41,314 nucleotides of DNA from Flavobacteriales bacterium (lineage in GTDB: Bacteria > Bacteroidota > Bacteroidia > Flavobacteriales_E > Vicingaceae): positions 1-41,314 of the forward strand of contig JAJCYO010000002.1 of the NCBI GenBank assembly GCA_029262875.1. Reading direction: 5' to 3'. Of the stretch, positions 1-41,314 are shown one piece after another (the first letter of the stretch is position 1; each line of letters opens with the position of its first letter). The notes beneath the pieces were generated by a model. The model did not search any database and had not been told where the DNA came from. It saw only the letters and a program-made list of their open reading frames with translations. The translations under genes were made by a program, and so were the position numbers.

Positions 1-1022
1 TTTTTCAAATGCAAAAAACTGAAGCAAATGCTCAATTTGGAAAATTTGTTGAACGGAACTATATAGATTGGTTAAATCATCCAGAAGATGGCCCAACGAT
101 GTCACACAACTTATTTAACAAACATGTAATTCCAGAGCTCAAGAATGATGATGGCTCAGTATTTTTTGTGGTAATTGATAACTTGAGGTATGACCAATGG
201 AAAACACTCCGACCAATATTAACGGAAGATTACTGGATAGATGAAGAGGATGCTTTTTACAGCATATTACCTACTACCACCCAATATTCAAGAAATGCCA
301 TTTTTGCAGGAATGATGCCTTCAGAAATTGAAAGAAGGTATCCTGATAAATGGGTAAATGATGAAGAAGAAGGAGGAAGAAATTTGCATGAAAAATTCTT
401 TTTAGCGGAGCAGTTAAAAAGAAATGGATTGGACATTAAATTTTCTTACAACAAGGTGCTTAATGTAAGCTATGGTAATAAAGTATTAAGAGAAGTTCCA
501 GGAATGTTTAATAACCCATTAAATGTAATTGTATACAATTTTGTTGATATGCTTTCACATGCAAGGACAGATACTCAAATTGTTAAGGAGCTTGCCGGGG
601 ATGAAGCAGCTTATCGTTCAGTGGTCAAATCATGGTTAGAGCATTCTACCTTATTAAGTATTTTAAAAGAAATTGCAGCGAGAGGAGGCAAAGTGGTTAT
701 TACTACTGATCATGGTTCAATCCGGGTAAAAGAACCGTCAAAAATAGTTGGAGATAAGGATGTAAACCCGAACTTAAGGTATAAGCAAGGCAGAAGTTTA
801 GATTTTCAAGAAAAAGATGTTTTAGCTGTTAAAAACCCTGAGGATGCCCATCTGCCGAAAGAGAATGTAAGCCAATCGTTTGTTTTTGCCAAGGAAGATA
901 CTTTTTTCGCTTATCCAAACAATTACAATCATTACGTTAAGTATTATAAGGATACCTTTCAGCATGGGGGAATATCGTTAGAAGAAATGCTAATACCCAT
1001 TATTAAATTGAGTGCGAGGTAA
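1..1022 (+). CDS. porX: PorX, type IX secretion regulator with PglZ domain (5' truncated)
   Basis: The reading frame is open through the left edge, so this is the C-terminal part of a longer protein; an ATG at 9 is internal. Full PorX is about 520 residues: a response-regulator receiver domain, a linker, then a PglZ domain of the alkaline-phosphatase superfamily. What remains (about 340 residues) is the PglZ part. Visible metal-site motifs are VIDNLRYDQW near the start and TTDHGS about two thirds along. PorX works with the histidine kinase PorY and sigma factor SigP to control type IX secretion genes. The following tsaE and ald genes fit the usual Bacteroidota neighbourhood of porX. The receiver domain lies outside the window, so the assignment rests on the PglZ part and the context. 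The stop overlaps the tsaE start by one base. Confidence 0.88.
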   Translation, partial: FQMQKTEANAQFGKFVERNYIDWLNHPEDGPTMSHNLFNKHVIPELKNDDGSVFFVVIDNLRYDQWKTLRPILTEDYWIDEEDAFYSILPTTTQYSRNAIFAGMMPSEIERRYPDKWVNDEEEGGRNLHEKFFLAEQLKRNGLDIKFSYNKVLNVSYGNKVLREVPGMFNNPLNVIVYNFVDMLSHARTDTQIVKELAGDEAAYRSVVKSWLEHSTLLSILKEIAARGGKVVITTDHGSIRVKEPSKIVGDKDVNPNLRYKQGRSLDFQEKDVLAVKNPEDAHLPKENVSQSFVFAKEDTFFAYPNNYNHYVKYYKDTFQHGGISLEEMLIPIIKLSAR

Positions 1023-1438
1023 TGGAGTTTAAAATTAATTCAGAGCAAGAATTGTTGGCCATTGTACCTGAATTGCTGAAGAGTTTCTCAGACCATAAAG
1101 TGATTCTTTTTTATGGTGAAATGGGGGTGGGGAAAACAACTTTAATTAAGCTTATCTGTAAATACTTGGGAGTTGATGAGTCAACAAATAGCCCAACATT
1201 TTCTATTGTAAATGAATATTTGTCAAAAAAAAAGGGATCAATTTATCATTTTGATTTCTATAGAATAGAAGAAGAAACAGAAGTTTTCGATTTAGGGTAT
1301 GAAGATTATTTTTACAGTGGAGATTTTTGTTTTATTGAATGGCCAGAAAAAATTTCAAACCTATTGCCAGATAATGCCGTAAAAGTTAATATCGTACAAG
1401 ATGAAGAGAATAATAGATTGATTTCTGTTGTTCGGTAA
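1022..1438 (+). CDS. tsaE: TsaE, tRNA t6A threonylcarbamoylation ATPase
   Basis: This 138-residue protein is the normal length for TsaE, the small P-loop ATPase that works with TsaB and TsaD in making N6-threonylcarbamoyladenosine at position 37 of ANN-decoding tRNAs. The Walker A motif GEMGVGKTT lies near residue 33. The family motifs SPTFSIVNEY, HFDFYRIE and CFIEWPEKI follow in the expected order. Its ATG shares one base with the porX stop, so the two are very likely transcribed and translated together. The link to a secretion regulator is probably only operon history. The family call is secure. Confidence 0.95.
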   Translation: MEFKINSEQELLAIVPELLKSFSDHKVILFYGEMGVGKTTLIKLICKYLGVDESTNSPTFSIVNEYLSKKKGSIYHFDFYRIEEETEVFDLGYEDYFYSGDFCFIEWPEKISNLLPDNAVKVNIVQDEENNRLISVVR

Positions 1439-1457
1439 GCAGTATTTTTTAACTTTG
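1428..1457 (+). promoter_or_regulatory. Putative Bacteroidota promoter for ald
   Basis: TTG at 1428-1430, a 19-base spacer, and TAACTTTG at 1450-1457 match the Bacteroidota -33/-7 consensus (TTG and TAnnTTTG). The ald ATG lies 17 bases after the box. The site sits at the end of tsaE, so ald can be expressed separately from porX-tsaE. Confidence 0.65.
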
Positions 1458-1474
1458 TAGTAAACCGCTATCAT

Positions 1475-2689
1475 ATGTCCACATCAGATGATTTATTGAA
1501 ATCCTTGGCCCAAGGATTTATGCCCCAAGAAGAAATGCTTGAAGTAGCTCGAAAGAAGAGTAAGCTTCAAATAGGAATTCCAAAAGAGACTTCAATTCAA
1601 GAAAAAAGAGTGCCAGTTGTGCCAGATGCGGTTGCAGTTTTAGTAAATAATGGACATGAAGTAATAGTTGAAACGGGAGCAGGAGAAGGATCAAGTTTTA
1701 ACGATAAAGATTATTCTGAAGCTGGAGCCACAGTTGTATTTTCTACTGAAGAGGTATATAAGGCTAATATGATTTTAAAAGTTGAACCACCAACTTTGCA
1801 AGAGATTGATTTAATGCAACAAGGACAATTGTTAATTTCTGCTTTACAATTACCAATTCAACCAAAGAATTTTATAAAAAAATTAATGGCTAAGAAAATT
1901 ACGGCTATTGCTTTTGATTATATAAAAGACCCTGAAGGGATATTGCCAATTGTTAGTGCGATGAGTGAAATTGCTGGTAACGCATCGATTCTAATTGCTG
2001 CAGAATACTTAAGTAATTTACACAAAGGTCAAGGACAATTGTTTGGTGGAATATCTGGTGTTTCTCCAACTGAAGTTGTAATTCTTGGAGCTGGAACGGT
2101 TGGTGAATTTGCTGCAAAATCTGCTTTAGGATTAGGAGCAACAGTCAAAGTTTTTGATAATAACACACATAAATTAAGAAGATTACAGGCAATTTTAGGT
2201 CAGCGAGTTGCGACCTCAATAATACAACCAAAAGTGTTGTCAAAAGCACTCAAGTCGGCTGATGTTGTTATTGGAGCTATAAGTTCAACAATTGGAAGAG
2301 CTCCAATTATTGTTACTGAAGAGATGGTAAGCCAAATGAAAGACTTCTCAGTGATAGTTGATGTAAGCATTGATAAAGGAGGTTGTATAGAAACATCAGA
2401 AGTGACAAACCACGATGCACCAATTTTTTCGAAGTATGGAGTGATACATTATTGTGTTCCTAATATTGCTTCGAGAGTAGCAAGAACAGCTTCTTATGCA
2501 TTGAGTAATGTAATAACTCCAACGATAATAGATACAGGGGAATTTGGAGGTTTAGAGGTAATGATTAAATCCTATCAAGGAATCCAAAATGGAGTATACA
2601 TCTATAAAGGAGTACTTACCAACAAATATTTAGCTGATACTTTCGGCTTACCCTATAAAGATATTAATTTGTTATTAATGGCAATGTAG
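1475..2689 (+). CDS. ald: Alanine dehydrogenase
   Basis: This 404-residue protein belongs to the alanine dehydrogenase / transhydrogenase alpha family, which converts L-alanine and NAD+ to pyruvate, ammonium and NADH in the cytoplasm. After a 30-residue Bacteroidota-type leader comes the substrate-domain start IGIPKETSIQEKRVPVVPD. The Rossmann motif VVILGAGTVGEFAA lies near residue 202, and ASRVARTASYALSN near residue 336 is typical of the family. There is no transhydrogenase membrane part, which favours Ald over PntA. It has its own promoter and is followed one base later by a small membrane-protein gene, so the two are probably co-transcribed. Confidence is high for the family; strict alanine specificity is inferred from length and likeness. 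Confidence 0.9.
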   Translation: MSTSDDLLKSLAQGFMPQEEMLEVARKKSKLQIGIPKETSIQEKRVPVVPDAVAVLVNNGHEVIVETGAGEGSSFNDKDYSEAGATVVFSTEEVYKANMILKVEPPTLQEIDLMQQGQLLISALQLPIQPKNFIKKLMAKKITAIAFDYIKDPEGILPIVSAMSEIAGNASILIAAEYLSNLHKGQGQLFGGISGVSPTEVVILGAGTVGEFAAKSALGLGATVKVFDNNTHKLRRLQAILGQRVATSIIQPKVLSKALKSADVVIGAISSTIGRAPIIVTEEMVSQMKDFSVIVDVSIDKGGCIETSEVTNHDAPIFSKYGVIHYCVPNIASRVARTASYALSNVITPTIIDTGEFGGLEVMIKSYQGIQNGVYIYKGVLTNKYLADTFGLPYKDINLLLMAM

Positions 2690-2690
2690 A

Positions 2691-3137
2691 ATGGCAATAG
2701 ACAGGAAGAGGCTCTTTTATCGTTTAAAATTTTATGGTTTTGGTTTTGGATTAGGATGTGTTCTGGTATGGGCCACATTATATAATGGAAGAGATGAAAG
2801 ACCATCATGGCTTCCAGAAGGAAGAGTGTTAGAGTTTTTAGAGCGAACAGATATTGATATTAGTGATCAGCTAAAATGTGAACTGGAGTGTAATAACATC
2901 CCAATCAATTTTATGGACAGTACGTTTTGGGCAAATGCCAGCGTTGATTTTGATCAAAGTGCAGTTAAAAGAAAACCATGTCCAGAACATTATATTAAAT
3001 CTACAATAAAAGATGGTAGAGAACTTATAATTTATGTGGAAAACTGTGAAACATGTGAGGATTGTGAAGAAGAAGGGGTGGCCACTTTAAGGAGTTTTGT
3101 TAACCTTTCTGAAAAGGATAAGGTTTGTGACTGTTAA
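2691..3137 (+). CDS. Cys-rich single-pass membrane protein, DUF4258-like
   Basis: This 148-residue protein begins one base after the ald stop. Residues 12-31 form one hydrophobic segment rich in Gly, Phe and Leu, so the rest is probably outside the cytoplasm. The soluble part has eight cysteines, several paired: C63/C67, C97, C119-x2-C122-x2-C125 and C146/C148. From memory, the pattern of a membrane segment, a P-x-GRVLEFL stretch and a VDFDQS motif resembles DUF4258-type proteins that follow ald in other flavobacteria; I could not test this. The cysteine clusters are the unusual part and suggest metal binding or disulfides, which is inference. The function is unknown. Confidence 0.75.
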   Translation: MAIDRKRLFYRLKFYGFGFGLGCVLVWATLYNGRDERPSWLPEGRVLEFLERTDIDISDQLKCELECNNIPINFMDSTFWANASVDFDQSAVKRKPCPEHYIKSTIKDGRELIIYVENCETCEDCEEEGVATLRSFVNLSEKDKVCDC

Positions 3138-3142
3138 ATAGA

Positions 3143-3187
3143 AAAGGGCATTTGAAATAATATCAAACACCCTTTGTTTTTCTATTT
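3143..3187 (+). terminator. Probable terminator after the porX-ald group
   Basis: AAAGGG at 3143-3148 pairs with CCCTTT at 3170-3175. An inner TTTGA/TCAAA stem lies across two mismatches. A T-rich run (GTTTTTCTATTTTT) follows. It sits between convergent genes. Confidence 0.6.
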
Positions 3188-3205
3188 TTAAGGTAATTAT
3201 TGGTT

Positions 3206-3265
3206 TTACGACAAGGCGTCAAACTCTTTTCTTTTGTTTTCGAACCACTCTTTCATTGCATCAGG
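3206..3265 (-). pseudogene. Out-of-frame 3' tail of the DUF1059 gene
   Basis: On the minus strand this stretch reads PDAMKEWFENKRKEFDALS and then a TAA stop (3206-3208). It is in another frame from the DUF1059 gene that ends at 3253. From memory, its wording continues that family's C-terminus. One extra C in the CCC run at 3264-3266 would join the two parts into a continuous 76-residue protein. This is either a real frameshift or a lost base in the sequence. Confidence 0.65.
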
Positions 3266-3435
3266 GATTTCATCATTTCCTGTATCTCATTCATAGCTTT
3301 TAGATGTGCTTCGTCTCCTTTTTGGAACATTTCCATACCGTGATTTTTACTCATTTCAGCCATTTCTTCAAATGTATTGGCGTGAAATTCTTTATCACAT
3401 GCTCCTCCTAATTGCTTACAAGTCATTGTTTTCAT
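3253..3435 (-). CDS. DUF1059 family small protein, apparently frameshifted near its end
   Basis: This encodes 60 residues with the DUF1059 pattern: MTCKQLGGACDKEF at the start, then TFEEMAEMSKNHGMEMFQKGD and a helical end. Two cysteines (C5 and C13) are kept. No function is established for the family that I know of. The frame stops at 3253, but an excellent C-terminal continuation is found one frame over down to 3206, so the intact gene was probably 76 codons. It lies 32 bp after nhaD on the same strand and is likely the last gene of the dehydrogenase-nhaD operon. The coding N-terminus is convincing; whether the C-terminus is really lost cannot be decided from one sequence. Confidence 0.8.
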   Translation of the reverse strand: MKTMTCKQLGGACDKEFHANTFEEMAEMSKNHGMEMFQKGDEAHLKAMNEIQEMMKSLMQ

Positions 3436-3467
3436 AGTCGTTCTTTAGTATTTATAATAGTTGAGGT

Positions 3468-4835
3468 CTAAATAAAGCCTCTCATTAACATGAATACGCC
3501 AGCTCCAGCTACATAACCAATTAGAGCTAACCAAGCGATTTTCTTTAAATACCAGAAAAAAGATATTTTTTCCATTCCCATTGCTACAACACCTGCGGCA
3601 GAACCAATGATTAACATACTACCACCAGTACCGGCAGCATAGGCTATAAAATGCCATGTGGTTGCATCCATCGGATAATTAGTCATGTCAAACATTCCCA
3701 TACTAGCTGCAACTAAGGGTACATTATCAATCACAGCAGATCCAGCACCCAAGAGCATTACAAACACATCACTATCAATGGAAGCTTGAACATCTTGACC
3801 AAAGGTAAAGATCAAGCCTAAGGATTCAAGTGCTGCAACCGTCATTAAAATTCCTAAAAAGAACAAGATAGAAGGCATTTCAATTTTTGCCAAAGCACCA
3901 AATGTTGGGCTATCAGCATGACCACTTTTTTCATCAGCGGCCTCTCCTATGTCAGTTATGCTAAACCTACGGTTACTAATAACTTCTGCAACCATTGCAA
4001 CAACAGATAGTGACAACATCATCCCTACATAAGGAGGGAGGTGAGTTACGGTTTTAAAAATAGGAACGAAAACAATCATTCCTAACCCCAAATAAAGCAT
4101 AAAAGCTCCCTTGCTATCCATCTCTCCTCCATCATTATTAGCTTCAAAGCTACCTTTAAATGCAGGTAAAAAGCTTGCGATTATTGTTGGAATTACCATG
4201 CACACTAACGAAGGAATGATCAAGAATTTAATTAGCATTAAAGCACTTACTTTGTTCCCCATCCATAACATAGTTGTTGTAACATCACCAATAGGAGACC
4301 ATGCTCCACCAGCGTTTGCAGCAATGATAATTAAACCAGCAAACCAAATTCTATCTGTTTTATCCGGCACTAATTTTCTAAGTATTGTAATTAAAACAAT
4401 GGTGGCAGTAAGATTATCTATTATAGCAGAAAGGATAAACCCTAAAATACAAACAATCCATAGTAAGGTTCTTTTTTTGTTGGTTTTAATAAAACCCTTA
4501 ATGGTAGCAAACCCATGGAAGTGATCAATGATTTCTACAATGGTCATTGCTCCAATAAGAAAAATAAGGATTTCACATGTTTTACCAAAATGATGGAGTA
4601 ATGTACTTTCCATCAGATGAAGTTTTGTTTCATGATCCATAAGACCATAACCTTCTAGCATTTTCATGGCATGAGAATCGAACCAAGTGGTAAAACCATC
4701 TAATCCAAAAGCAACACCAGCCCAAGCCAATGCCATCATTAAAAGTGCTGGAACCAATTTATCAACTTTTAAGCTGTGTTCCAATGTAATCGCTAAGTAT
4801 CCTAAAACAAATACTATTACAATAAATATTTCCAT
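3468..4835 (-). CDS. nhaD: NhaD-type Na+/H+ antiporter
   Basis: This 455-residue polytopic inner-membrane protein has about twelve hydrophobic segments and belongs to the NhaD branch of the ion-transporter superfamily, which exchanges Na+ or Li+ for protons. Typical motifs include DNLTATIVLITILRKLVP, GGAWSPIGDVTTTMLW and, in the second half, AVIDNVPLVAASMGMFD; the two DN(L/V)(T/P) motifs mark the inverted-repeat halves. The protein starts MEIFIVIVFVLGYLAITLEH, a normal first helix for the family. It lies 38 bp after the amino-acid dehydrogenase and 32 bp before the DUF1059 gene, so the three likely form one operon. Sodium-proton exchange of this kind is common in marine bacteria and supports a saline habitat. 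Confidence 0.93.
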   Translation of the reverse strand: MEIFIVIVFVLGYLAITLEHSLKVDKLVPALLMMALAWAGVAFGLDGFTTWFDSHAMKMLEGYGLMDHETKLHLMESTLLHHFGKTCEILIFLIGAMTIVEIIDHFHGFATIKGFIKTNKKRTLLWIVCILGFILSAIIDNLTATIVLITILRKLVPDKTDRIWFAGLIIIAANAGGAWSPIGDVTTTMLWMGNKVSALMLIKFLIIPSLVCMVIPTIIASFLPAFKGSFEANNDGGEMDSKGAFMLYLGLGMIVFVPIFKTVTHLPPYVGMMLSLSVVAMVAEVISNRRFSITDIGEAADEKSGHADSPTFGALAKIEMPSILFFLGILMTVAALESLGLIFTFGQDVQASIDSDVFVMLLGAGSAVIDNVPLVAASMGMFDMTNYPMDATTWHFIAYAAGTGGSMLIIGSAAGVVAMGMEKISFFWYLKKIAWLALIGYVAGAGVFMLMRGFI

Positions 4836-4873
4836 AGTTATAAATTTAGTTAAGTGAGTTCAAATATAATACT

Positions 4874-6106
4874 TTACACCAATTGGTCTAACGCAATTTC
4901 AAAAGCTGTTTTAGCAATGTGGTATTTGCTTGAATTTTTTTTGTGAGATTTTATCAAAGCTTCTTTTATAATGCTAGAAGTGTCATGAAAAATAGCTTCA
5001 TCTTCTAATTTGTCAATGTCATTACTCATCAAATAAGCAAAGACTCTTGCCATTCCACAATTGGAGATAAAATCTGGTATTACACTAATTTTATCATCCG
5101 TGAAATCTGCAATTGGACCGAAGAATATTTCTGGATCTGCAAAAGGGACATTGGCTCCAGCTGCGATTACTTCAACTCCAGCATTTATCATTCGTTCTAC
5201 CTGATCTTGAGTAATTAAACGTGATGCAGCACAAGGAATAAAAACATCTGCTTCAACATCCCATATCTTTTCATTGACTTCGTCAAAAGAGAGCATGTTT
5301 TGAGCGTGTAGTTTATTCCCGTCTTTATCATTAAACAGTTTTCTTATCTCTTCCAAAGAAAATCCATTTTCATTGATTAAACCACCAACCCTGTCAATAA
5401 TACCTACAATTATTGCTCCATCTTGCGCTAAATAATAAGCGCCTGCCGACCCAACATTACCCCATCCTTGCACTATTACTCGCTTACCTTTTAAGTCACC
5501 ACCATATACGTTATAATAATGCTTAACAGACTCCGCAACACCATAGCCAGTAATCATATCAGCAACAACATATTTTCTATCAACATCAGGACTAAAATTG
5601 GTGTCCTCTATCACTTTTAATACACCTTGTCTTAATTGCCCAATTCTGTTTATCTTCTGTGCTTCTCTAGGTTGGAAGTGTCCATTAAAAACGCCTTCTT
5701 GTGGATGCCAAACCCCACAATCTTCTGTTATCGGTATTACCTCATGTATTTCATCGACATTCAAATCTCCACCAGTTCCATAATAATGTTTCAACAAGGG
5801 AGTAACGGCTGCATACCATCTTTTCAATACGCCTTCTTTTCTTGGGTCATTAGGATTGAAATTAATACCAGATTTTGCACCACCGATTGTTGGACCTGAA
5901 ACAGTAAATTTCACTTCCATCGTTTTTGCTAAAGAAGTCACTTCATGTTTATCTAAGCCTACTCTCATTCTTGTTCCTCCACCAGCTGCACCACCTCTTA
6001 GGGAATTAATAACTACCCATCCCTTTGCTTCAGTTTCTGAATCGTTCCATTCAAAAACTATTTCCGGAGTCTTATTTTCAAATTTATCTAATAAATCTTT
6101 CATCAA
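4874..6106 (-). CDS. Glu/Leu/Phe/Val-type amino-acid dehydrogenase
   Basis: This 410-residue cytoplasmic enzyme belongs to the Glu/Leu/Phe/Val dehydrogenase superfamily, which oxidatively deaminates amino acids with NAD(P)+. Visible parts are the Gly-rich substrate loop GGAAGGGTRMR (residues 38-48), the catalytic-lysine region TMEVKFTVSGPTIGGAKSGI, and the Rossmann motif VQGWGNVGSAGAYYL near residue 213. The usual glutamate-dehydrogenase segment DVPAPD is replaced by TGGDLNVDE, and the Gly-rich loop resembles leucine dehydrogenases more, so the substrate should not be assumed to be glutamate. It is first in a likely operon with nhaD and DUF1059, and divergent from mdh across 180 bp. The superfamily is certain; the substrate is open. 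Confidence 0.9.
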   Translation of the reverse strand: MMKDLLDKFENKTPEIVFEWNDSETEAKGWVVINSLRGGAAGGGTRMRVGLDKHEVTSLAKTMEVKFTVSGPTIGGAKSGINFNPNDPRKEGVLKRWYAAVTPLLKHYYGTGGDLNVDEIHEVIPITEDCGVWHPQEGVFNGHFQPREAQKINRIGQLRQGVLKVIEDTNFSPDVDRKYVVADMITGYGVAESVKHYYNVYGGDLKGKRVIVQGWGNVGSAGAYYLAQDGAIIVGIIDRVGGLINENGFSLEEIRKLFNDKDGNKLHAQNMLSFDEVNEKIWDVEADVFIPCAASRLITQDQVERMINAGVEVIAAGANVPFADPEIFFGPIADFTDDKISVIPDFISNCGMARVFAYLMSNDIDKLEDEAIFHDTSSIIKEALIKSHKKNSSKYHIAKTAFEIALDQLV

Positions 6107-6140
6107 ATTGAGTTAAAAATCAGCGTTTTTTTAAGTGGAA

Positions 6141-6148
6141 CAAAAGTA
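6141..6148 (-). promoter_or_regulatory. Putative -7 box for the amino-acid dehydrogenase operon
   Basis: Read on the minus strand this is TACTTTTG, matching TAnnTTTG, 35 bases before the dehydrogenase start. I see no well-placed TTG at -33, so confidence is moderate. Confidence 0.4.
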
Positions 6149-6215
6149 ACTAAATCAACGACTTTTCCACTATTATCAAGAATAAAAAATATTTCAAATC
6201 TTATGACGAATAACA

Positions 6216-6246
6216 TTGTTTAAAGGGGATACTTTAGTTAATTTAG
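6216..6246 (+). promoter_or_regulatory. Putative promoter for mdh
   Basis: TTG at 6216-6218, a 20-base spacer, and TAATTTAG at 6239-6246 (one mismatch to TAnnTTTG). The mdh ATG is 40 bases downstream. It shares the divergent gap with the dehydrogenase promoter. Confidence 0.45.
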
Positions 6247-6286
6247 TCATCCTAAAAACTATAATTTAACAAGTAAAAATAAAAAA

Positions 6287-7222
6287 ATGAAAGTAACAGT
6301 AGTAGGAGCAGGAGCAGTAGGTGCAAGTTGTGCCGAGTATATTGCCATTAAAGATTTTGCAGACGAAGTGGTGTTGATTGACATCAAAGAAGGTTTTGCA
6401 GAAGGAAAAGCGATGGATTTAATGCAATGTGCTTCTTTAAATGGTTTTGACACCCAAATTACAGGAACTACAAATGATTATTCTAAAACGGCAGGAAGTG
6501 ATGTCGCTGTGATTACAAGTGGTATTCCTCGTAAACCAGGAATGACTAGAGAAGAGTTAATAGGCATTAACGCAGGAATTGTAAAAGCGGTTTCAGCAAG
6601 TTTAATAGAGCATTCTCCAAATGTGATTTTAATTGTGGTAAGTAACCCAATGGATACAATGGCTTATTTAGCTCATAAAGCAACAGGATTGCCTAAGAAT
6701 AGAATTATTGGAATGGGTGGTGCGTTAGACAGTGCTCGTTTTAAATATAGAATTAGTGAAGCATTAGGATGTCCATCTTCAGATGTTAATGGTATGGTAA
6801 TAGGAGGACATAGTGATGTTGGTATGGTTCCATTAATTGGAAAAGCAGTAAGAAACAGTATTCCTGTTTCTGAATTTTTATCGGAAGAGAGAATGAATCA
6901 GATTGTTGAAGATACTAAAGTTGGTGGTGCTACATTGACTGGTTTATTAGGAACTAGCGCATGGTATGCTCCTGGAGCTGCAGTATCTGCTTTAGTTCAG
7001 GCAATTGCTCAAGATGCTCAAAAAATGTTCCCTTGTTCTGCTTTGGTAGAAGGGGAATATGGGTTAAATGACCTATCTATTGGAGTGCCTTGTATATTAG
7101 GGAAAAATGGAATTGAAAAAATCGTTGAGATTGATTTATCTGATGCTGAAAAAACAAAATTAACTGAAAGTGCTGAAGGTGTTAAGAAAACCAACGCTCT
7201 TTTGGATGGAGTTTTAGCTTAA
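6287..7222 (+). CDS. mdh: Malate dehydrogenase
   Basis: This 311-residue enzyme is the lactate-dehydrogenase-like, NAD-dependent type of malate dehydrogenase, interconverting malate and oxaloacetate in the TCA cycle. The N-terminal Rossmann motif is VTVVGAGAVGASCAEY, followed by the acidic NAD-binding residue in VVLIDIKEG. The active-site loop IPRKPGMTREEL carries the arginines that favour malate over lactate. VSNPMDTMAY and the catalytic histidine in VIGGHSDVGMVPL follow. Length matches the family. It is transcribed alone: divergent from the amino-acid dehydrogenase and closed by a strong terminator just downstream. Confidence 0.96.
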   Translation: MKVTVVGAGAVGASCAEYIAIKDFADEVVLIDIKEGFAEGKAMDLMQCASLNGFDTQITGTTNDYSKTAGSDVAVITSGIPRKPGMTREELIGINAGIVKAVSASLIEHSPNVILIVVSNPMDTMAYLAHKATGLPKNRIIGMGGALDSARFKYRISEALGCPSSDVNGMVIGGHSDVGMVPLIGKAVRNSIPVSEFLSEERMNQIVEDTKVGGATLTGLLGTSAWYAPGAAVSALVQAIAQDAQKMFPCSALVEGEYGLNDLSIGVPCILGKNGIEKIVEIDLSDAEKTKLTESAEGVKKTNALLDGVLA

Positions 7223-7244
7223 AACAAAAATAAATTTAACCATG

Positions 7245-7280
7245 AATGCCGGATTTAATCCGGCATTTTTTATTTTTCAT
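7245..7280 (+). terminator. Strong intrinsic terminator after mdh
   Basis: AATGCCGGATT at 7245-7255 is exactly reverse-complementary to AATCCGGCATT at 7257-7267, giving a GC-rich stem with a small loop. A T run follows (TTTTTTATTTTT). It ends only a few bases before the next ATG at 7283. Confidence 0.9.
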
Positions 7281-7282
7281 TT

Positions 7283-7711
7283 ATGAAAACAATATTACCA
7301 CTAACTATTTTCCCAATTGAAGATGATGGATACCATGTAAAGATAACCATCAATATAAACGGCAAAAAAGCGAGCATGATATTAGATACAGGAGCTTCTA
7401 GGTCTGTTTTTGATGAAACAAGGATAGTCGGCTTTGTTGATAATAATCATGTAGAAGAACAAGATAGGTTATCTTCAGGTTTAGGAACTAATACTATGAC
7501 GAGCAAAAAAGTAATGATAGATAAATTGCAGTTGGGAGAAATTGAGATTTCCAATTATGATGCTACTATTTTAGATTTAATGCATGTCAACCAATCTTAT
7601 GAAAAATTAGAGTTAGAACCTGTCGATGGCATTTTGGGCGGTGATATTCTAAATGATTACTATGCTGTAATTGATTATGCTAAGGGAGAATTAACTTTAA
7701 AAAACTCTTAA
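7283..7711 (+). CDS. Retropepsin-like aspartyl protease family protein
   Basis: This 142-residue protein has the aspartyl-protease signature MILDTGASRSVFD, with the DTGAS active-site motif at residues 35-39. A hydrophobic-hydrophobic-Gly pattern (VDGILGGDIL) near residue 115 is typical of a single-lobe retropepsin fold that works as a dimer. There is no signal peptide or membrane segment, so it appears cytoplasmic. The start lies directly after the mdh terminator. The stop overlaps by 3 bases the stop of the convergent cytochrome peroxidase. Proteolytic activity and substrate are unknown; many such bacterial proteins are uncharacterised. Confidence 0.85.
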   Translation: MKTILPLTIFPIEDDGYHVKITININGKKASMILDTGASRSVFDETRIVGFVDNNHVEEQDRLSSGLGTNTMTSKKVMIDKLQLGEIEISNYDATILDLMHVNQSYEKLELEPVDGILGGDILNDYYAVIDYAKGELTLKNS

Positions 7712-8784
7712 TTAGTCTTTTTCACAAAGGGGTTACTATATTTTGAATCAGCTATAAAAACAGAATCAGTTAATGTTTGAAGAAAGGCTATGATTTGATA
7801 CTTTTCTTTTTCTGTCAATTTAAGGCCACCTTCATGAACCCGAGTCATTTTGGGATCAATATTGGGACTTTTATTTATTCCCTCACTATAAAAGTCTAAG
7901 ACTTCTTTTAGTGTTTTGAATCTCCCATCATGCATGTAAGGAGCAGTAATAGCTATATTTCGTAGTGGTGGAATTCGAAACAACCCAGTCTCACTTTCAT
8001 CACCAGAAACCCCTCCTTTCCCCTTATCTACATAATCATTAAGAGATACTATTTTCTCAATTCCATTATTACTAAATTTTCCAGTAGTACCTAAGGTTCC
8101 TCCATCCGTTGGATGACAGTGTAAACAGTCAGCCATACTTTGATCATTTACCATCACAAATCCTTGATATTCATCTTCTGTAAATTTACGTTTACCCCGA
8201 ATGACAAAATCATATTTTGAATTATTAGATATAAGGGTTCGCTCAAATTGACCAATTGCTTTTGAAACTAATATGCTATCAATAGGTACTTTACCAAAAG
8301 TTAGTTCAAATTTTTTCTGATAAAACAAGCTATTATTCAATCGTTGAACAGCTATATTCCAATCTAAATCCATCTCGTCTGGTTCGCGTACAGGATGAAA
8401 AACTTGGTCTTCTATACTTTTAACTCTACCATCCCAAAACTGATGAGAGTTCCACGCTAAATTAAATAAGGGCATAGTGTTCCTTTTTAAATCTGTACCC
8501 TTAATACCAATGCTAAATTGCTTTGGACTATCAGAGAAAGCGAATTCCTGTTTGTGACAAGATGAGCATGAAATGCTACTATCTTTACTTAAGATAGGGT
8601 CATAGAACAAATGTTTTCCTAAATCTGCGCCCTGAACCGTAACGGGATTATCATTATTTATAGGTAAATCAGGTAGTGGTTTTAAGGATTCAAAATTATA
8701 TGGAATGGTATCACTGAAAAATGTGAATGCTGATAAACATATTCCTATCGAATATAATCCACATATCATGACTTTTTTTTTCAT
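7708..8784 (-). CDS. Di-heme cytochrome c peroxidase family protein
   Basis: This 358-residue protein has an N-terminal hydrophobic segment (about residues 6-23) consistent with export. Two heme c attachment sites are visible: CSSCH at 73-77 and CLHCH at 220-224. This is the arrangement of bacterial cytochrome c peroxidases and MauG-like proteins, which reduce hydrogen peroxide or oxidise protein substrates in the periplasm. PYMHDGRFKTL around residue 284 supplies a conserved Met-His segment, and FWDGRVKSIEDQ is another family motif. Its start is 4 bp after the stop of a secreted type IX cargo gene, so the two form a tight operon. Whether it is a true peroxidase or a MauG-like modifying enzyme cannot be told from sequence alone. 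Confidence 0.92.
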   Translation of the reverse strand: MKKKVMICGLYSIGICLSAFTFFSDTIPYNFESLKPLPDLPINNDNPVTVQGADLGKHLFYDPILSKDSSISCSSCHKQEFAFSDSPKQFSIGIKGTDLKRNTMPLFNLAWNSHQFWDGRVKSIEDQVFHPVREPDEMDLDWNIAVQRLNNSLFYQKKFELTFGKVPIDSILVSKAIGQFERTLISNNSKYDFVIRGKRKFTEDEYQGFVMVNDQSMADCLHCHPTDGGTLGTTGKFSNNGIEKIVSLNDYVDKGKGGVSGDESETGLFRIPPLRNIAITAPYMHDGRFKTLKEVLDFYSEGINKSPNIDPKMTRVHEGGLKLTEKEKYQIIAFLQTLTDSVFIADSKYSNPFVKKTN

Positions 8785-8788
8785 GAAT

Positions 8789-9706
8789 TTATTCGTGCTG
8801 TAGTATAAGTTTAAATGTCTCTGACTTAAGATTGGTATTGATCCTCAAAAGATAGACTCCATTTGGATGATGGTCAATATCAACATAAAATTTAGTTGGT
8901 ACGACTCCATATTCTTGAACAATTCTACCTTCAACATTAATGAGTTGAATACTTTCAATAATATGAAATTCATCTATAATTTTAGCATGGATATTCACTC
9001 TTCCTGAGGTTAATGTTGGTTCAACTTTTAAGTATTCCTCCTGATCCAACTCTTGAACAGTATGCACTAAAGTCGTACTTCCCATAAAGTTATCAATCAT
9101 CCACCCTTCTTTATTAGAGTTTAGAGAGTCTGAAACGAAAGTATACTTTAACATAACACTATCCATTGTGGATAACCAATTGAGGTCATAGCATAACCAA
9201 ACATTTGCCCATGATGAATCTGTCCCAGTAAAGGCATATTCTCCATTTGTTAATGTGTCTAAGTTTCCAGCTTGAAACCCATAAAAATTATAAGTATACG
9301 GGCTATTAACAACATTTGACCACGTGGCACCAGTATCAAGTGAAATTTCAACTAACCCACCATCTAATCCATGATCCATATCTAATTTTTGTACCCATTG
9401 AAGGGCCAAAATTCCTCCAAAACCCCATGGGGTTCTTGCTACCCCAAACTCAAAGCTTGATGTGTTATTAATAGGATAGGGATTAACAGTATCTGTTACG
9501 ATTACATTAGGAAAAGTACCTGCTGCATTAAAAATATTTTTTTGAGGTTCGCCAATTTGCCATATGTTCGAAGAAGATGAATCAGTCTCAATGATAATTG
9601 AATATAGATAGCTCGTGTCAGCTCCATCAAAATACTGATAATAGAATTGACTGAAACTTGTAAAATATAATGACGAGAATAAAATAAGGAGTAAAAGTCT
9701 TTTCAT
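8789..9706 (-). CDS. Secreted protein with type IX C-terminal sorting domain
   Basis: This 305-residue protein starts with a clear signal peptide (MKRLLLLILFSSLYFTSFS, cleavage before QFYYQYF). Residues 20-210 look like a jelly-roll, MAM-like domain of the kind in immune-inhibitor-type secreted proteins: EISLDTGATWSNV, a Trp-rich core and EGWMIDNFMGS. The last 85 residues match a type IX (Por) sorting domain, with INVEGRIVQEYG, HPNGVYLLRI and FKLILQ at the end. It should cross the outer membrane by the type IX system and may be anchored on the surface. It lies directly upstream of the cytochrome c peroxidase gene with a 4-bp gap. No enzymatic domain is visible. Confidence 0.85.
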   Translation of the reverse strand: MKRLLLLILFSSLYFTSFSQFYYQYFDGADTSYLYSIIIETDSSSSNIWQIGEPQKNIFNAAGTFPNVIVTDTVNPYPINNTSSFEFGVARTPWGFGGILALQWVQKLDMDHGLDGGLVEISLDTGATWSNVVNSPYTYNFYGFQAGNLDTLTNGEYAFTGTDSSWANVWLCYDLNWLSTMDSVMLKYTFVSDSLNSNKEGWMIDNFMGSTTLVHTVQELDQEEYLKVEPTLTSGRVNIHAKIIDEFHIIESIQLINVEGRIVQEYGVVPTKFYVDIDHHPNGVYLLRINTNLKSETFKLILQHE

Positions 9707-9812
9707 AAACGAGATTTAGAATTTGTAGTACTCCATAAATATATCATTTTATGATCGATACTTACTTTAGTAATTAATTATCGGTAGCTATTTTGAATTA
9801 AAGGATATGTGA

Positions 9813-12074
9813 CTACTCTTTAATCACTTTATAAACTCTACTTCCATTAGTATTAGAGAATTTAATGAGGTAAATTCCCTGAGCATAACTGTTCAAGTTT
9901 AATGTGAATTTGGCGTTCATTACCTTTTGATGTTTTTGTATTTTTCCAAGCAAGTCAATGACTTCAATTTCAGCATTTTTTAAATCATTTTCTCCTAAGT
10001 CTATATGAATAAGTCCATTTGTTGGATTAGGGTAAATGTTAAAATTGGCAACAGTACTATTTTCTTGAACAGAAACTGTAACAGCAGTATCACCTTTGTA
10101 GAAAGCAACACCTCCAGCCGAATTCCCAACTAACAAATCTAACTTATTATCATTAGTAATTTCAGCAATAGAAATGAAGGAGTTAATTCCTTCCCAAATG
10201 TCTAAGTAAGAACTATCCTTAGAAAATGTTCCACCTAAATTTCCGTCAATGTTTCCAAATTTATAAAGGTAACCATTTTGGGATCCAGAATATAAGAAAG
10301 TAGTGCCAGCACTATCAACAAAAACAGGATTACTATTTCCGTTAAAGTCATAATACCTCCTAGTAGAGACCTTCCCTAAAGAATCTGTGGATAAACTAAA
10401 GTTAGGGATTGAAGTAGTTCCAATGTTTCTGTAATAAGAAAAAGTTCCTGTTTTTTTACCGACAATGAGATCTACTAAATTGTCACCATTTATATCGTAT
10501 AGCATAGGTGTAGCATTGGCTCCGACATCAATTCCTAAATATTCAGGAGCAGTTAAACTAAAGGAAGCTGGATTTCCAGCTCCAGCAGTATTGGTAAAGT
10601 AGTGGATGAATCCGTTGTAATCACCAATCATCATGTCTAAATCGTTATCGCCATCTAAATCACCAAAAGTAGGCGCTAAACCTAAAGTAGGCCTGCTACC
10701 AGCAATATCCAAATTCATGCTTGAAATACCGACATAATCAGTGTTAATTAATTGATAAGCGGGGTTGGAGATTGTTCCTATGTTCTCGTATAACCAGAGT
10801 CCAGACTCATATAATAAGGGTCCGACCGCAGGATCATAGTTGCCGAAACTAGCAACAATCATATCCATTAAGCCATCCGAATTATAGTCAAAAAAAACAG
10901 GGTGGGCACCTCCTCCGATCTCTATCATCCCATCTTGTAAAAATTCATCTGAAACGAAGTTGAAATTAGGATTGTCATCGGCATTGTCATTGTTATAATG
11001 CCAAACTTGATTTTTGATTTCGCAGCCATTAAAGCAATTAGGTGCAGCAATTAAATCTTTTATGTTATCATTGTTAACATCTAAGTAAAATCCAGCCGGA
11101 AAAATATCAATATCAACAGCTAAGGTAGAATTATTGTTTTGGGGGAATAATGAATCTTGAGCAATGATGTTTGATTGGGTTAGATTCGTACTCATATCGC
11201 CATTAATTAATAGGAGAAAGTTATTGAATGAAACATCACCTAAAACTAAATCTTTACTTCCACTCGAATCCACATCTAAGGTAAAAAGTGTAGATCCAGC
11301 ATGTTTATTTCCTCCACTATTTTTTTCGGGGTTGGCAATGTTAAATGAACAGGTATCGTATAATGTAACACTATTGTCACTTATGTTTTCTCGAACAAAC
11401 CCCCAACACTTATTCCTCAATTGAAAATCCAAACTATCACAAGTCCCATAGCGTTCCATGGATAGATTTTTATGATATTCGATATAAGAACCTATGATGC
11501 TAAAAGTTAACACGTCTAAATCACCATCTCCGTCAATATCATCAATGGCAGGAATATCTGTAGAGCTAATATAGAGGTTAATCATGTTTGGAGCTCCATC
11601 TGGTTGAAAGTCGGAATAAACCAAACTTGTGTCAATGTCAAAACTTAATTGAGAAGTTGAAGTGTTTTTGTAAGCAGCCATTCCACCAGTAGAATAGGTG
11701 AAGATGTCCATTTTACCATCACAGTTATAATCTCTAAGTAAAACCCAATCGTGCATCCCTTTCGGAAAATTTTTAATATACGATGGGTCATGTTTATAGC
11801 TAACTTGATTAGGTGTCCCAGCATTTATAAAGGTAGAAATTCTGTTTCCAGTTCTGTCAAAAACAAATAAATCCTTGATTCCATCTAAATTAAGGTCGAT
11901 TTCAGAAAATTGAACAGAGTTAAACCCTCCAGCCCAAGGATTTTCAAGTGTATCACCATTCGCTTTTAGAACAACAATAGCATCCTCTCTGGTAAAGTTT
12001 ACTTGTCCAAATCCTTCAATAACAAAGAGGTTTGTTACGATTAGGAGTGAAACTATTTTTATCTTAATGTCCAT
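9813..12074 (-). CDS. FG-GAP/VCBS-repeat secreted protein with type IX sorting domain
   Basis: This 753-residue protein begins at an ATG at 12074 (a TTG three codons upstream is less likely), giving a signal peptide that ends EGFGQ. The body holds about nine calcium-binding FG-GAP/VCBS-type units, each with a Dx[DN]xDGxxD-like loop, for example DLNLDGIKDL, DIDGDGDLDV, DYNSDGLMDM and DLDGDNDLDM; such repeats build a beta-propeller. The C-terminus is a type IX sorting domain: YPNPTNGLIHIDL, then AQGIYLIKFSN and a basic end. It is therefore expected on the cell surface or in the medium. Binding or adhesion is a common guess for such proteins, but nothing here shows the ligand. It is transcribed alone, divergent from secDF. 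Confidence 0.92.
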   Translation of the reverse strand: MDIKIKIVSLLIVTNLFVIEGFGQVNFTREDAIVVLKANGDTLENPWAGGFNSVQFSEIDLNLDGIKDLFVFDRTGNRISTFINAGTPNQVSYKHDPSYIKNFPKGMHDWVLLRDYNCDGKMDIFTYSTGGMAAYKNTSTSQLSFDIDTSLVYSDFQPDGAPNMINLYISSTDIPAIDDIDGDGDLDVLTFSIIGSYIEYHKNLSMERYGTCDSLDFQLRNKCWGFVRENISDNSVTLYDTCSFNIANPEKNSGGNKHAGSTLFTLDVDSSGSKDLVLGDVSFNNFLLLINGDMSTNLTQSNIIAQDSLFPQNNNSTLAVDIDIFPAGFYLDVNNDNIKDLIAAPNCFNGCEIKNQVWHYNNDNADDNPNFNFVSDEFLQDGMIEIGGGAHPVFFDYNSDGLMDMIVASFGNYDPAVGPLLYESGLWLYENIGTISNPAYQLINTDYVGISSMNLDIAGSRPTLGLAPTFGDLDGDNDLDMMIGDYNGFIHYFTNTAGAGNPASFSLTAPEYLGIDVGANATPMLYDINGDNLVDLIVGKKTGTFSYYRNIGTTSIPNFSLSTDSLGKVSTRRYYDFNGNSNPVFVDSAGTTFLYSGSQNGYLYKFGNIDGNLGGTFSKDSSYLDIWEGINSFISIAEITNDNKLDLLVGNSAGGVAFYKGDTAVTVSVQENSTVANFNIYPNPTNGLIHIDLGENDLKNAEIEVIDLLGKIQKHQKVMNAKFTLNLNSYAQGIYLIKFSNTNGSRVYKVIKE

Positions 12075-12111
12075 ATTGTACAAACGTAATTTTTGTTTAA
12101 ATAGTTGCTTA

Positions 12112-12139
12112 CAAAGTTAACCCTTTTAATGGACTTCAA
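12112..12139 (-). promoter_or_regulatory. Putative promoter for the VCBS-repeat gene
   Basis: On the minus strand TAACTTTG (12119 to 12112) matches TAnnTTTG, with TTG 17 bases upstream (12139 to 12137). The ATG at 12074 lies 37 bases downstream. Confidence 0.5.
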
Positions 12140-12167
12140 TTATAACTGAAAGTTATTATAATTTCTA

Positions 12168-12198
12168 TTGATAATTCGTATTTGAAATTCTATATTTG
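12168..12198 (+). promoter_or_regulatory. Putative promoter for secDF
   Basis: TTG at 12168-12170, a 20-base spacer, and TATATTTG at 12191-12198 match the Bacteroidota consensus exactly. The secDF ATG is 36 bases downstream. Confidence 0.7.
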
Positions 12199-12234
12199 CA
12201 GGCTTATAAAAAAATTAAGAATAATATTTAAAAA

Positions 12235-15200
12235 ATGCAGAACAAAGGATTATTAACAGCATTTACAATACTTTTTGCAATAGGGAGTCTTTATGCCTTA
12301 TCATTAACATGGTTTGCAACGGGAGTAGAAAGTGATGCTAAAGAGTATGCGCAGGAGTATGCTGAAAATTATGCGGCTACAAATTCTGATCAGTTTACTA
12401 AATTAGATTCAGTAGAATATGCTTATTTAGATTCAATGGCATCTGTAAAGGTATATCCAGGTATTGGATATACTTATGGTGACTTAAGAACTAAGATGTT
12501 AAATCTTGGATTGGATTTAAAAGGTGGTATGAATGTTACGCTTGAAGTTCAGGTTGAAGAAGTAGTAAAAGCCTTAGCATCATTTAACAAGGATCAAGCT
12601 TTCAATAAGGCAATTAGAGATGCTAAAAAAATGCAACAAGGATCAAATGAGGAATTTGTTACCTTGTTTGGTCAAGCTTATGAAGAAGCAAACCCTAATG
12701 GGAAACTATCTGCCATCTTTTATACCTTAGATAACAAAGATCAATTGTCACCAAATGCTACCAACGAAGAAGTTTTAGAGTTTGTTAAAGAGGAAGCAGA
12801 TGATGCTATTGATCGTTCGTTTAATGTAATAAGTACACGAGTTGGTCTGTTTGGGTCTGCTCAGCCTGAAATTCAAAAAATAACGGGTTCTGACAGGATA
12901 TTAGTCCAATTACCCGGTGTTAAAAACAAAGAAAGAGTTCGTCAGTTATTACAAGGTACAGCCAAATTAGAGTTTTGGTTAACATGGGAAAACAGAGAAG
13001 TTTACCCAATGATAGAACAAGCTGATATTAAATTAGGAAAGGTTTTACAAGGAATAACGGAAGATGATTCGACTGATACCGACACGACAAATGTTGAGGA
13101 TGTAAATGTAGGTGAAGAGGTTGTTGTAGTTGAACCGGATTCTGTAGAAGAAGACACAACTAAAGATGCTACTGCCGATTTATTTGAAGCATTAGAGACT
13201 GGGGGAACAGATACAAGCGCAAATGATAGTTCTTTAAACGCTGCAAATCAACAGCAATCAGCAGAACAATATGCTAAAGAACATCCATTGTTTGCTGTTA
13301 TGCGTCCAGCAATCTTTCAAAATCCAGAAACACAACAATATGAGTACGGTAGAGGTCCAGTTGTTGGTTATGTTGCGATTAAAGATACAGGTTTAGTAAA
13401 TTACTATTTAGCAAAAAAGGAAGTTCAGTCTTTCTTTCCACCAAGATTAAAGTTCTTATGGACTGCAAAACCTTATGATGATGAAGGTAAATTTTTACAA
13501 TTATTAGCAATTAAAATCGACAATAGAGATGGCAAGGCCGCTTTAGAAGGAGATGTAATTGTTGCTGCTTCTCAACAGTTTGACCAATTTAATGGGTCTC
13601 CGGAAATATCTATGACCATGAATGGTGAAGGAGCAAATAAATGGAGAATCTTAACAGGTGGGCATATAGGAGAGTCTATTGCTATTGCTCTTGATGATTA
13701 CGTTTATAGTTTTCCAACAGTAAATTCTGAGATTTCTGGTGGTCAATCGAGTATTTCTGGAAATTTCGAGATTGAAGAAGCTAAAATGATTGCGAACATA
13801 CTGAAAGCAGGTAAACTTCCTGCTCCAGCAAGAATTGTAGAAGAAGCAGTTGTTGGACCAACTTTGGGACAAGAGTCAATAGATAAGGGTATGATGTCTT
13901 TTATTGTTGCCTTACTAATTGTATTGGCCTATATGGTGTTTTATTATTCGAAAGCGGGTGTTGCATCGGTAATTGCATTATTAGCAAACATGTTCTTCAT
14001 TTTTGGAGTATTGGCTTCTATGCCTTCGTTAATTGCTTTGACATTGCCAGGTATAGCAGGTATTATTCTTACCATTGGTATGTCGGTAGATGCTAACGTG
14101 CTTATTTTTGAAAGAATTAGAGAGGAAATTACTGCAGGTAAAGGAATGAGATTAGCTGTTGCTGATGGTTATAAATTTGCTTATTCATCAATTATTGATG
14201 CCAACGTAACGACATTGTTAACTGGTTTTGTACTCTGGTTTTTCGGTACAGGTCCTGTTGAAGGGTTTGCCAAAACATTGGTAATAGGTATTTTTACTTC
14301 ATTGTTTACGGCAATCTTTATTACGAGGTTGATTTTTGAATTTCAGTTAAATAGAAATAAAAACCTCTCATTCTCAACAAAATTAACAGAAGGGGCTTTT
14401 AAGAAAGTAAATTTTGGTTTTATCAAGAACAGAAAAAAATTCTATATCGTTTCAGGGATTATTATTATTGCTGGTATTGGCTCATTAGCAACCAAAGGTT
14501 TACAAAAAGGGGTTGATTTTGAGGGAGGTAGATCATATACAGTAAGATTTGACAAGACTGTCTCAACTGTAGATGTAGCAAGTAGTTTAACTGCTTCTTT
14601 TGAATCAGCACCAGAGGTTAAAACTTTTGGGAATAACAACCAAGTGAAGATTGTTACTTCTTATATGATAGAAAGTCAGGCAGAAGATGCTGATGATATA
14701 GTTGAAGGAAAATTATATGAAGGACTAACTTCTATATTAGGGAAAGATGTAGATAAGGCTAAGTTCATGGAAAATAACTTAATGAGTTCTCAAAAAGTAG
14801 GTCCTACAATAGCCGATGATATGATTAGAGCTTCTCTATTCTCAATTATCTTTTCTTTAATTATTATATTCTTATACATTGTATTTAGATTTAAGAAATG
14901 GCAATATGGTTTAGGTGCACTGTTTGCATTGTTCCATGATGTATTGATTGTACTTTCTTTATTCTCACTATTTTATGGAATCTTACCATTCTCATTAGAA
15001 ATTGATCAAGCATTTATTGCAGCCATTTTAACAGTGGTTGGTTACTCTATTAATGATACGGTGGTTGTATTTGATAGAATTAGAGAATTTTTAGGGCAAC
15101 ATAAAAAACAAGCAATAAAAGATGTTGTAAATAATGCATTGAACAGTACATTAAGTAGAACAGTAAATACCTCATTGAGTACAATCTTTGTATTGGCAAT

Positions 15201-15345
15201 GATCTTTTTCTTCGGTGGTGAAGTAATTAGAGGGTTCTCATTTGCATTATTAATTGGTGTAATTGTAGGTACCTATTCTTCTTTATGTATAGCATCACCT
15301 GTGATGTATGATTTTGTAAACAAGAAATCAAACAAAAAAGACTAA
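12235..15345 (+). CDS. secDF: Fused protein translocase subunit SecDF
   Basis: This 1036-residue protein is the fused SecD-SecF form usual in Bacteroidota. It uses the proton gradient to help SecYEG-SecA export proteins into the periplasm. The N-terminal helix is followed by the SecD motif LGLDLKGGMNVTLEV. The large periplasmic P1 region contains RVGLFGSAQPEIQKI and an insert of about 70 residues rich in Asp, Glu, Thr and Ser (near 276-345). The SecD membrane block carries LTLPGIAGIILTIGMSVDANVLIFERIREE. The SecF half starts near residue 720 with KGVDFEGGRSYTVRF and has VVGYSINDTVVVFDRIRE. The acidic insert is the only unusual part. The gene has its own promoter and terminator, so it is a single transcript. 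Confidence 0.97.
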   Translation: MQNKGLLTAFTILFAIGSLYALSLTWFATGVESDAKEYAQEYAENYAATNSDQFTKLDSVEYAYLDSMASVKVYPGIGYTYGDLRTKMLNLGLDLKGGMNVTLEVQVEEVVKALASFNKDQAFNKAIRDAKKMQQGSNEEFVTLFGQAYEEANPNGKLSAIFYTLDNKDQLSPNATNEEVLEFVKEEADDAIDRSFNVISTRVGLFGSAQPEIQKITGSDRILVQLPGVKNKERVRQLLQGTAKLEFWLTWENREVYPMIEQADIKLGKVLQGITEDDSTDTDTTNVEDVNVGEEVVVVEPDSVEEDTTKDATADLFEALETGGTDTSANDSSLNAANQQQSAEQYAKEHPLFAVMRPAIFQNPETQQYEYGRGPVVGYVAIKDTGLVNYYLAKKEVQSFFPPRLKFLWTAKPYDDEGKFLQLLAIKIDNRDGKAALEGDVIVAASQQFDQFNGSPEISMTMNGEGANKWRILTGGHIGESIAIALDDYVYSFPTVNSEISGGQSSISGNFEIEEAKMIANILKAGKLPAPARIVEEAVVGPTLGQESIDKGMMSFIVALLIVLAYMVFYYSKAGVASVIALLANMFFIFGVLASMPSLIALTLPGIAGIILTIGMSVDANVLIFERIREEITAGKGMRLAVADGYKFAYSSIIDANVTTLLTGFVLWFFGTGPVEGFAKTLVIGIFTSLFTAIFITRLIFEFQLNRNKNLSFSTKLTEGAFKKVNFGFIKNRKKFYIVSGIIIIAGIGSLATKGLQKGVDFEGGRSYTVRFDKTVSTVDVASSLTASFESAPEVKTFGNNNQVKIVTSYMIESQAEDADDIVEGKLYEGLTSILGKDVDKAKFMENNLMSSQKVGPTIADDMIRASLFSIIFSLIIIFLYIVFRFKKWQYGLGALFALFHDVLIVLSLFSLFYGILPFSLEIDQAFIAAILTVVGYSINDTVVVFDRIREFLGQHKKQAIKDVVNNALNSTLSRTVNTSLSTIFVLAMIFFFGGEVIRGFSFALLIGVIVGTYSSLCIASPVMYDFVNKKSNKKD

Positions 15346-15366
15346 TTGTATATTGATATTATATAG

Positions 15367-15398
15367 AAAAGCCTTTCCAATTTTGGAAAGGCTTTTTT
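15367..15398 (+). terminator. Strong intrinsic terminator after secDF
   Basis: AAAAGCCTTTCCAA (15367-15380) is exactly reverse-complementary to TTGGAAAGGCTTTT (15383-15396), with further Ts. It separates secDF from the tatA operon. Confidence 0.9.
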
Positions 15399-15408
15399 AG
15401 TAAATTTG
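15383..15408 (+). promoter_or_regulatory. Putative promoter for the tatA operon
   Basis: TAAATTTG at 15401-15408 matches TAnnTTTG and lies 20 bases before the tatA ATG. The nearest TTG (15383-15385) is inside the secDF terminator at a short 15-base spacing, so only the -7 box is convincing. Confidence 0.4.
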
Positions 15409-15428
15409 TTTTATAATTTAATCATATA

Positions 15429-15839
15429 ATGAACTACGTTTTATTATTCGGAATGCCAGGAGGAGGGGAACTATTTTTTATAGTTCTCATTATTATTATG
15501 TTGTTTGGGTCTAAAAAAATACCAGAATTAGCTCGTGGGTTAGGAAAAGGGATGCGTGAGATAAAAAATGCTACTGGTGATATTCAAAGAGAAATTAAAG
15601 AAGGGGCAAGAGACATCAATACTGTGAAAGATAGTGTTGATGTAGAAAAGCAGGTGCAGGATATTATTAAAGAAGACAAGGAAGAGAAACGAGAAAAAGA
15701 AGCCACGGAAAACCAATCTACCTCCACAACCGAACCTGATAAAGGAGAAGCCATCAAAGAGAAACCAACTCCTGAAACTGTTCAGCGAAGAAGTCCATAT
15801 TCAAAAGAGGAACCTCAAAACCCTACAGAGAATTCATAA
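15429..15839 (+). CDS. tatA: Twin-arginine translocase component TatA/TatE
   Basis: This 136-residue protein has the TatA/B layout. A short N-terminal membrane helix (ELFFIVLIIIMLFGSKKIPELARGLG) with the family's FG hinge is followed by an amphipathic helix (GKGMREIKNATGDIQREI) and a charged, low-complexity tail of about 80 residues rich in Lys, Glu, Thr and Pro. TatA forms the pore-like assembly that moves folded twin-arginine substrates. No tatC lies in the window. The stop abuts the next gene's ATG with no gap. TatA and TatB cannot be fully separated by sequence; in Bacteroidota the single short form is usually named TatA/E. Confidence 0.9.
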   Translation: MNYVLLFGMPGGGELFFIVLIIIMLFGSKKIPELARGLGKGMREIKNATGDIQREIKEGARDINTVKDSVDVEKQVQDIIKEDKEEKREKEATENQSTSTTEPDKGEAIKEKPTPETVQRRSPYSKEEPQNPTENS

Positions 15840-16775
15840 ATGGAATATCTTTTACTAATAGGAGGCTTAGTTATATTAATAATAGCCGGAGAAGCATTAG
15901 TAAGAGGAGCGGTTGGCGTAGCATTAAAATTTAATATACCTACATTAGTAATAGGGATGACCATCGTTTCATTTGGAACATCAGCTCCGGAACTTTTGGT
16001 AAGTCTCAAAGCAGCACTTAATAATCATCCTGAATTGGCTATAGGGAATGTTATAGGATCAAACATTGCAAATATTGCATTGGTATTGGGAATAACAACA
16101 ATGATACTTCCGATTACTGTTAAACGTGCTACGGCTAAGGTAGATTGGCCTATAATGATGGTGACAACTATTTTGTTTTTTGTCTTTATCTTAAATAAAA
16201 ACATTGAGTGGTACGAAGGGCTAATTTTTACAATAGGAATAATTGTATTTAATGTATACATGTTTTGGAATGCAAAGAGACAAAACAAAAAAGAAGTACT
16301 TGATGTAGATGTTCAGGAAGTAAAAAAATCTAATATGTTTTTAAATATATTGTTAATTGCACTGGGAGCTGTTGGCCTGGCATTTGGCGCAAGTTGGCTC
16401 TTGGATGGAGCGGTTCAAATAGCTTCTAATTTTGGGGTAAGTGAGCATATAATAGGGGTTACTATTGTTGCCTTTGGAACAAGTGTTCCAGAATTAATAA
16501 CTTCTGTTGTAGCAGCATTTAAAAAGCATACGGATATCTCTGTTGGTAACTTAATAGGGTCAAATATTTTTAATATTTTGGGTGTTTTAGGGATTACTTC
16601 GCTTGTAAAAGAAATACCTGTAACAGAACATGTTATTAGCTATGATATGTATTGGTTAATTGGAATTTCTATACTGGTATTTCCATTAATGATTATTGGT
16701 TATAAAATTAATAGAATAAGGGGTTTTATACTTTTTTCGGCTTATTGTGCTTACATTTATTTTGTGGTATCATAG
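15840..16775 (+). CDS. CaCA-family calcium/sodium antiporter
   Basis: This 311-residue inner-membrane protein has about ten hydrophobic segments in two homologous halves. Each half carries the alpha-repeat signature of the Ca2+/cation antiporter family: SFGTSAPELLVSLKAAL with GNVIGSNIANIALVLG in the first, and AFGTSVPELITSVVAAF with GNLIGSNIFNILGVLG in the second. These acidic and Asn/Ser-rich repeats bind the transported ions. The length fits YrbG-type bacterial members. Likely function is sodium- or proton-driven calcium extrusion. It directly abuts tatA upstream and the CAP/OmpA-like gene downstream, which suggests translational coupling. Confidence 0.94.
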   Translation: MEYLLLIGGLVILIIAGEALVRGAVGVALKFNIPTLVIGMTIVSFGTSAPELLVSLKAALNNHPELAIGNVIGSNIANIALVLGITTMILPITVKRATAKVDWPIMMVTTILFFVFILNKNIEWYEGLIFTIGIIVFNVYMFWNAKRQNKKEVLDVDVQEVKKSNMFLNILLIALGAVGLAFGASWLLDGAVQIASNFGVSEHIIGVTIVAFGTSVPELITSVVAAFKKHTDISVGNLIGSNIFNILGVLGITSLVKEIPVTEHVISYDMYWLIGISILVFPLMIIGYKINRIRGFILFSAYCAYIYFVVS

Positions 16776-19199
16776 TTGATTATAAAGTATTCATTAACTT
16801 TCGCTATTAAATATCATCAGTTGAGGTATTATATATCAATATTATTTTTAATTAGCTCCACACTGCTGTTTTCTCAGCAGAAAGTTGATGATGTCGACTA
16901 TAAGTACGATAAAGCATTTCTCGAGGGATTAATCCAAGAACAAATTGATACTTTCAGAAAAAGTAAAAACTTACCTGTTTTTAAAGAAGATGAGATCTTA
17001 ACTGCAGCAGCAGAAGATCAAACATTTTACATGGTAAAAACGGGTAGAGTTAGTCATGATCAGCCTTCAACAAAAAAAGAAACCCCATTTAAAAGAGTAC
17101 TATTCTATGATGGAATGCATGGAAAAGTAGGGGAAAACTGTTATAAATTAGTTGTTGGAACTGTTGCAAAACTACCAGGAGAGACTAAAAAAATAAAATT
17201 AAAATCGTACCAAAATGTAGCAACAGCTATTGCACAAGGATGGGTCCAGTCCGAGGATGGAGCTAAAATTTTAGGAGATGGAAAATATGTAAACTATGGC
17301 ATTTCCGTTGTCTTAAACGAAAAAGATAAATCACTCACAGCCACTCATGTTGTTGGGTCAGAACCTTTTGTTTTGCCAGAAGGGGTTAAGCCTATGAATG
17401 ATAATTTCGGTATTGCACCATACGATAAAAGTAAATGTGCTGATTTGGATAAGAAATATGCTTACCTCCCGCAATTAATGTCGGACAATATATTTTTCAA
17501 AAATGGAGAAATCTATTTTTATTTTCATGACTTGGAATTATTTAAAAATGTGTTGAGCGAATCAGGAGATGGTATAGCTATTGATATTATAGCTCGAGAC
17601 CAGTTTGAATGTGGTAGTGGAAATAAACTCTACCCTTCTAAAATTCATAAAGGAATTATGTTGGCGCCTATTTCCAAATCACAAATTTTTGGTAAAAATG
17701 AATTGAAAGAAAGCAATGAAATTGAAGTTTCTTTAGGCCTCATTCCTGAATATGTAGATACCAATAATGTTGAATTTAACCTATTAATGATAAAACAAAA
17801 TTGTTTGTGTCAAACTATCGTCTACAACAGTTTGGGAGGAGAAAATTTAAAATCTCTGGATTTAAATTTTATGTTAGATACATTATCTGTAAGTAGCAGA
17901 GCTGATTCAGTATTGAATCAATTAACGTTTACGGTTCCATTCGAAAGAAATAAATCTCAATACAATAGTGAAGACATTAAGCCATTTTTGGATTCATTGA
18001 GCTTAAACAGGTTTGATTTAAAAAGTATTGAAGTGATAGCATACTCATCATTGGAAGGAAGAGAAAGACAAAATAAAGTTATTCAAGAGCGAAGAGCTAA
18101 AAGTATTTTAACTGCGATTAAAAAATACAAACTACAAGACGTAAAAACGAAGATCACAACCAAGGAAAATTGGGAAGGATTTTATGAATCAATAAAAGGG
18201 TCACCATATGAAGAGGAATTGACGAAGCTATCAAAAGAAGATTTATTAAAGGTTATTAATTCAGATACCTTGAAAGTGAATTTGGAGCCTTACTTAGAAG
18301 AAACCCGTAAAGCAGAAATTATTCTTACCGTGGAGAAGGTGTTTATGGATGAGGCGCTGTTTAATGTATTGCCAGAATGGTTTGAGAAAGCCCTTGAAAA
18401 TAAGGATTATGTAAAAGCTAAAGTTTATCAGTCTGTTATGCTTAAAAATATTGAAAATGGCAACATAGGAAAAGATAAGATACTAAGCATTAAAATACCT
18501 CACTTAAAAGAAACAATTCCATTTATTAATAATCAGATTGCATTAAGATGGTATTATTCAGATGCGACAAACAGAGATAGTCTTTATCAATCTTTGATGA
18601 GAGATATACAAACGCAATTAGTTATAGACCCTACAAATGCATTTTTAATGTATAATAAAACAGTGTTAAGGTTATTACTTTGGTCAAATGATTATAGGAG
18701 GGAAGCTGACCCTAAGTTGGTATTAAGAGAAATAAGATTACTAAATAGTTCGAACATCGAAAAATGGATGATTAATCGATTGGTACTAAACTATAACGTG
18801 ATTTCGGCAGATTATTTTTATGACAATAAGAAGTTTCTTGACAGAGAAAAAGCATTAGTAAATGTAAAGAAAGCTTTATTTTCATCTAACTTAGACAGAA
18901 ATCAAAGTTTTAAAATTGCAAATTACTTTATGTTTCAATTAAGAATTGATTGGGCAATAGATATTATGAAACCATTTGCAGTTAAGAAAAATATTGATGA
19001 GGAATTTTTATTTACTTTTTTAACCGTAGCAATCTATAGCAAGGAAAAAATTCCGGAGGAAGAGTATGTTGTTTATATGAATCGAGCAAAAGAAATGAAT
19101 AAGGAACGGTTCTGCAAGTTGTTCGGATTTCCAAATATGAGTTTCCAGTTACTTCAAAATATACAAGTAAAAAAGCTATATTGCGAGACTTGCAATTAG
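16776..19199 (+). CDS. Exported CAP (SCP-like) and OmpA-like fusion protein
   Basis: This large exported protein (807 residues) lacks an ATG near its start. TTG at 16776 follows the antiporter stop directly; TTG at 16821 would give a tidy signal peptide, RYYISILFLISSTLLFSQ, and may be the true start. Residues 45-205 form a CAP/SCP-like domain: EILTAAAEDQTFYM, a histidine in GRVSHDQPS, GENCYKL and IAQGWVQSEDGAKIL. A middle region contains CLCQTIVYNS. Residues 383-520 resemble an OmpA-like peptidoglycan-binding domain (LTFTVPFERNKSQYNS, AYSSLEGRERQNKVIQERRA). A helical C-terminal region of about 280 residues follows. The combination suggests a periplasmic or envelope-anchored protein, but the role is unknown. 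It abuts genes on both sides. Confidence 0.78.
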   Translation: MIIKYSLTFAIKYHQLRYYISILFLISSTLLFSQQKVDDVDYKYDKAFLEGLIQEQIDTFRKSKNLPVFKEDEILTAAAEDQTFYMVKTGRVSHDQPSTKKETPFKRVLFYDGMHGKVGENCYKLVVGTVAKLPGETKKIKLKSYQNVATAIAQGWVQSEDGAKILGDGKYVNYGISVVLNEKDKSLTATHVVGSEPFVLPEGVKPMNDNFGIAPYDKSKCADLDKKYAYLPQLMSDNIFFKNGEIYFYFHDLELFKNVLSESGDGIAIDIIARDQFECGSGNKLYPSKIHKGIMLAPISKSQIFGKNELKESNEIEVSLGLIPEYVDTNNVEFNLLMIKQNCLCQTIVYNSLGGENLKSLDLNFMLDTLSVSSRADSVLNQLTFTVPFERNKSQYNSEDIKPFLDSLSLNRFDLKSIEVIAYSSLEGRERQNKVIQERRAKSILTAIKKYKLQDVKTKITTKENWEGFYESIKGSPYEEELTKLSKEDLLKVINSDTLKVNLEPYLEETRKAEIILTVEKVFMDEALFNVLPEWFEKALENKDYVKAKVYQSVMLKNIENGNIGKDKILSIKIPHLKETIPFINNQIALRWYYSDATNRDSLYQSLMRDIQTQLVIDPTNAFLMYNKTVLRLLLWSNDYRREADPKLVLREIRLLNSSNIEKWMINRLVLNYNVISADYFYDNKKFLDREKALVNVKKALFSSNLDRNQSFKIANYFMFQLRIDWAIDIMKPFAVKKNIDEEFLFTFLTVAIYSKEKIPEEEYVVYMNRAKEMNKERFCKLFGFPNMSFQLLQNIQVKKLYCETCN

Positions 19200-20507
19200 A
19201 TGAGTTTTCAAAAAAACAATAAAAAAGTAATCAGTGCATGGACGATGTACGATTGGGCAAATTCGGTTTACCCACTTGTTATAACTTCGGCAATTTTCCC
19301 TGTTTTTTATGATTCTCAGCAATTTGTAGAAAAAATAGTTAAGGGTAATACGGTTAAAACCATTGACTTTTTTGGAGTAGAGTTTGTGAATACTGAGCTC
19401 TATTCTTATGTAATTTCTTTATCTTATTTAATTGTCGCCTTTCTATCACCTTTGTTATCGGGTATTGCTGATTATTCCGGAAGTAAAAAAAGCTATATGA
19501 GGTTCTTTTGTTATTTAGGAGCCATTGCGTGTATTAGCTTCTATTTTTTTGATACTGCATATATTGAACTGAGTATGTTAATTGTGTTATTAGGGAGTAT
19601 TGGGTTTTCAGGTAGTTTGGTGTTTTACAATGCTTATTTACCAGAAATAGCTACACCAGACTTGCATGATAAAGTCAGTGCTAAAGGTTTTGCGAGGGGG
19701 TATATAGGCAGTTCAACTTTACTTATTATATGCCTTGTCTCAATTATGGTATTGAAAGTACCTGCAGAATGGTCGTTTGTGGTGACAGGTATATGGTGGA
19801 TTGGGTTTAGTCAAATTACTTTTAGAGGTTTGCCAAGCAACATTTACAATCATAAACCAGAAGGAAATAAACTTACGAAAGGTTTTAATGAACTGAAAAA
19901 GGTTTGGAAACAAATGTCAACCAATAAAAGCTTAAAGCGTTATTTGGCTTCTTTTTTTGTTTACAGTATGGGAGTTCAAACCATTATGTTGATGGCTGTC
20001 TTTTTTGGGACAGATGAAATAAGTTGGCCCAATGAAGGTGAAAAAAAAGCTGGATTAATCATCAGTATATTGGTAATTCAATTTATTGCTGTTGTGGGAG
20101 CTTATCTAACAGCCTATTTATCTAAAAAGATAGGGAATATTAAAACATTAGGCTTTGTTGTTTTTATATGGGTGCTAATCTGTGTTGTTGCTTATGCTTT
20201 TGTTTATACACCAATTCATTTTTACATCACTGCAGGGGCTATAGGGTTTGTTATGGGAGGAATCCAATCCTTATCACGCTCTACGTACTCTAAATTATTA
20301 CCGGAGACAGAAGACCATGCATCGTATTTTAGTTTTTATGATGTGTTAGAGAAAATGGGAATAGTGATTGGAACATTTGGATTTGGCTTTATTAATGGGA
20401 TGTACAGCATTCGTGTTGCTGTGTTAATGCTTATTGTATTTTTCATCGTAGGATTTTTATTATTATTAAGAATTCCTAAGACTGAAGCATTAAAAGCAAA
20501 AGAATAA
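19200..20507 (+). CDS. MFS transporter of the UMF1/Atg22-like family
   Basis: This 435-residue inner-membrane protein has about twelve hydrophobic segments. The start SAWTMYDWANSVYPLVITSAIFP is the signature of the UMF1 (Atg22-like) branch of the major facilitator superfamily. The motif LSGIADYSGSKKSYMRFF corresponds to the MFS loop between helices 2 and 3. GGIQSLSRSTYSKLLPE is another family motif. The yeast Atg22 relative exports amino acids from the vacuole; bacterial substrates are generally unknown. Its ATG directly follows the stop of the CAP/OmpA-like gene, making it the fourth abutting gene of the tatA operon. No terminator is obvious after it. Confidence 0.9.
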   Translation: MSFQKNNKKVISAWTMYDWANSVYPLVITSAIFPVFYDSQQFVEKIVKGNTVKTIDFFGVEFVNTELYSYVISLSYLIVAFLSPLLSGIADYSGSKKSYMRFFCYLGAIACISFYFFDTAYIELSMLIVLLGSIGFSGSLVFYNAYLPEIATPDLHDKVSAKGFARGYIGSSTLLIICLVSIMVLKVPAEWSFVVTGIWWIGFSQITFRGLPSNIYNHKPEGNKLTKGFNELKKVWKQMSTNKSLKRYLASFFVYSMGVQTIMLMAVFFGTDEISWPNEGEKKAGLIISILVIQFIAVVGAYLTAYLSKKIGNIKTLGFVVFIWVLICVVAYAFVYTPIHFYITAGAIGFVMGGIQSLSRSTYSKLLPETEDHASYFSFYDVLEKMGIVIGTFGFGFINGMYSIRVAVLMLIVFFIVGFLLLLRIPKTEALKAKE

Positions 20508-20518
20508 TTAAGCCAGAA

Positions 20519-20553
20519 TTGTGTCGCTTATCTTTCTATAATTGATAATTTTG
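20519..20553 (+). promoter_or_regulatory. Putative promoter for lhgO
   Basis: TAATTTTG at 20546-20553 matches TAnnTTTG, 19 bases before the probable TTG start. A TTG at 20519-20521 is 24 bases upstream, somewhat too far, so only the -7 box is firm. Confidence 0.45.
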
Positions 20554-20572
20554 TAGTCTAAATAATCGAGTT

Positions 20573-21796
20573 TTGCAAAACAAGAAGATTTACGATATTA
20601 CTATAGTTGGAGGAGGAATCGTAGGAGCCGCTACTGCTTATAAAATTCAACTCAAATACCCTCAACTTAAAATCCTTTTAATAGAAAAAGAAAATCATTT
20701 AGCTGACCATCAAACAGGTAATAACTCTGGAGTGATTCATTCTGGACTGTATTATAAACCTGGATCTTACAAGGCTAAAAATTGTGTAGATGGAAGAAAA
20801 CAGTTGGTGAAATTTGCTCAGGAGCATAATATCAAACACGATGTATGTGGAAAGGTAGTAGCAGCTGTAGAAGAAAGTGAACTTCCATTTATGGATAAGA
20901 TTTTTGAAAATGGATTGGCAAACGATACAGAAGGAATTGAAAAGATCACAGCAGATCAGGTAAAAGAAATAGAGCCGTTTGTAAAAAGCATCGGAGGGAT
21001 ATGGGTTCCTTGTACGGGTATAATCGATTATAGAGGAACCACAGAAAAGTTGGCTGAACTTGTTGCCCAAAAACAGTCAGAAAGCAACATCGTTTTAGGA
21101 GAAGAAGTTATTGAGTATGAGCATGGAGCCGAAACAACTGAGGTTATTACTTCGAAAAATAAGTACATAACCAAGTACATGATTTTTTGTGGAGGCTTAC
21201 AGGCAGATCGATTAGCAAGAAAAGATAACGTGGCGTTAAAAGAAAAAGTAGTTGGTTTTAGAGGTGACTATTATGATTTAACAGAACAGGCTAAACATAA
21301 GGTGAAGAATTTAATATACCCTGTTCCTAACCCTGATTTTCCGTTTTTGGGAGTTCATTTTACACGCATGGTTGATGGAGGAATTGAATGTGGACCAAAT
21401 GCAGTTTTCACTTTTAAAAGAGAGGGTTACCGTAAAACTGATTTTAATGTTAGAGACACATTTGATGCATTAACATATAAGGGAACCTGGAAATTATTCT
21501 TTAATAATTTGGGTTTCGCAACTAATGAATACCGAAGAGCTTTTTCTAAAAAGTTATTTTTAAAAACATTGCAACGAATGATTCCAGAGTTGACTATGGA
21601 TGATATTAAACCAGGTGGCGCAGGAGTACGGGCAATGCTTTTAAATGAAAATGGAGATACGCGTGATGACTTCAGAATAGAGTACAAAGATAAAAGTATA
21701 CATGTACTAAATGCTCCTTCACCTGCAGCAACAGCTTGCTTAGCAATTGGTGATGCCATTTGCGAAATGGCAGATAAACAATTTAACCTGAATTAA
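20573..21796 (+). CDS. lhgO: L-2-hydroxyglutarate oxidase
   Basis: This 407-residue FAD enzyme oxidises L-2-hydroxyglutarate to 2-oxoglutarate, passing electrons to the membrane quinone pool. The N-terminal dinucleotide-binding motif is ITIVGGGIVGAATAY, directly followed by the acidic ribose-binding residue in LLIEKE. The family motif HQTGNNSGVIHSGLYYKPGS is complete. The C-terminus has KPGGAGVRAM and APSPAATACLAIG, as in LhgO. No in-frame ATG is available near the start; TTG at 20573 puts the flavin motif at the usual distance from the N-terminus. It has its own -7 box and faces a convergent gene only four bases downstream. Confidence 0.93.
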   Translation: MQNKKIYDITIVGGGIVGAATAYKIQLKYPQLKILLIEKENHLADHQTGNNSGVIHSGLYYKPGSYKAKNCVDGRKQLVKFAQEHNIKHDVCGKVVAAVEESELPFMDKIFENGLANDTEGIEKITADQVKEIEPFVKSIGGIWVPCTGIIDYRGTTEKLAELVAQKQSESNIVLGEEVIEYEHGAETTEVITSKNKYITKYMIFCGGLQADRLARKDNVALKEKVVGFRGDYYDLTEQAKHKVKNLIYPVPNPDFPFLGVHFTRMVDGGIECGPNAVFTFKREGYRKTDFNVRDTFDALTYKGTWKLFFNNLGFATNEYRRAFSKKLFLKTLQRMIPELTMDDIKPGGAGVRAMLLNENGDTRDDFRIEYKDKSIHVLNAPSPAATACLAIGDAICEMADKQFNLN

Positions 21797-21800
21797 AATA

Positions 21801-22340
21801 CTAAGAGATTTGGTATTGTTGTTTGAAGGAGTCCCAATTCCAAACAAAATTATCCATCGCCTCATCCAATCTTTTTAAAAACATGGGATTAGGACTATTC
21901 ATGTTTTTAAAATATTCATCTTGGTAATCGTTTAACTCGTATTTCCCAAAAATACCTTTAGACATCGCATAAAGCATATTTTTTGAAGGGTGGTTAACCT
22001 TTCTAAGGTAGCATTGATAGTCTTTAATTACACTTTCTAATCTTTCTTGATCAACGTCAAAAACTCGGCTTAATTTAGAAAAGATAAGGTTAATAACCCT
22101 ATCATCTTTTGAGTCGTGTAAAAAATCAGGAATGTAAGAAAGGTTAGCAGCAAATACTATAAGCGTAAAATAATCAGCGTCAGTTTCATTAAGATCGGGA
22201 GAAGTGATAAATTCAGGAGCGTCATTTATTATTCCAACTATTTCGGGGAAACCATTGTCAATCGTCTCTAAAATGGAATTAACAAAAATGTTAGCAACTA
22301 CATCTTCCTTAATTTTCTTTTTACCAAATATCTTAAACAT
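21801..22340 (-). CDS. Hypothetical protein, function not recognised
   Basis: This 179-residue soluble protein was not recognised. It starts MFKIFGKKKIKE, a basic amphipathic stretch, and has no signal peptide or membrane segment. The rest is predicted mostly helical and acidic, with Asp/Asn-rich loops and Trp/Tyr near the end (NFVWNWDSFKQQYQ). Codon use matches its neighbours, and the ATG lies in a normal position after an AT-rich leader with a possible TATTTTTG box at 22363-22370 (minus strand). It is convergent with lhgO and lies in the same direction as the aminotransferase upstream, 120 bases away. Confidence 0.75.
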   Translation of the reverse strand: MFKIFGKKKIKEDVVANIFVNSILETIDNGFPEIVGIINDAPEFITSPDLNETDADYFTLIVFAANLSYIPDFLHDSKDDRVINLIFSKLSRVFDVDQERLESVIKDYQCYLRKVNHPSKNMLYAMSKGIFGKYELNDYQDEYFKNMNSPNPMFLKRLDEAMDNFVWNWDSFKQQYQIS

Positions 22341-22459
22341 AGATAATACCTATTGGTTTGTACAAAAATATAGGATAGACATTGCCATTTTAAGCAACAG
22401 TTAACACCTTATCAACAAAGTTATTAACGATAAAATAAGGTTTTGTTTTAAAATTAACC

Positions 22460-23683
22460 CTATTGAATCAGTTGTTTTGCTTCAGAATTAACCGTTTCAG
22501 GATAAACTTTTAGTGCTTGATCTAAGCATTCAATAGCATTTTTTAATGCTTCTTTATTCAATACATAAGCAATTCTTACTTCTCGTTCACCCAAGCCTTT
22601 AGTCGCATAGAAGCCGGCTGCTGGAGCTATCATGACTGTTTGGTTGTTGTATTCAAAATCTTCCAACAACCATTGACAAAACCGCTCTGCATTTTGTACA
22701 GGTAATTCTACTACAGCATAAAAGGCACCACCAGGGACGGGACATTTAACCCCTTCGATTTTATTTAACCCTTCAATTAAGATATCTCTTCTGCCAACAT
22801 ATTCATTGATTACTTCGTCAAAATAACTTTGTGGAGTTTGCAATGCAGCTTCACCAGCAATTTGACCCAATGTTGGAGGACTCAATCTAGCTTGTGCATA
22901 TTTTAAAGCCGTAGCAATAAGCTTTGTGTTTTTTGAAATGAAAGCACCAATTCTTGCACCACACATACTGTATCTTTTAGAAACCGAGTCAACAACAATA
23001 ACATTATCGTCTATTCCTTCTAAATTAAAAACAGAATAATGTGTTTTTCCATCATAACAAAACTCCCTGTAAACTTCATCAGCTATTAAATAGAGGTCAT
23101 GCTTTTTAACAATATCACGTAAAGTTTCCAATTCTTCTTTTGAATATAGATAACCAGTTGGGTTTCCAGGATTACAGATTAATATTGCTTTTGTTCTATC
23201 AGTAATTAATTTTTCAAACTCTTCAATTCGAGGTAAAGCAAAGCCATCATTAATGTTTGCTGTCACTGGAACTACATTTACTCCAGCCGTTGTTGCGAAA
23301 CCATTATAGTTAGCGTAAAAAGGCTCTGGGATTATTACTTCATCACCAGCATTTAAACAGGAATTAAATGCAAAAAGTAATGCTTCGGAGCCTCCAGTAG
23401 TGATCAATATATCTTCGAAAGAAACATTGAGACCAAATTTATTGTAGTAATCAGCCAACCCTCTTCTGTAAGATTCAATACCCGCAGAATGACTATATTC
23501 TATTACATTTAAATCAATGTTCTTTACTGCATTAAGCGCAACAGTTGGCGTTTCAATGTCAGGTTGACCAATGTTTAAATGATAAACAGTTCTGCCTTTC
23601 TTTTTTGCAGCTTCAGCATATGGTACCAATTTTCTAATTGGCGATTCAGGCATTTCTAATCCTCTGTTTGATAAGTTAGGCAT
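22460..23683 (-). CDS. PLP-dependent aminotransferase, class I/II
   Basis: With the start at ATG 23683 this is a 407-residue fold-type I aminotransferase. LNIGQPDIETP near the N-terminus, TTGGSEALLFAFN, CNPGNPTGYLYS, LIADEVYREF and the PLP lysine in VSKRYSMCGARIG follow in the usual order. The likely reaction is transfer between an amino acid such as aspartate and 2-oxoglutarate, but substrate cannot be read from sequence. The frame is open for 21 more codons upstream, but a good -7 box lies within that stretch, and MPNLSNRGLEMP is the conserved start. It is divergent from the DUF5060 gene, with about 80 bp between starts. Confidence 0.92.
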   Translation of the reverse strand: MPNLSNRGLEMPESPIRKLVPYAEAAKKKGRTVYHLNIGQPDIETPTVALNAVKNIDLNVIEYSHSAGIESYRRGLADYYNKFGLNVSFEDILITTGGSEALLFAFNSCLNAGDEVIIPEPFYANYNGFATTAGVNVVPVTANINDGFALPRIEEFEKLITDRTKAILICNPGNPTGYLYSKEELETLRDIVKKHDLYLIADEVYREFCYDGKTHYSVFNLEGIDDNVIVVDSVSKRYSMCGARIGAFISKNTKLIATALKYAQARLSPPTLGQIAGEAALQTPQSYFDEVINEYVGRRDILIEGLNKIEGVKCPVPGGAFYAVVELPVQNAERFCQWLLEDFEYNNQTVMIAPAAGFYATKGLGEREVRIAYVLNKEALKNAIECLDQALKVYPETVNSEAKQLIQ

Positions 23684-23703
23684 AGATAAAGTTTTATTTT
23701 CAG

Positions 23704-23711
23704 CAAAGTTA
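23704..23711 (-). promoter_or_regulatory. Putative -7 box for the aminotransferase
   Basis: Read on the minus strand this is TAACTTTG, 20 bases before the ATG at 23683. Its position inside the longer open frame supports the shorter start. No clear -33 TTG is seen. Confidence 0.4.
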
Positions 23712-23763
23712 ATAAAGAAGTTGTTTAAACTTGTAAAAAAAGACAAACAAGAAGCGTAAAATT

Positions 23764-25824
23764 ATGATGAAACATATCTGTATACTTTTAGTGTTAATTA
23801 GCGCAATTGTCAATGGCTATGCTCAGCATGATGCACCACTTCAGTTTGGAAATAAGGATTATTATGTGAAATGGATGTCTCCTAATAACATGAAAAAAGA
23901 AGTGGGAAAGCATGAGAAAATGGAGTTGGGAGTTATACTATTGAATAACGTGAACAATGAAATAGCTAAATTTATTAAAACAAGTAAAGATGGGTTAAAC
24001 CCATTTGATCCAGAGGATATTAGTATTGAAGCTACATTTGTTTCGCCCACCAATAATGAAAAGAAAATATTTGGGTTTTATTATCAACCTCATAAAAGAA
24101 ATGGAGAAACATGGCGTATAGATCCTGTAAAATATAATTGGAGAATAAGGTTTGCTCCTGATGAAATTGGGGTATGGAAAATGTCTATTAAAATTATCGT
24201 AAAAGATAAAATACATCAAAGCATTGGCGTTAAATTCCATTGTGTGGCTTCTGAGCAAAAAGGAATTGTTACCTTAAAAAAATCCAATCGTTATATTTAT
24301 TTGAGCGAATCTGACCAACCATTTTTCACAATAGGCCATAACATTGCTCATTCAGCATATTATAAACTAACGCCTAAAAAAGCAGAACAACATAAGTTAT
24401 GGTTAACCGAATTGGCTGAGAATGGAGGAAATTTTTTCAGATTGGAAATGGGAGCACAAAATGCATTACCCGATTGGAATGATTATAAAAACTATGCCAC
24501 CAAGATGCCTCAGATGGGGGAGTTTGATGGATTGATAGAACATGCTCAAGGTTTGGGGTTATATTTTATATTGTTTAGACATCATACAGAAGTTTGCACA
24601 GGGGAAGATTGGGAGGTAGCAAAATGGAGTAATAATCCTTACAAATTAGGTTTTGGTTTAAAAAATAGAACAGGATACTTTACTAATGAACAGGTGATAA
24701 AGTGGCAAAAAAATGCATTGAGGTACATCTTTTCTAGATGGGGCTACAGTACGAGTTTTGCTTTTTATGAATACCAGGAATTAGACAATTGGGTAAAAGG
24801 ATTAAAGCGAGAAACGGGTTACAATACTCAGGAGGCCATTGCTTTATTTTCTAAATGGTATGTGGGACAACAAAAATACATTAAAGAAGAATTGAGTTAC
24901 GATAAGTTATTCATAAACACCTATGCTACAACACCAGGTTTTGAATATAAACCTAAAAACAAAGGAATGTTTGCTCATTCTGATTTAATTGGATTCCATA
25001 AATATGGGCAGAACAAAGACATTAATTACAATGATAAATACGATAAGGCAGTTGCCTTATGGGAGAATTGGAAAAAACCCTTGTTTATTGAAGAAATGGG
25101 AGTGGATGCTTATGGAAAGAATAACTATTTGCCTATTTATAAATGTTCTAATGCAGCGTTCCATAATTCCATATGGTCAACATCTTTCATGGGAGGAGCA
25201 GGTACAGGTATGATTTGGTGGTGGGATAGAGGTGTTCATGATTTTGAACATTATAAAGATTATAAGCCATTGGCTGCTTTTTTTAAAGATGAAAGATTGG
25301 ATTCAAAAGAATACATTCCTCAGAAATGGCATAGTAAACTTTCTATAAAGAGGGCTTTAATAGAAAATTATGCTTTGGTAAGCGAAGATGGTTACGTGGC
25401 AATAGGTTGGGTGCATAACGCGACTCATTATTGGCGAAACATTAAATCTCCATGTTTAGAAGAGTTAACAAGTGCAGGGCAATTTAAAACACCTCATAAA
25501 CTAAAAGATGGTTATTCGATAGGGGGAAAAGGAGCAGAGAGAACAGATTTTACTAAAAAATCGGATGCATATACTAAAAAAGGAATTCAAGATGTGTCAG
25601 GTCAAACATTTGAAATAAAAGGATTAAAAAGTAGTAGCTTGTTTGGAAAATCAAATTGGTATGAAATGATTTATTATTCAACTGTTTCAGGAGAAAAAAT
25701 CTCGACAGAATTTTATAAAGCAACGATTTGGGGGAAATTAAAACCAAAATACCCTAATGTTGATGAGTCAGATTTTTCTTATAAGATAAAGTATGTAGGC
25801 GAATTAAGTAAAGAACAAAAGTAG
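23764..25824 (+). CDS. Secreted DUF5060 glycoside-hydrolase-like protein
   Basis: This 686-residue protein starts with a signal peptide (MMKHICILLVLISAIVNGYA). Residues 30-165 fit a DUF5060 Ig-like domain that precedes certain TIM-barrel hydrolases (IEATFVSPTN, WRIRFAPDEIGVWKM). The barrel spans about 185-500: FFTIGHNIAHS, GGNFFRLEMG, then FAFYEYQELDN with the presumed acid/base E339, and PLFIEEMGVDAYG with the presumed nucleophile E444. These spacings suit clan GH-A enzymes, but the residue before the first Glu is Gln, not the usual Asn. The C-terminus is beta-rich with Trp. A polysaccharide is the likely substrate, identity unknown. There is no type IX sorting domain, so it is probably periplasmic. 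Confidence 0.82.
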   Translation: MMKHICILLVLISAIVNGYAQHDAPLQFGNKDYYVKWMSPNNMKKEVGKHEKMELGVILLNNVNNEIAKFIKTSKDGLNPFDPEDISIEATFVSPTNNEKKIFGFYYQPHKRNGETWRIDPVKYNWRIRFAPDEIGVWKMSIKIIVKDKIHQSIGVKFHCVASEQKGIVTLKKSNRYIYLSESDQPFFTIGHNIAHSAYYKLTPKKAEQHKLWLTELAENGGNFFRLEMGAQNALPDWNDYKNYATKMPQMGEFDGLIEHAQGLGLYFILFRHHTEVCTGEDWEVAKWSNNPYKLGFGLKNRTGYFTNEQVIKWQKNALRYIFSRWGYSTSFAFYEYQELDNWVKGLKRETGYNTQEAIALFSKWYVGQQKYIKEELSYDKLFINTYATTPGFEYKPKNKGMFAHSDLIGFHKYGQNKDINYNDKYDKAVALWENWKKPLFIEEMGVDAYGKNNYLPIYKCSNAAFHNSIWSTSFMGGAGTGMIWWWDRGVHDFEHYKDYKPLAAFFKDERLDSKEYIPQKWHSKLSIKRALIENYALVSEDGYVAIGWVHNATHYWRNIKSPCLEELTSAGQFKTPHKLKDGYSIGGKGAERTDFTKKSDAYTKKGIQDVSGQTFEIKGLKSSSLFGKSNWYEMIYYSTVSGEKISTEFYKATIWGKLKPKYPNVDESDFSYKIKYVGELSKEQK

Positions 25825-25827
25825 AGG

Positions 25828-26274
25828 TTACTTCTTTTTCTTGTTCTTTTTATAGGCCTCCTTAGTGGCTTTAGAAGCTTTAACAACTCCTTTAAAAACT
25901 AATTTTTTATCAATAGATCTTGAATCCATTGCGTCAGAAACAAATTGGATAGTTACACCTCTTTCTTGGTAGCCAATCTTATTGTTGGTGTCAAACTTTA
26001 TTTTGATCGTATTGGTACTATTCGCTTTAATTTTTCCCTCTGGTAAAATAACTGTAGTACAAGAACAATCTACTTTTGGAGGAACGATACTAAGGTCAAG
26101 ATTTCCAGTATAGGTAAAAGTATAAGATAACGTAATCCTATGTCCTTCATCTACTTTCATAAACTTCTGGACAGTTTTCTCAAATTTAATGTCATCAGAA
26201 GTTTGAGCAAAAGAAAAGCTTGCTACTAAAATTAGTAGCAAGCTTAAATTGATTTTGAAAAGATAACTTTTCAT
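25828..26274 (-). CDS. DUF1573 domain protein, exported (divergent copy)
   Basis: This 148-residue protein has a signal peptide (MKSYLFKINLSLLLILVASFSFAQ) and one DUF1573 Ig-like domain: IVPPKVDCSCTTVILPEGKIKANSTNTIKIKFDT. The CSC pair corresponds to the CGC of its two neighbours. Its core differs from theirs, and it ends in a basic KKNKKKK tail. It lies 23 bp after the next DUF1573 gene on the same strand, so they are likely co-transcribed. Domain proteins of this kind are abundant in Bacteroidota and their role is not established; envelope binding is a guess. Confidence 0.88.
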   Translation of the reverse strand: MKSYLFKINLSLLLILVASFSFAQTSDDIKFEKTVQKFMKVDEGHRITLSYTFTYTGNLDLSIVPPKVDCSCTTVILPEGKIKANSTNTIKIKFDTNNKIGYQERGVTIQFVSDAMDSRSIDKKLVFKGVVKASKATKEAYKKNKKKK

Positions 26275-26297
26275 TGTATCAATAACCTATTTCTTTA

Positions 26298-26762
26298 TTA
26301 TTTCTCAGTTGGTGCTCCAGAAGTTTCTTTTACTGGAGACGTTTGAGGAGCAATAATTTTACCTTTAATTCTAACTACTTTAGTTGGAGTAGAAGCATTA
26401 GAAGTAATTGTAACTGATTTATTAATAGCTCCTAATCTTTTAGTATCATATTTTACTTTGATTACAGAACTCTCACCTGGCTTAATAGGTTCTTTTGGCC
26501 AAGTTGGTACAGTACATCCACAGCTACCTCTAGCATTAGAAATAATTAATGGTTCTTTACCAGTGTTTGTAAATTTGAACTCTCTTACCCCATCAGCACC
26601 TTGTTCAATGGTACCGTAGTCCACAACCTCTGATTCAAAAACCATTGTAGCGGCATTAGGGTTTTGAACTTTTGCTTCAGGAGAAGGAGTCGTAGCAACT
26701 TGTGCATTGATTCCACCAGCAATAAAAGCTAATAATCCAAATGTTAGTAATACTTTTTTCAT
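26298..26762 (-). CDS. DUF1573 domain protein, exported
   Basis: This 154-residue protein has a signal peptide (MKKVLLTFGLLAFIAGGINAQ) and one DUF1573 domain. FTNTGKEPLIISNARGSCGCTVP carries the CGC motif, followed by WPKEPIKPGESSVIKVKYDTKRLG and a beta strand pair ending VRIKGKIIA. It then has a Pro/Thr/Ser-rich tail. The core is nearly the same as the gene upstream (26885-27319), differing mainly in the tail and a few residues, so the two look like tandem duplicates. It has its own -7 box and leads a likely two-gene unit with the divergent copy. Confidence 0.93.
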   Translation of the reverse strand: MKKVLLTFGLLAFIAGGINAQVATTPSPEAKVQNPNAATMVFESEVVDYGTIEQGADGVREFKFTNTGKEPLIISNARGSCGCTVPTWPKEPIKPGESSVIKVKYDTKRLGAINKSVTITSNASTPTKVVRIKGKIIAPQTSPVKETSGAPTEK

Positions 26763-26793
26763 AATCTTATTTTTTTAATTCTTTATAACAGTA

Positions 26794-26801
26794 CAAACGT
26801 A
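26794..26801 (-). promoter_or_regulatory. Putative -7 box for the middle DUF1573 gene
   Basis: On the minus strand this reads TACGTTTG, matching TAnnTTTG, 31 bases before the start at 26762. The -33 region is weak (TTA rather than TTG). Confidence 0.4.
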
Positions 26802-26884
26802 CTTATTTATTTTAGTTTAACTTATCTGTTAACACTTCTTTAACAAAAGAAAACCATGGTTAATCATCCCAAAATTGTGCCAAT

Positions 26885-27319
26885 TTAATTTATGGGAGAA
26901 TTTGACTTTAAATCTTCTAATGGTTTTTCTGCGATTACTTTTCCTTTAATTCGTAGCGTGATTTCACCTCTTTTTGCATTGGAAAAAACAGTAACGGTCT
27001 TATTAAAAACTCCCAACCGTTTAGTGTCGTATTTTACCTTGATCATTGAACTTTCACCTGGTTTAATAGGTTCTTTAGGAGGGGTAGGAACGGTGCATCC
27101 ACATGATTGTCTGGCCTCTGAAATGACCAAGGCGGATTTTCCAGTGTTGGTGAAATGAAATTCCCTCAGTCCATTAGAACCTTGTTCAATTGTACCATAA
27201 TCAATAGTTTCAGTTTTAAATTTAGCTTCGGGAGTGTTTAAGTTTTCTATTGGACCAGGTTGGGCAATAGCCATTATTCCATATAACATGAATGGAATTG
27301 ATAAGATTAATTTTTTCAT
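26885..27319 (-). CDS. DUF1573 domain protein, exported (duplicate)
   Basis: This 144-residue protein has a signal peptide (MKKLILSIPFMLYGIMAIAQ). Its DUF1573 domain has IDYGTIEQGSNGLREFHFTN, then QSCGCTVPTPPKEPIKPGESS, and ends LRIKGKVIAEKP. The block from YGTIEQG to KVKYDTKRLG is almost the same as in the middle copy, strong evidence of duplication. The signal peptides and tails differ, so the copies are not very recent. A separate -7 box precedes it and 122 bp separate it from the middle copy, so the two may be expressed differently. Role unknown. Confidence 0.93.
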   Translation of the reverse strand: MKKLILSIPFMLYGIMAIAQPGPIENLNTPEAKFKTETIDYGTIEQGSNGLREFHFTNTGKSALVISEARQSCGCTVPTPPKEPIKPGESSMIKVKYDTKRLGVFNKTVTVFSNAKRGEITLRIKGKVIAEKPLEDLKSNSPIN

Positions 27320-27346
27320 AGTTACTGTTTTTAGTTTTGTTTAGAA

Positions 27347-27354
27347 CAAAGCTA
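27347..27354 (-). promoter_or_regulatory. Putative -7 box for the first DUF1573 gene
   Basis: On the minus strand this reads TAGCTTTG, matching TAnnTTTG, 27 bases before the start at 27319. No clear TTG lies at the expected distance upstream. Confidence 0.4.
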
Positions 27355-27444
27355 TTCCCTCCTTTGTTATCTAAATGTTAATTAACAAATGCTTAACGAA
27401 GTTATAACACTATTTTAACAAAATAACTTTCTATCCATTAAGTA

Positions 27445-27475
27445 TTGATACTTGCTTTACAATAACTTATCTTTG
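27445..27475 (+). promoter_or_regulatory. Putative promoter for valS
   Basis: TTG at 27445-27447, a 20-base spacer, and TATCTTTG at 27468-27475 match the Bacteroidota consensus exactly. The valS ATG is 26 bases further. Confidence 0.7.
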
Positions 27476-27501
27476 CCCACTTATATTTAACAAAATAGAC
27501 A

Positions 27502-30129
27502 ATGAATATTGATAGTAAATACAATCCACAAGCCATAGAAGATAAATGGTATGAATACTGGATGAAAAATGACTTTTTTAGTTCTAAACCAGATGAAAGA
27601 GAGCCATTTACTATCGTCATTCCACCACCAAATGTAACTGGTGTTTTGCATATGGGACATATGCTAAACAATACTATCCAAGATGTTTTAATTCGTAGGG
27701 CAAGAATGTTAGGCTATAATGCTTGTTGGGTTCCTGGAACCGATCATGCTTCTATTGCAACTGAATCTAAGGTAGTGAACCAGCTGAGAGAACAAGGGGT
27801 AAGCAAACATGATATTGGTAGAGAGAAATTTTTAGAGCATGCTTTTGAATGGAAAGATAAATACGGAGGAATTATTTTAGAGCAGTTGAAGCGATTAGGA
27901 GCGAGTTGTGATTGGGATAGAACTCGATTTACAATGGAACCAAAATTATCAGATGCCGTTATTAAATCTTTTGTTGAGTTAAATAAAAAAGGATACATCT
28001 ATAAAGATTGGAAAATTGTAAACTGGGATCCTAAAGCCCAAACTACATTGTCTAACGAAGAAGTAATTCGTAAAGACGTTCAATCAAAATTATATCACAT
28101 TAATTACAAATTGGTTGATTCTGATGAGTACATTACCATTGCTACAACTCGTCCCGAAACGATAATGGGTGATGCTGCTGTTTGTGTTCATCCTAAAGAT
28201 GAACGTTATTTACATTTACATGGTAAAAAAGTAATTGTACCAATGGTAAACCGTGAGGTTCCAATAATTACTGATGATTATATTGATTTAGAGTTTGGAA
28301 CAGGTATGTTAAAGATAACACCTGCTCATGATACGAACGATTATGAAATAGGAAAACGTCATAACTTAGAAATTATAGACACGTTTAATGATGATGGAAC
28401 AATAAGTGAAGCGGGACAAGTTTTTGTTGGAGAAGACAGGTTTGTTGCTCGGAAGAAAGTTGCAAAATTATTAACAGAAGAGGGTCTTTTAATTAAGGAA
28501 GAAGAAATTACCAATAATGTTGGGTATTCAGAAAGGAACCAAGATACAGTTGTAGAGCCAAAATTGTCTCTACAATGGTATGTTAAAATGGATGAAATTG
28601 TTAAGCCTGCATTGGAGAATGTAATGAACGATAACATTCAGTTTTTCCCTTCAAAATACAAAAATACCTACAAGCATTGGTTAGATAACATTAGAGAATG
28701 GCCTATTTCTCGTCAGTTGTGGTGGGGGCAACAAATTCCAGCATATTATTACAATGAATCCAATGATTATGTAATTGCTGAATCGAAAGAAGAAGCGTTA
28801 GAAATGGCAAGAGTGGCATCTGGCAACAATGATTTACAATTTTCAGATTTAAGGCAAGATGAGGATGTTTTAGATACATGGTTTTCTTCTTGGTTATGGC
28901 CCATTTCCGTTTTTGATGGATTTGGAGAAGATAAAACTGAAATTGATTATTATTACCCAACTAGTGTTTTAGTAACAGGTTGGGATATTATTTTCTTCTG
29001 GGTTGCTCGTATGGTTTTTGCTGGCTATGAGTTTAAAAATGAACAACCGTTTAAGGATGTTTATTTTACTGGTATGGTAAGGGATAAGCAGCGTAGAAAA
29101 ATGAGTAAATCATTAGGAAATTCCCCGGATGCTTTAGGGTTGATTGATCAATACGGAGCAGATGGTGTTCGTTTCGGAATGCTTTCTTGCGCTGCTGCCG
29201 GTAATGATTTGTTGTTTGATGAAGCCTTGTGTGAACAAGGAAGTAAGTTCTCAACTAAAATATGGAATGCTTTCCGTTTGGTTAAAGGCTGGGAGGTAGA
29301 TGAGAGTTTATCACAACCAGAAAGTGCAAAAATTGCCATTGAATGGTTTGAATCAAAATTGAGTGAAACATTAATTTCAGTAAACGATAATTTCTCAAAA
29401 TACAGGTTATCAGATTCATTAATGAGCACATATAAGTTGATTTGGAATGACTTCTGTTCTTCCTATTTGGAATGTGTTAAGCCAGCTTATCAACAACCAA
29501 TTGATGCAGTAACGTTGAAAACGACCATCAATTATTTTGAACAATTGTTAAAGGTATTACATCCTTTTATGCCATTTGTTACAGAAGAATTGTGGCAAAA
29601 CATAGAAGAAAGAAAAGATGGTGATACAATTATGCTATTGGATTACCCGAAAGCAGGAGAGGTAAATGAAACATTACTGAAAGAATTTGATTACACCAAT
29701 AATGTAATTGCTGAAATTAGAACATTACGTAAATCTAAAAATATTCCAAATAAAGACCAGGTAGCCTTAATGGTAAAAAAGAACGAAGCCATTAATGAAT
29801 CTTTAGACACCATCATAACTAAATTAACGAACCTATCGAGCTTAACTTATGTTGATGATAAAGTAGAAGGAGCATTTTCTTTTGTCGTAAAATCAAATGA
29901 GTATTTTATACCAATGGAAGGAAATGTTGATGTTGAAGCTGAGGTAGAAAAGATCAAAGCAGATTTAGAATATGCACAAGGTTCTCTAAATATTGTAAAT
30001 AAGAAGCTTTCTAACGAACGTTTTGTGGCTGGAGCGCCAGAACAAGTAGTGGCTGCTGAGCAAAAGAAAAAAGCAGATGCGGAAGCTAAGATTAAAGTAT
30101 TAGAGGAGCAGTTGGCAAGTTTGGTTTAA
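27502..30129 (+). CDS. valS: Valyl-tRNA synthetase
   Basis: This 875-residue class I aminoacyl-tRNA synthetase charges tRNA-Val. The HIGH region is PPPNVTGVLHMGHMLNN, the family motif CWVPGTDHASIATE follows, and the KMSKS signature is RRKMSKSLGNSPDALG near residue 533. The inserted editing domain contains the TTRPETIMGDAAVCVHP segment. The C-terminus has the coiled-coil tRNA-binding arm typical of ValRS (VEAEVEKIKADLEYAQ to the end). Length is normal. It has a good promoter of its own. There is no obvious T-box or leader. Confidence 0.98.
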   Translation: MNIDSKYNPQAIEDKWYEYWMKNDFFSSKPDEREPFTIVIPPPNVTGVLHMGHMLNNTIQDVLIRRARMLGYNACWVPGTDHASIATESKVVNQLREQGVSKHDIGREKFLEHAFEWKDKYGGIILEQLKRLGASCDWDRTRFTMEPKLSDAVIKSFVELNKKGYIYKDWKIVNWDPKAQTTLSNEEVIRKDVQSKLYHINYKLVDSDEYITIATTRPETIMGDAAVCVHPKDERYLHLHGKKVIVPMVNREVPIITDDYIDLEFGTGMLKITPAHDTNDYEIGKRHNLEIIDTFNDDGTISEAGQVFVGEDRFVARKKVAKLLTEEGLLIKEEEITNNVGYSERNQDTVVEPKLSLQWYVKMDEIVKPALENVMNDNIQFFPSKYKNTYKHWLDNIREWPISRQLWWGQQIPAYYYNESNDYVIAESKEEALEMARVASGNNDLQFSDLRQDEDVLDTWFSSWLWPISVFDGFGEDKTEIDYYYPTSVLVTGWDIIFFWVARMVFAGYEFKNEQPFKDVYFTGMVRDKQRRKMSKSLGNSPDALGLIDQYGADGVRFGMLSCAAAGNDLLFDEALCEQGSKFSTKIWNAFRLVKGWEVDESLSQPESAKIAIEWFESKLSETLISVNDNFSKYRLSDSLMSTYKLIWNDFCSSYLECVKPAYQQPIDAVTLKTTINYFEQLLKVLHPFMPFVTEELWQNIEERKDGDTIMLLDYPKAGEVNETLLKEFDYTNNVIAEIRTLRKSKNIPNKDQVALMVKKNEAINESLDTIITKLTNLSSLTYVDDKVEGAFSFVVKSNEYFIPMEGNVDVEAEVEKIKADLEYAQGSLNIVNKKLSNERFVAGAPEQVVAAEQKKKADAEAKIKVLEEQLASLV

Positions 30130-30219
30130 GGTTTCTCTTGAAATAATTTTTTCAAATCCTGCTTAATGTCATTTGAAGGTAATCTTTGGTATAATACTTT
30201 TACAAAAAAAGTAGAAATT

Positions 30220-30579
30220 ATGAAGGTGTCAGATATTATGATTAGTCCAGTGGTGGTTACTCAGAAAAATAAATCAGTTGGACATGTTAAGGATGTATTG
30301 GAGAGAAAACACATTAATGCTATACCTGTGTTATCAGCAGAAGGAGAAATTGAAGGTATAATTACAGCCACAGATATTGCACAAGAGTCAAATAATGATA
30401 GGCTGATAGAAAATGTTATGACCACCAAAACTCATGTTGTTGGTGTTTCTTCGGGTGTTAGGGATGCCGCTAAAATGATGCTTAAACATCAGGTTCATCA
30501 CCTGGTGGCAATGGATGAGGGACAGGTAGTAGGTATTGTTAGCTCTATGGACTTTGTCTCTATTGTAGCTTCAGAATAA
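30220..30579 (+). CDS. CBS-domain pair protein
   Basis: With the start at ATG 30220 this is a 119-residue protein made of two CBS domains: MKVSDIMISPVVV and VLERKHINAIPVLSAEGEIEGIITATDIA in the first, then VMTTKTHVVGVSSGV and MMLKHQVHHLVAMDEGQVVGIVSSMDFVS in the second. Such stand-alone pairs bind adenine nucleotides and often regulate a partner; the partner here is not shown. An in-frame ATG at 30166 would add 18 residues with no CBS likeness, so the internal ATG is preferred. It follows valS by 90 bp. Only eight bases after its stop begins a detached fragment of the ABC-transporter gene on the other strand. Confidence 0.88.
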   Translation: MKVSDIMISPVVVTQKNKSVGHVKDVLERKHINAIPVLSAEGEIEGIITATDIAQESNNDRLIENVMTTKTHVVGVSSGVRDAAKMMLKHQVHHLVAMDEGQVVGIVSSMDFVSIVASE

Positions 30580-30586
30580 CATCAAT

Positions 30587-30673
30587 TTAAACAGCAGTTA
30601 ATTGTAGTGTGCTTAAATTCTTGTAGATGCCATTTTCTAATTGAATCAATTCTGAGTGAGTTCCGGTCTCTTT
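30587..30673 (-). pseudogene. Detached 3' end of an ABC-transporter gene (28 codons plus stop)
   Basis: Read on the minus strand, this ends in a TAA stop and encodes the same last 28 residues as the ABC exporter at 31301-33067 (KETGTHSELIQLENGIYKNL through STLQLTAV). Aligned without gaps, 14 of 87 bases differ and all 14 changes are synonymous. Upstream of it the frame meets a stop, so it is a remnant, not a gene. Together with 31301-31387 it forms imperfect direct repeats around the outer-membrane gene at 30712-31299. Confidence 0.9.
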
Positions 30674-30711
30674 GTTTTTTTATTATCTTTAGTATTGTTT
30701 ATGGAATGATT

Positions 30712-31299
30712 ATGAAAAATTTAAGAGTAGTAATAGTTTTATTTTTAATGATAATCACACTGTCAGTAAATGCGCAATTTAAGATTGGTGCAAAAGGTGG
30801 GATTAATTTTGCTAATGTATCAGGTATTGATAGTCCTTTATCAGAGATAAATGGTTTAACAGGTTTTAATGCTGGAGTAATGACAGAATTAAAATTTGTT
30901 AAAATAGGGGTAGAAGCCGATGTTTTATACTCTAGAAAAGGATTTAATATGGATATAACTTCAGGATTTCCTATTAGTTCGTTTTCATCTGAAATAAGCT
31001 TAGATTATATAGATATACCAGTAGTAGCTAAGTTGTATTTTATTGAAGTTATTAACCTACAAGCAGGAGTTGAATATTCTTATTTACTGAATGCTACTAC
31101 CAAAATCGATGGATTCGGAGATAGGGATTCAAAAGATGATTTTAATTCAAATGATTTTTCGGCTATTGTTGGATTTGGAATAGACGTGAATAGATTTCAT
31201 ATGTCAACTCGATATTATTTCGGGATTACCAATATAAATCAAGGAGACGCAAAAAATCAAGTTTTACAGATTTCGATAGGTTTTTGGATAAAGAAATAA
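30712..31299 (+). CDS. Outer-membrane beta-barrel (porin-family-like) protein
   Basis: With the start at ATG 30712 this is a 195-residue protein with a signal peptide (MKNLRVVIVLFLMIITLSVNAQ). It continues FKIGAKGGINFANVSG, the usual opening of small Bacteroidota outer-membrane beta-barrels. Alternating hydrophobic strands follow, ending in VLQISIGFWIKK with an aromatic residue near the C-terminus. The frame runs on upstream to 30607, but that part overlaps the detached ABC-gene fragment and is not convincing. Its stop lies one base before the convergent ABC-transporter stop. It is bracketed by direct repeats, which suggests insertion here. Function unknown beyond membrane location. Confidence 0.85.
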   Translation: MKNLRVVIVLFLMIITLSVNAQFKIGAKGGINFANVSGIDSPLSEINGLTGFNAGVMTELKFVKIGVEADVLYSRKGFNMDITSGFPISSFSSEISLDYIDIPVVAKLYFIEVINLQAGVEYSYLLNATTKIDGFGDRDSKDDFNSNDFSAIVGFGIDVNRFHMSTRYYFGITNINQGDAKNQVLQISIGFWIKK

Positions 31300-31300
31300 C

Positions 31301-33067
31301 TTAAACAGCAGTCAACTGCAGCGTGCTCAAATTCTTATAAATCCCATTTTCTAACTGAATCAACTCCGAATGAGTTCCAGTTTCTTTAATCTTACCATTA
31401 TCTAATACAACAATGTTATCAGCATTTTTAATGGTAGATAATCGATGAGCAATTACCAATGAAGTTCTTCCTTTCATTAATCTATCCAACGCTTCTTGAA
31501 CCAATCGTTCACTTTCTGAATCCAATGCACTGGTAGCTTCATCTAAGACTAATATAGAAGGGTTCTTTAAAATAGCTCTCGCTATTGCAATACGTTGTTT
31601 TTGTCCACCAGAAAGTTGAACTCCTCTATCGCCAACTAAGGTCTCTAATTTTTCTGGAAAGCTTTCAATAAACTCTAATGCATTGGCTTGTTTAGCCGCT
31701 TCAAAAATTTCTTCTTCAGTTGCACCAGGTTTACCATATTCTATATTCTCTTTAATGCTACCTCCAAAAAGCATTACGTCTTGTGGAACCAAAGCCATTT
31801 GGTTTCGTATTTCAGATAACTGAAAATCATTGATGTTTTTACCATCTATCATAATGGAACCACTTTCTGGATTATAAAACCTAAAAAGTAATGCCCCAAT
31901 AGTTGTTTTCCCAGAACCAGAAGGACCAACAAAAGCAATTTGTTTTCCTTTTTTCACACTAAAAGAAATCGATTTTAGTACTTGGATATCTCTTCTTGAA
32001 GGATATGAAAAATCAATGTTGTTAAACTCAATGTTTCCATCAATGGTTATTTTTTTAGGCCCCTCCAAAGAAATATTTTCTGGAGTTCCTTCTAAGATAT
32101 CCATCAAATGTTCTGTGGCACCAATAGACTTCTGAAGTTTAGAAAACAGTTCAGCTGACCCACCAAATGCAGCACCTAAAATGGCTGAGTAAATCGCAAA
32201 TTGAAGCAATCCACCTATCGTTATTTCTTCCATTTGCACCATATGTAGTCCGTACCAAATAATGGAAACAATAGCAGAACCAGCTGCAAACATAATTAGA
32301 CCAATAAAAACACCTCTCCATCTTGCTCTTTTTACAGAAGTGGTTACCGAACTGTCAATACTCTTTTTATACCTGGCTATTTCAAAAAATTCATTTGCAT
32401 AAGCCTTTACACTGGCTATTCCATGCAATGTTTCATCTACCACTCCATTTGATTCAGCGATATCATCTTGAGCATTTTTAGAAAGTTTTTTGATGTATTT
32501 TCCAAAGAAGATTCCGATTAGGGCAACCACGGGGATTACAGCAATCATAAAAACAGTCAATCGAAACGAAATGAACATCAAGAAAAACAAACCAACAGGT
32601 ATGGTGATCATTTGACGAATAATTTCCGCAATAGTAGTGGTAAAAGTCTCTTCCAAAAGAGCTATGTCATTAGTAATCCTACTGCTTAATTCTCCAACCC
32701 TTTTTTGAGAGAAAAAATTCATCGGAGATGAAATTAAATGTTTGTAGGTTTCAGTTCTTAATAATGCTAAGGATTTTTGAGTGACATACCCAAAAAGATA
32801 AATCCTAAAAAAGGACATGATAGCAATAATCAAGAAAATACTAATTAAGATAATGGTAATGTTATTAACTGCATTTTCCTCTGATGAATTAGCAGAATCT
32901 ATTAAATCCCCTAATACTTTTGGAAAAGCCATCGTTACCACACTAGAAATAATGAGTACTAACATTCCAAAAGTAAATGCAATACGGAATGGTTTTATAA
33001 ACCTAAAAACACGCATGGCTTTTTTGATGGACTCTTTTGAAACTTTATTTCTTTTTTTTCTCGCCAC
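31301..33067 (-). CDS. ABC transporter exporter (fused membrane and ATPase domains)
   Basis: This 588-residue half-transporter has six membrane helices in the first 310 residues and an ATPase domain after that. Walker A is GPSGSGKTT, the signature is VQLSGGQKQRIAIARA, Walker B is SILVLDEATSALD, and the H-loop is VIAHRLST. This is the MsbA/multidrug/lipid exporter type, which works as a dimer; the substrate is unknown. It begins one base after the stop of the 2OG-Fe(II) oxygenase gene on the same strand, so they are probably co-transcribed. Its last 28 codons exist a second time at 30587-30673 with only synonymous changes. Confidence 0.95.
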   Translation of the reverse strand: MARKKRNKVSKESIKKAMRVFRFIKPFRIAFTFGMLVLIISSVVTMAFPKVLGDLIDSANSSEENAVNNITIILISIFLIIAIMSFFRIYLFGYVTQKSLALLRTETYKHLISSPMNFFSQKRVGELSSRITNDIALLEETFTTTIAEIIRQMITIPVGLFFLMFISFRLTVFMIAVIPVVALIGIFFGKYIKKLSKNAQDDIAESNGVVDETLHGIASVKAYANEFFEIARYKKSIDSSVTTSVKRARWRGVFIGLIMFAAGSAIVSIIWYGLHMVQMEEITIGGLLQFAIYSAILGAAFGGSAELFSKLQKSIGATEHLMDILEGTPENISLEGPKKITIDGNIEFNNIDFSYPSRRDIQVLKSISFSVKKGKQIAFVGPSGSGKTTIGALLFRFYNPESGSIMIDGKNINDFQLSEIRNQMALVPQDVMLFGGSIKENIEYGKPGATEEEIFEAAKQANALEFIESFPEKLETLVGDRGVQLSGGQKQRIAIARAILKNPSILVLDEATSALDSESERLVQEALDRLMKGRTSLVIAHRLSTIKNADNIVVLDNGKIKETGTHSELIQLENGIYKNLSTLQLTAV

Positions 33068-33068
33068 G

Positions 33069-33887
33069 CTACTTCTTTTTATTTTTATCTTGAAAATCCA
33101 ATGATTTAACTCCTAAAGAATTAAGAATACGTTTAGCAGTAATTTTCAATGGTTCTTTAATGCCTGTTGCTACCTTTTTAGCTGTGGAGTCATCTGGTCT
33201 AGAAACAAATTTGGAATCACTATAATTGAATCCCTCTCCAACTTCAGTGAAATAATAAGTATAGAACGATTTTCTGGTCTCACCTTCTGGCACAGTTATT
33301 TTACCATAGCCATGAGGTGAATTTTCATCTGTAAGAAATATAATTGCCCTGTTAAAATCACAAGGAACAGTTGCTTCACATTTTGTCATTGCTTTATCCC
33401 AAAGCTCCAAATCGCCACCATATGCTGGTTCCCAATTTTTATTTAGGTAAATCAATAAGTTAATTCTTCTCCAAAGGTTTTCAGCGGGATTGTAATTTAC
33501 ATCAATATGCACGTCTACATAACTTCCATTTTGGCCTTGGTGAACACCAGAACCCAAAGAATCATTCGTAGTTTTTAACCCTTCAATACCTGTTATGGTT
33601 TCCATAAACTGGTACATTTCTGGAGAAGATACAACCTCTTTTAAATCACTAAAACTTGGGTGAAAACGGTCAAAATGATAATCTTCTGACTTGTTTTCAT
33701 TAATACTTTTACGCTTAACGTTGAGGGTGTCTATTTTTGGGAAATTTTCATATAATGTTGTAGCCAACTCTTCAGTAAGAAAATTAGGCAATACAAGATA
33801 CTTGCATGGCTTTGCAGTCTCAAAATCATTTTTCAGCTGTTTTATTTTCTCAGCTTCTAAATAGATGGGATTGATTACATTTTTCAT
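33069..33887 (-). CDS. 2OG-Fe(II) oxygenase family protein
   Basis: This 272-residue soluble protein has the metal-binding pattern of 2-oxoglutarate/Fe(II) oxygenases: H127-I-D129 in VDVHIDVNYNP, a distal H192 in SPHGYGKI, and R205 with S207 in ETRKSFYTYYF for 2-oxoglutarate. The strand RINLLIYLNKNWEPAYGGDLELW is typical of the prolyl-hydroxylase-like group. It ends in a basic tail (DKNKKK). It sits one base upstream of the ABC exporter, suggesting that it modifies something the exporter handles, though this is inference. Substrate unknown. Confidence 0.87.
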   Translation of the reverse strand: MKNVINPIYLEAEKIKQLKNDFETAKPCKYLVLPNFLTEELATTLYENFPKIDTLNVKRKSINENKSEDYHFDRFHPSFSDLKEVVSSPEMYQFMETITGIEGLKTTNDSLGSGVHQGQNGSYVDVHIDVNYNPAENLWRRINLLIYLNKNWEPAYGGDLELWDKAMTKCEATVPCDFNRAIIFLTDENSPHGYGKITVPEGETRKSFYTYYFTEVGEGFNYSDSKFVSRPDDSTAKKVATGIKEPLKITAKRILNSLGVKSLDFQDKNKKK

Positions 33888-33906
33888 TTCTAACTGTTAA
33901 GGTTGG

Positions 33907-33914
33907 CAAAGGTA
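33907..33914 (-). promoter_or_regulatory. Putative -7 box for the oxygenase-ABC pair
   Basis: Read on the minus strand this is TACCTTTG, matching TAnnTTTG, 19 bases before the start at 33887. No clear -33 TTG is visible. Confidence 0.4.
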
Positions 33915-34007
33915 ACCAAATTATATGATGATGGTTAAATTCATAATTTGATTCTTTTAATCAAATATCGAATAAATACTTCTATAATTAGCGTAGACAT
34001 GGGCTGT

Positions 34008-35744
34008 TTAGAAGAAGTTTACAAAACCAAAGTGAATTTTAGCCGAACGGAATACGATAGGATTATCAAATTGTTTACCAATTGCGTAACTGATGGAGAA
34101 AATTCCTGCTCTTGTTTCAAAGCTCATGCCAGCGCCAAACCCAAAGGGCCTATCCGCTACAAATTCGTCAATTCCGTCATTTTCATAGTAGGCACCATCA
34201 AAGAACAAATACAAATAAGAATTCTGCTCTAAAATGTATCGATATTCAATTGTTTCGATGGTATACATTGAGGCAAAAATAGATTCTTCGTCAAAACCTC
34301 TCAATGTTAATAGGCCTCCAATACGAAGTAATTCATTTTCAAATAGGTTTTCATTAAATGTATAGCCATTCTTTGAGGCTAATTTGATAACACTTCTTTT
34401 AGTAATAGGAAGGTAGTAGCTAATGTCCAGATCAGTATTATACAATGTACTTTTTAAGTTAAGGTTTTCGTATAGTTTATCATCTATTTGCGGATTTTTT
34501 TTAATGGTTTTGTTCCCTAAAGATCCAGAAAAAGTAATGTCATACCCTTTTCTTGGGTTTAAGACATAATCAAGTTTAGTGTTATGAATTTCTATACCAT
34601 AAAGCTGAGATGATACGTCCGCATAAGAAGGTAAGACAGTTAGGGCGGCAAATCCGGTTTGTGATAATAGGTTTGATGATTTGTTATGAAAAAACACTTT
34701 GAAATAGTTGTTTCCCTTTAAAATATACCGAAGCCCAATTTTGTGACCAACATCAATAAAAGTGGTATCTTTTTTATATAGTTTGAAGTTGTAATCCAGT
34801 CCAAAAGGCGTGTTTACTAAAAAAGGATACATCACGTTGAACTTTAAGTCTTGGGTGTTTTCCTGAATGGCCCTCCAGTTAAACTCAATTTTTTCACCGT
34901 TATGAAAGGAATTGATCAAATTTAACTTCACATCTCCTGTTAACCTTAATTTCCCTGTTTGATCATCAGGCAATAAACCTAAAATTCCATCAAACCTGCT
35001 TGCCCTTTTCTTTTTTAAATAAAGTAAGATTTTGGATTTGTCCTCTGTGAACACAATTTTCCATTTCTTTTCTTCCGTTACAAAAGGAAGCTCCCTAATC
35101 CGTGTGCTTATTTTTCTAATCGCTTCTTCATTGTAGACGTCTCCTTCTTTTATTCTAATATAATTTTTAATGTACTGGTTAGAAATGGTAGCATTTCCCT
35201 TGATAAGAACACTGTCAATTTTATACAATCGGTTTTTGTCCAAAAATAATTGGGCCGACAGTTTATTTCCTTCAATTTGAATACCATCTAATTTTATAGA
35301 AGCAAAAGGATAGCCATGGTTTTCATAGAACAAAATAACTTTTCTAAAGAAATTTTTTAATTGCCTTTCACTAAAGGGGCTGTCATTGTACAACTTATCT
35401 CTGAAACCAATTTTACTTAAAATTTCTTCATCAATATTTTTGTTGGTAAGGGAAGTCCACTTGAAAGTTTTTCCAAGATGAATAAAAACATGATAATAAG
35501 ATGAGTCAACAATAATACTATCTGTAGAGGAAATTAAGTATGCTTTTTGATGCAGCTGGTTTAAAACGTTTGACAATTCATTTTTTAATTCAGATAAGTT
35601 TAAATTACTGTTGTAGTCAATAAGTTTAGTTGTTTTTAAAACGGTATCATTAAAAGAAACCTTTAGTTCAATTTTTTGAGCATTTACGGATACATTAAAC
35701 AATGTAAAAAGTAACAAGATTGGTATGAATATCTTTAGTTTCAA
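34008..35744 (-). CDS. BamA/TamA-family outer-membrane protein
   Basis: With a TTG start at 35744 this is a 578-residue protein with a clean signal peptide (KLKIFIPILLLFTLFNVSVNAQ). The frame stays open to 35792 inside ung, but that part lacks signal-peptide character. The N-terminal half has POTRA-like repeats (SERQLKNFFRKVILFYENHGYPFASIKL, IDSVLIKGNATISNQYIKNYI). The C-terminal half is a beta-barrel of the surface-antigen/Omp85 kind and includes LLRIGGLLTLRGFDEES, where the RGF motif belongs to the conserved barrel loop. It ends in FGFVNFF, a normal outer-membrane signal. Omp85 proteins insert proteins or lipids into the outer membrane. The essential BamA is usually longer, so this is an accessory member. 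Confidence 0.87.
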   Translation of the reverse strand: MKLKIFIPILLLFTLFNVSVNAQKIELKVSFNDTVLKTTKLIDYNSNLNLSELKNELSNVLNQLHQKAYLISSTDSIIVDSSYYHVFIHLGKTFKWTSLTNKNIDEEILSKIGFRDKLYNDSPFSERQLKNFFRKVILFYENHGYPFASIKLDGIQIEGNKLSAQLFLDKNRLYKIDSVLIKGNATISNQYIKNYIRIKEGDVYNEEAIRKISTRIRELPFVTEEKKWKIVFTEDKSKILLYLKKKRASRFDGILGLLPDDQTGKLRLTGDVKLNLINSFHNGEKIEFNWRAIQENTQDLKFNVMYPFLVNTPFGLDYNFKLYKKDTTFIDVGHKIGLRYILKGNNYFKVFFHNKSSNLLSQTGFAALTVLPSYADVSSQLYGIEIHNTKLDYVLNPRKGYDITFSGSLGNKTIKKNPQIDDKLYENLNLKSTLYNTDLDISYYLPITKRSVIKLASKNGYTFNENLFENELLRIGGLLTLRGFDEESIFASMYTIETIEYRYILEQNSYLYLFFDGAYYENDGIDEFVADRPFGFGAGMSFETRAGIFSISYAIGKQFDNPIVFRSAKIHFGFVNFF

Positions 35745-35772
35745 AGTATTAAGATACGATAAAATAGGGTTT

Positions 35773-36486
35773 TTATTTGATTTCCCAATCAATTTTACCA
35801 GAGCTGTTTGAGCTCAACAATTCATTTGTTTTAGAAAAATGCTTACATCCAAAAAAACCATTATGGGCTGAAAAAGGGGAGGGGTGAGCTGCTTTTAATA
35901 CAAAATGCTTGTCAGTGTCTATTAAAATCTCTTTATTTTGGGCGAACCTACCCCATAACAAAAAGACAAGGCCTTTTTTCTCTTCAGAAAGTTGCCGTAT
36001 TGCAGAATCGGTAAATGTTTCCCATCCTTTCTTTTGATGAGATCCAGCTTCATGAGCCCTAACAGTTAATGTAGCATTTAATAACAAAACACCTTGTTTA
36101 GCCCAAGAACTTAAGTTTCCATGATTCGGAACTTCAAATCCTAAATCTTGTTTTATTTCTTTGAAAATATTTTTCAAAGATGGCGGAACCTTTTTGGCCT
36201 CTTTAGGAATAGAAAAACATAAGCCATGGGCATGGGGCAATACTTTATCGTTAATGGTTTCATAAGAATGATATGGATCTTGCCCAATGATTACAACCTT
36301 CACTTCATTAAATGGGGTATAGTTAAATGCGTTAAATATATTTTCTCCACTTGGAAAAACTTTTTTGCCATGCTTTTCTTGAATTAAGAAAGATTTTAAA
36401 TGAGTAAAATATTCACTGTTAAAGTCATCTCTCATTGCTATTTTCCAGCTTTCTTCTATTTCGGGTTTTATTTTTATTTCAGACAT
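35773..36486 (-). CDS. ung: Uracil-DNA glycosylase (family 1) with an active-site-loop insertion
   Basis: This 237-residue enzyme removes uracil from DNA. The water-activating loop VVIIGQDPYH has the catalytic aspartate D70. LKNIFKEIKQDLG and WAKQGVLLLNATLTVRAHEAGSHQKKGWE are family motifs, and HPSPFSAHNGFFGCKHFSKTN provides the histidine loop. Between GQDPYH and AHGLCFSIP there are about twelve residues (SYETINDKVLPH) where common family members have about four, a short insertion beside the active site. Its stop is 28 bases before the preferred start of the BamA/TamA-like gene. Confidence 0.95.
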   Translation of the reverse strand: MSEIKIKPEIEESWKIAMRDDFNSEYFTHLKSFLIQEKHGKKVFPSGENIFNAFNYTPFNEVKVVIIGQDPYHSYETINDKVLPHAHGLCFSIPKEAKKVPPSLKNIFKEIKQDLGFEVPNHGNLSSWAKQGVLLLNATLTVRAHEAGSHQKKGWETFTDSAIRQLSEEKKGLVFLLWGRFAQNKEILIDTDKHFVLKAAHPSPFSAHNGFFGCKHFSKTNELLSSNSSGKIDWEIK

Positions 36487-36560
36487 TTTTTAAATTTTGT
36501 AACAAAAAAACACAATTTACGTAATAGCTTAACGTTAATAACTTATGTTGATAAGTTTAA

Positions 36561-36590
36561 TTGATAATTACCTAATTATCATTAGATTTG
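36561..36590 (+). promoter_or_regulatory. Putative promoter for the lipoprotein-ytxJ-lipA group
   Basis: TTG at 36561-36563, a 19-base spacer, and TAGATTTG at 36583-36590 match the Bacteroidota consensus exactly. The ATG of the small lipoprotein is 33 bases downstream. Confidence 0.7.
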
Positions 36591-36623
36591 CAAAAGAATT
36601 TATACAAAACTAAGTAAACTGAG

Positions 36624-36755
36624 ATGAAAAAATTATTAGTTGTAACAACAGCCCTTTTTTTAGTAGCTATACTATATTCTTCATGTAAAAGCCATGAGAC
36701 TTGTCCAGCATATGGATCAGTTGAAACAGAAAGCTCAGATAAACTTCCTTCATAA
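36624..36755 (+). CDS. 43-residue putative lipoprotein
   Basis: This short gene encodes 43 residues. MKKLLVVTTALFLVAILYSS is a signal peptide, then a lipobox-like cysteine (SSC, residue 21), then KSHETCPAYGSVETESSDKLPS. The CPAYG piece looks conserved in similar tiny Bacteroidota lipoproteins, from memory. It follows a consensus promoter by 33 bases and ends 3 bases before ytxJ, so it should lead this operon. The mature part is only about 23 residues with one further cysteine (C27). Function is unknown; the small size and position make it easy to overlook. Confidence 0.8.
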   Translation: MKKLLVVTTALFLVAILYSSCKSHETCPAYGSVETESSDKLPS

Positions 36756-36758
36756 ACT

Positions 36759-37106
36759 TTGAATTGGATTGATATTGAATCCGGATTGGATTTGGATAAA
36801 ATTGTCGAAGAATCTTTTCGACACGACATCGGTGTAGCTATATTTAAGCATAGTACCCGTTGTTCTATTAGCTCAGTTGCAAAAACGCGCCTTTCTTCTT
36901 CTTGGGATTTTAATGAAGAACTTCCTATCTATTATTTAGACCTTATTAGATTAAGAGATGTCTCTAACTTAATTGCTGAGAGGTTTAATGTTCGACATGA
37001 ATCTCCACAATTATTAGTTATTAAGGACGGAAAATGCGTCTACAATGCTTCACATCTTTCAATTTCAGTTTCGAACATACGCGAAGAGTTAGAAGTCGAA
37101 AGTTAA
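36759..37106 (+). CDS. ytxJ: YtxJ, bacillithiol-system monothiol redox protein
   Basis: This 115-residue protein has a thioredoxin-like fold. Its motif FKHSTRCSISSVAKTRL carries the single active-site cysteine of YtxJ, and SPQLLVIKDGKCVYNASH holds the cis-proline region. YtxJ-type bacilliredoxins are thought to remove bacillithiol from protein thiols in Firmicutes and Bacteroidota. The start is TTG at 36759; no ATG lies nearby, and the resulting opening NWIDIE fits the family. It comes three bases after the small lipoprotein. Its substrates here are unknown. Confidence 0.87.
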   Translation: MNWIDIESGLDLDKIVEESFRHDIGVAIFKHSTRCSISSVAKTRLSSSWDFNEELPIYYLDLIRLRDVSNLIAERFNVRHESPQLLVIKDGKCVYNASHLSISVSNIREELEVES

Positions 37107-37141
37107 AGTTTACACCTTATTTATCATTACTTTTGTTAAGA

Positions 37142-37885
37142 ATGAGAAAAGTATTAATCATACTGGTACTGACTATTTGTGCACAAACACTGAGTGCTCA
37201 AGGAACCGTTTTTGAGGAGAAAAGAACGATATACAAAAGAGAACAAACATTTGGTATAGTAGTTCATACCAGAGGATGGGGAGCAAATTACCGTTACGGA
37301 AAATATACTTCAGGATTTACGAGAAGAATATATGAAGTAGAGATGGTGGGGATGAAACACCCCAAAGAAATAAAAAGTTTCAGTTCTATTTTTGACAACT
37401 CTAACGGCTATATTTTTGGACAATTAAATTCCATAATAATATTAAGGGGGAGTATAGGTAGCCATAAAACCTTTATTAGCAAGCAAAGTGTTCGAGGTAT
37501 AGCGATTTCATCAATAGTAAATGTAGGGGTGTCAATTGCTTATGCAAAGCCTGTCTATTTAGAGGTGATAAAATTAGATTCCTTAGATGGGATTACCAGT
37601 GATATAGAAAAATATGATCCTGATGTTCATAGTCAAGGAGACATTATTGGAAAAGCCTCATGGTTTAGAGGGTTATTTGGAGGTAAGTTTTATCCTGGAG
37701 TTTTTCTAAAAGGTGGGCTAAATTTTGAGTCTTCGAGAGATCCGAGTAGAATTAATGCAATAGAAGTTGGTGCTGTTTTAGATGTGTATTTTCAAAAAGT
37801 ACCAATGATGGCTAATGAATTTAATAAACCCTACTTTTTTAATCTTTACGTTTCACTTCGATTTGGATCGAAAAAAACAGAATAG
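37142..37885 (+). CDS. Unknown exported, probably outer-membrane protein
   Basis: With the start at ATG 37142 this is a 247-residue protein with a signal peptide ([20 protein letters not shown]). The frame is open back to 37034, but that part overlaps ytxJ and lacks coding character. The mature part is rich in alternating strands with Gly, aromatic and basic residues: [41 protein letters not shown], and [14 protein letters not shown] near the end. This suits a small beta-barrel or outer-membrane-associated protein. The same placement before lipA is likely in relatives, from memory. Four bases separate it from lipA. I do not recognise a named family. Confidence 0.78.
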
Positions 37886-37889
37886 TACA

Positions 37890-38756
37890 TTGGAAGATCA
37901 AGTAAAAGAAAGAAAATTCTCAAAAAAACCTAAGTGGTTAAAAGTTAAATTACCTACTGGGAAGGAATATACTAATGTTCGACAGATCGTTTCAGATCAT
38001 CAGTTGCATACCATTTGTTCCAGTGGTAATTGCCCGAATATGGGAGAGTGTTGGGGAGCAGGAACAGCTACATTTATGATTTTGGGAAACATTTGTACAC
38101 GTTCTTGTGGATTTTGTGCGGTAAAAACAGGAAAGCCTTTGCCCGCAGATATCGAGGAGCCTATGCGTGTTGCAAATTCTGTTAAGCTAATGAACGTAAA
38201 ACATTGCGTCATTACTTCTGTTGATAGAGATGACTTAAAAGACGGTGGTTCAATTATTTGGGCAGAAACAGTTAATGCTGTTAGGACGGTTAGCCCACAA
38301 ACCACATTAGAAACTTTAATACCAGATTTTAAAGGAGATTGGGATAATTTACAACGTATTATTGATGTCGCTCCTGAGATTGTTTCTCATAATTTAGAAA
38401 CGGTAAGGAGGTTGACGAAGCAAGTGAGAATTCAAGCGAAATATGATAGAAGTTTAGAAACGCTGAAACGTTTAAAAGGTGGTGGAATGAAAACTAAATC
38501 GGGCATTATGTTAGGTTTAGGAGAAACCGAAGAAGAAGTGATAGCGTCAATGAATGATTTGAGAAATGTAGGGTGTGATATATTAACGTTAGGACAGTAT
38601 TTGCAACCGACAACAAAGCATTTGGCGGTGGTTGATTTTGTAACGCCTGAGCAGTTTAATAAATACAGAGAAATTGGGTTGGAGTTAGGATTCAGGTTTG
38701 TTGAAAGTGGCCCCTTGGTTCGTTCTTCCTACCATGCGGAAAAACATCTTTTTTAG
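37890..38756 (+). CDS. lipA: Lipoyl synthase
   Basis: With a TTG start at 37890 this is a 288-residue radical-SAM enzyme, the normal Bacteroidota length. It inserts two sulfur atoms into octanoyl groups on carrier proteins to form lipoyl groups for pyruvate and 2-oxoglutarate dehydrogenases. The auxiliary-cluster cysteines are in [12 protein letters not shown], and the radical-SAM cluster is [17 protein letters not shown] near the end is the family's C-terminal serine-containing motif. The frame extends upstream to 37815 inside the preceding gene, but that part is not lipoyl-synthase-like. It ends the lipoprotein-ytxJ operon. Confidence 0.96.
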
Positions 38757-38954
38757 GAATTTATTATTTACCGTAAAAAAAGTTCCCGCTTTCCAAAAAA
38801 CACTAAAAAGAACCGTTTCTTAAATCAGTTAATTCATTAATCTAATTAATTTATAAATTTAGACCTTAAATTGGTGTGGATTATTTGGTAAGTATTAAAT
38901 AATATGTATCTTGTAACCCATTTCAAAAAACTAACTAAATAAAACTATTACATA

Positions 38955-41314
38955 ATGAATATTAAGACGATTATTGTTGGATCTTTAGCTATAGCATTAG
39001 CTATTGGAGGAACATTATTAAATATGACCTTTGAGGAAAAACAAGCTGTTTATACTCCTCGAACGATTGACAACGGTGGAATAACTGGACAGGCTGGCTA
39101 TGCAGAATACATGCATATGCTTAAAGCAGATCCTGCAACTGGTTTAATTGATTATGAATTAGTTGAACAAGTTAGAAACGAAATCATGGCTAGAGCCAAA
39201 ACAAACAGTAAAGCTGCTTTAGGTTTAACATGGACTCAAATGGGGCCAGATAACGTAGGTGGTAGAACGAGAGCAATTTTAGTTGATCAAAGCAATCCAA
39301 ATATAGTATACGCTGGTGGTGTATCAGGTGGATTATTTGTTTCTACTGATGGAACTCAAACATGGTCTCCAGCAACGGGTATGCAAGGATTATTAGGTGA
39401 AAACTTAGCTGTTTCTTGTATTGCACAAACGGCTAATGGAAGAATTTTCTTCGGTACAGGTTCTTCTTTTGAGGGCGCAGGTGGTCTTGGAGGTAGTGGT
39501 TTTATTGGTAATGGTGTTTATGAATATGTGCCTTCTACAGGGGCCGTATTGACTGTCATTCAAGGGACACCAGCTCCAGGGAATTTTAGTTCATCAAATG
39601 AATTTTGGAGTAGAGTAAATGCTATCGCATCATTTGGAAATAGATTATATTTAGCAACACAAGATGGAATGGTTTGGGCTGATGCTACAGGGCCTAATGA
39701 TGTGAATGGAAACCCTACATATCCTACAACTTTTGGTGGTTGGTTTAATCCAATTGAAGTTATTCCTGGGTTACCTGAGGCTGCAACTTGTCAGGATATT
39801 GATATTGCAACAGATGGTTCTATATTAGCAAGTTTTGGTGGTAAGGCTTATGTTTCTAATCAAAGTGATGCTTTAGGAAGCTTTGTTAAAGTAACTGGAA
39901 TTACAGGTGGAGGATCTAGATGGTCTGGAGCTATTGCCCCTTCTGATCCTAATGTAATGTATTTATTAAGATCTAGTAATATAGGTACTTTAAGTGGATT
40001 AAATATTTCGCGTGATAAAGGTGCAACTTGGGATTTGATTGTTCCTCCAGGATCTGCGGCTATCGATCCATTTAGAAGAGATGCTAATGCAACTTCTGGT
40101 CAGGGAGGATATGATGATGCCATTGCAGTTGATCCATCTGATTGGGGGCACGTGTTAGTAGGTGGTATTCGTTTATTTGAATGGAGATACGCTCCAGGAT
40201 CTAATCCTATTGGTGGTAGCTGGTTAGTTGCTGCTACATTAGGTGGCGGTTCATTTGGTGTTCATGCTGATAAGCATACTTTTGCATGGCCAACTGCTAA
40301 CACAATTTATATTGGTTCTGATGGTGGTGTGACAAGATCTGTAGATGGAGGAATGACATGGCAAGAACGTAATCTGGGATATAGCACTGCTTCTTTTTAT
40401 GATGTTGCAACTGCGGCTAATGGATGGGTTGTAGGTGGTACACAAGATAATGGAGATTTACTTTGGGCTAATGGAGCCTTTGGATTAACTTCTCCTTGGG
40501 GAGCTCAAACATTGTTTCCTACTGATGGACAAACATTTGGAGATGGATTTGATGTCGCTTTTTCAAATCAAGGACCTGGAATCGTTTATGCAACTGCTCA
40601 AAATGGAGCATTGTGGAGAACGGCTGCGTCAATTGGTGGTGGTGGTTTTTTCGATCCTGAATTGGCTGATGTAATAGCTGGAGGATCTGCATTTCATACG
40701 GTAATTGAAAATTGGGAAAGTAACTATGACCTTACTAGTATTGATTCTATTCAAGTAACGTTTAGCGGTCCTGATACGTTATTAGCTGGGACAGGTTACC
40801 CTTATACAAGTACAACTGGTGGAACTGTTTGGTACAACCCATCTGTTACAATGTTTGTAGATACAGCTGATACTGTTATGGTTCAAGATTACTATCAAAA
40901 TAGGTTTGCCATGGCAGCAGGAAATTATGTTTATGTAACAAGAGATGCGTCAAGGTTAGGATTACCTACGGGTGCAGAATGGTTTAGAGTAGCAAATGCT
41001 GCAGGAGTATTCTGCTTGGAATTCTCTCCAGATGGTAATACACTATACGTAGGAAGAAACAATCAAGTAGTGAAAATCACAGGACTTAATTTAGGTAATG
41101 ATTCATTAGGGTTAGATATTAGGTCTGGTTCTGTTGTAACAACGACTACAACATCCGCTGTTTCAGGTGTTGTAACGGGTATAGCTGCAGATCCTAACGA
41201 TCTTGACAATCTAATTGTTACAACTGGTGGATATACTACTGGAAATCATGTTTACAGGTGTACTAATGCTACAACAGCGATGTCTTTTACTGCTATTCAA
41301 GGTGCTGTCAATGC
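38955..41314 (+). CDS. Large secreted BNR/Asp-box beta-propeller protein (3' truncated)
   Basis: The frame from ATG 38955 stays open to the window edge: 786 codons with no stop. Residues 1-22 (MNIKTIIVGSLAIALAIGG...) are a signal peptide or anchor. The rest has the repeated outline of a BNR/Asp-box (sialidase/sortilin-type) propeller: WTQMGPDNVGGRTRAILVDQ at the start of the propeller and Asp boxes such as STDGTQTW, RDKGATWD and SVDGGMTWQ. Proteins of this type in Bacteroidota often end in a type IX sorting domain, but that end lies outside the window. It probably acts on or at the cell surface; no catalytic residues were identified. It follows lipA by 198 bp. Confidence 0.9.
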   Translation, partial: MNIKTIIVGSLAIALAIGGTLLNMTFEEKQAVYTPRTIDNGGITGQAGYAEYMHMLKADPATGLIDYELVEQVRNEIMARAKTNSKAALGLTWTQMGPDNVGGRTRAILVDQSNPNIVYAGGVSGGLFVSTDGTQTWSPATGMQGLLGENLAVSCIAQTANGRIFFGTGSSFEGAGGLGGSGFIGNGVYEYVPSTGAVLTVIQGTPAPGNFSSSNEFWSRVNAIASFGNRLYLATQDGMVWADATGPNDVNGNPTYPTTFGGWFNPIEVIPGLPEAATCQDIDIATDGSILASFGGKAYVSNQSDALGSFVKVTGITGGGSRWSGAIAPSDPNVMYLLRSSNIGTLSGLNISRDKGATWDLIVPPGSAAIDPFRRDANATSGQGGYDDAIAVDPSDWGHVLVGGIRLFEWRYAPGSNPIGGSWLVAATLGGGSFGVHADKHTFAWPTANTIYIGSDGGVTRSVDGGMTWQERNLGYSTASFYDVATAANGWVVGGTQDNGDLLWANGAFGLTSPWGAQTLFPTDGQTFGDGFDVAFSNQGPGIVYATAQNGALWRTAASIGGGGFFDPELADVIAGGSAFHTVIENWESNYDLTSIDSIQVTFSGPDTLLAGTGYPYTSTTGGTVWYNPSVTMFVDTADTVMVQDYYQNRFAMAAGNYVYVTRDASRLGLPTGAEWFRVANAAGVFCLEFSPDGNTLYVGRNNQVVKITGLNLGNDSLGLDIRSGSVVTTTTTSAVSGVVTGIAADPNDLDNLIVTTGGYTTGNHVYRCTNATTAMSFTAIQGAVN

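Follow-up and report, generated by a model that had tools for sequence, protein, structure and literature searches.

Probable recent frameshift inactivation of a conserved DUF1059-like small-protein gene in a Flavobacteriales genome

Does a 60-codon open reading frame (ORF) in the genome of a Flavobacteriales bacterium encode a genuinely short protein, or is it a longer gene that has lost its reading frame, and if so, did the loss occur in the organism or in the assembly? We examined this ORF within the window, a 41,314-nucleotide stretch of DNA from contig JAJCYO010000002.1 of assembly GCA_029262875.1. On the minus strand, the ORF starts with an ATG at 3435 and ends in ...MMKSLMQ*, with its TGA at 3255-3253. 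The initial annotation proposed that the gene stops after 60 codons while a family-like C-terminus runs on to 3206 one frame over, and the ORF coordinates and translations confirm this arrangement: PDAMKEWFENKRKEFDALS is read in another frame of the minus strand from 3265, with a stop at 3208-3206. Joining the 57 head residues to the 19 tail residues gives the proposed total of 76, and the GGG placed at 3264-3266 of the plus strand is present in the sequence. A homology-free frame-switch scan, trained on codon usage alone, also put a switch at 3286 (minus strand). The overlap of the new stop with a tail-frame ATG is a by-product of the frameshift (Table 1). A search of the same genome at E ≤ 10 revealed no second copy of the gene; the sole other match lay elsewhere, at E = 0.75.

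Table 1. Features at and around the frame break, in coordinates of the window
Feature	Position	Strand	Basis
Shortened 60-aa ORF; predicted family fold minus C-terminal helix, two strands and two helices retained	3253..3435	-	ORF list, AlphaFold2 models
Putative site of one-base loss, TCCC versus TCN-CCN in relatives	3264..3267	-	Comparison with relatives
Out-of-frame C-terminus PDAMKEWFENKRKEFDALS plus stop; family-like, retains conserved P, M, W, K, F	3206..3265	-	Translation, comparison with relatives
ATGA: new TGA stop overlapping tail-frame ATG (conserved Met codon)	3253..3256	-	Sequence
CitMHS-type transporter, 455 aa, upstream on the same strand, 32 bases before the broken gene	3468..4835	-	ORF list, Pfam
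Convergent 148-aa ORF, no Pfam match	2691..3137	+	ORF list, Pfam
Terminator-like hairpin, downstream of tail	3143..3175	-	Hairpin scan

A scan of named genomes returned at least 510 loci encoding a relative, and we kept the best 80 by score, a selection from which the frequency of broken copies cannot be read. All of these best 80 of at least 510 loci encode the protein in one frame, at lengths of 75-82 aa (79 aa, n = 40; 78 aa, n = 33; 80 and 76 aa, n = 2 each; 82, 81, and 75 aa, n = 1 each); one (L100) lies within one base of a contig end, and one (L034) contains an N. The initial annotation had named relatives sharing the 60-residue form as evidence against a frameshift; no such form was seen among the best 80 of at least 510 named loci or among the copies from 395 genomes of the class.

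Identities were calculated for 84 of 86 coding sequences (the 80 best plus six from other genomes), after one of fewer than 76 codons and one with an N were dropped. Relative to these 84 sequences, the mean amino-acid identity is 76% for the window head and 0.665 for the 19-residue tail. Restricted to 18 residues, the tail value is 0.70 in its own frame versus 0.11 and 0.07 when it is read in the remaining two, and by this sequence comparison its resemblance to the family exceeds chance. Tail differences from the 84 relatives sum to 366, 198, and 858 at codon positions 1, 2, and 3, respectively, a pattern that would fit a tail translated in that frame until lately. Of 30 residues that are invariant or nearly so, the window copy retains 29 when both frames are counted, M51 being the one that differs, so the break is either young or not real. 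The branch leading to the window copy is also short (0.063 versus a median end branch of 0.16).

The label DUF1059 proved to be approximate. A distant likeness is suggested, but the score of the window ORF against PF06348 is 14.6 bits, below the curated cut-off of 21.1, in a weak match over residues 1-32, and a DUF1059 profile search of the whole genome gave no match at E ≤ 0.001. Among relatives, 25 of 59 match DUF1059 at E ≤ 0.01; when 10 were scanned singly, only the divergent L148 scored above the cut-off. DUF1059-like is a fair description of a protein that scores below the membership cut-off. The likeness consists of an N-terminal two-Cys pattern followed by a strand and a helix, whereas the relatives of the window gene are about 78 aa long and have two further helices.

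These relatives form a family of about 78 aa (MKTMTCKQLGGAC) found in Bacteroidota, Pseudomonadota, and other phyla. Over its first 56 residues, the window head is 82-91% identical to the nearest members, and it shares their C-terminal helix sequence, but out of frame after residue 57, whereas the relatives are continuous. The conserved Cys6, Gly10, Gly11, Cys13, and His32 of this MKTMTC family are all present; P58, M61, W64, K68, and F72 are present but one frame over. With its frame broken relative to a conserved family and its flanks still homologous, the window gene would class as a frameshift pseudogene. Since one of 30 conserved residues is changed, there has been little decay, and we see no difference in kind from ordinary young pseudogenes, which share a single indel with little further decay. 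NCBIfam gave no match for the first member of the family set, weak NCBIfam matches to APS reductase (up to 19 of 59 members, best E = 4e-4) look spurious, and PHROGs gave nothing for the window protein and one weak match for a relative. The DUF1059 passages of PMC9561532 and PMC12470103 do not treat the window gene.

The predicted AlphaFold2 structure of the full-length protein has two strands and helices at residues 22-38, 42-55, and 58-74 (pLDDT 93.9). A PDB fold search found no match at E ≤ 10, and the best match of a PDB sequence search (E = 0.39) explained no function. The shift falls at residue 57, between predicted helices 2 and 3, a position that would also suit a working shortened protein whose N-terminal DUF1059-like core is whole. 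In line with this idea, the Pfam model of DUF1059 spans only 56 positions, and the 60-residue form is still predicted to be ordered (two strands and the first two helices, pLDDT 91.8), in a model whose alignment was borrowed from full-length relatives. However, the missing helix carries the nearly invariant P58, M61, W64, K68, and F72, none of the best 80 of at least 510 named loci encodes fewer than 75 aa, and the undecayed tail implies that there has been no time for selection on a short form to show. We therefore regard a working short form as improbable. Re-initiation at the ATG of the ATGA overlap, on the 16-codon remnant, is conceivable; a gene on its way to becoming two pieces, in which the 60-residue core would still associate with a separately re-initiated 16-residue helix (MKEWFENKRKEFDALS), strikes us as far-fetched.

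Both frames look coding, as would be expected if programmed ribosomal frameshifting or transcriptional slippage joined them, and a frame-shifted copy in another genome of the genus (G013, described below) has a shift of the same sign. That shift is at another codon, however, and inspection by eye of the sequence ahead of the window gene's stop revealed neither an X-XXY-YYZ heptamer nor a long run of A/T. The relatives, in one frame throughout the best 80 of at least 510 loci, offer no two-frame arrangement. Programmed -1 frameshifting was rejected on the grounds of the missing slippery site and the one-frame relatives, and a joining of the two frames by either mechanism is very unlikely.

The initial annotation described a one-base loss relative to the family, with both flanks intact as coding sequence and the event either very recent or an error. 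This description stands; the C homopolymer that it offered as the cause does not. At the site, 45 of 85 readable relatives have TCN-CCN, where N is T (n = 19), A (n = 13), G (n = 7), or C (n = 6), so that the third base is T, A, or G in 39 of the 45. The TCN codons of the genome itself (148 long ORFs, 312 kb) are TCT in 46%, TCA in 34%, TCC in 10%, and TCG in 9% of cases. Because deletion of any third base N from TCN-CCT leaves TCCCT, the CCC run is more likely a result of the deletion than its cause. Given the third bases of the relatives and the codon usage of the genome, slippage in a C homopolymer is unlikely to have caused the loss. Adding one C to the CCC run, as had been suggested, does restore 76 residues; judged against the TCN-CCN relatives, it would be only one of four equal readings.

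If the contig were simply short of one base, the organism would have the full 76-residue gene. Both halves of the gene are otherwise intact and keep nearly all conserved residues, and the genome is a 173-contig draft, all of which is consistent with an assembly or sequencing error. Against this, we compared 543 ORF proteins from 0.70 Mb of a genome of the same genus (G006) with 1.00 Mb of the genome under study. A counterpart was found for 84 of the 543 (33,269 aa); none of these 84 required a second frame, while an internal stop mark was seen in three. The reverse comparison gave 0 of 83 shifted, again with three stop marks. When one deletion was planted in each of the 84 orthologues, 73 were flagged and three dropped out. 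The assembly is thus not generally frameshift-rich, although at a coverage of about 33,000 aa a handful of isolated errors would escape.

The ab initio frame-switch scan, applied to 312 kb of the genome, has modest sensitivity. Its strictest setting, which requires at least 20 codons on each side, yielded two candidates, one of them the window gene; of 51 planted deletions, it recovered 20. Under laxer settings the number of candidates was 17, with 24 of 46 plantings recovered, or 54, with 32 of 44. The other candidate at the strictest setting (L111:188) is located 5 bases before the stop of its upstream frame. Two further observations speak against an error: the site has no run longer than CCC and probably did not lie in a longer one, and the related G013 copy is independently broken and decayed. 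We consider an error in the contig possible but rather unlikely.

The gene is patchily held: it occurs in 6 of the 14 genus genomes, in 8 of the 46 from the family (the order comprises the same 46), and in 18 of 395 sampled from the class. Ten copies were counted in the genus, of which four are intact (G001, G006, and two in G002:C37) and six are broken or fragmentary (the window copy, G013:C33, G013:C295, two in G002:C37, and G011). The G013:C33 copy (L125:4350-4800) has a one-base shift after residue 39, an intact tail, and three changed conserved residues, thus retaining 27 of the 30; it is the second copy of the widespread type in the genus and is also frame-shifted. The G011 copy is a 42-codon remnant, and the G013:C295 copy is a fragment. 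On G002:C37 (L127, 28000-38000), four copies or fragments lie within 5 kb, at 30602-30829, 31273-31356, 33842-34069, and 35027-35083: two are intact, one is internally deleted with both ends kept, and one has its end replaced by unrelated sequence. Two copies cut by contig ends were left out of the genus count, one on C56 of G013, with its tail intact, and one in G067. The contig end in the latter (G067:C115; L126:4120-4185) carries what we take to be transposase-adapter sequence (AGATGTGTATAAGAGACAG); the truncation of the G067 gene would then be due to library adapter rather than to biology.

Beyond the genus, two of the 18 class-sample copies appear broken. One (G241:C44; L150) is interrupted by an in-frame stop at about residue 39, and a further copy in its genome is intact; the other, a second copy in G048, is ambiguous, with a CTG at the usual start and a different C-terminus. 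Counting the genus copies by a 79-aa query at E ≤ 0.001 gives 4 of 8 broken versus 2 of 18 outside (Fisher p = 0.051, or 0.020 with the ambiguous copy taken as intact), and 6 of 10 versus 2 of 18 under mixed criteria gives p = 0.011. These comparisons are post hoc, the copies are not independent, and the excess of breakage within the genus is weak.

The copy closest to the window gene comes from G350, in another family of the class, and is 91% identical in amino acids and 90% in nucleotides over the head (L134). By comparison, the intact copies of its own genus are 59-68% identical to it in amino acids over the head, so that positions 3253-3435 of the window are nearer to the other-family copy. 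Such a nearer match in another family suggests horizontal transfer of the window gene. In a tree of 76 columns, with most forks unresolved and only 39 residues in the G013 row, the four intact genus copies form a separate clade (98/98), and the window and shifted G013 copies fall among rows from many phyla. This placement suggests, without proving it, that the window copy entered from outside the genus and that both genus copies of the widespread type carry shifts, each at a different site.

The surroundings of the gene revealed no partner. The upstream transporter is, by eye, presumably an NhaD-like antiporter. None of the four neighbors compared (the transporter, a dehydrogenase, the 148-aa ORF, and an alanine dehydrogenase) recurs outside the window among 90 loci, and a conserved operon partner was rejected; the largest recurring neighbor group spans 4 of the 90 loci, and ORF calling recovered the gene itself at 64 of the 90. 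An RNA element at the site was likewise rejected, with no Rfam match within 2900-3700. The hairpin scan found one hairpin versus 0.9 in shuffles, which is not above chance.

Overall, we favor a real, recent, and quite ordinary inactivation of a conserved small-protein gene, with a probability of roughly two in three. The ancestral product would have been 76 residues long, with two strands, three helices, and an N-terminal Cys pair, and would have belonged to a widespread family of small proteins that is strongly conserved and distantly resembles DUF1059. A single base would have been lost recently where helices 2 and 3 meet, and we infer that this loss is real in the organism. The ribosome would now read three foreign residues (LMQ) and then stop, so that the protein would lack its final helix and the conserved Trp, Lys, and Phe in it and would probably be non-functional or impaired. 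Because of its patchy distribution and its repeated breakage in the genus, the gene is likely dispensable here. For annotation, the 60-aa ORF would best be described as a frameshifted member of a conserved family of about 78 aa, not as a shorter protein. Repeated breakage within one genus, set against strong conservation in the rest of the family, hints at easy gain and loss of the gene, a property that may help in working out the function of the family.
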